Assembly (NCBI GenBank): GCA_002731275.1
Contig: PCBK01000168.1
Span: 1-64,000 of the forward strand
DNA: 64,000 nt
Origin: Deltaproteobacteria bacterium
GTDB taxonomy: Bacteria > Myxococcota_C > UBA6777
Direction of reading: 5' to 3'
A program made the translations under genes and the position numbers. The notes under the pieces are model-generated. The model had not been told where the DNA came from. It saw nothing but the letters and a program-made list of their open reading frames with translations, and searched no databases. This document shows, piece after piece, positions 1-64,000 of this stretch. Positions within the stretch are counted from its first letter, which is position 1. The number at the start of each line of letters is the position of its first letter.

Positions 1-53
1 GTGAGTTTGTTGAGGCGTATGTTGCAAAGCGTACGGAGCAAACGTCCTCATAG
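1..53 (+). CDS. 3' end of an unknown gene entering from the left (partial)
   Basis: Reading in the frame that begins GAG at position 3, the sequence encodes a C-terminal tail EFVEAYVAKRTEQTSS followed by TAG at 51-53. The same peptide start (EFVEAYVAKRT-K-Q) recurs at 185-223. Four of the five nucleotide differences between the two copies are silent third-position changes (GTT/GTC, GCG/GCA, CGT/CGC, ACG/ACA). That pattern is expected of selected coding sequence and argues that this is the true reading frame. The body of the gene lies outside the window, so no function can be assigned. Confidence 0.45.
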   Translation, partial: EFVEAYVAKRTEQTSS

Positions 54-96
54 GACAGCTTTGCTTTGGACGCAAGTGCAACGTCCGCCGGAGCAG
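3..96 (+). repeat. Duplicated element, copy A
   Basis: Copy A begins with a 39-nt coding motif (3-41) and ends with a 21-nt motif starting GTGCAACGTCC (76-96). Both motifs recur in the same order in copy B (185-223 and 319-339). The 5' motif differs at 5 positions and the 3' motif at 1. A weaker match continues to about 131 (GTATGTCGGTTA against GTATATCGGTTG at about 358-369). The spacer between the two motifs is unrelated and much longer in copy B. Confidence 0.6.
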
Positions 97-127
97 CATT
101 CTAGTATCCCCCGCGTATGTCGGTTAA

Positions 128-271
128 ATGGTCCCTCCTCTCGAAAGGCTTGAGAGGAGGGAAGAGCCGGAGGCTCAGGGTGGAGAGTTTGTCGAGGCAT
201 ATGTTGCAAAGCGCACAAAGCAAATCAGCCAGGAAGAAAAGCCTCTGCAAGAAGGGCTCTGTAAGTGGTAG
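128..271 (+). pseudogene. Short ORF or gene remnant repeating the tail of the left-edge gene
   Basis: An ATG at 128 opens a 47-codon frame ending in TAG at 269-271. Its middle (185-223) repeats the EFVEAYVAKRT-K-Q peptide of the left-edge gene with mostly silent changes, followed by a different tail ending GLCKW. The first 19 codons are low-complexity (Pro, Arg, Glu rich) and lie over a perfect 10-bp hairpin. No Shine-Dalgarno sequence precedes the ATG. It could be a decayed duplicate of the left-hand gene's 3' end or a very small real protein; the sequence does not decide. Confidence 0.35.
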
Positions 272-339
272 AGCCCCAACCCCGCAGGGGTTCAAATGCG
301 GTCCAGCGCGCTGCGCTGGTGCAACGTCCGCCGGATCAG
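185..339 (+). repeat. Duplicated element, copy B, with strong hairpins
   Basis: This is the second copy of the 3-96 element, with an expanded middle. The expanded part and its flank contain four clean stem-loops: 133-142/152-161 (10 bp, just upstream), 254-259/271-276 (6 bp), 278-283/287-292 (6 bp, 3-nt loop) and 303-309/313-319 (7 bp, 3-nt loop). None is followed by a classical T-run on either strand, so they do not look like ordinary intrinsic terminators. They may reflect a structured transcript or a mobile palindromic unit. Confidence 0.5.
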
Positions 340-379
340 GTTTTAAGCGAAACTCCGTGTATATCGGTTGATTGCTGGA

Positions 380-3300
380 TCAGAATTTACCAATCACACG
401 CAAGAAGAAGCCACTGTAGTCCCTGTTATCATCCAAGAACAAGTTGTCCGAGAAGCTGCTGAAGTTGTATCCAACACCGACATGAACGTACTTGTGAACG
501 TTATAGGCGACCTCGATCAACAGACCATGATCAAACATGTAGTGGCGATCAAGTGGCTCGCTACCTGAACCTTGCCATTGCCACAAGAAGCGGTATTCCA
601 GGCCGACATCCAACTTTTTGATCAGGTGGAAGTTCAGGCGGTTGATCCACAACAACACGATCGAGCTTGCTGTCTGCATCCCTGGCACATTCTCTTGCTG
701 GAACTTCATCGCGATCTGATCGACGAATTGCAAACGTAGCGGAAGCTCGAACATCGGTACAAGTGAGATCACTTCTTTGGATGTGCGGCTGCTTGAGTTG
801 TTGGTCAAACCAACAGGTCTCATCTCTTGTCTGTTGGTGTATTTCAAGAGGACCTGTACCCAGTCATAGCGGACAGGACGATACGCCATACCAACACTAA
901 ATTCGAGCAGCTCACCCTCTGCACCACCTGTCCCTTCGTTGAGTCCATAGTTGAACGTCGTCGCGAAGTTGAGGCGCGCGAGGAAGTGAAGGTCCTTCGT
1001 AAATTGCCATGTCACAGAGTTAAACGTTACAAATTGAATGCGGTCAGAGCCCTGGCGATTTTCGTCACCGTCATCGAAACGAAGCTCATAACGTCCTGAC
1101 GCCTTGAGATTTTTCCATCTGGTTAACTGGAACGCGACACGTCCAACAGTCCGGCTGCTGTTACCCGAACGCGGATCGAGGAATTGTCCTCGCTCCAATC
1201 CAACACCCAAGAAGATCCCTTTCCACAGTGGGAAGAGGTGACTCAAACCAACAACCGCTCGGCTATTCTCGCCACTATAGCTGCCATCGATTTGGTATTC
1301 ACCGTAGACACGACCATTCTTGCCAACTTTGTTCGAGGCACCAACGACAAGAGTGTTGGTCAGTCCCGTACTCTGCTGTGCAATTGTGACCTCTTCTCGA
1401 ATGTAGGTGCTGGCCGTCTCACTCAACTGACTTTTGATCCCAATCGAAGCAGCGTGGTTACCACTCCAACGCAGTGTCCCTGTACCTGTCAGGTAAGTGT
1501 CGAGATAACGATCTTGGTCAACACTACGTGAACGTAACACAAGGAGGTTGAGGCCAAGTGTTGTCGCAAAGTGATCGTTTTCGACGAGCGGCGCGCGGCT
1601 CGTTGTTGCGAACGCAAGCTGTTGCTTGAGCATCAACTGCAGGATCTTGTGAACACGCCAATTCGCACCGAGCGTGATGAAGTTCCCGTGAAGTGTCAGT
1701 CCATCAAGCCCACTGTAATTTGTCGTGTGGCTGTATTGGATGACGACGTCGAGCTTTTTGGTGAACGCATACGAGTACTGGATGTTTCCGATATGTCGTT
1801 CGAGTTGGTAGGTCTTTCCAGAGACGAGATCGTACTGAAGGAGATCACCACCGTCGTACTTGAGCTGGATTTGGTGTTTCTTCATGAGGGTGATGTTGAC
1901 GAGCGCACCACCTTTGGTCGTCCCCTGCTCAGGAGCCTGACCTGACGCAAAGAAGCCACGATCCCTGTGAGCAAAGTAACCGCCAATGTGGACCTTGACG
2001 TTCTTCCACTTCATCAACTCACCAAGCTCTGTCTGTCCTCTGACCAAGAACGCGTTACCCTCTGCAGGAGCACCTGAGTTGGCCGGATTGTTTGGAGCAA
2101 ACAGGTTCTGGTTGAAGTATTGGAGTGGGCGGAAGTTGAGACCACCATCTTCACTGAAGAAGCTCTGTGTTCCAAATGAACTGCTTCGTGCAAATTCAGC
2201 GACGAGATGGGTGTTTTTGTTCCACTTGAATTGTGCGTCAAAGCCCCACATCTGGTAATTGGCAGGGCCTCCCGTTGCCCGTCCTTCGTGGGCAAAGGTG
2301 AAGCCGACCTTGAGTTTGTCGTAGATACCTTGCTGCACACGTACACCCACAGCGAGACCGTTCGTGCCTTCTTGTGAGCGGTGCTCGTAATCGGCTTCGA
2401 TGAATACGGGGTTTCCATCGAGTGTCATGTGGAGGTTGTGCTGTGTGATGATGAAACTATCGACGACCGAAGTCACTGGATGTTTGAAGAACACACGCCC
2501 ATCGAAGTATTGAATGACGTAATCCTGGTTTCTTTGAAGTGGGATGGTCTTCAGGATGATACCTGAGTCCTTATCCCGGATCGTCAACCTGATCTGTTCA
2601 GAACCTTCGATAATCGAACTATGTCGGAGGTAGTAGAGCGAGCCACCTGTACCACGCAGCTGGACGTGGGCTCTCATCTGCTCCTGGTCACCGTCACTGA
2701 GGAAGACACGAACGCGCGTATCGAAGTGTTTGGCGAAGCGCTTTTTGAAGTCGATATCCACACCGTAGAAGGTGCGATCGTAGCGGTTCAGCTCGATTCC
2801 CTTAAGCTCTGTACGGAAGTTACCGACGAGCAATTTGGAGCGATCGGCTTCGACGAGGACATAGACAGGGAAGTGGTACTGTTGATCGCCAGGTCCAGTA
2901 AAGCGGAAGCCTCTGGCTTTGACGTCCTGAACTTGCTGACCACTGTCACCATAGATGGGGTAGTAGCGCTCAGGATCGATCAACTGCTGGTAGAAGTTCT
3001 CAAGAGCTTGCCGCTTGGGTGTATCGATGTACGCCGTGTAGCGGATCTTCTTGAAGAGTTTCTTCAGGATGTGCTTCCCTTGCATCTGTCCTTTGACATA
3101 GAGCGCAGCGCGTCCGTGGAAGAGCAGACCATTACCTTCAGCTTTGGCGATAGAGGTCAGTCCTTCGAGTCGGTTGTTACCTGCGCCAAACGTCGCCTCA
3201 GCAAATGCCATCAAGAACATTCTGTTGAGGTTGACCGCGACTGGCCACTCGATCAGACCTTTATTGCCTTCAGTGTCGATGGTGACAACGCGAAGTTTCT

Positions 3301-6300
3301 TTTGTCCATGTTTGACAGGGACGTTTGCCGAGAAGTGACCTTTTTTGTCCGTTTTGATATCCACGCCGTTGATCTTGAGCTTGTTTGTGGGGTGTGTGAT
3401 CCCGCTCAAGCGGATCGAATCCGTGCGAATCACTGCGCCTTGTGGTGGCAACTTGATGCGCAATCTGGAGGCGAGGACGTCCTTGGCTTTCGCGACAGGA
3501 ACGGTCATAAATTGTGGTTTTTTCGGTTTTTTGCGAACCTTCGGCTTCTTGCGTGCCTTCGGCTTCTTCGCGTTGGCTTTGGGAGTTTTCCCTTTACCTG
3601 CGCGTGTTTTCCATGGGGCGACGCCTTTTTTCTGGGTGGGTTTTTTGCTCTTGACAGCAGTCCGCTTGGGCGGTGCTGTACGAAGAGTTCCACCTGTTTT
3701 TGCTTGCGCGAGCCACTTGCGCTTCCACTGTTTACTACGGGAGGAAGCGAGTGAGAGGCTAAACAGCGGTCTCGCTTCCTTGTCTTTCTGGGCGATGTGG
3801 TTTGCAGCTTCTTTAAATGAGAAGAGCAAGCGATCCTTGCTGAACACCACAGACGGGTGGAGGACTGGGTAATGTTGTCCAGTTTTTCCACTCGCGAGTT
3901 GTCGTCTCTTGCGCAGCGTGCGTCTCCAATTGCGTAGACTACGCTTCCACTGTCGCTTAAAGCGATAGCGATGGCTCATCTTTCTCGGCAACGTTGGGAC
4001 TTTTTGTAGCTTAAACAAAGACAGATCGATGTGGTGGCCTTGTGGCGTCCAGATGCGCAGTCTCGTCTTCTTATTGAATGGTGGCTTCAAGGTATGGGAG
4101 AAGCGCCCTCGTTTGTCGAGCGGCAAGGACAGGTCGTTGAGCAGCACCTTCGCGTTGAAGGAGAGTGGGGTCAGGCTGCTCTTCGTGGGCTTCATCTTTT
4201 GCTCGACGCGAACGATGATACGCAGGTTTTGACGCCTGTTTCGTCTCGTGATGTTCGGGAGCTTAGGCTTGGATGACCCAAAGCCTTGTGAGATGATGCG
4301 TTCCTCTTTGACCTTGAGCAAGCGCTTCATGTATGTCAGCAAAGACGCAGCACGACGGACCGTCAAGAACAGCGCACGTTGTCGACGGAGTCGGTTGTGG
4401 TGGTGGACTTCGACGTACAAAGAGGTGTCGGGTCTCTTCATCAGCTTACGAAGTTTTCTTCGCAGTCTACGAAGGGAACGGCGTAGTCTTCCTCTTACAC
4501 GGATGCCTCGTCGTCCCATCCAACGTCCTGGGAATCTTCGGCTGAAGAGGACCTTGTTGGGGACAGATGTCACACCAACACCGAAGACGCGTGGTGCGCT
4601 TTGACTAAGAGAGCCATCGAGTGTGCTGAGTGTAAAGCGAGCAACGTATTGCTTTCTTGCACCGAGCACACGCTTGCCTGCACCATTGCGTCCGTTCCAT
4701 TTGATGAATGGTGGTGGGGTTCCTACACCTCGCATCGAGTGGACCATGTTGCCCATTTTGTTGCCGACGCCACGACGGTAGATCGCGAGTCGCCAGTTTG
4801 CTGGTCTGACACCTGCTGCCACGCGGATATGGAAGACGAGTGGGTGTGTCAATCGACCTTTCTTTGTGGGGAAGTCAGGTGCCGCGTTTGGACTGTAATC
4901 ACCCAAGTCATTGGGCTTGGAGACCGCGAGATTGCTGACTGGCAACGCACGTTGGCTTCCGTTGAGGGTCAACCTTGGACCGTACACACTACCTTTTAAT
5001 GTGAGCGGCTTGGGTGGGATAATCTTCTTTTTGTACCCGAGCTGAATGGCCTTTTTGTTGGTCAGCATCACCTTTTGGATACCTGATGTGGCCGAACGAC
5101 AGCTCACGGCGTAGTTGATCTTTCTCACCAGACCACGCGTTGTATAGAAGATCTGATAGGGGGTATCGATCAACTTCGAGCCCGGTGGGAGGGTTTGCTT
5201 GTCGATCTTAAGCAGGTGGTTACCTGGATCAATGCCCTGAATATGGTACTTACCAAACATGTCTGTGACGGCGTAGTGACCGTTGTCCAGGTAAAGTCGG
5301 ACGCCCTGAATACCGACGTCCGTCGCCTCCTGTTTGCGGTTGCTATTTTTATCACAGAAGACCTTACCGAGGACCGTTCCCTGATCGAAGATGGGGTCAT
5401 AGCTGACCTGAACGACCGCTTTGGCTTGTTCGCTGAGTGCGGTCCCTGCTTCGTTGTGGACGTATGCGATGTTGACATATTGCCCGATGGGGAGGTTTGG
5501 TTTGACGACCGTCTGATAACGCAGCGTCAGTGTGGATTGTCCTGGGAGCGTGAAGGGACCGTATCGCAGCAGTCGACTGGCGAGGGTCTCCTGTCTCTTG
5601 CCGTCTTTAGTGGTGACGAGCGGCTTGGCGATGGGCAGGACCACTTTGCCGTCTGCGCGGGTCATCTTCACACTGAGTGGGAGCAAGCGGAAACCGCGAG
5701 GCAGGATGTCTGTAAAGTAGATCCCACCGAGTTTGGTCTTTGGATCGTACTTCAGCTCTGCGGGAGAGCGGTTCTCCAGGGTCAATGTGTATGTAATGAT
5801 ATCACCAACAGTGACGACGCGCTTGGAGGCCTTTTTGGTCAAGATCAACAAGTTGCGCCAGAAGTCGAGTGGGATGTGGTTATTTTGGATAACCTTCCCT
5901 TCCTCTTCGACGGAGAAGGTGACGTGGTAGTCCCTCGACTCCTGTTGGTTTTGAAGGTTTGGTTTGGCTTGTGTCACGATCTGCCCGCTTTTGGCTGCGT
6001 CGTATTTCGCGGTTTGCGATTGAAAGCGGAGCTTATCGGAGGGGAAGGCGAGTGAGGGATCGCCAGGTCTCACGACGATACGGTACGCAAAGGCCGACAC
6101 AGGCAACGTGAATTTGTACATCCCGAGTGCATTGGTCTTTTGACCTTGTTGGTTTTCGAGCATCTTGGTGCTGTCGATTTTGCTCGCACATTTTCCGTCA
6201 GCATCGCTCAACTTGTTGCGTACACACAGCCCATCATTTTGACAATCTTTATCAAATTTACAGATCGTCTGACTGAGTCGGGAATCCACGACGTACACGT

Positions 6301-9300
6301 TGGCGTCTTGGACCATCGCGCCGGACTCTGAGTTAAAGATACGTCCGGTAGGTTGGACGATGATGTTGCGTGTGATGGTGCCACCTGCGCTCAGATCAAT
6401 ATCAAATTCCCCAAACTGCACGTCGTTGGACGTGTAGTAGCGAAGTTTGTATTTGAGCGAGGGGACGCCGGAGAGAGAGTACTTTCCGTCTTGTCCAGAG
6501 ACACCTTCTTTGACAGGTGTTTGGAGATTATCAGGGCGGAACAACTTGATCTTGAAGTCCGCGAGGACTTCGTCGAAGTTGGCGTCATAGTTGGTATCAG
6601 GAGCGCCGTAATCTTGGAAGACGAGACCTTCGAGCGTGGTGTTGCGTCCTGTGTTGTTGATCTCGAAGCTGACTTCTGCGTCCCGCTCAGCGACTTGAGG
6701 CGCTGAGTACTTCGCGACGTTGGTGATCCTGGTGCCGATACTTACGCCATCTGCGATCTTGGCCCTGAAGAGGACCGTTGCGCTTGCGCTGGGATCGAGC
6801 GTGATGTCGCTGAATGTGAGTGTCTTGGTGTTCTCGTCAAAGGCTACGGTACCTGGACCTTTCGCGCTGTCTTGTACGAAGGTCATATTTGTGGGCATCA
6901 CGTCTGTGACTTTGATACTCGCGAGGGGGACGAGACCACTGTTTGTGACGGTGATTCTGTACTCGACAACATCGCCGGGGTTGTAATCCCCACCGTTGAC
7001 ATCGAAGACCTGCTTGGTGGCTGTGATGAGTTGTTTTTTGCCCACTGGGATCTCAGTAGGTTGGTCACCATTTGCGTCATCTCTGTCTGCGTCAGTCAGC
7101 TCGGCCTGGGTTTTGTCTGCGTTGACTGTACCCTGGTTGCTGATCAGATCACCGCCCTCGATTGTGACGCGGAAGGTGATCGTCATACTGCCGCCCTTGG
7201 CGAGGCTGGTTCTTCTGACGAACAATGTCCCGTTTGGACCTGTACCAGCCTGGAACTCGGCTTCATCATCGCCACTGTTGTCGGTCTGTGTGTTTCCATC
7301 GACGGTGATACTTCCAGTGACATACTTGCTGTTGTCAGGGATGGCGTCGCGGAAGACGAGGTTGTTCGCAGCTTCACCGCTGTTTCTAATGGTAATGGTG
7401 TATTCAAGTGTGTCGCCAGGATCGGCGACGCCTTGTGTTTGTTTATCTTCGACGATGCGGACTTGTTTGTCTGTATCATCGAGGAGGGGACCACCGTTCA
7501 ACGTCGTTTTGACGGCGTTTGTGTTCACAGGGGGAAGGTCTCGACCTTCGAGGATCCCTACGTTTTCGACGACCGCTGTGAGTGGTGTGCCTTCTTTGAT
7601 CTTGACGTCGAACGTGACGACAGCGACCTCATCGTTGGGTGGGGCTCCGTCGTTGGCGAGGATCACACCTTGTGGTGTACCTGCGCGTGGGCTGTTGACA
7701 AAGAGTCCGTTCTCCAGCGGGTTTGTGCTCCCTGGGACAACTGTTCCGTTGAGGCGGAGGCTGTTTGCGACGTACTCCGTGAATTGCGGTGTGGTGTCGC
7801 GCAGTCGGACCTGGAAGGCCGAGGCTGCGCCGCTGTTGATCACGCGGATGGTGTAGCGAAGTGTTGAACCTGCCTGTGCGGCACCACCACCAACGACTTC
7901 AACGGCCTTCGTGGACGTCGCGAGAGTGGGAAGTGAACCGACGGTCACGATCGTTGGATCTTGGTCTCCTGCGACACTTGGATCGTCAGAAGGCTGCGCT
8001 GTCGTGATCTCTGTACTTGTGACGGATGCTTGGTTTCGCAGTCCATATCCGTTGGTGGTTTGTGGATCGATGACAGCCTTGAAGCTCAACGTGACGCTCT
8101 GTCCAGGGGCGATACTCGCGAGCGCAGGTGTCGTTGTGGCGTTCCAGGTGATCGTGCCATTGGCCAACTGACCACCTTGGTCGGGGACGACACTTGTGAG
8201 CTGCGTATCGATGGGGTCTGTGATCGTGACGTTTGTTGCCGGGCGTGAGCCGTTGTTCGTCAGGGTGATGGTATACGTCAGCGCGTCACCGGGTTTGGCC
8301 TTTGTGATGACTTTGCCCTGGGCGTCTTTGGCTTCTTTGGTGAATGAGGTGAGGTTTGGCGCACGCAAGACTTCGAAGTTCGTTGGGTCTTCGGCTTGTT
8401 GTGTGCTTGGGTCGTCCGTCAACTTGTCCTTGTCGAGATCGGAGGACTTGGCGACGGCCTGGTTCGAGACGACCGTTTTGTCCGCGACGTTTGCCTTAAT
8501 TTTGGCCGTAAAGGTAAGGACGACTGGGCTGTTTTGCTCGACACGGGCGAGCGCCGCAAATCTCGCCGCTGTCCACGTGATCGTATCACCCGAGAGCTGT
8601 CCACCTTGTCCAGGTGTGATCGCTTCGAGGTTTGTCGTATCGACCTTGTCTGTCACTGTGACAGAGCGGACAGGTGAGCTGCTCGTGTTGCGGAGGGTGA
8701 TGGTGTATTCGACAGTGTCTCCCGGTTCAAATGTCCCACCGTTAAGGTCTTTGACCTCTTTGGTACTTCCTGAGAGGTTGGGGAAGCTGACCGTGACATC
8801 CGTCGAGTCGCCTGTCGCTGCTGTGCTGGGGTTATCAGAGAACACCGTAAAGCTCTGTCCGGCAGACTTGAGCGTACCCTGGTTTTTGATCACGGTCCCG
8901 TCTTGGGTGCTGGTTTTCACACGAGCGCGGAATGTCAACGTAACGGATTGACCAGCGTTTAATTGTCCCAACGCCGACGTCGTGGTTGGACTCCATGTCA
9001 CCGTGCCATTTGCGAATTGTCCCCCTTGACCTGTTTGGATATTCTCCAGGTTGGGATCGATGGGGTCTGTCACGGTGAGTTGTGCGAGTGGAGTGCGTCC
9101 TTGGTTGTCGACTTTCAGCGTGTAGAGGACTGTATCGCCAGGACGAAGTGGTGACGTGAAGCTCGCTGTCTTTGTAAAGATCAGCTTTTGTTCGGATTGG
9201 ATGACGATGCGAGTTGCGTCTTGTGCGGCAGGTGTCGATGGGTCATCTGAAGGAACAGCGGTTGTCACTTCAGCGGAGGTCACATTGGCTTGGTTGTCGA

Positions 9301-12300
9301 TAGCGACGCCATTGAAGAGACCTTGCTTGATACGCGCTGTGAAGGTGACTGTTGCGCTACCACCGGCTGCAATTGTGGGGATGTTCCACAAAAGCTGACG
9401 GGTTGTGCTGTTAAATGTACCGCCATTTTGTGGGGTGATGTTTTCGAGGTTTGTGTCGATGCTATCGCTAATCGTGACGTTTGTCGCGGGGCGATTTCCA
9501 CCATTTTTGACGACGATGGTGTAGGTGACAGTGTCGCCGGGCTCGTAGTTACCACCACCTTGTTTGGATGCGGCCTTTGTCGCCGTGAGGACAGGGTTTC
9601 CGCCGACTTTTATGGTTGTCGGATCGTCGAGCGCTGTTGTCGATGGATCATCGGAGGGGACTGCGTTTGGCAAGTCGCTGGCTTTTGCCTCTGCTTGGTT
9701 GTTGATCTCCGTATCGAACTTGGTCCCTGGGACAACACGAGCTGTGAAGGTCAGTGTGACCTGTCCATTTTGAGCGATCGACGCGAGGGCAGGTGTTGTC
9801 GTTGTGTTCCACGTGATCGTGCCGTTTGCGAATTGTCCTCCCTGACCGGGGTTGATGGTGTCGAGGTTGCTGTCGATCTTATCTGTCACGATGACATTCG
9901 CGGCGACACCTGTCCCTGTGTTTTTGACGACAATTGTATAGGTCAGCGTATCACCGGGTTGGACTGAGCCACCATTGTTGTCAGTGACACTCTTCGTTGT
10001 ATCAGAGAGGTCAGAACCTGCGACGACGTTAATTTTGGTCGCGTCGTCCTTGTCGTTTGTGCGTGGATCATCTGAGGGTTCGGGGGTTGTAATTGTCTGG
10101 CTTGAGACGAACGCCTGGTTTGCGATCTCGTCGCCATTTTTGGCGGTGGAGATGACCGTCGCGGTGAAGGTCAGCGTGATATCGCCATTGACCGCCATTG
10201 TCGCGAGCGCAGGGGTGGTTGTTGCGTCCCAAGTGATCGTTCCTGCTGCAAAGCGTCCACCTTGTCCAGGGGTCACACTTGTGAGCTTTGTAGTGTCGAC
10301 TTTATCGGTAATTTTTACTTGTCTTGCGACGTCAGTCCCTGTGTTTTTGACGACAATTGTGTAGCGGACTGTATCGCCAGGAACGAGTTTGCCACCATTG
10401 ACGTCTTCTACAGCTTTGGTTGTCTCTGCGAAGGTGGGGCCTGAGACGACCGTGACGTCCGTCGAATCACCGACTGTCGGGGTTGAAGGATCGTCAGACT
10501 GAGCGGGGGCGCTTGTGTCCGATTGGATCGTCGCTTGGTTTTTGATGACAGTGCCATTGGCGATTGGGCTCTTGACCTGCGCTGTAAAGCTCAGTGTGAC
10601 AGATGCGCCGGGCGCGATCGAAGCGAGCGTCGCTGTGGTGCTTCGATCCCAGGTGATGTTTGCTCCTGCGATGCGTCCACCTTGTCCGGGCGTTGGACTG
10701 ACCAGATCGGACTGGATAGCGTCGACAATACGGACATTTGTCGCGGCGACGTTACCTGTGTTGCGGATGGTGATGGTGTAGCTTAGCGTATCACCTGGAA
10801 GAACCTGACCACCGTTAATATCGGCGACAGTCTTGGTCGATTGTGAGAGGTCAGCTCGTGAGCGGACGACGATCGAGGTGACGTCTTGTGTTCCAGGTTT
10901 TGATGGATCATCTGACTTGAAGGTCGTCGCGATCCCTGTCGCTTTGACATCGGCCTGGTTGTTGATCGTTGTTTGGTCTGCTGTACCTGCCTTGACGCGC
11001 GCTGTGAAGGTTAAGGTCGCGGTTTGTGTTGGAGAGAGTGTCGCGAGGGCAGGGGTTGTCGTCTTGTTCCATGTGATCTTGCCATTCGCGAATTGACCAC
11101 CTTGTCCGGGGGTGATCTGATCGAGGTTGCTGTCAATCGCGTCTTCGACGATGACGTCGGCGAGCGTTGTATCCCCACCGCCTTGGATGGTGATCGTGTA
11201 CTGGAGTGTGTCTCCCGGAACAGCATCACCACCATTGAGATCGCGCACCACTTTGGAAATTTTGGGTTGCGGGTTGAGCTGGACGTTGATGATCGTTGGG
11301 TCTGTTGTCCCGGCGACATTGGGATCGTCTGAGACGACCCGTGATACGTCTTTGGCGACGATAGAGGCTTGGTTGGAGAGCTTTGGATCGCCAACATATG
11401 GGTTTCTCAACTGTGCGCTGAAGGTCAGCGTTGTTGAGGCCCCTGGGAGCAACGACGCGAGGGCTGGTGTGGTCGTCTTATCCCAAACGATTGTACCGTT
11501 TTGGAAGCGTCCACCTTGTCCTGGGGTGACGTTGATCAGGTTGCTGTTGAGGGGGTCGGAGACGATGATGTCTGTCGCGGCCCCTGTTCCTGTGTTGCGG
11601 ACGACGATGGTGTAGTTGATGGTGTCACCAGGGCGCGCAGGTGCGCCGTTCGCGTCTGTGAATGTCTTGGTCGACGCGAGGGCTGGTTTTGCGACGACGA
11701 GGACGGCTGTCGCGTCGTCTTGTTTGGGTGTCGAGGGGTCATCTGTGGGAGTCGAGTTGGGCAGTCCAGGTGTTGTGATGTTCGCTTGGTTGGAGATCGC
11801 CGCACCATCTGGAGCGGAGGCCTTGATCTTGGCTGTGAAGGTCAACGTAACAGTCGCGCCTGGAGCGATAGAGGCGAGAGCGGGTGTGGTGGTTTTGTTC
11901 CACGTGATCTTGCCATTTGCGAATTGACCGCCATTGGCTGGCGTGACTTGTTCGAGATTGCTGTCGATGGGGTCCTCGATCACAACGTCTGTGGCGGGCC
12001 TGTTTCCTGTGTTGGCGACACGGATGGTGTAGCGAAGGACATCATTGGGCGCGATCTGGCCGCCATTGACGTCCGTCACTGTCTTGGAAGACGTCGCGAG
12101 GATGGGACCGGCGACGACGACAAGTGTTTGTGAGGAGAGCGCGAGCTTGAGTGGGCTCTTCTCATCCTGGACAGTACCGATGTTTGTGATCGGTGTGGCG
12201 TTGGCGACGTTTTGTGCGATCTTGACTGTGAACACGATCGTCTGCGTCGCGCCTCTCGCGAGTGTAATCCCTGTGATGGACAGGCGACCGGCGACCTTTG

Positions 12301-14434
12301 GATTGGATGTGGTGCTACCTGGGGTGAATGTGACCTTACTTCCTGATGGTGACGAGACCATATTGAAGTTATCAACATCCAATGGCAGGGGGTCAATCCA
12401 CGAGACTGTGGTGTCTTTGGTACCCGTGTTTTTGAGTGTTACTGTGTAAGTGAGCTGGTCACCGGGCTCTGCGCGGCCACCGTTGTCGTCCTTCACGGTC
12501 TTGCTTGACGTCGTGAAGTTCGGTTTGTAGGAGACTGTTACGACGGTTGGGTCATTACGTGGGGGCGTGGTGGGATCGTCTGTCTTCAAACTCGCAGCAA
12601 CTGAGGGGACACTGCCTTCACCTTGGTTGGAGATCAATTGTCCATCGATCTGATCAGCGCTAATCCCTGCGGCGACAAATTCGGCTTCTGTAAAGATCCT
12701 GACAGAGAACGCGATCTTTGCAGGAGTTCCTACAGGTATCGTCATATTGTCGACGACGATACGACCTGTTCCGTTGGCACCACCTGTCGCGCTTGACTGG
12801 TTGGTACCAGAAGAGAAGAACACAGAGCCTGCGATCAATTTGACGAACTTGGGCAGATCATCTGTAAAGCGGACACCTGGGGCAGGGGAGCCACCGACGT
12901 TTGTCGCTTCGATTTCGTAGGTGATGGTGTCACCGGGACGATAGGGACCGTTGGGGGTTGTCAGGTTTTTTGCGGTCTTGGTGAATCGTCCGAGCTGTGG
13001 GGCGCGGAGGGTTGTAACGACAGTGTTGCTCGTGGTGGAGCCTACATCATCTGCCCTGACCGTAAATGTGTTGGAGATACTGCGAGACGCTGGTGTCCCT
13101 GTGATACGGACCTGGAAGGTGATCTCGCGATCGTTGTCACCGCGAAAGTCGATCGTGCCGAGGTTGATCCCGTTGACAAGCGCGCTTGTTCCACCGACGT
13201 CTGTGACGAGTTTTCCATCGACGCGGGTGCTGTTGGGGATGTAAGAGGTGTTGGCGGGGATGCTGTCTTGGACGACGACGTTCTTGCCTTCGAGTGAGCC
13301 GCTGTTGGTCACCCGGAGGGTGTAAGTGAGGGTGTTTCCTACACTTGCGTTGAGCTTATCGACGCGTTTATTGGTGTTTCTGTTTCGGAAGTTGGGGCTG
13401 AGGGTGTCGATCGAGACGAGGACGTACCCCATAAAGACGGATTCACCGTTACCATCTGGGACAATGCCGTCCCCTGTCCCTAAGACGATCTGGGCCGACG
13501 AGTCTCCTGGTTTGATCAGGTTGAGGCCAGTCTGTCCGATGTTAAAAGTATCGAGGTCGACCCCTAGCGCGATCGTCGAGTTCCAGATGTTACCAGGAGG
13601 GTTGTGTGGTGTCGCTGAAGACAGTCGCGTACCACTCGGAGATGTGTTGGAGCGAAATCTGATGAAGTCCGCGTGGTTCGATGGTTCGGGAGGGGAGCCG
13701 AGGAACTCATCACCTTCGAGACCAAAATAGGTGAATGTTCCTTGTGGTGGGTTTCCGACCTTGAAGCCTTGGAGGGTGAAGCTGGTGATACCAGAGCCTG
13801 AGATTTGCTCATCCATGTGCAGGAAGCCATCGTAGAGCACGATGTCCCGACGGATGGTGAAGGTTGGACTCTCCCACACGACGACCATCGACCACGCTGC
13901 GTAGCGGGCCTGACAGATCCGTGGGTTGGTATTACAGTTACCGGGTTTGGCCTTGACGCCACCGAGTGTGTATGTACCACCGATGACACCGCCACCTTGG
14001 CTTTGGATTAGGTTTTTGATGTTGGCCCGGCAGTAAAAGAAGCCACCTTGTGATTGGACGCTTTGGCAATCTGCGGCGCTCGCTGTGACTGTGACTTTTT
14101 GACCGTTGGCGAGGGTAAAGTCGACTGTGCGGTCAACTGTCCCGTCGATGGAGCCTGTCCACCAGACATAGGCATCGGTCAATTTGGCGTCAAATGGGAG
14201 CCCTGTGACTCTCGCGGAGCTTTGTGGCAACAAGATGTCGTTGACGTTTCCGGGAGGGCTTGCGGACATCAGGGTGTTACCGACACCAACTGCGCCACCA
14301 AATACACGATATGTCTTGAGAGTTTTTGGGGTGGTTCCTTCCACCAAGGCATACGCCGGCTGGGCCAGGATAGACAACCATCCCAGGCATAACAATGCAC
14401 CCAACACAACACGGTAGCCCCAAAATACATTCAT
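380..14434 (-). CDS. Giant surface protein: about 17 DUF11 repeats, SdrB-like domains, OmpA-like domain, C-terminal beta-barrel
   Basis: About 4,684 residues. An ATG at 14434, eight bases after AGAGG, starts a signal peptide (MNVFWGYRVVLGALL...); a GTG one codon upstream is less well spaced. After a roughly 340-residue N-terminal domain, about 16 DUF11-like repeats (PGDTxxYTIxxxNTG, then DDPST linkers) run from residue about 350 to 2580. They are followed by an SdrB-like domain (about 2600), a Cys cluster (about 2740), another DUF11 (about 2870) and a second SdrB/carboxypeptidase-regulatory-like domain (about 3020). Next come a very basic stretch and an OmpA-like segment (about 3340-3415), a Lys/Pro linker (about 3590-3645), and a final roughly 900-residue region rich in alternating strands that ends in Phe (VIGKF), typical of an outer-membrane barrel. 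DUF11 repeats are known adhesive or stalk modules. I infer a barrel-anchored surface fibre; the ligand is unknown. Confidence 0.9.
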   Translation of the reverse strand: MNVFWGYRVVLGALLCLGWLSILAQPAYALVEGTTPKTLKTYRVFGGAVGVGNTLMSASPPGNVNDILLPQSSARVTGLPFDAKLTDAYVWWTGSIDGTVDRTVDFTLANGQKVTVTASAADCQSVQSQGGFFYCRANIKNLIQSQGGGVIGGTYTLGGVKAKPGNCNTNPRICQARYAAWSMVVVWESPTFTIRRDIVLYDGFLHMDEQISGSGITSFTLQGFKVGNPPQGTFTYFGLEGDEFLGSPPEPSNHADFIRFRSNTSPSGTRLSSATPHNPPGNIWNSTIALGVDLDTFNIGQTGLNLIKPGDSSAQIVLGTGDGIVPDGNGESVFMGYVLVSIDTLSPNFRNRNTNKRVDKLNASVGNTLTYTLRVTNSGSLEGKNVVVQDSIPANTSYIPNSTRVDGKLVTDVGGTSALVNGINLGTIDFRGDNDREITFQVRITGTPASRSISNTFTVRADDVGSTTSNTVVTTLRAPQLGRFTKTAKNLTTPNGPYRPGDTITYEIEATNVGGSPAPGVRFTDDLPKFVKLIAGSVFFSSGTNQSSATGGANGTGRIVVDNMTIPVGTPAKIAFSVRIFTEAEFVAAGISADQIDGQLISNQGEGSVPSVAASLKTDDPTTPPRNDPTVVTVSYKPNFTTSSKTVKDDNGGRAEPGDQLTYTVTLKNTGTKDTTVSWIDPLPLDVDNFNMVSSPSGSKVTFTPGSTTSNPKVAGRLSITGITLARGATQTIVFTVKIAQNVANATPITNIGTVQDEKSPLKLALSSQTLVVVAGPILATSSKTVTDVNGGQIAPNDVLRYTIRVANTGNRPATDVVIEDPIDSNLEQVTPANGGQFANGKITWNKTTTPALASIAPGATVTLTFTAKIKASAPDGAAISNQANITTPGLPNSTPTDDPSTPKQDDATAVLVVAKPALASTKTFTDANGAPARPGDTINYTIVVRNTGTGAATDIIVSDPLNSNLINVTPGQGGRFQNGTIVWDKTTTPALASLLPGASTTLTFSAQLRNPYVGDPKLSNQASIVAKDVSRVVSDDPNVAGTTDPTIINVQLNPQPKISKVVRDLNGGDAVPGDTLQYTITIQGGGDTTLADVIVEDAIDSNLDQITPGQGGQFANGKITWNKTTTPALATLSPTQTATLTFTARVKAGTADQTTINNQADVKATGIATTFKSDDPSKPGTQDVTSIVVRSRADLSQSTKTVADINGGQVLPGDTLSYTITIRNTGNVAATNVRIVDAIQSDLVSPTPGQGGRIAGANITWDRSTTATLASIAPGASVTLSFTAQVKSPIANGTVIKNQATIQSDTSAPAQSDDPSTPTVGDSTDVTVVSGPTFAETTKAVEDVNGGKLVPGDTVRYTIVVKNTGTDVARQVKITDKVDTTKLTSVTPGQGGRFAAGTITWDATTTPALATMAVNGDITLTFTATVISTAKNGDEIANQAFVSSQTITTPEPSDDPRTNDKDDATKINVVAGSDLSDTTKSVTDNNGGSVQPGDTLTYTIVVKNTGTGVAANVIVTDKIDSNLDTINPGQGGQFANGTITWNTTTTPALASIAQNGQVTLTFTARVVPGTKFDTEINNQAEAKASDLPNAVPSDDPSTTALDDPTTIKVGGNPVLTATKAASKQGGGNYEPGDTVTYTIVVKNGGNRPATNVTISDSIDTNLENITPQNGGTFNSTTRQLLWNIPTIAAGGSATVTFTARIKQGLFNGVAIDNQANVTSAEVTTAVPSDDPSTPAAQDATRIVIQSEQKLIFTKTASFTSPLRPGDTVLYTLKVDNQGRTPLAQLTVTDPIDPNLENIQTGQGGQFANGTVTWSPTTTSALGQLNAGQSVTLTFRARVKTSTQDGTVIKNQGTLKSAGQSFTVFSDNPSTAATGDSTDVTVSFPNLSGSTKEVKDLNGGTFEPGDTVEYTITLRNTSSSPVRSVTVTDKVDTTNLEAITPGQGGQLSGDTITWTAARFAALARVEQNSPVVLTFTAKIKANVADKTVVSNQAVAKSSDLDKDKLTDDPSTQQAEDPTNFEVLRAPNLTSFTKEAKDAQGKVITKAKPGDALTYTITLTNNGSRPATNVTITDPIDTQLTSVVPDQGGQLANGTITWNATTTPALASIAPGQSVTLSFKAVIDPQTTNGYGLRNQASVTSTEITTAQPSDDPSVAGDQDPTIVTVGSLPTLATSTKAVEVVGGGAAQAGSTLRYTIRVINSGAASAFQVRLRDTTPQFTEYVANSLRLNGTVVPGSTNPLENGLFVNSPRAGTPQGVILANDGAPPNDEVAVVTFDVKIKEGTPLTAVVENVGILEGRDLPPVNTNAVKTTLNGGPLLDDTDKQVRIVEDKQTQGVADPGDTLEYTITIRNSGEAANNLVFRDAIPDNSKYVTGSITVDGNTQTDNSGDDEAEFQAGTGPNGTLFVRRTSLAKGGSMTITFRVTIEGGDLISNQGTVNADKTQAELTDADRDDANGDQPTEIPVGKKQLITATKQVFDVNGGDYNPGDVVEYRITVTNSGLVPLASIKVTDVMPTNMTFVQDSAKGPGTVAFDENTKTLTFSDITLDPSASATVLFRAKIADGVSIGTRITNVAKYSAPQVAERDAEVSFEINNTGRNTTLEGLVFQDYGAPDTNYDANFDEVLADFKIKLFRPDNLQTPVKEGVSGQDGKYSLSGVPSLKYKLRYYTSNDVQFGEFDIDLSAGGTITRNIIVQPTGRIFNSESGAMVQDANVYVVDSRLSQTICKFDKDCQNDGLCVRNKLSDADGKCASKIDSTKMLENQQGQKTNALGMYKFTLPVSAFAYRIVVRPGDPSLAFPSDKLRFQSQTAKYDAAKSGQIVTQAKPNLQNQQESRDYHVTFSVEEEGKVIQNNHIPLDFWRNLLILTKKASKRVVTVGDIITYTLTLENRSPAELKYDPKTKLGGIYFTDILPRGFRLLPLSVKMTRADGKVVLPIAKPLVTTKDGKRQETLASRLLRYGPFTLPGQSTLTLRYQTVVKPNLPIGQYVNIAYVHNEAGTALSEQAKAVVQVSYDPIFDQGTVLGKVFCDKNSNRKQEATDVGIQGVRLYLDNGHYAVTDMFGKYHIQGIDPGNHLLKIDKQTLPPGSKLIDTPYQIFYTTRGLVRKINYAVSCRSATSGIQKVMLTNKKAIQLGYKKKIIPPKPLTLKGSVYGPRLTLNGSQRALPVSNLAVSKPNDLGDYSPNAAPDFPTKKGRLTHPLVFHIRVAAGVRPANWRLAIYRRGVGNKMGNMVHSMRGVGTPPPFIKWNGRNGAGKRVLGARKQYVARFTLSTLDGSLSQSAPRVFGVGVTSVPNKVLFSRRFPGRWMGRRGIRVRGRLRRSLRRLRRKLRKLMKRPDTSLYVEVHHHNRLRRQRALFLTVRRAASLLTYMKRLLKVKEERIISQGFGSSKPKLPNITRRNRRQNLRIIVRVEQKMKPTKSSLTPLSFNAKVLLNDLSLPLDKRGRFSHTLKPPFNKKTRLRIWTPQGHHIDLSLFKLQKVPTLPRKMSHRYRFKRQWKRSLRNWRRTLRKRRQLASGKTGQHYPVLHPSVVFSKDRLLFSFKEAANHIAQKDKEARPLFSLSLASSRSKQWKRKWLAQAKTGGTLRTAPPKRTAVKSKKPTQKKGVAPWKTRAGKGKTPKANAKKPKARKKPKVRKKPKKPQFMTVPVAKAKDVLASRLRIKLPPQGAVIRTDSIRLSGITHPTNKLKINGVDIKTDKKGHFSANVPVKHGQKKLRVVTIDTEGNKGLIEWPVAVNLNRMFLMAFAEATFGAGNNRLEGLTSIAKAEGNGLLFHGRAALYVKGQMQGKHILKKLFKKIRYTAYIDTPKRQALENFYQQLIDPERYYPIYGDSGQQVQDVKARGFRFTGPGDQQYHFPVYVLVEADRSKLLVGNFRTELKGIELNRYDRTFYGVDIDFKKRFAKHFDTRVRVFLSDGDQEQMRAHVQLRGTGGSLYYLRHSSIIEGSEQIRLTIRDKDSGIILKTIPLQRNQDYVIQYFDGRVFFKHPVTSVVDSFIITQHNLHMTLDGNPVFIEADYEHRSQEGTNGLAVGVRVQQGIYDKLKVGFTFAHEGRATGGPANYQMWGFDAQFKWNKNTHLVAEFARSSSFGTQSFFSEDGGLNFRPLQYFNQNLFAPNNPANSGAPAEGNAFLVRGQTELGELMKWKNVKVHIGGYFAHRDRGFFASGQAPEQGTTKGGALVNITLMKKHQIQLKYDGGDLLQYDLVSGKTYQLERHIGNIQYSYAFTKKLDVVIQYSHTTNYSGLDGLTLHGNFITLGANWRVHKILQLMLKQQLAFATTSRAPLVENDHFATTLGLNLLVLRSRSVDQDRYLDTYLTGTGTLRWSGNHAASIGIKSQLSETASTYIREEVTIAQQSTGLTNTLVVGASNKVGKNGRVYGEYQIDGSYSGENSRAVVGLSHLFPLWKGIFLGVGLERGQFLDPRSGNSSRTVGRVAFQLTRWKNLKASGRYELRFDDGDENRQGSDRIQFVTFNSVTWQFTKDLHFLARLNFATTFNYGLNEGTGGAEGELLEFSVGMAYRPVRYDWVQVLLKYTNRQEMRPVGLTNNSSSRTSKEVISLVPMFELPLRLQFVDQIAMKFQQENVPGMQTASSIVLLWINRLNFHLIKKLDVGLEYRFLWQWQGSGSEPLDRHYMFDHGLLIEVAYNVHKYVHVGVGYNFSSFSDNLFLDDNRDYSGFFLRVIGKF

Positions 14435-14493
14435 CACAGCGACCTCTACTCATTCATAATTGTACAACGTCCCAGCTACACCGGAACTTTCAT

Positions 14494-14524
14494 CTATCCC
14501 ACGTGCTTCAAAGTGCGTGGATAG
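14494..14524 (-). promoter_or_regulatory. Stem-loop in the leader of the giant surface-protein gene
   Basis: CTATCCCACG (14494-14503) and CGTGGATAG (14516-14524) pair over 9 bp with one bulged C and a loop of about 12 nt. It lies 60 bases upstream of the ATG and downstream of the predicted promoter, so it would be transcribed. The position suits a translational or mRNA-stability element, but this is inference. Confidence 0.35.
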
Positions 14525-14602
14525 CTCGCGTTCTTTGTATTCTTTGACAGCGTGGAAGTCTTCTCCCACACTTCATTTTATCCCTTTTCTTTTGGGAGTC
14601 GC

Positions 14603-14632
14603 ATTATACCCAAAAGCACCTCATGAATCCAA
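14603..14632 (-). promoter_or_regulatory. Candidate promoter of the giant surface-protein gene
   Basis: Reading the minus strand, TTGGAT (14632-14627) is followed after 18 bases by a perfect TATAAT (14608-14603). It would leave a leader of about 160 nt before the ATG at 14434. The -10 matches fully and the -35 only in its TTG. Confidence 0.45.
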
Positions 14633-14834
14633 GAGGGACGACTACTTTGTTTTTATTTGTGTTTTTTTAGAGATACAAAAAGACGTATTGTGTTGTACAC
14701 AACGAGAGGGTGAAATGATGTGAGGAGATGTTGTGTTTTTGTGGAGTGGTGTTGAGAAAGAAACTGTTGGAGAATGTTGATGAAGATTGAATTGGAGAAG
14801 GAGATTGGAAAAGAAGGGTAGAAGGGAAAAAATG

Positions 14835-14907
<73 letters not shown>

Positions 14908-14920
14908 AGGACGTTTCATC

Positions 14921-14949
14921 CTTCTACGGATCAGACCTTTTTCTGTCAA
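14921..14949 (-). promoter_or_regulatory. Promoter of tRNA-Ala
   Basis: On the minus strand a perfect TTGACA (14949-14944) is followed by a 17-base spacer and TAGAAG (14926-14921). Transcription would begin about 7 bases upstream of the mature tRNA 5' end at 14907. Confidence 0.6.
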
Positions 14950-15034
14950 GGTTTTTTTTGTATATGTCCGATGTCGTAGGGAAAGTTTATCGTTTGCCTT
15001 CCTCACCGTCGTGGTCATTTTTGGGTGAGAGGGC

Positions 15035-15250
15035 TCACAGCTCTTTGCAGCTTCCTTCGACACAGCGTTGGTCTTGGTGACAATCTTCTTTTGATTTGCA
15101 TTGATTGATACAGTAGCCACGAGGACCGCAGATCATGGAACCTTTACAGTCTCGGCTAAACTTGCATTTGATTTGCTTGCTACAAGTCGCACCCATCAAA
15201 GTGCCAGCGGTCATCAACACGATCAAACAAAATCCAAGGATCTTTCTCAC
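15035..15250 (-). CDS. Small exported Cys-rich protein
   Basis: 71 residues from a GTG at 15250, chosen because GGAGAG lies four bases upstream; no downstream ATG retains the signal sequence. The N-terminus (VRKILGFCLIVLMTAG...) is a signal peptide. The segment LMGATC is not a good lipobox, so lipidation is uncertain. The mature part has regularly spaced cysteines (CKFSRDC, CGPRGYC, CKSKEDC, CVEGSC) resembling the disulphide modules at the N-termini of the Cys-rich and WD40 lipoproteins elsewhere in this window. It sits alone between two tRNA genes. No known function. Confidence 0.65.
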   Translation of the reverse strand: MRKILGFCLIVLMTAGTLMGATCSKQIKCKFSRDCKGSMICGPRGYCINQCKSKEDCHQDQRCVEGSCKEL

Positions 15251-15464
15251 TTTTCTCTCCACGTGTACGAATGGGATGAGCACAACAGCCACAACGAAAT
15301 ACGTTGTCTTTTGTATGCTCGCTCGTAGACATCAAGTATGACACGAACTATCGCATATGACAAAGATTCTGCTTTGAAGTCTTTTTGGCAAGGGAATGTT
15401 TTGTGTGAAAGAAATGATTTTGTGATATAGATGGAGTTTGGAAATGATGAAGGGGGGAGGGATA

Positions 15465-15538
15465 TGGGCGATACTGGACTCGAACCAGTGACCTCTTGCA
15501 TGTCAAGCAAGCACTCTAACCACCTGAGCTAATCGCCC
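15465..15538 (-). tRNA. tRNA-Val (anticodon GAC)
   Basis: A 74-nt cloverleaf on the minus strand. The acceptor stem pairs GGGCGAT with ATCGCCC, then discriminator A. The anticodon arm CTTGC-TTGACAT-GCAAG gives anticodon GAC, and the T-arm carries GGTTCGAGTCC. CCA is not encoded. Confidence 0.95.
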
Positions 15539-15553
15539 TCAAAAGTGTTGTGG

Positions 15554-15582
15554 CTTTTAACATAGCCCCTGAAACTTGTCAA
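15554..15582 (-). promoter_or_regulatory. Promoter of tRNA-Val
   Basis: On the minus strand a perfect TTGACA (15582-15577), a 17-base spacer and TAAAAG (15559-15554). It lies between the Kelch gene stop and the tRNA and has the same geometry as the tRNA-Ala promoter. Confidence 0.6.
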
Positions 15583-15600
15583 CGACTTTTTTGTAAATGT

Positions 15601-16755
15601 TTAAAACGGCGAAGAAAAAACTTCCACAGTGGAGGAGGCGCCGAAGGCTTGTTTGGTCGCACCTCCTGGCACATAGATCTTGTTTTGGATGCTCGCGGCT
15701 TCCATTCCGTGTCGTGGAAGCGGCATGGGGGCCAATGTATGCCACGTTTGTGTTTCTGTATCAAAGGCTTCTGTCTGTGGGAAGACGCCCGTTGTGTTGT
15801 TGGCTCCCTCTCCACCAAAGACAAAGATCACCTTGCCAACCGTCGCATACGCGACGCCCCCTCGGGAGGTCGGCATCGATGGACCTTTGCTCCATTTTTT
15901 CGCGACAGTGTCGAAGATGTCGACATCTGTTACGTGGCTTTTGATCGGTCCCTTACGACCTCCGATCACGTAAAATTTCTTGCCAATGGCTGCGCTCGCC
16001 ATGTGATCACGAATGGCAGGAAGGGGAGGTAGATCTTGCCAAGTCTCTTGTACAGGATCGTACACGGAGACCTCTGCGAGCGCTTTGTTTGCCCTCAAAC
16101 CACCTGCGAGATAAATCTTTCCATCGATCACACCGACAGCCGAAGAACCACGCTCTTTTCCTGCTGGCATGGACTTTTTTTCATCCCATTTGTCTTTACT
16201 TGGATCGTAGACAAAGATCCGACCACGCTCCGAAAAGGAGATCGAGATGAGGAATCCCACAATGTAGATCTTGCCGTCCAAAACCGCTGCGTTTGCGTGG
16301 TGAAGAGGGACTGGAAGATCCGCGTGTTGTGTCCAGGTGTCTGTGCTTGGGTCGTAGGACTCGACTGTCGCAACTGTCCGTGCACGATCATCAAAGCCTC
16401 CAAGTACGTATATTTTTCCTCCCAACGCAACGACCGCTGTCTCTTGGCGTGGGGTCGGCATCTGTTTGAGCGTTTTCCATGCTCCTGTCGAAGGCACATC
16501 CGGCGGTCTTGAGACCTCTTTGGGCTGCTCTTCTGCTGGTCTCTCTTGTGTAGATGCGTCTTGTGTCGGCTCAGTTGTGCCTTCATTCAATGGCTCGGTA
16601 GTGCCTTCGTTGAACGTCTCCGTTGTATGCTCTTTGTGGGTGTGTGACTCCGTGCCTGCTTCTGTCTGCTCCGAAGGTGTGACGTTTGTCGTCGGACACC
16701 CCGCGAGCCAAAAGAGTGAGAGGCTGGCAGCACAGCACATGAAGATGGTTCTCAT
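15601..16755 (-). CDS. Kelch-repeat lipoprotein
   Basis: 384 residues. The N-terminus has a lipoprotein signal with lipobox LAGC (Cys about residue 20). A Thr/Glu-rich flexible linker (about 25-85, with repeats of EGTTEP) follows. Six Kelch motifs then make up the rest, each with a conserved GKIYVLGG-type strand, a downstream YDP or FDT, and a Trp starting the next unit. Six motifs fit a closed six-bladed propeller. The start ATG is preceded by AAGGAA. Kelch propellers are binding scaffolds; the ligand is unknown. The linker suggests a propeller held away from the membrane. The gene is transcribed towards tRNA-Val. Confidence 0.85.
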   Translation of the reverse strand: MRTIFMCCAASLSLFWLAGCPTTNVTPSEQTEAGTESHTHKEHTTETFNEGTTEPLNEGTTEPTQDASTQERPAEEQPKEVSRPPDVPSTGAWKTLKQMPTPRQETAVVALGGKIYVLGGFDDRARTVATVESYDPSTDTWTQHADLPVPLHHANAAVLDGKIYIVGFLISISFSERGRIFVYDPSKDKWDEKKSMPAGKERGSSAVGVIDGKIYLAGGLRANKALAEVSVYDPVQETWQDLPPLPAIRDHMASAAIGKKFYVIGGRKGPIKSHVTDVDIFDTVAKKWSKGPSMPTSRGGVAYATVGKVIFVFGGEGANNTTGVFPQTEAFDTETQTWHTLAPMPLPRHGMEAASIQNKIYVPGGATKQAFGASSTVEVFSSPF

Positions 16756-16991
16756 GCAGACTGTTCCTTTTTGTTGGTGTTTGTATTTTGCACCGGCATG
16801 GAGTGAGGATAGAAAGTCATGAGGAGAAGGTCAAGATTGACGAAATTTTGCCTTTGGTATAGAAGCTTGAGTCTTGGATCGAGATCGGCTAGTCTGTGCC
16901 TGAAAAGCGAGACAAAGCAGTCCCTCTTTTGGCTTGAAAAACGATACAGTGTTTATGGCGTCCATATAGATGAGAGGAAAAGGAAGGCAGT

Positions 16992-17486
16992 ATGCAGCGG
17001 TTGTTTGAGATGCGAAGCTTCAGATTGGGTCTGGGGATGGCGTTGGCGATTGTGACGTGTGGAAGTGTGTGGCTGTTTGCCCAACCAAATCGCGCACAAT
17101 GTCAACGGATGGAGAACAATTATGTCGGCGCACAGCGCTGTCGTGGTTGTCACGAGTCCGAATATAAAGTCTGGAAACAATCGGCACACGCGAAGGCCTT
17201 CGATGTGTTGCCCAAAAACGAGCGCAACAACACGGCTTGTTTGCAATGTCATTCCATAGGGACCGCCGTGCACGTGCAAGGTGTGCAGTGTGAGAGCTGT
17301 CACGGCCCTGGGCGCTATTATTCAAAGCCTGAAGTGATGGTCGACTCTACTCTCGCACGCTCTGTGGGATTAAAAGTCCCACGGGGTGGACGTGCCTGTC
17401 TGACTTGCCACAAAACCTCTCCAAAAGTCCGCAAGTTCCACTATCGCTCCATGTGGAAAAAGATCGCACACGGGCGCAAAAAGTAA
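16992..17486 (+). CDS. Tetraheme cytochrome c (cytochrome c554-like)
   Basis: 164 residues with an N-terminal signal or anchor segment (hydrophobic about 13-30). Four CxxCH haem-attachment motifs are visible: CRGCH (50), CLQCH (83), CESCH (100) and CLTCH (136). The spacing and the GxxRCxxCHxxEYxxWxxSxHA opening match the cytochrome c554/NapC-type multihaem family that moves electrons in the periplasm. The start ATG has AAGG six bases upstream; a second ATG at codon 7 would give a more typical signal peptide. Two membrane-protein genes follow closely on the same strand, so an operon for electron transfer or haem-protein assembly is likely. Confidence 0.85.
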   Translation: MQRLFEMRSFRLGLGMALAIVTCGSVWLFAQPNRAQCQRMENNYVGAQRCRGCHESEYKVWKQSAHAKAFDVLPKNERNNTACLQCHSIGTAVHVQGVQCESCHGPGRYYSKPEVMVDSTLARSVGLKVPRGGRACLTCHKTSPKVRKFHYRSMWKKIAHGRKK

Positions 17487-17552
17487 TCTCTGAAACCTCT
17501 CTACTATCCCTTCTCTCCGGTGCTTCTATCTCTGTACGAAAGGATCTGGGGC

Positions 17553-18293
17553 ATGAGTCCGTCCAAAAAAGAACGAATATTGCAAAAGATCGTCCCCCGT
17601 CAACAAAGCCAGGGGCTCGTCGATACACTCTGGTCAATCGCGCTGTCCAAGGAGGCTTTGCTGCTGCTCGCGTGTTGTCTGACTGTGTTTTCATTGCTCA
17701 AGGCGACCGCCACATGGTGGGGGACGACTCCTGAGCGTCTTCTCGCCTATCTCGGTGGGATGCGTGTGGAGAGTCTCTTTTGGGGTGTGTTGTTCTTCGT
17801 CCTGCTCGCGCACCTGCTAGAGCGTCTCTTTCGCTTGTGGGGTCCCACACAGCTGCCTCTTCGTGCCGAACTTCAGAGCTGGCAGCGATATCATCTGCTC
17901 AAAGACGAAGGCGCTTTGACGTGGGATGATGTCAAAGAAGGTGTGGAAGCCTCCTTTGGCGATGTACGGATGCGTGGTGATGTTGGATGGGCTGAGCGCG
18001 GAAGAGGGGCCCTGATTGGTGAAATTTGGGTGCTCGGTGCGGTCGCGATCTCCATCGGCGCGCTTGGTCTGTCGATGTTTTCCCCGCTCCCGATCCCTTG
18101 GTCACGGGTTGTCATGGTGATGATGCCTTGGCTCGGTTTTGGTCTGTTTATGCAGATGTATGAACCTTATCGTTGTGTGGCTTTCTGGCAAGAGGATGAT
18201 CGTACGTTTCTCTGGGGTTGCAGTGCGCGGGGAGGCCTGCTCCTGGAAGAGGAGCTTGAAGACATCCACGAAGAACTTCTCGAACGAGTGTAG
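17553..18293 (+). CDS. Membrane protein, possibly ResB-like cytochrome c biogenesis factor
   Basis: 246 residues from the ATG at 17553, which follows AAGGA by about eight bases; an in-frame GTG at 17520 has no ribosome site. There are four hydrophobic segments: about 33-50 (after KEALLLL), 73-92, 150-175 and 182-200. The third has the ResB-like feel of a Gly-rich helix after a basic loop (GRGALIGEIWVLGAVAISIGA). The C-terminus is acidic. ResB works with CcsA to deliver haem to apocytochromes. Similarity here is faint and the protein is shorter than typical ResB. It directly follows the tetraheme cytochrome gene. Confidence 0.5.
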   Translation: MSPSKKERILQKIVPRQQSQGLVDTLWSIALSKEALLLLACCLTVFSLLKATATWWGTTPERLLAYLGGMRVESLFWGVLFFVLLAHLLERLFRLWGPTQLPLRAELQSWQRYHLLKDEGALTWDDVKEGVEASFGDVRMRGDVGWAERGRGALIGEIWVLGAVAISIGALGLSMFSPLPIPWSRVVMVMMPWLGFGLFMQMYEPYRCVAFWQEDDRTFLWGCSARGGLLLEEELEDIHEELLERV

Positions 18294-18312
18294 TGAAGAG
18301 AGAGGATTGATC

Positions 18313-19002
18313 ATGCAATATATGATTTGGTTGGTACCAGCTTCTTACCTGATGGCCGCGATTTGGGCTGGAGGGGTGAAAAACAGCAAGTTCTTTTGGG
18401 GACTCCCTGCATTCCATCTGTTACTTTGGGCGGCGCTCGCTGTATCCAATGGCACCTGGCTTCAATGTGAAGGTGATCTTTGGGGCGCGCAAGCTGTGAG
18501 CTGTGCGTTTGTCGCTTTACTTCTCGCACGTGGTCGCAGCGCGCTGCTCGTTGTGCCCTTTGTGCTCTCCGCTTTTTGCTCGCTCATTTGGGGATTTGCC
18601 CAACAAAAGCTGTCCGTACAGTCCACACAACACTGGTTTGACGTCCTCTTTGCGCTGGGATTGGGAGCGAGTTTGGTCTCTGGTGCGTTCGCGTGGCGGC
18701 TGCTCTTGTCGACACAAGAAGCCTCTGCCAAAGATCACGAAGCCTGGAGGCAGAGCGTCGCGCTCGTGTTGCTGCTGCTGTCCTTTGCCTTTGGTTTCCA
18801 GCTCTGGTTGGGGTGGAAACTCGGACCGATGCAGTGGGGTGTGATTGCGTTTTTCGTTGGACACATTGCGCTGTTTTTTGCGCCTCACGCGTCGACTGTA
18901 TCGGGGGAGTGGAGACCACACCGTATGCTCTATCTTTGGGGTGGAGTCCTGTTTTTTGGTGTGTGGAGCTGGAACTTCCTCTCTGCGATCTTTGGTGCAT
19001 AA
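18313..19002 (+). CDS. Polytopic membrane protein, possibly CcsA/HemX-like
   Basis: 229 residues from the ATG at 18313, preceded by AGAGAGGA; it starts 19 bases after the previous stop. Seven or eight hydrophobic helices cover nearly the whole length. The arrangement and its place after a ResB-like gene and a multihaem cytochrome suggest a CcsA/HemX-type partner. However, I do not see the tryptophan-rich WGxWWxWD haem-handling motif of true CcsA, so the assignment is by context only. Confidence 0.45.
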   Translation: MQYMIWLVPASYLMAAIWAGGVKNSKFFWGLPAFHLLLWAALAVSNGTWLQCEGDLWGAQAVSCAFVALLLARGRSALLVVPFVLSAFCSLIWGFAQQKLSVQSTQHWFDVLFALGLGASLVSGAFAWRLLLSTQEASAKDHEAWRQSVALVLLLLSFAFGFQLWLGWKLGPMQWGVIAFFVGHIALFFAPHASTVSGEWRPHRMLYLWGGVLFFGVWSWNFLSAIFGA

Positions 19003-19065
19003 TATTTTTACAAACAATCCCTCCTCATCGACGTCTCAAGATATCATCCCCCACAAGAGGACATC

Positions 19066-19755
19066 ATGGATACACAAGAACTCAAATTTGTAAAAGCGTC
19101 CTTTGTCAAGAGCGGGACCAAACCCGATCATTACCCTCCTGCAGAGCTTCCAGAGATCGCAGTGATGGGCCGCTCAAATGTTGGCAAGTCATCGCTAATG
19201 AACTCTCTCTTTAATCGCAAAAACTTGGTGAAGGTGAGTAACACGCCTGGACGAACGCAGCTGATCAACTTCTTTTTGGTCGATGATGCGTTGAGTGTGG
19301 TGGACCTTCCTGGATATGGTTACGCGAAAGTCCCACCGAAGATCCGCAAACAGTGGAGACCGATGATCGAGACCTACCTGACTTCGCGAGAAGCGCTTAT
19401 TGGGTGCTTGTTGTTGTTTGACATTCGGCGCATCCCCAATGACGATGACCTCGATCTTTGGGTGTGGTTGCGTCACTTTGGTTTTACCGTCATCCCTGTG
19501 ATCACGAAGAGCGATAAGCTCTCTGCCCAAAAGGGCCGCAATCAACTCAAACGCATCGCCAATGTCCTTGAGGTGCCACTGGAAGCCCTCGTCGTGACGT
19601 CTTCTAAGACACACAAAGGGCGCGATAAGCTGCGCAAGTTGATGTCCGGTTTGTGTTGGGATTTTACACCACCTGAACCCGAAGAGATGGATGAAGCCGA
19701 AGGGCCAGACGAATCAGAAACCACTGAAGAAAATCATGCAGACCAAGGAGAATGA
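19066..19755 (+). CDS. engB: Ribosome biogenesis GTPase EngB (YihA/YsxC)
   Basis: 229 residues. The GTPase motifs are all present: G1 GRSNVGKSS (about residue 34), G2 region NTPGRTQ, G3 DLPGYGYAKV (about 83), G4 TKSDKL (about 145) and a late SSKTHKG. The DLPGYGYA sequence is diagnostic of the EngB family, which helps assemble the large ribosomal subunit. An acidic C-terminal extension (Glu/Asp-rich, last 30 residues) goes beyond the usual roughly 200 residues. The stop at 19753-19755 is five bases before the next gene's ATG, so translation is probably coupled. Confidence 0.93.
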   Translation: MDTQELKFVKASFVKSGTKPDHYPPAELPEIAVMGRSNVGKSSLMNSLFNRKNLVKVSNTPGRTQLINFFLVDDALSVVDLPGYGYAKVPPKIRKQWRPMIETYLTSREALIGCLLLFDIRRIPNDDDLDLWVWLRHFGFTVIPVITKSDKLSAQKGRNQLKRIANVLEVPLEALVVTSSKTHKGRDKLRKLMSGLCWDFTPPEPEEMDEAEGPDESETTEENHADQGE

Positions 19756-19759
19756 TGTC

Positions 19760-21682
19760 ATGACACGAGTTTCCAATGTCATCGCCTTGTGGTGCTTTGT
19801 TTTTGTCTCTTTGTCAGGTGTCACAGCCTCTGCAAAGGGCAAGACGACACACGCAAAGGCTGACAAGTCATCGAAGAAAACCAACAAGGTGAAGACGCTC
19901 AAGGCGCAGATACAGACGCTTGAGAAGAGAATGAAGCGTGCTGAGAGCATGATGGCACGTGCGGCGAAAGCCCTCGCTCTTGCTGAAGGTGTGGTGAAGC
20001 GGGCCAAGACGACGCTCGCTGCCGTCAAAAAGATGAAGGATTCCTCTCGTCTCGCGCTCAAGAAGGCCCACAAGGCGCTCAAAAAAGAGATCGCCTCGCA
20101 ACGTCCATTGACGCAAGTTGAGGTGCGCTTTCAGATCGATGACTGGGAGATCCGTGAACGTGCAGCCTACGTCGCGTATGCACATGTCGAGTGGAAAAAG
20201 TACACACGCGCACCCAAACTCTCGACCAAAAAAGTCTACGGGAAGCTCACGAAGATCCGCTCCGAAAAGAAGATCTTTGAGACCCTCAAAAGAGCCCGCA
20301 AAGAAGGGATTCTCAAAGATCCCGTTTTGAAGCATCGTGCACAAATGTTGTGGGATCGTCTGCGTGAATTCCATCTCTCGGACAAAGCCAATGCGCTGCG
20401 CAAAAAGATCCACGCTCTCGAAGACAAACTCAACGGCATTCAGGCGTCTCACCGCGCTGTCCTCGGTGGCAAAAAAGTCTCCAACCGCGATCTGCGTTCG
20501 ATCATCCGACGTGACCCCAAGCGCAGTAAGCGCGAGCAGGCATGGCGTGCCTATGCAACCGTCGGACCCCGTGTGCTCAAAGGTGGATTCATGAAGCTCG
20601 TGAGAGCGCGCAACGCATACGCCAAGAGCCTTGGATTTCCCACGTACTTCCACTATCGCTACAGCAAGCTGCACCTTCACCCCGAGAAGATGTGGAAGAT
20701 CTACGAAAAGCTTCGCCTCGCGAGTGAAGATGCTTATCTGAAGACCGCAGCCTCCTACAAAGAGCTGCTCAAGATCAAAAAAGTCTACCCCTGGGATCGT
20801 CGCTATGCGGCCTTCTACCAGACCAAAAAAGTCGTCGATCTCGACAAGTATTTTGCTCCTAAAAAGCTGCTGCCGATCCTGTTTCGTGGGTACAAAGAGA
20901 TGGGCTTTGCGCTCAAACAGCTCAACATCCTCATGGATCTCTACCCAAGACCGGGGAAAAACCAGCACGCGTACTGCTTCGACATTGATCCTCCCTACGA
21001 TGTGCGTATCCTCGCGAACGTCGGGCAATCAGGCTTGCGCGCATATGAAACGATGTTCCACGAGATGGGGCACGCAGTCCACGGTAAGTTTGTGCGCCAA
21101 GATGTGCGCACATTCCGGGCGCTTCCTGACGAAGGCTTCTTGAACGAAGGCTCTGCAAACTTCTTCGGCAATCTCGTCGACACAAAGGACTTCTTTCAGC
21201 GCTATCTCAACATCCCCAAAAAAGATCTCCAGAAGATCGTCGCGATGAAGAAGAAGCAGCTCAACAGCCGACTGTACACGATGCGCTGGACGCTCCTCTG
21301 GATGTACTTTGAGCGCGATCTCTACATCAACGCGAATGTCGACGATCCAACCTCTATGTTTTGGGCGCGTTATCGTCAGTTTCAGGGCGACGTCCCCCCC
21401 AATCCTCCACCGTATTGGGGGATCTTGATCCACTTTGTCAGCCATCCCATCTACTACCAAAACTACCTGTTGGCCGACATGCTCGCGGCACAATTGCACG
21501 AGGCGATTCGTCAAAAGACAGGCGCAAAGAATGTCCTCGGGAATCCCAAAGTGGGACCCTTCCTGAAAAAGAACTTCTTCGCACATGGTCGTCGTTATCG
21601 TTGGGATGAGCTGCTGAAAAAGATCACCGGTAAGCCCCTCACAGCAGACGCTTACCTCCGTGCCCTCAAACACTCCTGGTAG
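19760..21682 (+). CDS. Exported zinc metallopeptidase (M2/M3-like, HEMGH)
   Basis: 640 residues from the ATG at 19760, nine bases after AAGGAG. A signal peptide (about 1-24) is followed by a Lys/Ala-rich coiled-coil (about 25-110). The catalytic site is FHEMGHAVHG near residue 432, with a Glu (NEGSANFF) about 25 residues on as likely third zinc ligand. The local order HEMGH...FR...GF.xE resembles peptidase family M2 (ACE-like), while the overall helical pattern also fits M3 oligopeptidases. A conserved HPIYYQNYLLAD stretch lies near the C-terminus. The substrate is unknown; a periplasmic peptidase is likely. The first ATGs upstream would start inside engB. Confidence 0.85.
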   Translation: MTRVSNVIALWCFVFVSLSGVTASAKGKTTHAKADKSSKKTNKVKTLKAQIQTLEKRMKRAESMMARAAKALALAEGVVKRAKTTLAAVKKMKDSSRLALKKAHKALKKEIASQRPLTQVEVRFQIDDWEIRERAAYVAYAHVEWKKYTRAPKLSTKKVYGKLTKIRSEKKIFETLKRARKEGILKDPVLKHRAQMLWDRLREFHLSDKANALRKKIHALEDKLNGIQASHRAVLGGKKVSNRDLRSIIRRDPKRSKREQAWRAYATVGPRVLKGGFMKLVRARNAYAKSLGFPTYFHYRYSKLHLHPEKMWKIYEKLRLASEDAYLKTAASYKELLKIKKVYPWDRRYAAFYQTKKVVDLDKYFAPKKLLPILFRGYKEMGFALKQLNILMDLYPRPGKNQHAYCFDIDPPYDVRILANVGQSGLRAYETMFHEMGHAVHGKFVRQDVRTFRALPDEGFLNEGSANFFGNLVDTKDFFQRYLNIPKKDLQKIVAMKKKQLNSRLYTMRWTLLWMYFERDLYINANVDDPTSMFWARYRQFQGDVPPNPPPYWGILIHFVSHPIYYQNYLLADMLAAQLHEAIRQKTGAKNVLGNPKVGPFLKKNFFAHGRRYRWDELLKKITGKPLTADAYLRALKHSW

Positions 21683-21750
21683 ACTCTCTCTTCTTCCCTC
21701 TTCATATCCCCCTATACAAGTGATTCTCTTGCTTCCCGATACCTGTGTCT

Positions 21751-23508
21751 TTAACGCAAAATATCCTTGAGGATACGTCCATCCAGTCGGAAGGAACGTC
21801 GTCGCTTTGAGGGCCATTTGGTCGGCCAGCGCAATCCCATTAACTGCGCGATCGTTGGGGCGATATCCACGATATACGCTCTGTTCATAGGGGAGAGCGT
21901 ACGACGAGCGCGAATACCGGCGCCATGTCCGATGAGAATGCCCCACATTCTGGGTTCCGTCGGGAGATAGCCGTGTGCACCGTATACACTCCTGATCCGT
22001 CCTCCAGGCGCCGGATTGATCACGCGCTTGTAGCGACCTCGTTGGAAGGTGCAATCGGGTTGCGCGATCAACAGAAGGTCAGGCGCACCTGGATGCTGTC
22101 CCGGTCCATACAGGTTTCGGGTGCCTTTGGGTTGGGGGATAGGGAAGCCGAGCTTCTTGTACTCTTCTGGACGCAAGACGTATTGGATACACGTTTTGTA
22201 TTCGGGCATCTTGAGCAGCTTGATCAGCGCGGGAGTGTAGGACTCTTTGTAGTTCTCTTTGATGTACAAAAAGGCGACATGTCCGTTGAAAAACGCCATC
22301 ACTCTCTCTCGCTTTCGGTTCCGCCGGATCATTGAGCGGTAGCGGCTGGAGCCTTTTTTGCGAAGCAATTTGCGCAGCGCCATCTTGTAGCGGATCTTCA
22401 AGAAGCCATGGTCGGAGGTGACAAACATCGAGGTCTTCGACCATATACCCGCGCGCTTGTAGGCCTTGATCACCTTCCCAATCGCTATATCCATCTGTTC
22501 GAGGGCCCAGCGTTGGATCCAGGGGGAGGGGCCATACTTGTGCATCCACGAGTCAGGGGAGACAAAGTGCAACAGCATCAACTTCGGGCGCTTTTTGCGA
22601 GGGGCGTTGATCAACTTGAGGGCGACATCTCTGACGAACATATCCGTCTCAATTTTTTCGCTGCCTGCGATTCTTCCGACGAGCTCTCTGATGTGTTTGC
22701 GTCGCCATTGGTGGATCTGGTTGTGTTCGCGAAAGTACATCCCCCGAATGACTCGACGTAGAGAGGGTGAGAGGAGTCTATAAGCGAGGGAGTTGCTGTA
22801 CATAATCTCGGGCAAATTGTAGGTGATTTGTCTGGCTTTTTGTGTCGAAGGCCAGTTGAGCGCGGCTGTTTTCCACCCACGAGCGGCGGCCATATCGTAG
22901 AGGCTTGGTGTGCGTTTGCGCCTGTAAGGTTCGACGTAATCCGTCTGATAGGGGTAGATCAGATCGATATTGTTTTCAAGCCATCGATTGGCGAGTATAC
23001 CGTGATGTCGGGGGTATTGCCCTGTGACCATGCTCGCATGTGAGGCCCATGTCACGCTGGGGAAGGCGACCTGCATCGGGCGCCAGAAGCCACCTTTGAT
23101 CAGCGATTTGATGTGTTCAAGTCTGTGTAGATTGCGGCGCAGTGCGTGATAGGAGACACCATCAAGGCTGATCAGGATCGTATATTTGGCGGTGCCGAAT
23201 TGACGCCGAACACGTTGAGGGATCGCGGCGTGACGAATCGTATAGGGAGCGTAGTCGCCATAATCTGGGCGAGGTGGGGTCGGGGGGCGGAGTTTCTTGA
23301 GTTGGGGTGGGGGGAGTTGTTTGATGCCTTTCCCAAGAGGGCGTGGAGGTGGTGGGAGCGGGCGTCTTCGCTTGGTTGCGTGTTGTGGATAGAGGCCCGG
23401 TGGTTGGTGGCGTTTGGTTTGGCTAGGGGAGGGCGTTTCTTTCCAGCAACCCGAAAGTGCAAATACGGAGAAGAGCGCGAAGGCTGAGGTGAGGTGTCGT
23501 GTGTTCAT
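21751..23508 (-). CDS. Lipoprotein of the alkaline phosphatase / nucleotide pyrophosphatase superfamily
   Basis: 585 residues. Lipobox LSGC (Cys 21) is followed by a Pro-rich basic linker (about 25-80). The catalytic domain begins YTILISLDGVSYHALRR (metal-binding Asp) and has the nucleophile in FPSVTWASHASMVTGQYPRHHG (Thr), then a later SDHGFLK metal site. These are hallmarks of type I phosphodiesterase/nucleotide pyrophosphatases. The enzyme probably hydrolyses phosphodiesters or phosphonates outside the cytoplasm; the substrate cannot be told from sequence. It converges with the peptidase gene, with 68 bases between stops. Confidence 0.85.
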   Translation of the reverse strand: MNTRHLTSAFALFSVFALSGCWKETPSPSQTKRHQPPGLYPQHATKRRRPLPPPPRPLGKGIKQLPPPQLKKLRPPTPPRPDYGDYAPYTIRHAAIPQRVRRQFGTAKYTILISLDGVSYHALRRNLHRLEHIKSLIKGGFWRPMQVAFPSVTWASHASMVTGQYPRHHGILANRWLENNIDLIYPYQTDYVEPYRRKRTPSLYDMAAARGWKTAALNWPSTQKARQITYNLPEIMYSNSLAYRLLSPSLRRVIRGMYFREHNQIHQWRRKHIRELVGRIAGSEKIETDMFVRDVALKLINAPRKKRPKLMLLHFVSPDSWMHKYGPSPWIQRWALEQMDIAIGKVIKAYKRAGIWSKTSMFVTSDHGFLKIRYKMALRKLLRKKGSSRYRSMIRRNRKRERVMAFFNGHVAFLYIKENYKESYTPALIKLLKMPEYKTCIQYVLRPEEYKKLGFPIPQPKGTRNLYGPGQHPGAPDLLLIAQPDCTFQRGRYKRVINPAPGGRIRSVYGAHGYLPTEPRMWGILIGHGAGIRARRTLSPMNRAYIVDIAPTIAQLMGLRWPTKWPSKRRRSFRLDGRILKDILR

Positions 23509-23534
23509 GTGTGTCGGCTTTTTCTCGCGGTGAC

Positions 23535-25598
23535 CTAAAAGTCATCGATATTGAGCAGGGCGCTCTCATCGACAATCCAGGGTTCAAGAAGCTCATCTGC
23601 GTTGGCTTCTTCGATTAGGTTTTTGATCGTGTTATCGGGGCGCTCATGGAGCACATCACGTGGCATCAAGATCTCCCACAGAAAACGCGAGGGTCTCGTA
23701 TTGCGCCACCCATAGCGTTTATGAGGATAGATGCTTCTCAAGCAGAGATAAAGTTGGTCTTTGGCCCGTGTACTTGCGACGTAGAACAGGCGTCTCTCTT
23801 CTTCGAGGTTGTCCTCTTCGACGGACATAAAGAAGGGGAAGCTGCCTTCGGCGAGATCGAGGATAAAGACGGCCTTCCATTCGAGCCCTTTGGCCTGATG
23901 AACGGTCGTCAGGACGACGGACTCTTCGGGGGGTTGTTCATCATCTTGATCGACAGGTGAGGCTTCGTTGAGTAGGGTCATCTCGTCGAGAAATTGGCGA
24001 GACGTCTCGTACTCTTCGGCGAACAAAATGAGCTGCTCGATCTCCTCGGCACGTTGGGTACTGTCATCATAAGTGTGTTCGACGTAATCTTTGTACTCTT
24101 GTCCGTAAAAGAGTTGGAGGATATCAGTCGGCTGTTGGTTGAGCTCTTGTGCCTCTTCGAGCAGTCGGAGGAGCCACTGAAGAGAGCGTCGTGCGTTCTT
24201 CGTGAAGGTGTTGAGGACCTCTTTGCCCCTCATGATATCGAGGTCAAAGGCATGTGTTTCGAGGGCCTTCCAGATCTTATCGACGGTGGCTTTACCGATC
24301 CCTGGAAAGAGGGGAAGGATGCGTCGCCAAGACAGCTCATCTTTGGGGTTGTGGTTGATGCGCAGGAAGGCGATCATGTCTTTGATATGGGCGCGTTCAA
24401 AGAACCGTACACCTGATCGCACGATAAAAGGAATGGCTCTGTGTTGCAGCGCGACTTGGACCTCCAGAGAGTGACTGTGGATGCGGTAGAGCACGGCGAT
24501 TTCGTCGAGAGACATGCCGTCTTCACGTAACTCTTTGATCCGCTGCGCGACGAAGTCGGCTTCCTGGCGTGCATTTTTGATGACCGCGATCGCTGGCGTC
24601 ATTCCAGAAGGGCGTGTGGCTTTGAGCTCCTTGTCAAATTGGAATTCGTTGTGGGCGATCACGCGGTTGCTGATCGTGAGGATCTCTGGGCGGCTGCGGT
24701 AATTTTTGTCGAGATAGAAGAGTTGGCATTTGGGGTAGCGCTCTGGAAATTCGAGGATGTGGCGACAATCTGCACCTCGAAATCCGTAAATGCTCTGCGC
24801 GTCGTCGCCGACGACGGTCAGATTGTTGTGGAAGGTGCACAGGTGATCGATGATCTCGGCCTGAAGGGGGTTGGTGTCCTGGTACTCGTCGACCAGGATA
24901 TGTTCAAATTGTTCGGCGTAGCGTTGTCTGATCTCTGGGAACTCTTTGAGTAATTGGAGCCAGTGGAAGAGCAAGTCATCGAAGTCCATCATATTCAGAC
25001 GTTTTTTGCGCTTTTGGTAGTAGCTCCAGACCTCTGTGATCTCGACCGCGACGGGTTCAAACTTGGGAAAGTGGTCGATGATGATGTCGTGCATATCGCG
25101 ACCTGTCGAGCGGGTGAGTCCAAAGACGCCGTTGAGCGCACGACCTTTTGGGAAGCGCATGTTGCCCTGGAGCACACCTGATTCACGGACCGCGTCGTCG
25201 ATGAGTTGCCCACTGTCCTCGCGATCGAGGATCGTGAAGTTTGGAGAGAAGTCGAGCAGCTCTGCATGTTTGCGCAGGATACGATTGCCGACATGGTGGA
25301 ACGTTCCCGCCCATAAATTACCCGTCGAGCGGCGCAAGAGACGTTCGACACGTTCGACCATCTCACGTGCGGCTTTGTTGGTGAAAGTACACAGCAAGAT
25401 ATGATCGGGGGGGACGCCTTTTTCGACGAGGTGTGCGACCCTGTGGGTCAACGTGCGGGTCTTTCCGCTGCCTGCGCCTGCGATCACGAGCAGTTGACCA
25501 TCTGGCGCGAAGGCGACCTCTCGCTGCTGCTCATTAAGCTGCTGTGAGAGGTCCGAAGGGACGTCAAAATCGATAGAATCCAGGGAGTATTGTTTCAC
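23535..25598 (-). CDS. UvrD/PcrA-family superfamily 1 DNA helicase
   Basis: 687 residues from a GTG at 25598 (VKQYSLDSIDF). Longer in-frame extensions would run across the divergent mtnB promoter region, and no in-frame ATG is nearby. Motifs: Walker A AGAGSGKTRTLTHR (about residue 37), DEYQDTNPLQ (about 237), GDDAQSIYGFRGAD (about 260), QAKGLEW and VASTRAKDQLYLC near the end. This is a 3'-5' SF1A helicase of the UvrD/PcrA/Rep type used in repair and replication restart. The family paralogue cannot be fixed, and the start codon is moderately sure because its ribosome site is weak. Confidence 0.88.
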   Translation of the reverse strand: MKQYSLDSIDFDVPSDLSQQLNEQQREVAFAPDGQLLVIAGAGSGKTRTLTHRVAHLVEKGVPPDHILLCTFTNKAAREMVERVERLLRRSTGNLWAGTFHHVGNRILRKHAELLDFSPNFTILDREDSGQLIDDAVRESGVLQGNMRFPKGRALNGVFGLTRSTGRDMHDIIIDHFPKFEPVAVEITEVWSYYQKRKKRLNMMDFDDLLFHWLQLLKEFPEIRQRYAEQFEHILVDEYQDTNPLQAEIIDHLCTFHNNLTVVGDDAQSIYGFRGADCRHILEFPERYPKCQLFYLDKNYRSRPEILTISNRVIAHNEFQFDKELKATRPSGMTPAIAVIKNARQEADFVAQRIKELREDGMSLDEIAVLYRIHSHSLEVQVALQHRAIPFIVRSGVRFFERAHIKDMIAFLRINHNPKDELSWRRILPLFPGIGKATVDKIWKALETHAFDLDIMRGKEVLNTFTKNARRSLQWLLRLLEEAQELNQQPTDILQLFYGQEYKDYVEHTYDDSTQRAEEIEQLILFAEEYETSRQFLDEMTLLNEASPVDQDDEQPPEESVVLTTVHQAKGLEWKAVFILDLAEGSFPFFMSVEEDNLEEERRLFYVASTRAKDQLYLCLRSIYPHKRYGWRNTRPSRFLWEILMPRDVLHERPDNTIKNLIEEANADELLEPWIVDESALLNIDDF

Positions 25599-25829
25599 GT
25601 GACCACTCTTCGGGCATGGAGAAGTGAGAGGGCGAATATTTGATGACTGGAGAGTATACACAACTTGTGTGTCACACAGAAGGGAAAGGCTCGAATGTAC
25701 AGGAAAATAAGTGCCGCGTTTGGGCTTCACCTCATGAGCGTTTTTGTTTGTCTCGGCGCGTCTTGTCTTTTTTGGGTGGGTCGTGTATCCGAGGTGCAAT
25801 ATGAACTTTTTGTCCAAAGGAGACAGGAT

Positions 25830-26516
25830 ATGGCAGAGTCATCTACACAAGAGACTTCCGACAACCAACCCCATCTCGACTTGACTGAAGGCGAGGTGCG
25901 CGGCCTGATCTGTGAACTCGGTGCGCTCTTTTACCAGCTCGGTTGGGTGAGCGGTACAGGAGGAGGGATCTCGATCCGCCGGGGACAAGAGATCTTTATG
26001 GCGCCAAGTGGCGTGCAAAAAGAGCGGATCGATTCACAGGATATTTTCGTCCTCGATATGCAGGGCAAAGTGATCCGAGAGGCGGTCAATCCCAAGCTCA
26101 AAGTGTCCGCCTGTCGTCCCTTGTTTATGCACGCTTACAGAATGAGAGATGCAGGGGCTGTGATCCACAGTCATTCGATGAACGCGATGCTCACGACGTT
26201 GATCTACGAGTCGCACTTCTCGATCTCCAATATCGAGATGATGAAGGGGATCAAGGGAGTGGGCGTGTTCGATCAACATCACGTCCCGATCATCCCCAAC
26301 ACCGCACACGAAGCCGAACTCGAAGAGTCGATGGGAGAAGCTGTGGAGGCGAACCCGAAGTCGCAGGCAGTCCTCGTCAGGGGACATGGGGTGTACATTT
26401 GGGGACGTGATTGGATCCACGCCAAGACACAGGCGGAGTGTTACGACTACCTGTTTGAAGCGGCTGTGAAGATCAAGCAGCTTGGCCTCGATCCCCAAAC
26501 AGGTGGACAATCCTGA
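25830..26516 (+). CDS. mtnB: Methylthioribulose-1-phosphate dehydratase (class II aldolase/adducin family)
   Basis: 228 residues from the ATG at 25830 after AAAGGAGA; upstream in-frame ATGs lack this site and give a spurious hydrophobic leader. The family signature GWVSGTGGGISIR (about 29) is followed by MAPSGVQKERI. Zinc ligands are visible as HSHS (about 113) and RGHGVYIWG (about 185). MtnB removes water from 5-methylthioribulose-1-phosphate in methionine salvage. No other salvage gene (mtnA, mtnC, mtnD) is in the window. A T-run terminator candidate follows the stop. Confidence 0.85.
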   Translation: MAESSTQETSDNQPHLDLTEGEVRGLICELGALFYQLGWVSGTGGGISIRRGQEIFMAPSGVQKERIDSQDIFVLDMQGKVIREAVNPKLKVSACRPLFMHAYRMRDAGAVIHSHSMNAMLTTLIYESHFSISNIEMMKGIKGVGVFDQHHVPIIPNTAHEAELEESMGEAVEANPKSQAVLVRGHGVYIWGRDWIHAKTQAECYDYLFEAAVKIKQLGLDPQTGGQS

Positions 26517-26540
26517 GCCTGTTTTCCAACCTCTTGTGTC

Positions 26541-26568
26541 TGCGTTTATCCCTCCACGCATTTTTTTT
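26541..26568 (+). terminator. Intrinsic terminator of mtnB
   Basis: TGCGT (26541-26545) pairs with ACGCA (26556-26560) and is followed immediately by eight T. The stem is short, but the uninterrupted T-run and its place 25 bases after the stop support termination. An A/T-rich 8-bp hairpin (26577-26595) comes just after. Confidence 0.5.
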
Positions 26569-26723
26569 CCAACATCAAAAGAAAGAATTTCTTTTCAAAG
26601 ACACCTCACGCAAAAGAGCTTGTTTTTTGTGGTGGAGTCCTTATCTACAATCATACATTGCTTCCAAAGGACACAAAGACAGATGTGAAAGCACATGGTG
26701 AGAAACCGTGGAGGAGAAACACA

Positions 26724-27941
26724 TTGTCTTGGAAAGCATGTCAGACAGAACGAGAAGCTCGTTTGGGGATTCGATTGATTCCTGGGATTGGCGCGGGACT
26801 TGCGGTGCGATTGCTGCGACATTTTGGTTCAGCATTGGCGCTTGGCGCTGCGACAAAGCAGGACCTTTTGGAGGTGGACGGGATCGGAGAGAGATTGGCT
26901 GACGCAATACTGCGTGGGCCCTCAAAGAGTATACTCTCTCGCGAGTTGATGTTGGTTCGCAGGACAGGAGCGCGGGTGGTGTTTTATGGAGAGGATGCGT
27001 ACCCTGAGAGTCTCTATCGATTGACAGCACCACCATTCTCTCTTTATACCAAAGGCACATTATCGTTGTCTTCACATGATGCGGCGCGTTGTGTCGCAAT
27101 TGTGGGGACGAGAAAACCTGATCATGACGGTCGTGTAAGAACGAAAGTGCTGGCGCAACGTCTCTCGAACGCTGGGTATACGATCGTCTCAGGTGGTGCG
27201 GCAGGGATCGATGCGGTCGCACACTCAACCACGCTCCAAGAAGGACGTGAGACGATCGCGCTGCTGGGTTCTGGGTTGTTGCGACCTTATCCGTCTACGC
27301 ACAAGCTATTGTTTGAGGAGATCGGACGTTCAGGGATGCTGATCTCAGAGTTCTCGATAGAGTCGATGGCTGAAAGGGGTCATTTCCCACAGCGCAATCG
27401 TTTGATCGTGGGGCTCTGCTGTGCTGTGATCGTCGTGCAGTGCGGGACACCAAGTGGAGCGCTCAATTCGGCGGCTCACGCGATGCGGATTGGGGTGCCG
27501 GTGTTGACCTTCCCGGGGAGAGCTGGAGACCCACTACAAGCTGGACCTCACCAGTTGATCCGTCGCGGCGCACACCTCGTGGAGTCCCCTGAAGAGATCC
27601 TCGCTTTGCTCGAAAAGAAGACGTTTGATCACACGCCACAGTTGGAGCTCTTTTCCACGGAAGGCCATGAGAAAGAGCGTCGTTCGTTACGCACCAAGGT
27701 GGACAAAGGTGTCGATACATCTATAGGATGTCACGCTGCTGATGTCCTCACGCCTCCACTCGATGCGTTTGAGAGAGATGTGCTCGCCTGTTTACAAGAG
27801 GAGCCGAAGCACATCGATCAACTCACGAGAGAGCTGGCGCGTCCGATTGGTGAGCTGTCCTCCAAGTTGATCGCGATGGAGCTGGTGGGACATATCACTC
27901 GTTTACCAGGTCCGCGCTATGCAAAGAGCGCGTCACATTGA
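26724..27941 (+). CDS. dprA: DNA-processing protein DprA
   Basis: 405 residues from a TTG at 26724, chosen because GTGGAGGAG ends seven bases upstream; the earlier in-frame TTG at 26658 has no such site and no in-frame ATG is available. An N-terminal helix-hairpin-helix region (LIPGIGAGLAVRLLR) precedes the Rossmann fold with IVGTRKP, SGGAAGIDAVAH, LGSGL and ERGHFPQRNRLIVGL. A C-terminal winged-helix-like segment (about 330-400) follows. DprA loads RecA on incoming single-stranded DNA in natural transformation. It lies upstream of topA, an arrangement seen in many bacteria. Confidence 0.92.
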   Translation: MSWKACQTEREARLGIRLIPGIGAGLAVRLLRHFGSALALGAATKQDLLEVDGIGERLADAILRGPSKSILSRELMLVRRTGARVVFYGEDAYPESLYRLTAPPFSLYTKGTLSLSSHDAARCVAIVGTRKPDHDGRVRTKVLAQRLSNAGYTIVSGGAAGIDAVAHSTTLQEGRETIALLGSGLLRPYPSTHKLLFEEIGRSGMLISEFSIESMAERGHFPQRNRLIVGLCCAVIVVQCGTPSGALNSAAHAMRIGVPVLTFPGRAGDPLQAGPHQLIRRGAHLVESPEEILALLEKKTFDHTPQLELFSTEGHEKERRSLRTKVDKGVDTSIGCHAADVLTPPLDAFERDVLACLQEEPKHIDQLTRELARPIGELSSKLIAMELVGHITRLPGPRYAKSASH

Positions 27942-28170
27942 TGTTCGTCTCTGTCGTGATGTGAGAGAGCGTCATTGTATGAAGTGATTGACACACAAGG
28001 TGAAACGTAAGACTTCTTTGAAGGGTGTACGCCTGAAAATTTGAAGAGCTTGCTTTTTTCGTGCATGTTGGCTTTGGATTGGAGCTGACGATGCACAAAC
28101 ATCTTGCAAAAGGACGTGAATTCTGACATCGCGTTGTGCAAACTGATACCATCAATATGAGGATGCAAAT

Positions 28171-30495
28171 ATGGGTAAGTCTTTGGTGATCGTGGAATCA
28201 CCGGCAAAAATGAGAACCATCAAACGATATCTTGGTGATGACTACTACGTCGAGTCGTCAGTCGGACACGTCAAGGATCTTCCGAAGAGTCGTTTGGGGG
28301 TCGATGTCGAAGACGGTTTTAAGCCGGAATATCAAGTGATTTCTGACAAGAAAAAGGTGATGCAAAAGCTGAAGAAGGTGGCCAAAGAGGTCGAGCACGT
28401 CTATCTCGCGCTTGACCCCGACCGCGAAGGTGAAGCGATTGCATGGCACATCGCCGAAGAGCTCAAGCGAAGTCGTAATTTTAAGGGCGACATCTCCAGG
28501 ATTTTGTTCCACGAGATCACCAAGAAAGCCATCAAAGAAGCGCTCCAACATCCGATGGAGCTCAATAAATCTCGCTTTGACGCCCAACAAGCACGCCGCA
28601 TTCTTGATCGCCTCGTTGGTTATCAGATCAGTCCGCTGCTTTGGGATAAAGTGCGTCGAGGTCTGTCTGCAGGTCGTGTGCAGTCTGTCGCGGTGCGGCT
28701 CGTGGTCGATCGCGAGCGGGAAGTGCAGAAGTTTGTCAAGGAGGAGTTTTGGTCGATCACTGCGCAGCTAGAAGGCAATATGCCTCCTGCGTTTAAGGCC
28801 AAACTTATCCAGGTGGATGGCCAAAAGATCGCTCTCTCCAACGAAGAAGAGACCAACGCCGTCCTCAAAAAGATCGATGGTCAGCCTTTTACGATCAGCA
28901 AGATCCAAAAGAAAGAGCGCAAGCGCAAGCCAACACCACCCTTTATCACGAGTAAATTACAACAAGAGGCCGCGAGGAAGTTCAACTTTACAGCGCGTCG
29001 CACGATGCAAGTGGCCCAACAGTTGTACGAAGGTGTCGAGGTTGGAGAGGACGGACCCGTTGGTTTGATCACCTACATGCGTACGGACTCGACGCGCCTC
29101 AGTCAGGAAGCCGTCTCGCAAGTGCGCGAGTGGATCACTGCGCAATACGGTGAGCAGTACCTCCCTGACAAACCCCAAACCTACGCCAAGAAAAAACGCG
29201 CACAAGACGCGCACGAGGCGATCCGCCCCACAAACCTAGAATACAGTCCTTCGAGTATTCGCAGCCACCTGAGCAAAGAACAATACCAACTCTACAGTTT
29301 GATCTGGAAACGATTCGTCGCCTGTCAGATGAAACCTGCGATCTTCGATCGTACGAGCGTCGATATTACCTCTGCTGAGTGTCTCTTTCGTGCGACGGGT
29401 CAGGTCATGCGCTTTGACGGATTTATGCGTGTGTACACAGAGGGGTTTGACGAGCGCAACGCAAACGCGAAAACCCAACAGGATCAAGAGAAAGCTCTTG
29501 AGCGCGATGAGAACTCCTCTCAGCTACCGCTCCTCGAAGAAGGTGAGGAGTTGAAGGTGCTGGAGATCCTTCCCCAACAGCACTTTACACAACCTCCACC
29601 GCGCTTTCGTGAGAGCTCTCTTGTCAAAGAGCTCGAAGAGAAAGGGATCGGTCGACCTTCGACATACGCATCCATTCTCTCCGTCATCCAGGACAAGCAG
29701 TACGTCGAAAAGCGAGAAGGCCGCTTTTATCCTACAGAGCTTGGTTTCTTGGTGACGGATCTTTTGGTCGAGCACTTCTCCGACATCCTCGACGTGCAGT
29801 TTACGGCGAATATGGAGGAGAACCTCGACAAAGTCGAAGTCGAAGGGTTGAATTGGGTGGGGCTGCTTGAGGAGTTCCACACACCCTTTGTGGACACGTT
29901 GCAGCGCGCCAAGAAGGACATGCGCAACATCAAACGAGAAGGCCAAAAGACCGATATCGTATGTGATAAGTGCGAGTCTCCGATGGTGATCAAGTGGGGG
30001 CGTAATGGTCAGTTCCTCGCGTGCTCCGCGTATCCTGAGTGCAAAAATACAAAGGATTTTGAGCGCACGCCTGAAGGTCAAATCAAGATCAAGGAGAACG
30101 AGCCGCTCGAATTGGAAGTTGACACAAAGTGCTCCACTTGTGGCGCGCCGATGGTCGTGAAAGTAGGGCGTTTTGGTCGTTTTCTCGCGTGCTCCAAGTA
30201 TCCCGAGTGTAAGACGACGATGCCCTTTACGATTGGGATTGCCTGCCCGCGGGAAGAATGTGATGGTGATCTCGTCGAGAAGCGTTCGAGAAAAGGGAAG
30301 ACCTTTTACAGCTGCTCCAATTACCCCAAGTGCGATTTTGCGAGCTGGGATCGTCCCTTGAAAGAACCCTGTCCTGTTTGTGAGTATCCCTTCCTCGTCG
30401 AGTCTTCAGGAAAGCGAAAGAGCCAGCCCGCTGGAATCTATTGCACGGAGTGTGGTTATCGCAAAGAAGAAGAGATCGACGAAGAAGAGGTCTAG
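28171..30495 (+). CDS. topA: DNA topoisomerase I
   Basis: 774 residues. The Toprim domain starts at the N-terminus (VIVESPAKMRTI, then ALDPDREGEAIAWH with the acidic metal triad). The active-site tyrosine is in LITYMRTDSTRLS (about residue 301). Three C4-type zinc ribbons (from about 590: CDKC...C...C, CSTC...C...C, CPREEC...C...C) are followed by a fourth related CPVC/CTEC unit. Type IA topoisomerase relaxes negative supercoils. The ATG is preceded by GAGG at eight bases. 229 bases separate it from dprA, with no certain promoter. Confidence 0.96.
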   Translation: MGKSLVIVESPAKMRTIKRYLGDDYYVESSVGHVKDLPKSRLGVDVEDGFKPEYQVISDKKKVMQKLKKVAKEVEHVYLALDPDREGEAIAWHIAEELKRSRNFKGDISRILFHEITKKAIKEALQHPMELNKSRFDAQQARRILDRLVGYQISPLLWDKVRRGLSAGRVQSVAVRLVVDREREVQKFVKEEFWSITAQLEGNMPPAFKAKLIQVDGQKIALSNEEETNAVLKKIDGQPFTISKIQKKERKRKPTPPFITSKLQQEAARKFNFTARRTMQVAQQLYEGVEVGEDGPVGLITYMRTDSTRLSQEAVSQVREWITAQYGEQYLPDKPQTYAKKKRAQDAHEAIRPTNLEYSPSSIRSHLSKEQYQLYSLIWKRFVACQMKPAIFDRTSVDITSAECLFRATGQVMRFDGFMRVYTEGFDERNANAKTQQDQEKALERDENSSQLPLLEEGEELKVLEILPQQHFTQPPPRFRESSLVKELEEKGIGRPSTYASILSVIQDKQYVEKREGRFYPTELGFLVTDLLVEHFSDILDVQFTANMEENLDKVEVEGLNWVGLLEEFHTPFVDTLQRAKKDMRNIKREGQKTDIVCDKCESPMVIKWGRNGQFLACSAYPECKNTKDFERTPEGQIKIKENEPLELEVDTKCSTCGAPMVVKVGRFGRFLACSKYPECKTTMPFTIGIACPREECDGDLVEKRSRKGKTFYSCSNYPKCDFASWDRPLKEPCPVCEYPFLVESSGKRKSQPAGIYCTECGYRKEEEIDEEEV

Positions 30496-30973
30496 TCCCC
30501 TCCCTGTACACCTGCCTTTTGGACCGTGCCTCCGACACAAGCTTCCCCTTCGTTCTCAGCCTTGCTGAGCGCAGCATAATGTTTTTCTTCAAAAAATGTT
30601 GTTTTGCTCACAGCTCTGTTAGGTTGATGAGACATGCATACACCTTTGTAGGCGCTATGTTTCATTCAATTTGTTTTGTGTTTTTCGTTGTAAAACAGAG
30701 CGTTCAATCTTGTTTTGTTCATACTATTATGGGGGGTGTTGTGCGTGTAAGGGTTGCAATTGTGTAGGAACAAACACACGTTTTGAAGTGTGGAATGCGC
30801 ACAGAAGGCGATGGATACGTCGTGTCGGCGTTTTTTGTGTGCGATCGGGTGATTGTGCAAGCATATCCCGATGATATGTACTTTTCGTGATGGGTTGTGC
30901 TGTGGTGGATGACGATCGATTCGCAGCCTTGGTCTTCATCACGGATTCGAAAATGTGAAAGAAGAATAGGTGC

Positions 30974-31002
30974 TTGACAAAGTATGATCAGATCAATACA
31001 AT
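30974..31002 (+). promoter_or_regulatory. Strong sigma-70 promoter for dnaG-rpoD
   Basis: TTGACA (30974-30979), exactly 17 bases, then TACAAT (30997-31002). It gives a transcript start near 31009 and a long leader of about 240 nt before dnaG. Confidence 0.75.
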
Positions 31003-31070
31003 ACTTTGGCTCTTTATATTGAGTATGGGGTTGCTGAATGGTTGAATGTGATTGTATACATGGGTTTATG

Positions 31071-31101
31071 AGTGGACGTTCATATCCACTGCCGGTTTTT
31101 T
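31071..31101 (+). promoter_or_regulatory. Possible attenuator in the dnaG leader
   Basis: AGTGGA (31071-31076) pairs with TCCACT (31085-31090). After GCCGG comes a run of six T (31096-31101). The layout resembles a weak intrinsic terminator placed between the promoter and dnaG, which would limit read-through into dnaG-rpoD. Confidence 0.35.
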
Positions 31102-31247
31102 CATCCACGATGAATGCAGCCGGGTTTGTTGCCAAAGGCGCACACCACACATTCTCACCAAATGACGATGTTGACATCAGCACCCCCCAGCACGACATCT
31201 TTCACGTTTATTCGCTTGAATCTTCGATGGGTAGGACAAATTAACGG

Positions 31248-33248
31248 ATGGCTGGAACACAAGATCCTGTCGTACAACAAATCCGTGATCGCGTCGATAT
31301 TGTCGAGCTGATCCAACGATACGTTCCTCTCAAGCGAGCAGGCTCCAACTACAAGGCCTGTTGCCCCTTCCACCAAGAAAAAACTCCCTCATTTAATGTG
31401 AACCCTGAGCGCCAATTTTACTATTGTTTTGGGTGCGGTGCGAAGGGAGATGTGTTCTCTTTTTTGATGAACTACGAGGGCAAGAAATTTAACGAGGTCA
31501 TCCACCAGCTTGCGGACGAGTTGGGCATCGAGGTGCGGTTTTCCAAAGCTCGTCGTGAGGAAGTGACCAAGCTCGAACAACGCAAAGAGCTGCTGTCACA
31601 AATCAACCAAACAGCGAAGCTCTTTTTCATTCGTCAACTTCAAACTGACGCAGGAAGAGGAGCGCGTGAGTACCTATCACGTCGAGGTGTCTCTGAGGAG
31701 ATGGCCGAGCAGTTTGGTTTGGGATACGCTCTTGATGACTGGGGGGCGCTGACGTCGTATCTCCAGGGTGAAGGATACTCACTTGAGGACGCCAAAGAAG
31801 CTGGTCTGATCAAGCAGGCTGAGTCATCGGATCGTCATTACGATCGCCTGCGACATCGCATCACCTTTCCGATCCACGATAAGAACGGTCGGATCGTCGG
31901 TTTTGGTGGTCGAGCGATGCGCTCAGACGATGGCGCAAAGTATCTGAACTCCCCAGACAGTCCGCTCTTTCATAAGAGCGAATTGCTATACGGCTTGCAC
32001 GTCGCCAAGGGGAAGATTCGCCGCTCGAAGATGGCGATCTTTGTCGAAGGTTACATGGACGTGATCGCGCTGCACCAATTCGGTTTTGAAGAAGCGATCG
32101 CGACACTTGGTACATCATTGACGTCCGAGCACGTAAAGGAGATTCGTCGGTATGCGCAGCGGATGGTCTTGTTATTCGATGGTGACAAGGCCGGTTTTCG
32201 TGCAGCAGCTCGTGCGTTAGGGCTGCTTTTGCCTGCGGGTGTTAGCGTGGATATGCTGACACTTCCCGATGGTGAAGATCCTGACAGTTACCTTCACAAG
32301 TACGGCCGTGAATCCTTTGAGAAGCTGCTCGAAGAAGAGACGAGGCCGGCTTTTGATAGTTGGCTGGATTATCTTTATACACAATGCGACAACGATCCGA
32401 TTCAGATCAGAGCTGAAACAGATACGGTGTTGGAGTTATTGCACCAGCTCGAAGATCCGTTGCTGCGTGACCTGTATTTAAAAGTGACAGCCGAGCGCTT
32501 TGGACTCGATGAGAGTATGTTGCGCCGTCAGTTTATGCGCGTCGTTCCTGACAAGAGGGCGGCCGCATCTGAGCCTACATTTTTTGATGAGCCTCCACCG
32601 CCTGATGATGGGTTCTTTTTCCCCGAGGAAGGTGCAGGGTTTGAGGCTTCACTGGATTTTGATCCTTTTGCAGAACCTACGGGAGAGCCTGCGAGCGTAC
32701 CGCAGCCTTTTGTGGAGTCGCAAGGGAGCATCTCGCTCGTTTCGGAGACCTCAAAAGCTCCGGAGGATACATGTGTGGACCGGGCCGCCATGATCGCGTT
32801 GAAGGTCGGTATCGATCATGTGGAGACTGCAGAGCTCGCGGAGCACCTTTCTGACGAAGGGACACGCGAGCTGTTTGCAGAGTCTCTCTGGGACGATGTC
32901 TGGACTCGATTCCTTGAGGATCGACGTGAAGGGGCGGAGTCACAGATCTTGGCAGATGGTGTACTGGATAGTCTGGAGGCCTATCCCGTGCTGAAAGAAC
33001 AACTTGCAACTTTGTTGTTGAAGACGCCACCTTATGAAATTGAGGAGGCGATCAAGGCGCTGGAGGAGATCAAAGCGACTCTGGGACGTCTTGTCATCAA
33101 GAAGCAAATTCGGCAACTCACGCTTGCGATACGCGAAGCAAATCACACCGGAGACGAAGAGCAAGCGACACAGTTGGTGCTGGAGAAGCTGGCACTACAA
33201 CGACAATTGCCACAGCTGGCAGAGCCACCACCGGTGGCCTCAAGTTAG
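31248..33248 (+). CDS. dnaG: DNA primase
   Basis: 666 residues. The CHC2 zinc-binding domain is at about 38-66 (CCPFHQEKTPSF...YYCFGCGAKGD). The primase core with Toprim motifs follows: VEGYMDVIALHQFG (about 266) and LLFDGDKAGFRAA (about 307). The C-terminal third (from about 430) is acidic and Pro-rich, then helical, consistent with the DnaB-interacting domain. DnaG makes RNA primers at the replication fork. It is followed 130 bases later by rpoD, the classic macromolecular-synthesis arrangement, without rpsU. The ribosome site before the ATG is weak. Confidence 0.95.
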   Translation: MAGTQDPVVQQIRDRVDIVELIQRYVPLKRAGSNYKACCPFHQEKTPSFNVNPERQFYYCFGCGAKGDVFSFLMNYEGKKFNEVIHQLADELGIEVRFSKARREEVTKLEQRKELLSQINQTAKLFFIRQLQTDAGRGAREYLSRRGVSEEMAEQFGLGYALDDWGALTSYLQGEGYSLEDAKEAGLIKQAESSDRHYDRLRHRITFPIHDKNGRIVGFGGRAMRSDDGAKYLNSPDSPLFHKSELLYGLHVAKGKIRRSKMAIFVEGYMDVIALHQFGFEEAIATLGTSLTSEHVKEIRRYAQRMVLLFDGDKAGFRAAARALGLLLPAGVSVDMLTLPDGEDPDSYLHKYGRESFEKLLEEETRPAFDSWLDYLYTQCDNDPIQIRAETDTVLELLHQLEDPLLRDLYLKVTAERFGLDESMLRRQFMRVVPDKRAAASEPTFFDEPPPPDDGFFFPEEGAGFEASLDFDPFAEPTGEPASVPQPFVESQGSISLVSETSKAPEDTCVDRAAMIALKVGIDHVETAELAEHLSDEGTRELFAESLWDDVWTRFLEDRREGAESQILADGVLDSLEAYPVLKEQLATLLLKTPPYEIEEAIKALEEIKATLGRLVIKKQIRQLTLAIREANHTGDEEQATQLVLEKLALQRQLPQLAEPPPVASS

Positions 33249-33378
33249 TCCGAGACTGACCGTCTGGTTGGAGAGTTATCCTGTCCTTGGATGGAAAAAT
33301 GTCAGATGATTGTGGCGAATGTGATTCGGTATCTTTATAAATATGCTTTCTTTGTCTCATTTATGAATTGAGAAGACC

Positions 33379-35139
<1,761 letters not shown>

Positions 35140-35168
35140 TTGACATCTGATTGTCTACGGCGTATGAT
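35140..35168 (+). promoter_or_regulatory. Stable-RNA promoter for the CAU tRNA
   Basis: TTGACA (35140-35145), 17 bases, TATGAT (35163-35168), then GTGCGCGC. The G/C-rich stretch between the -10 and the start site is typical of stringently controlled stable-RNA promoters. The -35 begins at the base after the rpoD stop codon. Confidence 0.75.
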
Positions 35169-35214
35169 GTGCGCGCTAGTTGCGAAAGCAACCGTGTCTG
35201 TAAAGACATGTTTC

Positions 35215-35288
35215 GGGCCTATAGCTCAGTTGGTTAGAGCTTCCGGCTCATAACCGGATGGTCCTTGGTTCGAACCCAAGTGGGCCCA
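35215..35288 (+). tRNA. tRNA with CAT anticodon (tRNA-Ile2 or elongator tRNA-Met)
   Basis: A 74-nt cloverleaf. The acceptor stem pairs GGGCCTA with TGGGCCC, then A. The anticodon arm TCCGG-CTCATAA-CCGGA gives CAT, and the T-arm is CTTGG-TTCGAAC-CCAAG. A normal acceptor with G1-C72 excludes the bacterial initiator. The CGGCTCATAACCG anticodon arm resembles known tRNA-Ile2 genes, whose C34 is modified to lysidine, but elongator Met is not excluded. Eight T follow (35293-35300), which may aid termination. Confidence 0.93.
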
Positions 35289-35519
35289 AGAGGTTTTTTT
35301 TTGACGGATATGCTTCATCATGCATCGGATGGATTTTCAGTTGCTCTTCTTCAGCGCACCAAAAACCAGTCAAATTACCTCCCTATTTTTCTACTCTTTT
35401 CCCCATCGCCTTCTTCCTCTCCTATACCAACGTCTGAAGCTCTCGTCTTTGACGGGATGTTTGACTATGAGGAAGACTTTGTGCCTTTCTACCCCGACAC
35501 GTAATCGAGGAGGGAACTC

Positions 35520-36245
35520 TTGCAAGAGACCTTACACTGCTTGATCAAATTGCAGAAGGTAGACAGCCAGATCTTCGAAATCGCCAAAGTCCGGGACACT
35601 TATCCTGCGCGTGTGCAAGAAATCCAAAAGAAGATTGAGCAACAGGAAGTCATTCAAAAAGCTCGCCAAGAAGCGCTCGACGAAAAAGAAAAAGAGCGCA
35701 GCGTCAAAGAGCAACTGTTGCAAAGCGAAGAAGACAAACTCAAAAAGTGGGAGCGTCGACTCGCGGAGTCTAAAAACCATCGTGAGATTGCTCCTCTCGC
35801 TCGCGAAATTGACGCGCAAAAGAGACTCAACGAAGAAGCCAAAGAAGAGCTCGATACGCTGCGCAAAGAGGAACAGCAAATGCGCGAAGACCTCAGCAGC
35901 GTAGACAACGCTCTCTCTTTGTTGCAAGCTGAGTTGAGCAAAGAAGAGACGATCTGCAAAAAGGAAACTGAGGGATTCGATACACAACTCGCAACCCTCG
36001 AAAAAGACCGCGAACAGTACACCTCCAAAATTCGCAAGGCAATCCTACGCAAATACGATACGATCAAGCGTCGTCGAGATGGACTCGCCGTTGTCCCAGC
36101 TCGTAATGGTTGCTGTACTGGGTGCAATATGCGCTTGCGACCGCAGTTGTACAATATCATCCAAAAAGTACAGTCTCTGGAAACTTGTCCAAGCTGTAAT
36201 CGCATTCTCTATTGGGAAGAAGGTTTGGGGCATGGGACTTCCTAA
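35520..36245 (+). CDS. Coiled-coil protein with C-terminal zinc ribbon
   Basis: 241 residues from a TTG at 35520, five bases after GAGGAGGG; no ATG lies near. Residues about 5-170 form a long Glu/Lys/Gln coiled coil. The C-terminus has CTGC and CPSC pairs (NGCCTGCNMRLRPQLYN...ETCPSCNRILYWEE), the zinc-ribbon signature of the C4-type/CT398 family of putative nucleic-acid-binding proteins. It overlaps the next gene by 14 bases, implying translational coupling with an RNase HI-type protein. The biochemical role of this family is poorly known. Confidence 0.8.
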   Translation: MQETLHCLIKLQKVDSQIFEIAKVRDTYPARVQEIQKKIEQQEVIQKARQEALDEKEKERSVKEQLLQSEEDKLKKWERRLAESKNHREIAPLAREIDAQKRLNEEAKEELDTLRKEEQQMREDLSSVDNALSLLQAELSKEETICKKETEGFDTQLATLEKDREQYTSKIRKAILRKYDTIKRRRDGLAVVPARNGCCTGCNMRLRPQLYNIIQKVQSLETCPSCNRILYWEEGLGHGTS

Positions 36246-37149
36246 AACCTCAACCAACGACGAGTTAGATCTCCAAGAGATTCTGCGCTTTATCATCGAA
36301 AAAGAACGCCTCACCAAAACCTTGCGGCATTTTGATATGACCAAGGATCAACTGAAGGCGCTCTTTTCCGAGGCGTCTGATACTCCGTCTTCCTCCGAAG
36401 AAAAGGAGGAGGACAGCGTGGAGAGCAAGTCCACTAAAAAGAAGACTTCCTCCACCAAACGCTCGACTGCCAAAACATCCGAAGCGAAGAGTTCGAAAAC
36501 GACAAAGTCCAAAAGCTCAACAACATCGGCAAAAAGCGTGCAAAAAGATAAAAAAACGACCAAGACAACGACCGCAAAAAGCACTGCTAGCAAAGAAAAA
36601 CCTGCTAGCAAAGAAAAAGACAAAGACAAGGAGAAGGACAAAGAGAAAGAGTCCACCTCCAAAAGCTCTACAACGCGCAAAAGTCGTCGCCAATCGTCCC
36701 CAAGGGGCCGACGTAGTGCTGTGTTTGAGCCCGAAAACTACACCTACAACCGTCTGCTGATCTACAGCGATGGTGCCGCTCGTGGAAACCCCGGTGAGTC
36801 TGGTGCTGGTGTCGTTCTCAAAACACCCGAAGGCGAAGAAGTCGGTCGCTTTGGTAAATATCTTGGACGCAAAACCAACAATTACGCCGAGTACCAAGCA
36901 GTCCTCCTCGGACTGCGACACGCAAGAGAGTTTGGTGCCAACGAAATTACCATCCTCTCTGATTCCGAGCTGCTCGTCCGACAACTCCTTGGCGAATACC
37001 GCGTCAGGGCCAGTCACTTGCGCGAGCTCTTCGATGAAGTCAAGGAACTCCTCACCCTCTTCGAAAAGTACCAAATCAAACGCGTCAACCGCGAGAAAAA
37101 TGCTGAAGCTGACTCCATGGCCAATCGCGCCATCGATGAAAAACTTTAG
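36232..37149 (+). CDS. Ribonuclease HI-family protein with long N-terminal extension
   Basis: 305 residues from the ATG at 36232, inside the end of the zinc-ribbon gene. A small N-terminal helical domain (about 5-50) is joined by a Ser/Thr/Lys-rich low-complexity linker (about 55-160) to an RNase H fold. The four acidic catalytic residues are visible: YSDGAARGNPG, NNYAEYQA, ILSDSELLV and NAEADSMAN. It should cut RNA in RNA-DNA hybrids. The linker is strongly basic and probably disordered. Compact bacterial RNase HI enzymes are about 150 residues, so the extension is unusual. rnpB follows immediately. Confidence 0.85.
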   Translation: MGLPKTSTNDELDLQEILRFIIEKERLTKTLRHFDMTKDQLKALFSEASDTPSSSEEKEEDSVESKSTKKKTSSTKRSTAKTSEAKSSKTTKSKSSTTSAKSVQKDKKTTKTTTAKSTASKEKPASKEKDKDKEKDKEKESTSKSSTTRKSRRQSSPRGRRSAVFEPENYTYNRLLIYSDGAARGNPGESGAGVVLKTPEGEEVGRFGKYLGRKTNNYAEYQAVLLGLRHAREFGANEITILSDSELLVRQLLGEYRVRASHLRELFDEVKELLTLFEKYQIKRVNREKNAEADSMANRAIDEKL

Positions 37150-37215
37150 TCAACTCGCTATCTGACACCTTTTACGAACCGCGTCTCATTGCGGATCGTC
37201 TACCCCCTATCGACT

Positions 37216-37661
37216 CAGTAGTACAGACGATCGCTGGTCCGCTCCCTTCCTGTAAAGGAAGATGTGGGTTGGAGGAAAGTCCGAACTTCGCAGGGCAGGA
37301 TGCTGGTTAACGGCCAGTGAGGGTGACCTTAAGGACAGTGCCACAGAAACCATACCGCCATCTCTACGTTTCATCGATCCAGACCTCCCAAGGAGCAAGG
37401 GAATCGTACAAATGGCAAGGTCGAACCGGTGAGGTAAGAGCTCACCGGGGGGTTGGTGACAATCCCCGCAGGGTAAACCCCACCTGAAGCAAGACCAAAT
37501 AGAAAACAGAGTGGCCCGCTCGACGTTTTCGGGTTAGGTCGCGAGTCTCTTCTGGTAACAGAGAGCAGAGGATATCGGCAACGATATCCCAAGATGAATG
37601 ATCGTCGCCTCGTGGAGGGTAACCTTCATGGGGAACAAAATTCGGCTTACGGACTACTGCA
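37216..37661 (+). ncRNA. rnpB: RNase P RNA
   Basis: Conserved bacterial RNase P RNA blocks appear in order: GGAGGAAAGTCCGAACTTC, CAGGGCAGGATGCTGGTTAACGGCC (around 37294), ACAGAAACCATACCGCC, GGTAAACCCCACC, AAGATGAATGATCGTC, and the 3' block ACAAAATTCGGCTTAC. The ends pair as P1 (CAGTAGT, 37216-37222, with ACTACTG, 37654-37660). It is the RNA subunit that trims tRNA 5' leaders. The boundaries are set by P1 and may shift by a few bases. Confidence 0.93.
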
Positions 37662-37667
37662 TCGAGC

Positions 37668-37700
37668 AGGGGCTTGTTTTTACAGGCCCCTGTTTTTTTC
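37668..37700 (+). terminator. Intrinsic terminator of rnpB
   Basis: CAGGGGC (37668-37674) pairs with GCCCCTG (37687-37693), 7 bp, followed directly by seven T. It lies just downstream of RNase P RNA. Confidence 0.85.
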
Positions 37701-37739
37701 TTTCATGGACCTCTTCGTCGGTCCACACAGGAGCTTCAA

Positions 37740-38615
37740 GTGTTCGCATCTCGTTGGTTGCAGCTCGAAATCATCTGTCCCACAACGCTCGCTGAAACAC
37801 TCGGCGCGCTCATGATCGAAGGTGGCTCCCTCGGTGTCCAAGAACGTGACCTCGACGACGCCCACCCGCAAACCGCACAACCGGGGGCGTTGCTCATCGC
37901 TTTCTTCGATGCCGATTTTCCCCGCGAACAACAGCGTGACATCGAAAGTATGCTCTCCAATTTTGGCGATGAGGTCTCCATCCTCCACTGGTCCGAACAT
38001 CGAGATGATGGATGGTCCACGCGCTGGAAGAGTTTCTTTCACCCACTTCCGATCGGTGAACAGATCGTGATCTGCCCAACCTGGGAAGAGTTCACACCGA
38101 CCCCCACACAAAAGGTTATCCACATCGATCCTGGCATGGCCTTTGGGACGGGACACCATGCAACCACACGAAGTTGCATCCTCCTGCTCGAAGAATATCT
38201 GACACCTGGAATCGACGTCCTCGACGTTGGCTGTGGTTCCGGTATCCTCTCTTTTGCTGCCCACAAGCTCGGTGCACAACACACATATGGTGTCGATATC
38301 GATCCCGACGCGATCATGGTCGCAAATGAAAACGCCGAGCTGAACAAGTGTACGGATGTATGCACGTTCTCTGTGACGCCCATCGAAGAGATCGAGACCG
38401 CGTATCCTTTTGTCGTCGCAAACATCCAGGCTCACATTCTCAACCCAATGGTCCAAGATATCCGGCGTGTTGTTCAGCCTGAAGGGCTGCTCTTGCTCTC
38501 TGGTATCCTTGGAGATCAAGCGCAGCGTGTTCGTGCTGTCTACGAAAACGCGGGCTTCAGCTTTATCAAAAGACACGATGACGGAGAGTGGACATCTATC
38601 GTCCTGCGTGGCTGA
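37740..38615 (+). CDS. prmA: Ribosomal protein L11 methyltransferase
   Basis: 291 residues from a GTG at 37740, six bases after AGGAG; a longer frame would begin inside the rnpB terminator. The N-terminal substrate-recognition domain (about 1-100) is followed by the PrmA signature PGMAFGTGHHATTR and the SAM site VLDVGCGSGILSFAA (about 160), then VVANIQAHIL (the NPPY-like region). PrmA methylates the N-terminus and lysines of ribosomal protein L11. It is transcribed alone after rnpB. Confidence 0.9.
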   Translation: MFASRWLQLEIICPTTLAETLGALMIEGGSLGVQERDLDDAHPQTAQPGALLIAFFDADFPREQQRDIESMLSNFGDEVSILHWSEHRDDGWSTRWKSFFHPLPIGEQIVICPTWEEFTPTPTQKVIHIDPGMAFGTGHHATTRSCILLLEEYLTPGIDVLDVGCGSGILSFAAHKLGAQHTYGVDIDPDAIMVANENAELNKCTDVCTFSVTPIEEIETAYPFVVANIQAHILNPMVQDIRRVVQPEGLLLLSGILGDQAQRVRAVYENAGFSFIKRHDDGEWTSIVLRG

Positions 38616-38750
38616 GACTTTTTACCCGGTGGCCTTCGGTTCCCAAGTTGCCCGTTGTCACTGACAAGACCTTCACCTCCTCCTAACCCTGCCCAAAATA
38701 TCCACCGACTTCCTCTCTATTTTTGCACGTAAAGTGCCGTACAACGGGAC

Positions 38751-38779
38751 TTGACAGCTTTTCTGAATCCATGTATCGT
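38751..38779 (+). promoter_or_regulatory. Promoter of icmF
   Basis: TTGACA (38751-38756), 17 bases, TATCGT (38774-38779). The start would be near 38786, about 65 bases before the icmF start codon. Confidence 0.6.
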
Positions 38780-38850
38780 GTCTTCTCTTTTATGAGCGCT
38801 TCCGCACAGAACGCGAGTCCTTTTCTTTTTTGTATATGGAGACTTACGAG

Positions 38851-41800
38851 ATGGAACAAGCTGCACAGCAAACAGCGACACAACAAGAGACGATCTGGCA
38901 ACCCAACAATCGCTTGCGTTTTGTGACCGCTGCGAGTCTTTTTGATGGGCACGATGCGTCTATCAACATTATGAGACGTATTCTCCAAGGAGAAGGCGCT
39001 GAGGTGATCCATCTCGGACATGACCGCTCTGTGGCTGAGGTCGTGAAGGCCGCAATCGAAGAAGATGCTCACGCGATCGCTGTCTCTTCATACCAAGGAG
39101 GGCATGTCGAGTATTTCACGTACATGATCGAGATGCTTCAAGCTGCCGGACGAGGAGATATTTGTGTCTTTGGCGGTGGTGGTGGGACCATTACCGATAA
39201 AGAGATCGAGCTGCTCGAATCAAGAGGTGTGAAGAAGATATATTCCGTTGAAGATGGACGCAAACTCGGACTTGTCGGTATGATCATCGATATGATGAAG
39301 AAAGCCGATCGATGCGTTTCCGAAGGTATGACGGCGCTCCCTGGAGGCCTTTGGGAGGGCAATCATCCCGACATTGCGCGGACACTAAGCTGGCTTGAAG
39401 AGCTCCACACCGCAAGCGGTGAAGGCGATCGTGATGCTGAAGCCAAATTATTCGAATTGCGAAGCACTCTTGAAAAAAAGAAGCGAGTCTCCACTCCTAT
39501 CCTCGGTATCACAGGGACTGGTGGTGCAGGAAAGTCATCGCTCACTGATGAGCTTGTACGTCGTCTGCTCGATGCTTTTCCAAAACGCCGCGTCGCCGTT
39601 CTCTCTGTCGATCCGACACGTCGACGCACTGGGGGCGCATTGCTCGGTGATCGCATCCGCATGAACGCAGTCAGCTCCGAGCTGGCCTTCATGCGCTCTA
39701 TGGCCACGCGACAATCCCACACGACAGTCTCTTCCACAGTGCGCGATGCATTACTCGCGTTGCGCAACGCGAACTTCGACTTGGTGATTCTGGAGACCGC
39801 AGGTATCGGTCAAAGTGACAGCGAAGTGGTCGACCTCTGTGACACCTCCATGTACGTTATGACCCCTGAGTATGGGGCACCGACACAGCTTGAAAAGATC
39901 GACATGCTTGACTTTGCAGAGCTTATCGCGATCAACAAAGCCGACAAAAAGGGCGCAGAAGACGCGCTCCGCTACGTCTCCAAGCAGGTTCAACGCAACC
40001 GCAAAGCGTTTGACACTTCCACAGACAACATGCCCGTCTACCTCTGCTCTGCGAGTCACTTCGGTGATGGCGGCGTTGACTCATTGTTCACTGCGCTGCT
40101 CGGGTTGATCGACAAACAAACGGATGACTCCTGGCTGATGGAGTCAGGCTTGCAACGTGCCCCTGAGCTGAAAACAGTCATCCCACCTCGACGCGTTCGA
40201 TATCTTGCTGAGATCGCAGACGCTGTCCGCAATTACAAAGAGAAAGGGCGCAAGCAGTGCGAACTCGCGTACCAGGCAGATGGGCTTCGTCGTTCGTTGG
40301 AGTCTTTTGGTGATGATGTGCCTGAGATCTGTGAACCCTACGCCAAAGAGGCCTTGACTGATGAGGCTTCGGATGTGACCGTCCGCACTCTTCGTCAACG
40401 TTATAACGAAACACTCGACGAGTTGGAGCCACAAGCGCGCAAAATGCTTCAAGAGATCCCCGCGCTGATCAAGAGCTACACCGACAAAGAGAACGTCTAC
40501 ACTGTCAGGGGGCGCGAGATCCGCGTCGAGAATTACCAGGAAACACTCTCTGGCAACCACGTGCCGAAAGTCGCCTTGCCCGAAAGTGACGATTGGTCGA
40601 CGCTCCTCAAGTGGCGGTGGTTGGAGAACGTCCCTGGACAATTTCCCTTTACAGCTGGGGTCTTCCCCTATAAGCGGACTGGCGAAGATCCTACGAGGAT
40701 GTTCGCAGGTGAAGGGATGCCCGAGCGAACCAACAGACGCTTCCACTTTCTCTCCAAAGGACAACCTGCAGCGCGTCTCTCAACAGCGTTTGACTCTGTC
40801 ACGTTGTACGGTCGCGATCCCGACAAGCGCCCTGACATCTACGGTAAAGTCGGTAACTCTGGTGTAAGCGTCGCGACACTCGACGACGCCAAGCGTCTGT
40901 ACTCTGGATTCGATCTTTGCTCACCCAAGACAAGCGTCTCGATGACGATCAACGGGCCTGCGCCGATGATCCTCGCGATGTTCCTCAACACTGCGATCGA
41001 TCAACAAGTCGAGAAGAGACTCAAAGAGACAGGACGTTGGGAAGAGGCGCAAGAGACGATCCGTACTCTCGCACCTGACCATCCCCTCTACAGGAGCGAA
41101 TTGCCCGAAGGCCATAACGGTCAGGGACTCGGTCTACTCGGCGTCAGTGGTGATCAACTGCTCTCTCATGAGGAGTACCAAGAGGTCCGTGAACTCGCGC
41201 TGAAGCAAGTTCGAGGGACTGTCCAGGCCGATATCTTGAAAGAAGATCAGGCGCAAAACACTTGTATCTTCTCGACCGACTTTGCCCTCAAAATGATGGG
41301 AGATATCCAAGAGTACTTTATCGACCACAGCGTGAGGAACTTTTACTCCGTCTCGATCTCCGGTTATCACATCGCCGAAGCAGGTGCCAACCCGATCTCG
41401 CAGATGGCGTTTACGTTGGCCAATGGGTTTACCTTCGCGGAGTACTATATCGCTCGCGGTATGGACGTCGATCAATTTGCCCGTAACTTCTCCTTCTTCT
41501 TCAGTAACGGCATCGATCCTGAGTACTCTGTCATCGGTCGGGTCGCACGTCGGATCTGGGCTGTCGCGATGCGAGACCTCTACGGTGCAAATGTTCGTAG
41601 TCAGCAGCTCAAGTACCACATTCAAACTTCAGGTCGCTCACTACACGCACAGGAGATGACCTTCAACGATATCCGTACGACTTTGCAGGCGCTGTACGCC
41701 ATCGCGGACAACTGCAACAGTCTCCACACCAACGCATATGATGAGGCGATCACCACGCCGACAGAAGCCTCTGTTCGTCAGGCGTTGGCGATCCAGTTGA

Positions 41801-42312
41801 TCCTGAACCGTGAGTTTGGTCTGCTGAAAAACGAAAACCCATTCCAAGGTTCGTATATCCTTGAGCAGCTTACAGAGATTGTCGAAGAGGCGATCTTGGA
41901 CGAGTTTGAGCGGATCTCTGAGCGTGGTGGTGTTCTCGGTGCGATGGAGTTGATGTATCAACGCTCCAAGATCCAAGAAGAGTCCCTCCACTACGAGCAT
42001 CAAAAGCACAGCGGAGAGCTGCCGATCGTGGGGATCAACACGTTTATCAACCCCAACGCCCAAGAGGGTGTCGCAGAGATCGAGATGGCGCGTTCAACAG
42101 ACGAAGAGAAGGACACACAGATCGGTGGTTTGCAAGCCTTCCATCAACGCAACACCGAGCGCTCAGAGCTCGCGCTTGCGCGTTTGAAGAAGGTTGCGCT
42201 CGAAGGTGGAAATATCTTCCACGAGTTGATGGAGACTGTGAAAACATGCAGTCTTGGACAGATCTCCAACGCGCTCTTCGATGTCGGTGGACAATATCGA
42301 CGAAATGTCTAA
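38851..42312 (+). CDS. icmF: Fused isobutyryl-CoA mutase IcmF
   Basis: 1,153 residues from the ATG at 38851 (GGAG nine bases upstream); in-frame TTG 38830 and ATG 38836 are weaker alternatives. An N-terminal cobalamin domain has SLFDGHDASINIMRRIL, the His ligand motif (about residue 30), and VFGGGGGTI. A MeaB-like chaperone GTPase with GTGGAGKSS (about 222), NKAD and METAG-like LETAGIGQSD follows. The C-terminal TIM-barrel mutase spans about 560-1150 (RTGEDPTRMFAGEGMPERTNRRF). A Gln in QAQNTCIFSTDF aligns with the Gln that distinguishes isobutyryl-CoA from methylmalonyl-CoA mutases. The enzyme interconverts isobutyryl-CoA and n-butyryl-CoA with adenosylcobalamin. No separate mutase subunits are nearby. 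Confidence 0.94.
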   Translation: MEQAAQQTATQQETIWQPNNRLRFVTAASLFDGHDASINIMRRILQGEGAEVIHLGHDRSVAEVVKAAIEEDAHAIAVSSYQGGHVEYFTYMIEMLQAAGRGDICVFGGGGGTITDKEIELLESRGVKKIYSVEDGRKLGLVGMIIDMMKKADRCVSEGMTALPGGLWEGNHPDIARTLSWLEELHTASGEGDRDAEAKLFELRSTLEKKKRVSTPILGITGTGGAGKSSLTDELVRRLLDAFPKRRVAVLSVDPTRRRTGGALLGDRIRMNAVSSELAFMRSMATRQSHTTVSSTVRDALLALRNANFDLVILETAGIGQSDSEVVDLCDTSMYVMTPEYGAPTQLEKIDMLDFAELIAINKADKKGAEDALRYVSKQVQRNRKAFDTSTDNMPVYLCSASHFGDGGVDSLFTALLGLIDKQTDDSWLMESGLQRAPELKTVIPPRRVRYLAEIADAVRNYKEKGRKQCELAYQADGLRRSLESFGDDVPEICEPYAKEALTDEASDVTVRTLRQRYNETLDELEPQARKMLQEIPALIKSYTDKENVYTVRGREIRVENYQETLSGNHVPKVALPESDDWSTLLKWRWLENVPGQFPFTAGVFPYKRTGEDPTRMFAGEGMPERTNRRFHFLSKGQPAARLSTAFDSVTLYGRDPDKRPDIYGKVGNSGVSVATLDDAKRLYSGFDLCSPKTSVSMTINGPAPMILAMFLNTAIDQQVEKRLKETGRWEEAQETIRTLAPDHPLYRSELPEGHNGQGLGLLGVSGDQLLSHEEYQEVRELALKQVRGTVQADILKEDQAQNTCIFSTDFALKMMGDIQEYFIDHSVRNFYSVSISGYHIAEAGANPISQMAFTLANGFTFAEYYIARGMDVDQFARNFSFFFSNGIDPEYSVIGRVARRIWAVAMRDLYGANVRSQQLKYHIQTSGRSLHAQEMTFNDIRTTLQALYAIADNCNSLHTNAYDEAITTPTEASVRQALAIQLILNREFGLLKNENPFQGSYILEQLTEIVEEAILDEFERISERGGVLGAMELMYQRSKIQEESLHYEHQKHSGELPIVGINTFINPNAQEGVAEIEMARSTDEEKDTQIGGLQAFHQRNTERSELALARLKKVALEGGNIFHELMETVKTCSLGQISNALFDVGGQYRRNV

Positions 42313-42418
42313 GAACAAAGGGGGAAATCGGTAGGGGGTTCGCGCTCCAGTCCATACCAAGGGGTTGTTTTTGGGAGGGCTGGGCGTTTTGTGTCGTGTT
42401 TTTGTGGGGATGAAGAGG

Positions 42419-43780
42419 TTAGGGGGTAGGCCACGTCGCGGTGACGTTGATACGGGGAGGTTGGAGGAGCACGACGGCGGTCGCCGTGCCTGCACCGACA
42501 GCTGTCACACCAATAATGGTCCAAAACCACCATTGTTCATGAACGGGGCGAGCCTGTGTGGTCTTGCCTGGATCTCGTTGGTCCGGTCGCCTTTTGGGAG
42601 GGATGACTGCGACGACATTTCGTTTGGGAGCTGATTCTCTTGGGCGGATGACGGGAGTTCTACGGACGACAACGGCTTTGGGTGGGGCGAAGAGTGTCTT
42701 CAACATCTCCGAAAATTTGCTCTCCACTTCCAGCAGCTCGCCGTCGAGTTGAATATTCTCGTATGTGACGGCTTTGCCATCAGTACAGTCTACTTTGATG
42801 GGAGTGATCAGATAAAAACTGTTGGCCTTTTTGATGTGGCCTGTGACGACCCAACGTGCGTCTGTTTTATCACAAAGTTCTTTTGCGTTGGCCTGGAAAG
42901 AGGGTGTGGAGACGCTCAACAGTTGGACGTGTGTTTTGAGCTGTTGGGCCACCTTTTGGATATGAGTGACTTTGGGTTGGGGGATAGGTTGCAGCGAGAC
43001 ACTGACTTGGTGCGTGCCTGCTTTGATGCGGATCGCACGACCCCACGGAATATGTCCTTTGCGTCTGACTTGTAGGTAATGGATCCCTACAGGGAGGTTG
43101 GCGACGACTGTGGGGATCTGGCCTTGTTTCTTGCCATCCATGTAGACGTCGACATTCGACATTCCGATGATCTGAAGGCTCCCACGCTCTCCCGCTTTGA
43201 TATCTCTCAGCGCGCGTTTGTACCGAAAGGACATGATGCGGTTTTTGCTGATCTCTGGAGGAAGTGGGTTGGGGCGCAAGATCGCGAGTGTCTTGAGCAA
43301 GAACTCGCCTGCATCGTTTTGGCCGAGCTGAAGGTAAGCGAGAGACATCAAGCCACACATTCTAGCGAGCAGCTTAAAGCTCCCTTCCCACCGGATCGCC
43401 GCGACTCCTTTTTTGATACCTTTTTTGAGAATGGGGATGGCTTTCTCAAAAGCGCCGGCCTTCATGGCCTTGGCGGCATTTTGCAGGTGTTGGCTGAGCT
43501 CTCGGAGCTGTTTATCGCGTTCGGCATCCCACTTCGGACCGCTTTGGGCGGGGAGGGGAGCACCTGCGTAAGGTTGCTTTTTGAGCACCTGGAACTTATT
43601 GCTCAGCTCCATCCTCGATACGAGTTGTTCAGAGAGCGTCTTGAGTTCACGCTTGGGAAGACTTTGCTCGACGGACTGCAGTGGGAAAACACCAACCTTT
43701 GGTTTTCCCTGCGCCTCGCTCTTTGAGAGTGGGAGCAACAATGTCCCGATACAACATAATACTATAGTGATTCCACGCAT
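42419..43780 (-). CDS. PEGA-domain envelope protein
   Basis: 453 residues. A signal peptide (about 1-23, ending SKSEA) precedes a domain resembling the start of TolB/FlgO-like proteins (KVGVFPLQSVEQ...). A tetratricopeptide-like helical part (about 80-180) follows, then a PEGA domain (GSLQIIGMSNVDVYMDGKKQGQIP..., about 215-280). A second alpha/beta region precedes a basic Pro-rich linker, and a transmembrane helix lies near the C-terminus (WWFWTIIGVTAVGAG). This architecture is common in deltaproteobacterial envelope proteins of unknown role. It probably spans from periplasm to inner membrane. Confidence 0.8.
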   Translation of the reverse strand: MRGITIVLCCIGTLLLPLSKSEAQGKPKVGVFPLQSVEQSLPKRELKTLSEQLVSRMELSNKFQVLKKQPYAGAPLPAQSGPKWDAERDKQLRELSQHLQNAAKAMKAGAFEKAIPILKKGIKKGVAAIRWEGSFKLLARMCGLMSLAYLQLGQNDAGEFLLKTLAILRPNPLPPEISKNRIMSFRYKRALRDIKAGERGSLQIIGMSNVDVYMDGKKQGQIPTVVANLPVGIHYLQVRRKGHIPWGRAIRIKAGTHQVSVSLQPIPQPKVTHIQKVAQQLKTHVQLLSVSTPSFQANAKELCDKTDARWVVTGHIKKANSFYLITPIKVDCTDGKAVTYENIQLDGELLEVESKFSEMLKTLFAPPKAVVVRRTPVIRPRESAPKRNVVAVIPPKRRPDQRDPGKTTQARPVHEQWWFWTIIGVTAVGAGTATAVVLLQPPRINVTATWPTP

Positions 43781-43936
43781 ACGAATTGCCTCTTGTTTGG
43801 TGAGCGATGGTATCTTCAGGCCGTTGGCTCCAACGATCTTGCTTGTTTGTCAAATGGGCTTCGACACGCTCACATCTTTCATAGCTGCAACCCGTTCATG
43901 TATCACGAATGTCTGTGAACTTCAAGGGCAATACGG

Positions 43937-45016
43937 TTAGCAACAGCCGCCACTTGAGGAGGGTGTGCAGCACGCGTCGTCGCTTGGCGCTTCGCCTTGT
44001 GCTGAGGCTGGAGGAGTGAAGCAGTCAAACTCACCGAGGTGGACAGTGCGATCACCTACCACGCGAAAATGTTTGCTGTAACGTGTATTTTCGAGCATGG
44101 AGGCGGTGTTACCACACACGAGCATGGGCTTGTGGGTTTCAAAGAGGTGATGGTCATCAAGCGCGAAGGTGTGTGGACATTCTTTCATGGTCCCCTGATA
44201 TATCGCGACCTGTCCGTAATCTTCACAGACATCTTCGAGGTCGTCGAGTTTAAACGCGCGAACTGTCACTGAGGAGAAGTTGATCATGCCGATCTTGTGG
44301 ATCACCTCTGGATCGATCAGGTCGATCGTGCCTTGTGATACGATGCGGTAGTCCGCACAGCCTAGACGTTGGAGGAGTCGTCGAAAGTCGTGGTGGTAAA
44401 GTGCGCCACTAAGACATTCGCCGCGTAAGACCAGATCTTCTTGGAGGTGTTGAGGGACGCGTCTGTCTGCGAAGACGTCGGAGAAGTACAGCTCACCTCC
44501 GGGTTTGAGGACGCGGAAGATCTCCGAGAAGACTTTCTCTTTGTCTGGAGAGAGATTGAGGACGCAGTTGGACACGACGAGATCGATGGAGTTGTCTTTG
44601 ATGTCGAGTGAAGCAAGGTCTTCGATGTATCCTTTAAGTAAAGTCACGTTGGGTGTGTCGTAACCAAAGCGCTCCGTCTGTTTGTCGAGATATTTTCGCG
44701 CGACGTCGAGCTGTTCATCTGTCATATCGACACCGATGACATGACCTTTAGGGCCGACGAGTTTGGAGAGGACGTAGACATCACGGCCTGTACCACACCC
44801 CAGATCCAGAACGGTTGCGCCTTCGAGTGCTTCGGGGATAGGGGAGCCACATCCATAAAAGCGTTCGAGGATCTCTGGTTCGACCTCTTTGAGGATCGCC
44901 TGAATACGTGGTGACATTGCATCGATAGGGCAACATGCGCTGGTCTTGAGATCGTCGCTGTTGGAGAGAACTTCGCCGTAGTATTCTTTGACTTGGTCGA
45001 TTGTTTTGGATGACAT
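43937..45016 (-). CDS. arsM: Arsenite S-adenosylmethionine methyltransferase
   Basis: 359 residues from the second ATG (45016), which has GGAG six bases upstream; the ATG at 45028 has none. The SAM motif VLDLGCGTGRDVYVL is near residue 70. Arsenic-binding cysteines are in place: the SACCP pair (28-29), SNCVLNLSPDKE and GECLSGALYHHDF. The C-terminus ends in Cys pairs (DDACCTPSSSGGCC), a feature of many ArsM proteins. The enzyme methylates As(III), producing volatile or less retained species. No ArsR or arsenite pump gene is adjacent; the upstream same-strand gene is an outer-membrane protein 58 bases away. Confidence 0.9.
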   Translation of the reverse strand: MSSKTIDQVKEYYGEVLSNSDDLKTSACCPIDAMSPRIQAILKEVEPEILERFYGCGSPIPEALEGATVLDLGCGTGRDVYVLSKLVGPKGHVIGVDMTDEQLDVARKYLDKQTERFGYDTPNVTLLKGYIEDLASLDIKDNSIDLVVSNCVLNLSPDKEKVFSEIFRVLKPGGELYFSDVFADRRVPQHLQEDLVLRGECLSGALYHHDFRRLLQRLGCADYRIVSQGTIDLIDPEVIHKIGMINFSSVTVRAFKLDDLEDVCEDYGQVAIYQGTMKECPHTFALDDHHLFETHKPMLVCGNTASMLENTRYSKHFRVVGDRTVHLGEFDCFTPPASAQGEAPSDDACCTPSSSGGCC

Positions 45017-45074
45017 ATTTTGCTCCATTGAGGGTTGAGGAGGAGCCTACGTTGAGGCTCGTGATGGATCGTGA

Positions 45075-46037
45075 TCAAAAGCGTTTGGCCACAAAGGGGG
45101 AGAGCACAGGTCCGCCTGTTTGTCGTTGGACAAGGAGCAGGCCGCCTTCGAGGGAGAGGCCTGCGTACCAGCCATTTCCTAATGAGACATCAGTCTCCAA
45201 TGCGAAGCCAATATATTGTGTACCGTTGCCCTGTCCACTCAGGGAGTCGTGGTAGGGTGCTGTCCCGTTACCGAGTGGGTGCCATCCTGCGATGCGAACC
45301 CGGAGCTGCCAGCCTCGGGGGAGGGACCATCCGGCTTCTGCGTTCCACGAGATGACGGAGTCAAAGTCACCGGTCATGTATATAAAGCTGACCTGTGCGT
45401 TTGTATAAAAACCCGACCATCCGGCGCCAAAGGAGAGGCCTCCTTGAAACTCCCACACGCCTCTACCTACACGTAGGAGTGCGATCAAACGGGGGGTTGA
45501 CTCTTTTGAGTAGACTTCTTGGACGGGATCGCCTGAGGCGAGTGGGGCACGCGCTGAGGCGTCGATGGAGAGTCGAAAGGGGCCTTGTTTGAGCACACGC
45601 AAGCGCAAGCCGAGCGCAGGATCTCCCGGTGTGATGTGGTATCCAAACATTCCATTGCGCGTGTCTTCGAGCCAAAAATTGCGCACGAGCGGAGCGTGAA
45701 TCCAGCCCGCGAAGCCGTCGAGCATACCCCACTCAGCGTATGCGTTGAAGAAGAGCTCGTGGTAGGTCCCGTAGTCCGTCGAGTTGCCGGCTCCATCCAT
45801 GTACCAAAAGCCAGGTAACCACTTGACCCAAAATTTTGTGTAGCCATGTCCTGGCTTGGGAGTCCAGGCGCCTGCGTGCGCCGAAGATGCAATCACTTGC
45901 TGCATCAGCACGAAAGAAACAATCCATACGAAGGTTCGGAGTTTCGGAGGGAGAGGGCTCTTTTCACCGTGTGTGTATTCGCTTGACAAGGTTCGCAATG
46001 CTCTGTTACTCCATTCGATCATTCCACATTTTGACAT
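45075..46037 (-). CDS. Predicted outer-membrane protein
   Basis: About 320 residues if the ATG at 46037 is used; ATG 46022 is equally possible and neither has a good ribosome site. A signal segment (TFVWIVSFVLMQQVIASSAHA) precedes a mature protein starting GAWTPKPGHGYTKFWVKWL. The rest alternates polar and aromatic or hydrophobic residues with many Gly/Trp/Tyr, and ends SPFVAKRF with a terminal Phe, the usual sign of a beta-barrel inserted by BAM. Of unknown transport role. It may share a transcript with arsM. Confidence 0.7.
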   Translation of the reverse strand: MSKCGMIEWSNRALRTLSSEYTHGEKSPLPPKLRTFVWIVSFVLMQQVIASSAHAGAWTPKPGHGYTKFWVKWLPGFWYMDGAGNSTDYGTYHELFFNAYAEWGMLDGFAGWIHAPLVRNFWLEDTRNGMFGYHITPGDPALGLRLRVLKQGPFRLSIDASARAPLASGDPVQEVYSKESTPRLIALLRVGRGVWEFQGGLSFGAGWSGFYTNAQVSFIYMTGDFDSVISWNAEAGWSLPRGWQLRVRIAGWHPLGNGTAPYHDSLSGQGNGTQYIGFALETDVSLGNGWYAGLSLEGGLLLVQRQTGGPVLSPFVAKRF

Positions 46038-46059
46038 GCCAATTTGACTGTCATGTAAG
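46031..46059 (+). promoter_or_regulatory. Candidate promoter of the OPT transporter operon
   Basis: TTGACA (46031-46036), 17 bases, TGTAAG (46054-46059). It would start transcription near 46066, about 90 bases before the OPT gene. It overlaps the 5' end of the divergent outer-membrane protein gene. Confidence 0.4.
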
Positions 46060-46154
46060 AACGACAATGTCGTGTTTTTTCTATGAATTGCAAGCTTTTC
46101 TTCCCTTGTGTGGGAGTTGTGAGGCTTCGCAAGAAGGAGCAAGGAGTACCAAGT

Positions 46155-47972
46155 ATGGCTGAGTCACAAACCAGTCCGTCATCAGAAGGTGTCAATCCTT
46201 CTGCGATCGCGACGGAGATGGTGGGTGAGTACCGAGAGCTAACCTTTGCAGGGATCTTTTTGGGGATCTTGCAAGGGATTGTTCTCAACTTATCCTTCGT
46301 CTACGTTGCGCTTAAGTTGGGTTTTTCGATCGGCGGTTCGACCGTCGCATCGATTATGGGATATGTCGTTTTGCGTGGTGTGTTGCGCAAAGGGTCGAGT
46401 ATCGAGAACAACATCAACCAGACGATCGCGTCTGGTATCAACACTGCCGGGACAGGGATTGTGTTTACATTGCCTGCGCTGTTTTTGCTCAATCAAAAAT
46501 GGCAGGCGGCAGGTAGTGGTCTAGAATTTTCAATTGGACCCTTTCTGATCGCGAGTGTCGCAGGGGCGATTCTTGGTGTTGTCGTGATCATTCCTCTTCG
46601 CAAGCAGATGATCGACCTGGATCGTCTGCGTTTTCCGAGTGGGGTGGCAACTGCAACGATTATTCGTGCGGGTTCATCTGGTGTTGAGAAGGCAAAGCTG
46701 CTCGCGATAGGCTTTGTGGTCAGCGCTGGCTGGAAGCTGCTCTTACTCTCCGGCTGGTTAGACACAGTTTCGGGAGGACGTATCGCTCACGAAGAGTTGG
46801 ATTTTTCGATGGGTGTGATCCCTGCTTACTTGTCTCCAATCCTCGCACTCTCGTTGATGAACATCGCTGCAGGTTTGCTCGCTGGACGTGGTGGTTTACC
46901 ATTTTTTGTCGGTGGTGTGTTGTCCTGGTGGGTGATCTCTCCGATCGCAGTCGGCGCTGGTTGGACACCTGCTGGTATGACTGGGGGAGATCTGTCCGGG
47001 TTTGTCTACTCACAGATGCTACGTCCGCTCGGTATCGGTGCGTTGATCGGTGGTGCGCTGATGGGCGTCATTGTGGCATTCCCTGCGATCAAGAGCGCGT
47101 TACGTTCGCTTGCGATGGCGACCAAGACCGCTTCGGCAGGTGGTAGCAAGGTGGGCTCCGATGAGATGCCATTTTGGGTGATCATCGCTGGTACCATCGC
47201 GGCAATTGTGTTGTTCTTTATCTCCGCGATGATGACACCTGGTGTCTCGCCTGTACAAGCTGTGATTGCGTCGATCGTTGGGACATTGTGGTTGGGACTC
47301 GCGGGACTCATTGTCGCGCAGGCGACAGGGATGACTGATATCTCTCCGATGTCTGGGATGGCGCTGATCTCCGTGACGTTGATGATGTTCTTGCTCAACA
47401 AGAACATCGCGGCGGCGATGGTCGTTGGAGTCGCTGTCTGTGTGGCGATTGGCCAGGCTGCCGATATGATGCAGGACTTAAAGACAGGCTTTATTCTCGG
47501 TGGTCGTCCTGTGAAGCAGCAATTCGTACAGTTTTGCGTGACATGGATTGGCGGGTTGATCGCGATCGGTGCGATCTATCTGTTGTGGAAGACCGGGCCT
47601 GGTGGACAAGGCGGTTTTGGTAACAAGAACCTTCCGGCACCTCAGGCGAGCGCACTGATGGGGATCGTCGAAGGTCTCAAGAGTGGCCAAGTGCCCCTCG
47701 ACAAGTACGTCATGGGTGGTGTGGTTGGAGCGCTTCTCGGAGCAGCGCCAATGGCTGGACTCGGTGTCCTCGTCGGTCTCGCGATGTATCTGCCATTCTC
47801 GATTACGCTGGGATATGGTCTCGGCTGCCTGATGCAGATGGCAATCCAGCGCCGTTATGGTGTGGCTTTCTGTGAACACAAACTCGTCCCTCTCGCGGCT
47901 GGATTGATCGTGGGAGAGGCGATGACAGGGATGGGGCACGCGTTGTTTGAAGTGCTTCGTTCATCGTTGTAA
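46155..47972 (+). CDS. OPT-family oligopeptide transporter
   Basis: 605 residues from the ATG at 46155, eight bases after AAGGAG. About 14-16 hydrophobic helices span the protein. The N-terminus has the OPT pattern (YRELTFAGIFLGILQGIVLNLSFVYVALKLGFSIGGSTVASIMGY), and conserved NNINQTIASGINTAGTGIVFTLPALF and LRFPSGVATATIIRA follow. OPT proteins import oligopeptides or metal chelates with protons. The next gene begins 10 bases after this stop behind a perfect AAGGAGG, so the two are likely an operon. Confidence 0.9.
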   Translation: MAESQTSPSSEGVNPSAIATEMVGEYRELTFAGIFLGILQGIVLNLSFVYVALKLGFSIGGSTVASIMGYVVLRGVLRKGSSIENNINQTIASGINTAGTGIVFTLPALFLLNQKWQAAGSGLEFSIGPFLIASVAGAILGVVVIIPLRKQMIDLDRLRFPSGVATATIIRAGSSGVEKAKLLAIGFVVSAGWKLLLLSGWLDTVSGGRIAHEELDFSMGVIPAYLSPILALSLMNIAAGLLAGRGGLPFFVGGVLSWWVISPIAVGAGWTPAGMTGGDLSGFVYSQMLRPLGIGALIGGALMGVIVAFPAIKSALRSLAMATKTASAGGSKVGSDEMPFWVIIAGTIAAIVLFFISAMMTPGVSPVQAVIASIVGTLWLGLAGLIVAQATGMTDISPMSGMALISVTLMMFLLNKNIAAAMVVGVAVCVAIGQAADMMQDLKTGFILGGRPVKQQFVQFCVTWIGGLIAIGAIYLLWKTGPGGQGGFGNKNLPAPQASALMGIVEGLKSGQVPLDKYVMGGVVGALLGAAPMAGLGVLVGLAMYLPFSITLGYGLGCLMQMAIQRRYGVAFCEHKLVPLAAGLIVGEAMTGMGHALFEVLRSSL

Positions 47973-47982
47973 GGAGGTCCAC

Positions 47983-49473
47983 ATGAATCTACAACCAGCA
48001 AGTTCCCTTCGTCTCGTCAGTTTCTTGATGTTCAGTGTGGGGATTATGATCGCGATCTCCGGTGGTGCGCGGCTGCCCGCCAAACAACAGCTCAAAGTTG
48101 AGTTGGCTTTTTACAAGCAAAAAGCCAAAGAGCTGAAAGCCCTACCTGCGCTCAAAAAGAAGGCAGAAGAGGCCGCTTCGAAGATCGCGTTGTTTAAGTC
48201 GTCTATGAAAGATCTGCCAAAGAAGATGCAAAGTGTGCATCGACAAAAGGCTCAAATCCCTGTGGCGATCGCAAATTTAGAGGCTCGTCAGTCCCGTATC
48301 CGAGCGCAGGCCGCGAAGTTCGAGGCGACCAATGCGATGTTTCGTCGTGAGATTGCGCAGAAAAAGAAGGCGATGATGAAGTACTTGCGTATGCAGCTTC
48401 GTATCCTTGCTTCTTCTACACGTAGTCCCAACATCAAAATCTTAAAGAAGCCCACCTCGCAACCCAAAAAGACCACTCCACAACCTGAAGATGTCTCTTT
48501 GGAGAAGATGAAGGCCCTCCTCGAACGTCAGCAGCTCGACAAGAAGCTCGATTCGTTGAAGAAGCGCTTCGTGATCCTCGCGCATATCTCAAGTGTACAA
48601 ATGCGTATCTCCGATATCCGAGGAAGGATCGCGAGAAATGAACGCGCGATCTCTCGCGCGCACATTCGTATCCTCAAGTTGTCGCAAAAGATCGCGGAGA
48701 AACGCCGTGAACAAGAGAAGCTCCCTGGGGCGTTGCGTGCGCTCGTCCTCAAAAAGCAAAAACAACCAGAAGCGCTGCGTCTTTTGGTCGTGAAGGCCAA
48801 CAAAGCCAAGCGGACTTATGAGAAGACCAAAAAGCAGCTTGAGGCTGTCACTGCGACCGTCAAGTCAGCTGATCCTGCCAAGGCTTTTGCATCGCAAGTG
48901 CGTCTTCATCAGGAGAAGCTCGCGGCGATCACGCCCAAAAAGGACAAGCATGGCAAAATCATCCCCGCAAAGACGGGCGCTGCACATAAGATGCCTTCGA
49001 TCTGGCCTGACTCTTGGCCTTTCTTTCTCGGTGGTGTCTTGCTCTCTATCTTAGGACTGATCTTGTGGCACAGCTCTGTGCGCAAAGAGGTCGCTGAGAT
49101 GGTGAAAAATCAGTCCAACGATGAGTCCAATCCCTTCGCGTTGCTTGCGCGTGTTCAAGAACCTCTCAAAAAACTCGGTGAGGAAGTCATTTCACTCTCT
49201 CATGCAGATATCTGTGAGCGTGTCGATGAGATCCTCGGTGAGTACATTTTGCCCTTCGCAGAGGTCCGGCGGCTTGTCATTGAGCAGCTCGGAATGAATA
49301 ACGGCGCAGAAGTCCTCGTGATCGTGTCTTATGGAGAGCGTATGCTCAACAGGACTTGGTCTGCTGCGTCTGACGGACACCACCCTGAAGCACGTGCGGC
49401 GCTCGCAGATGCTGTCGATGCGTTTGTCGAAGCCAATGAGACTGCACAAAAACACCTCAAGACTAGCACCTGA
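47983..49473 (+). CDS. Coiled-coil inner-membrane protein, unknown
   Basis: 496 residues. The ATG at 47983 has AAGGAGG five bases upstream. A hydrophobic N-terminal helix (about 8-27) is followed by a very long Lys/Gln/Ala-rich coiled coil (about 35-310). A second transmembrane helix (WPFFLGGVLLSILGLILW, about 345-363) precedes a cytoplasmic-looking globular C-terminus (about 370-496). The topology implies a periplasmic coiled coil between two membrane helices. I recognise no family. Tight coupling to the OPT transporter suggests a partner or regulator. Confidence 0.7.
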   Translation: MNLQPASSLRLVSFLMFSVGIMIAISGGARLPAKQQLKVELAFYKQKAKELKALPALKKKAEEAASKIALFKSSMKDLPKKMQSVHRQKAQIPVAIANLEARQSRIRAQAAKFEATNAMFRREIAQKKKAMMKYLRMQLRILASSTRSPNIKILKKPTSQPKKTTPQPEDVSLEKMKALLERQQLDKKLDSLKKRFVILAHISSVQMRISDIRGRIARNERAISRAHIRILKLSQKIAEKRREQEKLPGALRALVLKKQKQPEALRLLVVKANKAKRTYEKTKKQLEAVTATVKSADPAKAFASQVRLHQEKLAAITPKKDKHGKIIPAKTGAAHKMPSIWPDSWPFFLGGVLLSILGLILWHSSVRKEVAEMVKNQSNDESNPFALLARVQEPLKKLGEEVISLSHADICERVDEILGEYILPFAEVRRLVIEQLGMNNGAEVLVIVSYGERMLNRTWSAASDGHHPEARAALADAVDAFVEANETAQKHLKTST

Positions 49474-49575
49474 GGACACTCCTCTTTTCTCCTACAGCGA
49501 TCCCATCCACTCCCTCTCTTTCGCGCTCTTCTTATCCTCACAAACAGTCTGTCTTGCTTGTTATTTCGAAAGAAT

Positions 49576-49600
49576 CCATACGCAATGGGTATGGTCTTTT
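49576..49600 (+). terminator. Possible terminator of the OPT operon
   Basis: CCATAC (49576-49581) pairs with GTATGG (49589-49594) across a 7-nt loop, followed by TCTTTT. It lies about 100 bases after the coiled-coil gene. Short stem and interrupted T-run make it tentative. Confidence 0.3.
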
Positions 49601-49696
49601 GTGGGATCTTCTTGTATAGTTGTTTGCAAGGGATAAAGTCGTGTGATTTGCGGCTTATTAGACGAATATGAGTGTTTGTTGCGAAGAGGAAAATCC

Positions 49697-52600
49697 ATGA
49701 AGTGGTCAGGGCTCTTTTATATGTTGTTGGCTGGTTGCCTTTTGTGGGGCACCTCATTTTCATCGACAGGTTGTGTCGTGGGCTCTGGCTCACAAAAGAC
49801 GATCGCCTGTGAAGTGGATACAGATTGTGCGAGTTCACTGCCTTTTTGTGTCGCTCAGAAGTGTGTGCAGTGTAAATCTGATGGCAATTGTGCCGAAGGG
49901 ATGGCTTGCCAGAGCGGCGTATGTCAGCCCAAACCTGCCGAAGAGAAGGCCTCAGAGCCCGTCGTCGAGAAGGAAGAAACAGCACCTGTTGAGCCGACCA
50001 AAGAAGTCGTCGCCGACGCAGGAGAGGAGAGCGTGCTTCCCGAAAGTGCGCCTGAAGAAGCTGTGGCGGAGATGACCCCTGAGGAACCTGCCGTTCAAAC
50101 ACTCAACTGCTATCCCAATCACAAAAGTGTCGAAGTGCATGCACATCCGTACGCAGCAACACGTCATGGTCTCGCGCGCATCGATGTGGATCCCAAACAG
50201 AGATACATCGCCTTCGTCAATGAAGACGAATTTCACGTGCGGATCTTATACAGAAGCAATGGTTTGTTGTATCGCGTCCTGAGAGGCCACACCAATGGGG
50301 TCTACGACGTTGCCTTCTCTCCTGATGGAAAATACGTCGTCTCGGCCTCCAAAGACACGACCATTAAAGTCTGGGAGGTCACAACTGGAAAGCTCATCAG
50401 GACACTCAAAGGCCACACCTCCCATATCTACAGGGTCAATGTCGTCAAGGATAACATCGTCTCCGCTGGTTTCTACGATCGAACCGTGAGGATCTGGCGA
50501 CTCAGTGATGGAAAGCTCCTCCACAAACTGACCATGCCAAGCACCGCAAGGTCTGCCGAACTGAGCCCTGACGGAAACACCCTCGCCATTGGCGTTGATG
50601 ATAGAAAAATCTATATCTACACATTCGACAGTAAAGCCAATAAGTGGAACAAAAAGTACACACTGACTGGCCACACTTCTGCCATTTACGAGACGATTTT
50701 CCGTCCTGATGGAAAACAACTTCTGTCTGTGAGTACGGACAAAACGTTGCGCTTTTGGGACCCTGTCGCGGGGAAATCTGTAGCCTCTGTGACTCTGGGC
50801 CAATATGCACTTAGCGCGATGTACTCGACGGACGGGAAGCTACTCGCTGTTGGGACAGCTTATTCAGGAGTGACTGACGGACGCCGTGTTCTGTTGTACG
50901 ATGCCAACACACGAAAACTGATCAGGCGGACTGATTCATTCAGCACAAGTGTTCGCTCGGTCGCGCTCAGCGGTGACAAAAAATATGTCTATGGAGCAGT
51001 CGAAGACAGTACCTTCCGCTATCACAACGTCAGTGATGGGAAACGTGCTCGGTTGTTGCTCACACACGTCGACCGCCGCTCACTCGCGATCTTCAGCCCT
51101 GATGGCAAGACACTCCTTAACACGAGCGCGGCGTCATCGAAGGTCAAGCTGCTGGATGTCGCAAATGGCAATGTGTTACACGAAGTGAAAGGACATCCTC
51201 ACGGTGTACGTGCTGCGGCATTTAGTGAAGATGGCCAATGGTTTGCGACAGGTGCCGACGATGGGAAGCTTCGGATCTTTGAGACAGAGACGGCGAAGTT
51301 GGTGCGCGAGATCAGCGCACACTCTATGCCCATCAACACAGTCGCGTTTAGCCCTAACGGTCTGACGATCGCTTCTGGCTCTTGGGACCGCAAGGTGAAA
51401 TTGTGGAATGTCAGCAACGGTGCCAAAAGCGCGGAGCTCAATCATAGTGAGATCGTGACTGGAGTGAGCTTTCACGCTGGTAATGAGTATCTCGCGACGT
51501 CTTCTCTGGCCAAACGTATTCGTGTGTTTCGTTTCTTCAGTAGCACTTGGTCCCCGCTCTTTACATCCATTCCCTCTGGGGCCAATTTTATGACCGTTGT
51601 GAAGTTTCACCCTGACAAAAAGCGCCTGTTTGCGGCAGATTACTCTGGACGGGTGTATCAATGGGACTTCAAAAATGCCAACGCAACACCCACAAACACA
51701 CGGACGATCCATCGCTCGACCATCAGAGATCTTGCTTTTGATAAGAGTGGTCAGTACATGGCGACAGCTTCATACCAGCGTGTCGCGAAGCTCGTACGTG
51801 TGAGTGACGGCGAAACACTTCAAACGTTTGGTCGTAATAGCGGTTTTGTCGCAGGTGTCTCTCTCAACTCCGATGCCACAATCTTGGCGACGACTGCGTG
51901 GGATCGCAGTATTCATTTGTGGGATATCAAGAACAAGATCGCGCCCTCAACAAAATTGACTCACCAAGCGGCAGTCAAAGCCATCGATGCCCAATCCAAT
52001 GGAGACCTGATCGCGTCTGGCGACGCTGGCGGGAACATCACGTTCTGGAACATTCATACAGGCAAAGAGGTGAAGTCCTTTCCAAAGGTGCACGACAAAG
52101 TCCTCTCCTTGCGGTTTAGCCACAATGGCAAGTTGATGGCTTCTGGTGGAGAAGACGCGAAGATCTTTATCTGGGAAGTGGACACTGGCAAAAAACTACA
52201 CGAACTCATCGGCCACAGCGAGACCATTACCGCATTCCGCTTTAGCCTCGATGACAAAACGCTCTACTCCTCTTCGTGGGATGCGACGATCCGTGAGTGG
52301 GATGTGAAGACAGGTAAGGAGCTTCGTCTCTTTGCAGAACATGGCTCCGATCGTGTCTTGAGTATGGACATGAGCCCTGACGGAAAGACCATGATCTCGG
52401 GGGATTACGAGTCCAATATTCTAATTTGGGATATCAAGGATATGAAAGTCGCCCACAAAAAAGGTGAACACACAGGTGGGGTGACTTCACTCGCGTTCTA
52501 CACGCGTGGGGACTACTTCTTCTCGGGCTCGTATGACACGGATATTCGTTTTTACACCATCACAGGCGGCCACAGGATCTCTTTTAGTGACCACCTCAAG

Positions 52601-53707
52601 TCGATCCTCTCTGTCGATACTTACTCCGACAACCGATTTGCCCTGACAGCGTCACTTGACGGAAATATCCGCATCTGGGACGTCGTCAACTTCCGCGTCG
52701 CGCAGCTGCTCGGTGGTGGAGCAGGGACGGGACACACTGGTGCGGTGAATCAGGCTATGTGGGGGCCACGTCAGAAGACCATTCTCTCTGCCTCTGATGA
52801 CATGACGGTTCGTATTTGGAAGCTCGGACAGGCTCCCCTCATTCGCAGCATTTTTGACGGCCAATACAAAGCCAACGCGACTGTTCTTCGGCCAGATGGT
52901 GGTGTCGCTGCATCTGGAGGTGATGACTCTATTGTTCGTGAATACTATGTTCGCACGGGCGGTCATAAACGGACCTATTACAGTATTGGGAGCGCCGTCT
53001 TAAGTGTCGCGTACAACGCAGATGGTTCGATGATCGCAGGTGGTTCTGTCAAAGGGAACTTGCGCATCTGGAAGACGAGTAACGGCGCCTACGTCAAACA
53101 AATGAACAACCAGGCTCCCGTCAATGCGGTCATCTTCCACCCCGACGGAAAAACAATTTTTGGGGCTTCAGACAAAGCGCTCACACAGTGGAATATCGCC
53201 GACGGAAAGTCTGTCAAGGTCTGGACTGGACACGCAGGCGCAGTGAAGAGTCTTTCAATGAGTCCAGACAAGACGATGATGGTCTCTGGTGGCCAAGACA
53301 AAAAAGTGATTCTTTGGGATCTCAAAACCGGGAAACCAACACAAACACTCTCCACGCCCAACGAAGCTATCAGTGTCTCTTTTGGTCCTGCCAACCAACA
53401 CATCGCTGCGCTCTCCAAAGACGAAGGTGTCCATGTCTTTGGAGTCGATGGCAAAAAGATCGCCTCTGCGACCCTCCCTCAAAAGGGAGCGACCACTGTA
53501 CGCTTTGGGACGACGCCAGATGTCGTCGCTGTCTCTTTCGATGATGGAACTATTCGGTTTTATCGTATCTCTGAGAGTCAATGGGTTGAGCTTGTGCAGC
53601 CCATCAAGCGCCCATTCCTCTCTCTCGATCTGCTCTCAGAACAAGGCATCATGTCCGCGACCAATGACAACGGTGTGCTCTTTGTTTGGCAATGTGCAAC
53701 GCCGTAA
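49697..53707 (+). CDS. WD40-repeat lipoprotein, about 28 repeats
   Basis: 1,336 residues from the ATG at 49697 (AGAGGA upstream). The signal peptide ends at lipobox STGC. A short disulphide module (CEVDTDC...CVAQKCVQC...CQSGVC) and an acidic Glu/Pro/Val linker (about 80-135) follow. About 28 WD40-like repeats fill the rest, many with clear GH...FSPDGK...SASxDxTIKVW cores. Twenty-eight is four times seven, so four seven-bladed propellers are a natural reading. Secreted WD40 lipoproteins serve as interaction scaffolds; ligands are unknown. The Cys module matches those of the neighbouring Cys-rich lipoproteins. Confidence 0.88.
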   Translation: MKWSGLFYMLLAGCLLWGTSFSSTGCVVGSGSQKTIACEVDTDCASSLPFCVAQKCVQCKSDGNCAEGMACQSGVCQPKPAEEKASEPVVEKEETAPVEPTKEVVADAGEESVLPESAPEEAVAEMTPEEPAVQTLNCYPNHKSVEVHAHPYAATRHGLARIDVDPKQRYIAFVNEDEFHVRILYRSNGLLYRVLRGHTNGVYDVAFSPDGKYVVSASKDTTIKVWEVTTGKLIRTLKGHTSHIYRVNVVKDNIVSAGFYDRTVRIWRLSDGKLLHKLTMPSTARSAELSPDGNTLAIGVDDRKIYIYTFDSKANKWNKKYTLTGHTSAIYETIFRPDGKQLLSVSTDKTLRFWDPVAGKSVASVTLGQYALSAMYSTDGKLLAVGTAYSGVTDGRRVLLYDANTRKLIRRTDSFSTSVRSVALSGDKKYVYGAVEDSTFRYHNVSDGKRARLLLTHVDRRSLAIFSPDGKTLLNTSAASSKVKLLDVANGNVLHEVKGHPHGVRAAAFSEDGQWFATGADDGKLRIFETETAKLVREISAHSMPINTVAFSPNGLTIASGSWDRKVKLWNVSNGAKSAELNHSEIVTGVSFHAGNEYLATSSLAKRIRVFRFFSSTWSPLFTSIPSGANFMTVVKFHPDKKRLFAADYSGRVYQWDFKNANATPTNTRTIHRSTIRDLAFDKSGQYMATASYQRVAKLVRVSDGETLQTFGRNSGFVAGVSLNSDATILATTAWDRSIHLWDIKNKIAPSTKLTHQAAVKAIDAQSNGDLIASGDAGGNITFWNIHTGKEVKSFPKVHDKVLSLRFSHNGKLMASGGEDAKIFIWEVDTGKKLHELIGHSETITAFRFSLDDKTLYSSSWDATIREWDVKTGKELRLFAEHGSDRVLSMDMSPDGKTMISGDYESNILIWDIKDMKVAHKKGEHTGGVTSLAFYTRGDYFFSGSYDTDIRFYTITGGHRISFSDHLKSILSVDTYSDNRFALTASLDGNIRIWDVVNFRVAQLLGGGAGTGHTGAVNQAMWGPRQKTILSASDDMTVRIWKLGQAPLIRSIFDGQYKANATVLRPDGGVAASGGDDSIVREYYVRTGGHKRTYYSIGSAVLSVAYNADGSMIAGGSVKGNLRIWKTSNGAYVKQMNNQAPVNAVIFHPDGKTIFGASDKALTQWNIADGKSVKVWTGHAGAVKSLSMSPDKTMMVSGGQDKKVILWDLKTGKPTQTLSTPNEAISVSFGPANQHIAALSKDEGVHVFGVDGKKIASATLPQKGATTVRFGTTPDVVAVSFDDGTIRFYRISESQWVELVQPIKRPFLSLDLLSEQGIMSATNDNGVLFVWQCATP

Positions 53708-53913
53708 GTTTGGGGAGCGCTGATGGGCTGTGTGTCATCACAGCTAATACACACTCACCTGACGGGATTTGCAATGTTGTGCAATGATTGTTACGATTTT
53801 GTGATGTGTTGTGATTTTTTTGAAACAAAAAGGTTTGCCTTTGTGTTTTGTCGTAGGTGAAGAATGTGTTTTGTCTTACCATTGGCTTTGTTAGGTTTTT
53901 ACAGTAGGTGATC

Positions 53914-55806
53914 ATGATGAGGCTGTTTTTGCGAACGTGCGGATTGCTTTGCTTGTTTGTGTTGGTGGCTTGTGAGGGGGCTCCCAAGAGTTTTCAGATC
54001 AAGCCTCCAGCGTTTTGCAAAAGTGACGCGGATTGTTTCGATATTTCAAAGTCTTGCGTGGGGGGGCTGTGCCAGTATAAAGCCAAAACGGATCTCTGTG
54101 GCAATGGTTTTTGCGACGCGAGCGAGACGTGTAAGACATGCCCTCAAGATTGTAGTGCTGCGTGTGGGAGCTGTGGTGACAGTGTCTGCGATGTGGGCAC
54201 TGGAGAGAATTGTGCTTCGTGCCCTTCTGATTGTGGTTGTAAGTTACCACAAGTATGTAACCGCTCGAAGCTGTCTTGTGAGAAGACATGTGGCAATGGT
54301 GTGTGTGAGAACACGTACAATGAAAATTGTGAAACATGTCCCGGAGATTGTAAGTGCCCAGCGGGTCGAGCATGTACCAAGGGGAGCTGCTTTAACGCAT
54401 GTGGCGATGGACGTTGTGACGCCGCAGAAAACGAGAACTGCACCAGTTGCCCTGATGACTGTGGGTGCCCGGATGGGACGCAGTGTCAAAATGGCCGCTG
54501 TGGTGCTGCATGTGGAGACGGGACTTGCGATGATACACAAGGGGAAAATTGTTCCTCTTGTCCTACTGATTGTGCGTGTAAGACGAGCGGTGAGATCTGC
54601 GCGAATGGTCTCTGTCAGGCACCTTGTGGAGATGGTTTTTGTGAGATCGCGCGCAAGGAGAATTGTGATACCTGTCCAAGTGATTGTTCTTGTCCATCAC
54701 AGCAATATTGCGACGTTGTAAGTGGGGGATGTCTTCCTTATTGTGGGGACAATCAATGTGATGCCAATCGAGGAGAAAATTGTTCGACTTGTGCGAGTGA
54801 TTGTAAGTGTAATGACAAACAGGCGTGTTCGGGAGGGTCTTGTGTCTGTGTAAAGCAATGTGCAGGCAAAGAGTGTGGTGATGACGGTTGTGGCGGACAG
54901 TGTGGGAGCTGCTCTGGTGCGACGACGTGTGACACGGGTACAAACAAATGTGAGTGTACTCACGAATGCACCTTGGGAGATGGAGAGTGCACCGGAGGAA
55001 AAGGCTATCGTCGATGTTTGCTCGACGCCTCTGGCTGTCGTGTGTGGCAGACAGGAACATGCCAAAACACCTGTGAGGATGATGGGGTATGTTGTGATTG
55101 TGGGAGCAAGGTCTGTGGTAGCGATGGCTGTGGTGGGTCATGTGGGGCTTGTTCGAGTAAGGCGAACTGTGTGTCAGGGCAGTGCCAATGTACACATGAG
55201 TGCAACAGCGTCGGAGAGCTTCGCTGTAGTCCCCAAAGTAATGGAAAGTACGAAGAATGTTTCGCAGACGCCAGTGGTTGTCGTTATTGGTCGGAGAAGT
55301 CTTGCTCGGGTGGACGTACTTGTGTAAATGGTCAATGTTGTACACCGACTTGCTCTGGGAAGGAGTGTGGGAGTGATGGTTGTGGTGGCCAATGTGGTTC
55401 GTGCTCGTCAGGTGGAGGGACTTGTTTCTCTGGCTTGTGTCCGCGTACATTGGAGATCATCAGTATTAAGGTCCCTTGTCGTCATGCCTTGTGTCGAGAT
55501 TATCGTGGGAACTCAAGTGACAAACGTCCCGATGTGATCGTGAGTGTTCAGCTCTCAAATGGCCAAAAGTTTTATATGCCAACCCGGCAAAATATGGAGT
55601 GTGATAAGGAGGTCCAGGTAAACTGGAAAGGTGTCACGGGCGTTGATCCGGCAGGCCTGAATGGGATGTCGATCGCCGTGTTGGATAAAGATGGAAGTTC
55701 CAGCGCAACAGTTTGCGCTTCTTGGTGGCGCGACTTTTCTGGCTACACAAGTGAGACGACCTTTTCCAATAACTTCATCGATATCAAACTCAAAGTGACC
55801 AAGTGA
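53914..55806 (+). CDS. Cys-rich lipoprotein with seven CGNG modules (paralogue 1)
   Basis: About 630 residues from the ATG at 53914 after AGG; the ATG three bases later is as likely. Lipobox LVAC. An N-terminal FCKSDADCFD module precedes seven tandem units of the form CGxGxC-x8-ENCxxCPxDCxC (about 45-290). Three CGxDGCGGxCGxC units follow, alternating with two CTHEC...C...DASGCRxW units. A roughly 115-residue C-terminal domain starts LEIISIKVPCRHALC and contains MSIAVLDKDGSS, resembling a C2-like beta-sandwich. Cys spacing implies an extended disulphide rod. The function is unknown; it is the longest of three tandem paralogues. Confidence 0.8.
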   Translation: MMRLFLRTCGLLCLFVLVACEGAPKSFQIKPPAFCKSDADCFDISKSCVGGLCQYKAKTDLCGNGFCDASETCKTCPQDCSAACGSCGDSVCDVGTGENCASCPSDCGCKLPQVCNRSKLSCEKTCGNGVCENTYNENCETCPGDCKCPAGRACTKGSCFNACGDGRCDAAENENCTSCPDDCGCPDGTQCQNGRCGAACGDGTCDDTQGENCSSCPTDCACKTSGEICANGLCQAPCGDGFCEIARKENCDTCPSDCSCPSQQYCDVVSGGCLPYCGDNQCDANRGENCSTCASDCKCNDKQACSGGSCVCVKQCAGKECGDDGCGGQCGSCSGATTCDTGTNKCECTHECTLGDGECTGGKGYRRCLLDASGCRVWQTGTCQNTCEDDGVCCDCGSKVCGSDGCGGSCGACSSKANCVSGQCQCTHECNSVGELRCSPQSNGKYEECFADASGCRYWSEKSCSGGRTCVNGQCCTPTCSGKECGSDGCGGQCGSCSSGGGTCFSGLCPRTLEIISIKVPCRHALCRDYRGNSSDKRPDVIVSVQLSNGQKFYMPTRQNMECDKEVQVNWKGVTGVDPAGLNGMSIAVLDKDGSSSATVCASWWRDFSGYTSETTFSNNFIDIKLKVTK

Positions 55807-55888
55807 GTAACACCATACATCCTGCAATATCCGTTGATTTGCGTCTGTGTTCTTTCCCCTCTTCCTCATAGAAATATCTTCCTCTTTG

Positions 55889-55917
55889 TTTACGAATCAC
55901 CTTGTTCTGGCTATACT
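55889..55917 (+). promoter_or_regulatory. Candidate promoter of Cys-rich paralogue 2
   Basis: TTTACG (55889-55894), 17 bases, TATACT (55912-55917), about 75 bases before the start codon. This suggests that paralogue 2 can be expressed separately from paralogue 1. Confidence 0.45.
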
Positions 55918-55994
55918 TACATTTATTCTCTCGTGGAGAGAGTCGTTTTGTCGGGTCGAAGGACTGAACCCGGCTCGTCAGAAGGAGGATGATT

Positions 55995-57422
55995 TTGGAC
56001 AGGTTTGTTGTGTTGCGTTGGGGAGTGGCGTGTTTGCTTCTGTCATCGCTCTTGTGGTTGTCTTGCTCTGGAGAGCCACGTTTGTTTCAGATGCCTTCGA
56101 GCCGTCTCTGTTTGACGGACCAAGAGTGCGGTGGGAGTCAGACCTGTGTGAAGGGATTGTGTACCCTCCCGTATGTCCCTGAGTATGGGATAGAGCGCTC
56201 CTCTGAACCTTACTCGACAGAGCCTAGTTTGGATGGTGGGGGTGGGGATGGAAGTGTCGTGGACGAGAAAGAAGTGTGTGGGAATGGGGCTTGTGGTCTT
56301 GGGGAGGATTGTGAGAATTGTCCCAATGATTGCAGTTGTTTGCCATCGTTTCTTTGTGTGAAACGAGCGTGCATCAAGACGTGTGGCAATGGTATCTGCG
56401 AAAATGTCCACAACGAAGACTGTGACAGTTGTCCTTCTGATTGTATGTGTCCTGTGAATAAGGTTTGTCAATCTGGAAAGTGTGATACGCCAGCGCGTTG
56501 TGGGGATTCTATCTGTGACACTGACGCAGGAGAGGATTGCAAGATTTGTGCGGCGGATTGTGGATGTGGAAACAAAGCCTGTGTTGCCGGAAAATGCGTT
56601 GATGCTTGTGGGAATGGGAAGTGTGAGACCGGCAAAGGTGAAAACTGTTGGACCTGCAAGGCGGATTGTCCCTGTCCTGGGGGATTGACATGTAAAAGCG
56701 ATCAATCCGGAACATGTGGGGGGGCATCATGTGGTGATGGTGCATGTGATCCAACCGCCAATGAAGACTGTAATACATGTCCTCAGGATTGCCAGTGCGT
56801 TGGCAAAAAGTCATGTGTCAATGGACTCTGTGAGTGCCAGGATGAGTGCAACCAACAAGGGCGTCTCACCTGTAATGGGAATCTCAACGCGGTCAGGGTA
56901 TGCAAGAAGGACGCTGACGGTTGTTATCATTGGGATAGTACACCATGCTCGAATGGACAGGTTTGCTCAACCGTAAACAGTCAGTGCTGCACGCTGCAAT
57001 GTAATGGCAAAGTGTGTGGGGATGATGGATGTGGCGGACAATGTGGGGCTTGTCCTGGAGGGCAGATATGTCAGGCTGGACAATGTGTTGCAGCGACCAG
57101 GACGTTTATCGTCGAGAAATTTGCGGTACCTTGTGTTGCATGTGGGGATGGTCTCTTTGCTCTTGCTGATCCCTATGTATTTGTTGCCAATCAACACTCT
57201 CCTGTTTCGAAAGACACATGTTTTATTGAGAAGACGATCAAATGGGAGTTTACTGTCCCTATCAACACGCTTGGAAGTGTGAGGGTTGAGCTTCGAGATG
57301 ACGATGGTGGTGGCAAGTTTGATAAATGTGGTGCAAAAACGTTGGATCTCTCAAATGTGACGACAAACATCACAAAGTTCGACTTGTCAGATCGCAACGC
57401 TGTGTGGATCCGTCGAAAGTGA
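55995..57422 (+). CDS. Cys-rich lipoprotein with five CGNG modules (paralogue 2)
   Basis: 475 residues if the TTG at 55995 is the start: GGAGG ends six bases upstream of it, whereas the in-frame ATG at 55989 directly abuts GGAGG and is too close. The signal peptide ends in LWLSC. Opening LCLTDQECGGSQTC is followed by five CGxGxC...CxxDCxC units. One CQDEC...C...DADGCYHW unit and one CGDDGCGGQCGAC unit come next. The C-terminal domain starts FIVEKFAVPCVAC and has VRVELRDDDGGGKF, an acidic loop like a C2 calcium site. Same order of parts as paralogues 1 and 3. Confidence 0.8.
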   Translation: MDRFVVLRWGVACLLLSSLLWLSCSGEPRLFQMPSSRLCLTDQECGGSQTCVKGLCTLPYVPEYGIERSSEPYSTEPSLDGGGGDGSVVDEKEVCGNGACGLGEDCENCPNDCSCLPSFLCVKRACIKTCGNGICENVHNEDCDSCPSDCMCPVNKVCQSGKCDTPARCGDSICDTDAGEDCKICAADCGCGNKACVAGKCVDACGNGKCETGKGENCWTCKADCPCPGGLTCKSDQSGTCGGASCGDGACDPTANEDCNTCPQDCQCVGKKSCVNGLCECQDECNQQGRLTCNGNLNAVRVCKKDADGCYHWDSTPCSNGQVCSTVNSQCCTLQCNGKVCGDDGCGGQCGACPGGQICQAGQCVAATRTFIVEKFAVPCVACGDGLFALADPYVFVANQHSPVSKDTCFIEKTIKWEFTVPINTLGSVRVELRDDDGGGKFDKCGAKTLDLSNVTTNITKFDLSDRNAVWIRRK

Positions 57423-57519
57423 AGTCTCTACACTTTGGAAAAAAAGAAGCACCTCAATCGACCTATAGGACGACAATATACGTGACTTGGTGTCTGTGGT
57501 TTTTTGTATTGGAGTGATG

Positions 57520-58752
57520 ATGTTCAGAAGATGTTTTCGTTACGTGGGGTTGTGTGTTCTCGGTCTCGCCATGTTGATGGTAGCCTGCCAAAACCCCGCG
57601 ACATTTTCATTGGGCAATCCCGCTGCTTTTTGTAGCGCCACAACACCTTGTCCTACCGGAAAAATCTGTTGGTATAGTCTCTGCCGTTATCCTGCCTCCA
57701 TCCCGACTGATGCCGGACATCCTGATAACGCTCCTCCCGCCGAACGCCAAACTCCAAAAGATGAACAAGTAGGGGTGTGTGGCAACGGGATATGTGAACA
57801 CGCAAATGGTGAACATTGTGAGAACTGTCCAAATGACTGTAATTGTCCAGAGGGACGGTTATGTCAGCCGGGTGGAGGGTGTGGTGTTGCGTGTGGGAAT
57901 GGCTCTTGCGAGAACAACCTAGGAGAAAACTGTCGAACGTGTAACAAAGATTGCGCGTGCAATGTAGGTGCGATTTGTAACCAAGTGGGGAGCTGTTGTG
58001 AACGGCAGTGTGGTAACAAAGAGTGTGGCAATGACGGGTGTGGTGGGCAGTGTGGGAGCTGCGCCGCAGGTGCGCAGTGTCAAAATGGTCAATGCTCATG
58101 TGTTTCAAATTGTTCGGCGGGGGCGGCTCTGTGCAAAGACAACAAGACGCTTCAACGCTGCAAAGAAGGCCCTGCTGGATGTTTTCGTTGGGAAGATGTC
58201 CTATGTGCTGCCAATCAAAGCTGTGTAAGTGGGCAAACAGAGTGCTGCGCACCAAACTGCAATGGTAAGACCTGTGGGGATGATGGATGTGGTGACTCAT
58301 GTGGTGCTTGTAACGCACCAGAGACCTGTCAGGCCGGGACGTGTAAAGCGCCTGAAAAATCTTACACCATTCGTATTAAACGTTTTCAGGTGCCATGTGC
58401 AAACTCGACTTGTTTCGATACAAGCTCGCCTTTTAAGGTGGATCCATTTGTGTGCTTCCAAAGCTCACCAGGGGATAGTGCGTGTGGAATGGGAAAAACA
58501 TCCCCTGTCGTTGATACATGTAATCGTCCCATCGATACAAAAGACCAAAACGGCGCCTCCATCCTTTTGACCTATACTGCAACACAGATCAGCTCGGGGA
58601 CCAACATCGAGATTCGTGACGATGATGGCGGAAGTTTTCAGACGTGTTGTACATTTGCGTTATCCACATTGTTCTCATCTGGAACGGGCACACAACAGAG
58701 CGCTTCGGGGTTTTGCTTTCTGAACGTCGAGATCGTCACACCTTACCCCTGA
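57520..58752 (+). CDS. Cys-rich lipoprotein with two CGNG modules (paralogue 3)
   Basis: 410 residues from the ATG at 57520 (GGAG five bases upstream); ATG 57517 is too close to it. Lipobox MVAC. After FCSATTPC and a short Pro-rich linker come two CGNGxC...CxxDCxC units. CGNDGCGGQCGSC, a CVSNC...C...GPAGCFRW unit and CGDDGCGDSCGAC follow. The C-terminal domain starts YTIRIKRFQVPCANSTC and includes DPFVCFQ and IEIRDDDGGSF, again C2-like. The stop lies six bases from the stop of the convergent MopE-type gene. Confidence 0.8.
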   Translation: MFRRCFRYVGLCVLGLAMLMVACQNPATFSLGNPAAFCSATTPCPTGKICWYSLCRYPASIPTDAGHPDNAPPAERQTPKDEQVGVCGNGICEHANGEHCENCPNDCNCPEGRLCQPGGGCGVACGNGSCENNLGENCRTCNKDCACNVGAICNQVGSCCERQCGNKECGNDGCGGQCGSCAAGAQCQNGQCSCVSNCSAGAALCKDNKTLQRCKEGPAGCFRWEDVLCAANQSCVSGQTECCAPNCNGKTCGDDGCGDSCGACNAPETCQAGTCKAPEKSYTIRIKRFQVPCANSTCFDTSSPFKVDPFVCFQSSPGDSACGMGKTSPVVDTCNRPIDTKDQNGASILLTYTATQISSGTNIEIRDDDGGSFQTCCTFALSTLFSSGTGTQQSASGFCFLNVEIVTPYP

Positions 58753-58758
58753 TATTCT

Positions 58759-61700
58759 CTATTGGACAAACAACATATGGAAGGCGTTACGTGTCTGTGT
58801 GGAGGTGGAGACTTTGTGTGTGATGCCGTACGCGCCGTTTGCACGATGCTCCATCGTTGCAGATATGTCGAATGTACGGCTGGTAGTGTTTGTGTTGGGG
58901 ATGGCGTTGATCAGGACTGCGCTTGCGCCACCCCATCCTTGGAAGGTGATCTGGGGGACTTTCCAGGTAGAGTTGAGCTGACTGGAGAAGACCGCAGGAG
59001 TTGTCTGGTCAAACGTCTGAGAGTCTCGCAGCGATCCTTGTTCGTTGACCGTTGCCCATGCAGCGAGCGCTTTGTTTGGGAACCACACCGCGAAAGATGC
59101 GTCTGTTGGTTGTCCTGAAGCATTCAATGTTCGGACATAGCATTTGTTTACCCCATTGACGTTTGCATACCCCACCATTACGTACATCGTGCTGTTGCTG
59201 TTATAGATGGTCGCAAAGTAGGGCTGACCGGACTGACAGTAAGAGGTGTTGGTGATGTATACACCTGCTGATTCACGCGTGACCGTGATACTTCCATGTG
59301 AGAGAGTGCTGTTACAGCTCGTTTTGGTGCATGTCACCAACGCCCACACCTCGTTATTGTTTTTGCCTGGCACGACCACGCTGAAGTCTGAGGAGGTGGG
59401 TCTGTTTGTGAGAGCGCTTCCTCTGCGCATCTTGATTCTGTATTTTGCGCCATCACAGCTGTATGAGATGGACGCGAGTGAGATGTTTTTGACCGACGCG
59501 AACAGAGGGTGTGTTGCGCATGAAATCCCTGTCGCTGGCGTGAGAGTAAAGTGTTGGTTGAAGGTATCTTTCACGGGGTTTCCTGTGAAGCCACGATGCT
59601 TTCCGTAGGTCGGTGAAACGGCTGTATTTTGGACGACTGCGAATGAGTCGCGCTTGTTTCCACATATCTCATCAACCTGACCATCACAGTCGTTGTCTAT
59701 ACTATCACGACATGTTTCCAAGGATGGTGTGAGAGGACGGGCACTACATGTTACATCTGTGAGTGTGGGAGCACAGACGTACGTTCCTTTGTTTTGACAG
59801 GCACCTTTCCCTACAATGCATTCGGTATGAAGTTTGCTGAAGTCTTCGTCTATATCGCCATCACAATCATCATCTTTTCCATTGCATAACTCTGTTGTGG
59901 GTTGGGTCGCGCTACAATTGACCCAGCTTCCGTTTTGACATGTCTCTTGCCCCTTGCCACAAGCGGTGCTGCAATCTTGTTGAAGCGCTTCGTCGACAAG
60001 TCCGTCACAGTCGTCATCTTTGCCGTTGCAAGTTTCTGTTTGAGAGCCTCCGGCTTTGGCGTCGCAGAACACTCCGCTGTTGTCTTTTTGACACTTGTAG
60101 GTGCCTGTACTTTGGCAGATTCCTAGACCGACAGTGCAGGTTTTGCCGATAGGGAAGTCTTCGTCTGTTTGGCCATCACAGTCGTCGTCTTTACCGTTGC
60201 ATGACTCCGTTTGTGGGATGATGATGGGAGTTAAGCAAATGGTCGTTTTACCGTCAAGTCGGCACTGGTAGGTTCCTTTTTGATAGCAGATGCCTTTTTT
60301 TCCATTGTTGCAGTCTTCGCCTACCCGGAAGCCTTCGTCGACATCACCGTCACAGTCATCATCAAGGCCATTACATGACTCGGTTTGTGGTGTTCCTGGG
60401 ATGGCATTGCATTGGGTGTCTGAGCCGTCCGTTTTACAAACCTTGCTCCCTGGACGTTTACAGATACCTTTGCCGTCTGTACAGCTCTTGCCAAGATCCC
60501 CGAAGTCTTCGTCTGTTTTTCCATCACAGTCGTCATCAAGGCCATTGCATATGTCTTTGGTTGGGAGCTGTTCATTTAGGCATGTCCCCCATCCTCCGGC
60601 GCTACAGGTTTGGGTTCCAGTGCGGCATGTTCCTTCGCATTTGAAGGTCTTCGTGGTTTCATCGTATGTGCAGCCTTCTTTCCCCGAATAGCAGGAGCGA
60701 GAGAGCTCCTCATCGACGTGGCCATCACAATCGTTATCTTTGCCATCACATTCTTCATCTGTTGGCTTTGGTGGGTTGGCGTTACACTCGACTTTGTTGG
60801 CGTTACATACATATTTTCCGATCGCGGCACACCCGCCACTACCGGATGTGCAGATGTGACCAAGGTCCTTGAAGTCTTCGTCTGTTTTGCCATCACAGTC
60901 GTCGTCTTTGCCGTTACATAGTTCTGCGATCGGTTTGATTTCACCGTAACAAGTGCCCCACGTCCTCTGTGCAGTACATTGTTGCGTGCCTTTTTTGCAG
61001 GCACCTGTGTCGATTCCACATGATTGTGTGTCGCCAACTGCGCAGCAGTTTGTTTGTCCTTCATCGATTTGGCCGTCGCAGTTGTCGTCTTTACCATTAC
61101 ATGTTTCTGTCGTGGGCGTTTGTTCATAGATGCAGGTACCCAGCTTACCTGATATGCACCACTGAAATCCTGCGCGGCATTGTCCTTTACACAAGTACGT
61201 GAAACCGCTTTTGGTACAACCACTTGTTCCAGTGTAACAAGCCTGTCTTCTTATCCCCTCATCGACCTGACCATCACAATCGTCATCTTTACCGTTGCAT
61301 TGTTCTGTGGTGGGTGAGCGGGGGAGTGCGTTGCATTCGACACCTCGTCCATCTGAACGGCAGACGTATTTTCCTGTCGATTTGCACTCACCAGTGCCGA
61401 CTGAGCAGGTATGACCCAGTCTTGTGAAGTCTTCGTCGGTTTGACCATCACAGTCGTCATCTTTTCCGTTACAGCGCTCTCTTTGTGGGATGACGGAGCC
61501 CACACATTGTTGCCACTTTCCTTTGTCACATTGTTGCTTGCCTGAGGCACATAAACCTTTGCCCTGTGTGCCTGAAGGACCTGTGTAACATACTCGATCG
61601 ACGCCTTCATCGATCTGTCCGTCACAATCGTTGTCGATGTTATCACAGGTCTCACTCTCAGGTATGCCGAGTGTTGCCTTACATTCGACGTCTTTGCCAT

Positions 61701-62799
61701 CTGCACGACATACATACACTCCCTCACGTTCGCATGCGCCGACGCCACTTTTGCAAGTCTTGCCTAGTTTTTTGAAGTCTTCATCAGTCTCGCCATCACA
61801 ATCGTCATCTTTGCCGTTACAAATTTCTTTTTGTTTGGGGTTGGGTGTGGCGTTGCAGATGATTTGTGTAAAGCTTTGATCTTTTGGGGAGAGAGAAGTT
61901 TTTGGGTTGCAGATATAGCGACCTTTCTTTCGACATGCGCCGAGTCCGGCATAGCAATCGCCACCGAGGTAGACATCTTCGTTACTGGAGCTTCTTTGGA
62001 AGTCTTCATCAGTCTGGCCATCACAGTCATCATCTTCACCGTTGCATACCTCTTTGGAGGGGGGGAGTTCGACGACGCTACATTTTTCTTTTCCATCGAT
62101 ACAGACGTATGTTCCTGTGTTTTTACAGCGACCAGTACCCACAACGCAGGTTTTGGTTAGATTGGTGAAGTCTTCGTCGATATCGCCATCACAGTCATCG
62201 TCTTTACCGTTACAGAGTTCTTTTTGTTTGAACTCATCTGCGGCGCTTACGTTACATTGGGTTGCTGTCCCGTCGAGTGTGCAGATGATATTCCCTGTTT
62301 GTTGACAGACGCTTGTGCCTTCTGTGCAGCTTTCACCAAGGTCCGTGAAGTCTTCATCAGTCTGGCCATCGCAGTTGTCATCTTGGTGGTTACACAGTTC
62401 TTTTTCTGGAAGTTGTTCACCTTCGCACGGGCCCCACTGTCCTTCAATGCAGCGTTGGACGCCAGCTTTGCAGATCCCTTTGCCTTTTGTTCCTGCAGGA
62501 CCGGTGTAGCAGGATTTTGTTTGTGCAGCTTCACAGACTTGTTCGATGGGGATTTCGGGGGGTGTGTCGGCGTCTTGGTTGGTGGGTTCTTTGGTGGGTT
62601 CTTGGGGAGGGGTGTATTCTGCGCTGGAGAATGAGCCTTTGATGCGAACGATACAGATGGAGTTTTGGCATGTCTCTGAGCTTTTGCATTCATTGTTGGA
62701 TTCGCAGTATGTCGCGACGGAGCCGTTGGAACAATGAAGTGTGGAGCCGACGATGATGAAAAAACAAAGATAGTGTAGCATCTTTAGCTGATTAGACAT
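58759..62799 (-). CDS. Lipoprotein with 16 MopE-type metal-binding motifs
   Basis: 1,346 residues from the ATG at 62799 (AAGGA seven bases upstream) rather than ATG 62823. The signal peptide leads to a likely lipobox STLHC. An opening ATYCESNNECKSSETC module and Pro/Glu linker follow. Sixteen copies of ExCNGxDDDCDGxxDE repeat about every 55-80 residues (residues about 140-1070), interleaved with CxxGxGxCxxxGxxxC units. This motif is the putative metal-binding signature of Methylococcus MopE and of many myxobacterial exoproteins; acidic loops suggest calcium or copper. The last 280 residues form a separate Ser/Thr-rich domain I do not recognise. Confidence 0.85.
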   Translation of the reverse strand: MSNQLKMLHYLCFFIIVGSTLHCSNGSVATYCESNNECKSSETCQNSICIVRIKGSFSSAEYTPPQEPTKEPTNQDADTPPEIPIEQVCEAAQTKSCYTGPAGTKGKGICKAGVQRCIEGQWGPCEGEQLPEKELCNHQDDNCDGQTDEDFTDLGESCTEGTSVCQQTGNIICTLDGTATQCNVSAADEFKQKELCNGKDDDCDGDIDEDFTNLTKTCVVGTGRCKNTGTYVCIDGKEKCSVVELPPSKEVCNGEDDDCDGQTDEDFQRSSSNEDVYLGGDCYAGLGACRKKGRYICNPKTSLSPKDQSFTQIICNATPNPKQKEICNGKDDDCDGETDEDFKKLGKTCKSGVGACEREGVYVCRADGKDVECKATLGIPESETCDNIDNDCDGQIDEGVDRVCYTGPSGTQGKGLCASGKQQCDKGKWQQCVGSVIPQRERCNGKDDDCDGQTDEDFTRLGHTCSVGTGECKSTGKYVCRSDGRGVECNALPRSPTTEQCNGKDDDCDGQVDEGIRRQACYTGTSGCTKSGFTYLCKGQCRAGFQWCISGKLGTCIYEQTPTTETCNGKDDNCDGQIDEGQTNCCAVGDTQSCGIDTGACKKGTQQCTAQRTWGTCYGEIKPIAELCNGKDDDCDGKTDEDFKDLGHICTSGSGGCAAIGKYVCNANKVECNANPPKPTDEECDGKDNDCDGHVDEELSRSCYSGKEGCTYDETTKTFKCEGTCRTGTQTCSAGGWGTCLNEQLPTKDICNGLDDDCDGKTDEDFGDLGKSCTDGKGICKRPGSKVCKTDGSDTQCNAIPGTPQTESCNGLDDDCDGDVDEGFRVGEDCNNGKKGICYQKGTYQCRLDGKTTICLTPIIIPQTESCNGKDDDCDGQTDEDFPIGKTCTVGLGICQSTGTYKCQKDNSGVFCDAKAGGSQTETCNGKDDDCDGLVDEALQQDCSTACGKGQETCQNGSWVNCSATQPTTELCNGKDDDCDGDIDEDFSKLHTECIVGKGACQNKGTYVCAPTLTDVTCSARPLTPSLETCRDSIDNDCDGQVDEICGNKRDSFAVVQNTAVSPTYGKHRGFTGNPVKDTFNQHFTLTPATGISCATHPLFASVKNISLASISYSCDGAKYRIKMRRGSALTNRPTSSDFSVVVPGKNNNEVWALVTCTKTSCNSTLSHGSITVTRESAGVYITNTSYCQSGQPYFATIYNSNSTMYVMVGYANVNGVNKCYVRTLNASGQPTDASFAVWFPNKALAAWATVNEQGSLRDSQTFDQTTPAVFSSQLNSTWKVPQITFQGWGGASAVLINAIPNTNTTSRTFDISATMEHRANGAYGITHKVSTSTQTRNAFHMLFVQ

Positions 62800-62920
62800 G
62801 TACCGTTCCTTTATGCCAGACATGCGACGATGTGTGAGAGCATGGTTGTGTTGTGCAAGCTATGTTGAGAGAATCACTTACTTTGTGAGGATAGCACGTT
62901 ATGGCATCGGAATGAAAGCG

Positions 62921-62932
62921 GTAAAGCTTTAC
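62921..62932. promoter_or_regulatory. Perfect 12-bp palindrome GTAAAGCTTTAC
   Basis: A perfect dyad between the lyase stop codon (62944) and the MopE-type gene, 122 bases upstream of the latter's start. It could be a repressor site for the MopE-type gene or a weak part of a 3' hairpin for the lyase; there is no T-run. Confidence 0.3.
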
Positions 62933-62943
62933 AGTGTCATCAT

Positions 62944-64000
62944 CTATACCTGATGAAGGATATTCGTGAGGATCGATTGGACATCCTGATCGAGAGGACG
63001 GTCTTGCGTCACAAGAGGTACATGTTCCCTTATCTGATGTACGAGCGCTTGCCCGGCTGGTGAGAGTTTTTCATCCCCACGAATCCCCACTGACTGAGAG
63101 AGCGCGAGCAGCCACGCAGACAGACCTAACTCACAGAACTCCAAACAACTTCGTGCGTTGAGTGAAGCGTTTGTCCCCATGCTGACGACATCCTGGTTGT
63201 CACACTCCGTCTGTCTCGACATCAATGTGTCACTCAACGTCCGCTGATGTGCCAACGCCGTGAGCGAAGAGACCGTAATCTGAAGAGCCTTCAATCCATG
63301 ATGCAATCCCTGCTCCTCCTGTGGCACCCACTCCTGTGGGAGCATCGTCTCTGGAAGCTGCGGGACCGCGTCACCAATCAACAAAGCAAATTGCCGATCA
63401 AAGAGATTGAGCACATTCCCTAGTGATATCTTGAGAAGATCCATCGAGAGCGCGATGTGACCACCATAAAAATTACCGCCGTTGAGGATCTCCGCCGTGT
63501 CCGGATCGACAATCGGGTTGTCATTCACACTGTTTAACTCTGTGTGGACATTCTGTGTCACCCACGTCAACGCATCTCTCGTCGCACCAATCAGATGAGG
63601 CGCGCAACGAATTGAGTAACGATCCTGCACCTCGCGCCCGTTGGATTGACTGTGGGTCGTAAATTGACTCCCCTCAATATGTTGCTTGATGTTCGCTGCA
63701 GCGAGACGCTGGCCTGGATGAGGTTTGACCTTATGAATCGTCGGGTGCATCGCTTCTGGACGACCGTCGACCATCTCAAGCGCGATGGCAGAGGCTCTCT
63801 CTGCGAGCGCAAGGACACGCTCTGTGCGCTTGACGAGCAACGCCGCGAGCGCCGTCATCATACTCGTCCCGTTGATCAAGGCGAGGCCTTCTCTGATCGC
63901 GAAGGTAAAGGGCTTGAGCCCCGCACGCTTGAGCGCGTCAGCGGAAGACATGAGCTCACCATTGTAATGAGCCTGTCGTTCTCCCGTGAGCATCGCGCCG
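62944..64000 (-). CDS. Aromatic amino-acid ammonia-lyase, 5' end cut at the window edge
   Basis: About 352 C-terminal residues are present and the frame stays open to 64000. Landmarks of the histidine/phenylalanine/tyrosine ammonia-lyase family: GERQAHYNGELMSSADALKRAGL, REGLALINGTSMM, QDRYSIRCAPHLIGA, NSVNDNPIVDP and a C-terminal CDNQDVVSMG. The ASG that forms the MIO cofactor and the inner loop that sets His/Tyr/Phe specificity lie beyond the window, so substrate and symbol are left open. In hut operons it would make urocanate; in other myxobacterial contexts tyrosine lyases or aminomutases occur. Confidence 0.88.
   Translation of the reverse strand, partial: GAMLTGERQAHYNGELMSSADALKRAGLKPFTFAIREGLALINGTSMMTALAALLVKRTERVLALAERASAIALEMVDGRPEAMHPTIHKVKPHPGQRLAAANIKQHIEGSQFTTHSQSNGREVQDRYSIRCAPHLIGATRDALTWVTQNVHTELNSVNDNPIVDPDTAEILNGGNFYGGHIALSMDLLKISLGNVLNLFDRQFALLIGDAVPQLPETMLPQEWVPQEEQGLHHGLKALQITVSSLTALAHQRTLSDTLMSRQTECDNQDVVSMGTNASLNARSCLEFCELGLSAWLLALSQSVGIRGDEKLSPAGQALVHQIREHVPLVTQDRPLDQDVQSILTNILHQV

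Follow-up and report, generated by a model that had tools for sequence, protein, structure and literature searches.

Based on profile comparisons and a structural model, the carboxy-terminal tips of three neighbouring cysteine-rich lipoproteins, termed W1, W2 and W3, are assigned here to the synaptotagmin-type C2 domains, and in related genomes the gene of their probable parent form adjoins type IV pilus genes. The trio lies in the window, the 64,000-nucleotide stretch analysed here, which belongs to a 10.75 Mb MAG. The three would be members of a lineage-specific family of lipoproteins destined for export, each with a disulphide-rich rod built from CGNG and CGxDGCGG modules and a C2 domain at its C-terminal end.

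W1–W3 are encoded by three neighbouring open reading frames on the forward strand (Table 1), at the site where a sequence-only reading of the window had described three tandem Cys-rich lipoproteins with a shared order of parts. This description was confirmed, as each protein runs from a signal peptide with a lipobox-like Cys through a short Cys module, CGNG units and CGxDGCGG units into the C-terminal domain. The lipobox, identified by reading the sequence, is LVAC in W1 and MVAC in W3, and WLSC in W2, deviating from the consensus at position −3. The W3 frame already opens at TTG 57487, upstream of the ATG used in Table 1. Script counts reproduced the reported CGNG series of 7, 5 and 2 units exactly; the stepwise loss of modules holds for this unit and fails for the CGxDGCGG units, whose counts of 3, 1 and 2 are not graded. 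Likewise, the FC-x-DC module said to be shared is literal in W1 only, its place being taken by LCLTDQEC in W2 and FCSATTPC in W3, the DDDGG loop is present in W2 and W3, as claimed, and absent from W1, and the common C-terminal domain of about 110 residues proved to be one related head family with lengths of 121, 109 and 132 residues.

Table 1 Features of the trio and its flanks in the window, and loci of conserved gene order elsewhere; C2 tips are predicted.
Feature	Position	Strand	Remarks
WD40 lipoprotein, upstream flank	49643-53707	+	
W1 lipoprotein, 630 aa: 7 CGNG + 3 CGxDGCGG + C2 tip	53914..55806, coding 53914-55803	+	lipobox Cys codon 53971
W1 CGNG array, 7 units	54097..54804	+	script count
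W1 CGxDGCGGxCGxC units, 3	54859..55404	+	starts 54859, 55099, 55351; linkers of ~60 residues, Cys-containing
W1 C2 tip	55441..55803	+	4/5 expected Ca-ligand Asp, fifth is Thr; 140 bits against head profile
W2 lipoprotein, 477 aa: 5 CGNG + 1 CGxDGCGG + C2 tip	55989..57422, coding 55989-57419	+	putative lipobox Cys codon 56064
W2 CGNG array, 5 units	56277..56792	+	script count
W2 CGxDGCGGxCGxC unit, single	57000..57053	+	
W2 C2 tip	57093..57419	+	5/5 expected Ca-ligand Asp: D19, D26, D69, D71, D77 of tip
W3 lipoprotein, 410 aa from ATG 57520: 2 CGNG + 2 CGxDGCGG + C2 tip	57520..58752, coding 57520-58749	+	lipobox Cys codon 57586
W3 CGNG array, 2 units	57778..57954	+	script count
W3 CGxDGCGGxCGxC units, 2	58009..58311	+	starts 58009, 58258, Cys linker in between
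W3 C2 tip, most diverged of trio	58354..58749	+	4/5 expected Ca-ligand Asp
MopE lipoprotein, downstream flank	58759-62823	-	
Loci of conserved order	L065 (G000:C178), L064 (G002:C146), L054 (G003), L055 (G001)		

W1–W3 are real genes, as shown by protein identities of 39% and 35% between neighbours over long stretches, a Cys content of 16.7, 13.8 and 13.4% in W1, W2 and W3, respectively, and a divergence of the longer DNA repeat blocks, whose identity does not exceed 77%. The same divergence of the repeat blocks indicates that the array is old, and a misassembled or recent array was rejected on this ground. Full-length W1–W3 gave no significant match to Pfam or NCBIfam. Scans for promoters and terminators around the trio yielded matches at chance level, and we infer no operon for it. 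Both flanks encode lipoproteins as well. The upstream one consists of 1354 residues, almost all of them in WD40 repeats; its lipobox is followed by a short Cys module resembling the one in the trio. The downstream one bears 16 MopE-type metal-binding motifs (PF11617) and ends in a region of about 300 residues for which no Pfam match was found.

The C2 assignment of the tips was approached by profiles and by modelling. Among the family members, the tip of C178, a paralogue elsewhere in the genome of the window, passes the PF00168 (C2) cut-off of 22 with 24.5 bits, and the standard copies of the family in the genomes G001, G002 and G003 pass this gathering threshold as well. The individual W1–W3 tips stay below it and are tied to C2 via the head profile, on which they score 140, 106 and 106 bits, respectively, values that denote consistency and not independent support since all three are members of the profile. 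Searching the PDB with the C-terminal domain alone, as a profile of eight tips, yielded C2-domain proteins exclusively (36 sequences up to E = 1, best E 0.0011), including cPLA2 delta, otoferlin, synaptotagmins and PKC, and when the profile was built from just the three standard tips closest to one another, synaptotagmin-1 was matched at E 1.7e-4. The structure predicted for the W2 tip reached a mean pLDDT of 86.5 and a pTM of 0.80 from only five sequences. It matches the antiparallel β-sandwich of solved C2 domains, pointing to membership in the C2 superfamily, with the listed Foldseek matches being C2-domain proteins and a VIA-align superposition onto dysferlin C2A at Z 12.4 and an rmsd of 2.2 over 101 residues. 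Within a weak full-length model of W3, which at a pLDDT of 63 is too uncertain for describing the construction of the rod or estimating its length, the head matched C2 domains at E 1e-4, Notch ligands among them. Together with the Asp cluster described below, these data bear out the C2-like head and possible calcium site proposed by the sequence-only reading.

Seven columns, C16, D18, D25, D75, D77, C85 and T99 in reference numbering, are invariant in all eight tips, and the four Asp persist although identity to the reference is as low as 22–51%. D25 is part of a DPYV motif and D75/D77 form the DxD of loop 3, both aligned with the same motifs of synaptotagmin-1 (DPYV, DYDxxxxxD); D18 occupies the position at which the first loop 1 ligand is expected, although the HMM alignment does not extend to it. 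The fifth Asp follows D75 at a distance of eight residues; it is kept in C178, G001, G003, C143 and W2 and replaced by Thr in W1 and W3, so that the sequence pattern expected for the ligands of loops 1 and 3 is complete in W2 (5/5) and reaches 4/5 in W1 and in W3. Four Asp may suffice for calcium, as the C2 domain of Jagged-1 coordinates it by two Asp and a carbonyl (PMC3888931). We consider a calcium site in the W1–W3 heads likely from this pattern, and as loops 1 and 3 also contain conserved Cys, the domain may be braced by disulphides. W1 and W3, with no fifth Asp and very diverged heads, may have changed their binding partner or lost Ca2+ binding. Many C2 domains have proteins as ligands, and this, the Thr in W1 and W3 and the strong divergence of the trio heads would also fit a calcium-free scaffold that binds a protein or glycan, such as a pilin, a PilY1-like adhesin or exopolysaccharide, leaving the Asp cluster as a relic or stabilising site; as four Asp are invariant in tips where nearly all else varies, we regard this scaffold as unlikely.

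The trio belongs to a larger family with a standard form. Besides some twelve further proteins with CGNG repeats, the majority of them without a C2 tip, the genome of the window (G000) encodes three more C2-tipped proteins of the same head family, C178, C82 and C143. C178 and C82 share the full layout of CGNG units, CGxDGCGG units and C2 domain, which recurs in one copy each in G002 and G003 and in one contig-cut copy in G001. All uncut copies outside the trio, spanning three genera, contain exactly eight CGNG and three CGxDGCGG units, and the units keep their positional identity across genera, with 23 of 32 assigned correctly in a leave-one-out test compared to 4 expected; both observations indicate that the standard form is a fixed architecture. 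C143 joins the same tip to MopE repeats, placing it on a second type of stalk. Apart from this family, we noted matrixin-like proteases (HExxH) that have the stalk module in common with it, combining CGNG repeats with a sorting-type Cys-TM-Arg tail at the C-terminus, and that bear no C2 tip (L004, L010, L011).

The notion of graded rods presenting the same head as a system of their own was not supported by this comparison: the conserved unit is the single 8+3+C2 protein beside a pilus cluster, and the trio heads are related to the standard head at an identity of only 22–30%. Members of the trio were detected in the genome of the window only and are, judged from their sequences, most simply explained as shortened derivatives of the standard form, their probable parent. 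In the head tree, their branches measure 3.0, 3.2 and 8.7 changes per column, compared to 0.2–0.9 for the others, which marks the trio as fast-evolving relatives, and because of this extreme length we claim no order of duplication. The W1 and W2 arrays begin with the unit most similar to position 2; the mapping of the other lost CGNG units is weak. These long branches, the reduced number of modules and the confinement to a single genome would be expected of decaying duplicates as well, that is, a non-essential trio losing modules by drift with the pilus-linked copy alone being functional. Drift, however, would hardly leave all three reading frames intact with the Cys framework, the lipobox-like Cys and four or five Asp preserved, rendering decay improbable.

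The standard gene is followed on the same strand by genes for an M50B-like membrane peptidase (PF13398), a PilC of the T2SSF family, a PilS-type kinase and a PilR-like sigma-54 regulator. This order extends over four genomes of three genera, namely G000 (at C178), G001, G002 and G003, where the families were scanned in G003 and the other loci were read by the same order and similar sequence, the G001 contig stopping within pilS. Prepilin-like genes lie near the standard locus in G000 and G002. The failure to find a tip in G004 is uninformative, since the contig there only begins within the M50B gene that lies just before pilC. In G003, the gene of a beta-helix lipoprotein with near-identical VSVNINNSHRV repeats (L054, 3404-5956) immediately precedes the standard C2 gene. 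The C2-tipped lipoprotein and the M50B-like peptidase possibly constitute a pair of accessory proteins new to the type IV pilus locus. Shared gene order is no proof of joint function, and the window trio itself has no pilus-gene neighbours; the pilus linkage of the probable parent form nevertheless suggests a role in calcium-dependent contact between cells or surfaces.

Our leading reading, which we put at slightly less than an even chance, is that lipid-anchored, disulphide-braced rods display a calcium-dependent, probably lipid-binding C2 head and that the standard copy works with the pilus. The stalk would form a rod with its lipid anchor in the outer membrane and the C2 head outermost. Extracellular calcium is usually millimolar, which is enough for low-affinity C2 domains, and at such environmental levels the head would bind Ca2+ via loops 1 and 3. 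The loaded head could dock onto anionic phospholipid, LPS phosphate or matrix on prey, an adjacent cell or the pilus of the same cell, with the standard copy acting alongside the type IV pilus in contact, adhesion or motility and the trio representing variants of shorter reach and altered head specificity. The constant 8+3 composition of the pilus-linked copy could also be read as a fixed length matching a fixed gap. In this case, the lipoproteins would face the periplasm, with the rod crossing part of it, and would serve as tethers or length gauges by attaching their heads to the inner leaflet, to the inner membrane or to proteins of pilus assembly. This arrangement would agree with the M50B membrane peptidase and pilC adjoining the standard copy and with the Asp at position +2 after the lipobox Cys of C178, an inner-membrane retention signal in E. 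coli, although the E. coli rule may not hold in this phylum. The +2 residue, however, differs between copies (E, S, Q, D, T, K, Q), as do the rods of the trio in both repeat counts, and we deem a periplasmic location quite unlikely.

C2 domains are the textbook example of how eukaryotic cells translate calcium into membrane binding, and usually bind calcium and lipid inside animal cells. The tips share with the PF00168 domains of synaptotagmin, PKC and cPLA2 type the predicted fold, the DPYV of loop 1 and the DxDxxxxxD of loop 3, and differ in being exported, Cys-containing, C-terminal on a bacterial lipoprotein and individually below the Pfam C2 model in the trio. Notch ligands (Jagged-1, Delta-like) likewise have a Cys-rich extracellular rod with a C2 domain at its distal end, and that of Jagged-1 binds phospholipids in a Ca2+-dependent manner outside the cell (PMC3888931); with DSL/EGF rod modules, an N-terminal C2 domain, a membrane-spanning anchor and a eukaryotic origin, these proteins are an analogy of layout only. 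A similar general plan is found in TraA, the outer-membrane exchange receptor of Myxococcus, which combines a recognition head with a Cys-rich repeat region at the cell surface (PMC3820747). TraA, however, has a PA14-like head and a MYXO-CTERM sorting tag, whereas the trio has a lipobox and ends in the C2 domain; W1–W3 gave no match to the NCBIfam TraA model and contain no MYXO-CTERM tail. MopE-type Cys/acidic repeat proteins (PF11617), represented by the downstream neighbour, differ from the trio in the stalk module, and the neighbour has no C2 match. C143 does couple MopE repeats to the C2 tip, which, together with other apparently exported C2 proteins, suggests that mobile exported C2 modules are a theme of the phylum. 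The claim that the trio is not a described system thus stands in part: the head falls into a known fold family, PF00168, and the combination of a C2 domain on a bacterial Cys-rich lipoprotein stalk with pilus linkage appears undescribed in the searches made. Our literature search retrieved no report on bacterial C2 lipoproteins, its partial coverage making this weak evidence of absence.

The tip was detected in four of the five genomes of the phylum and in none of 381 other genomes sampled. PF00168 matched in all five (6–9 matches each at E 1e-5) and in none of 285 other genomes and 14 controls, so that C2 domains looked rare in the bacteria sampled, a rough rate given that the comparison covers a spread of bacteria with mostly smaller genomes among those listed. 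No match to the head was found in viral contigs, plasmids or phages. The first head alignment was too variable throughout to be used for scanning contigs; a closer one gave matches in two named relatives, 'Deltaproteobacteria bacterium isolate M3003' and 'Myxococcales bacterium isolate S139...'. A wider proposal, which we hold to be doubtful, is that this Myxococcota-like phylum recruited the synaptotagmin-type C2 domain to form exported tips that sit on disulphide rods and bind membranes in a calcium-dependent manner, a conserved copy being part of the pilus locus. By layout, this would be a bacterial counterpart of Notch ligands that serves calcium-gated contact between cells or between cell and prey. 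A phylum with predicted C2 domains exported on Cys-rich lipoprotein stalks, one copy being pilus-linked, would allow extracellular C2 function to be tested in bacteria and is relevant to the spread of C2 domains between bacteria and eukaryotes. Two further C2 proteins were noted in these genomes: a G003 protein, apparently exported, in which two canonical C2 domains occur (L049, 973-2055, reverse strand), and a signal-peptide C2 protein continuing into long (RKVEPAP)n linkers and Cys-containing segments (L058, G000:C3:313272-316562).
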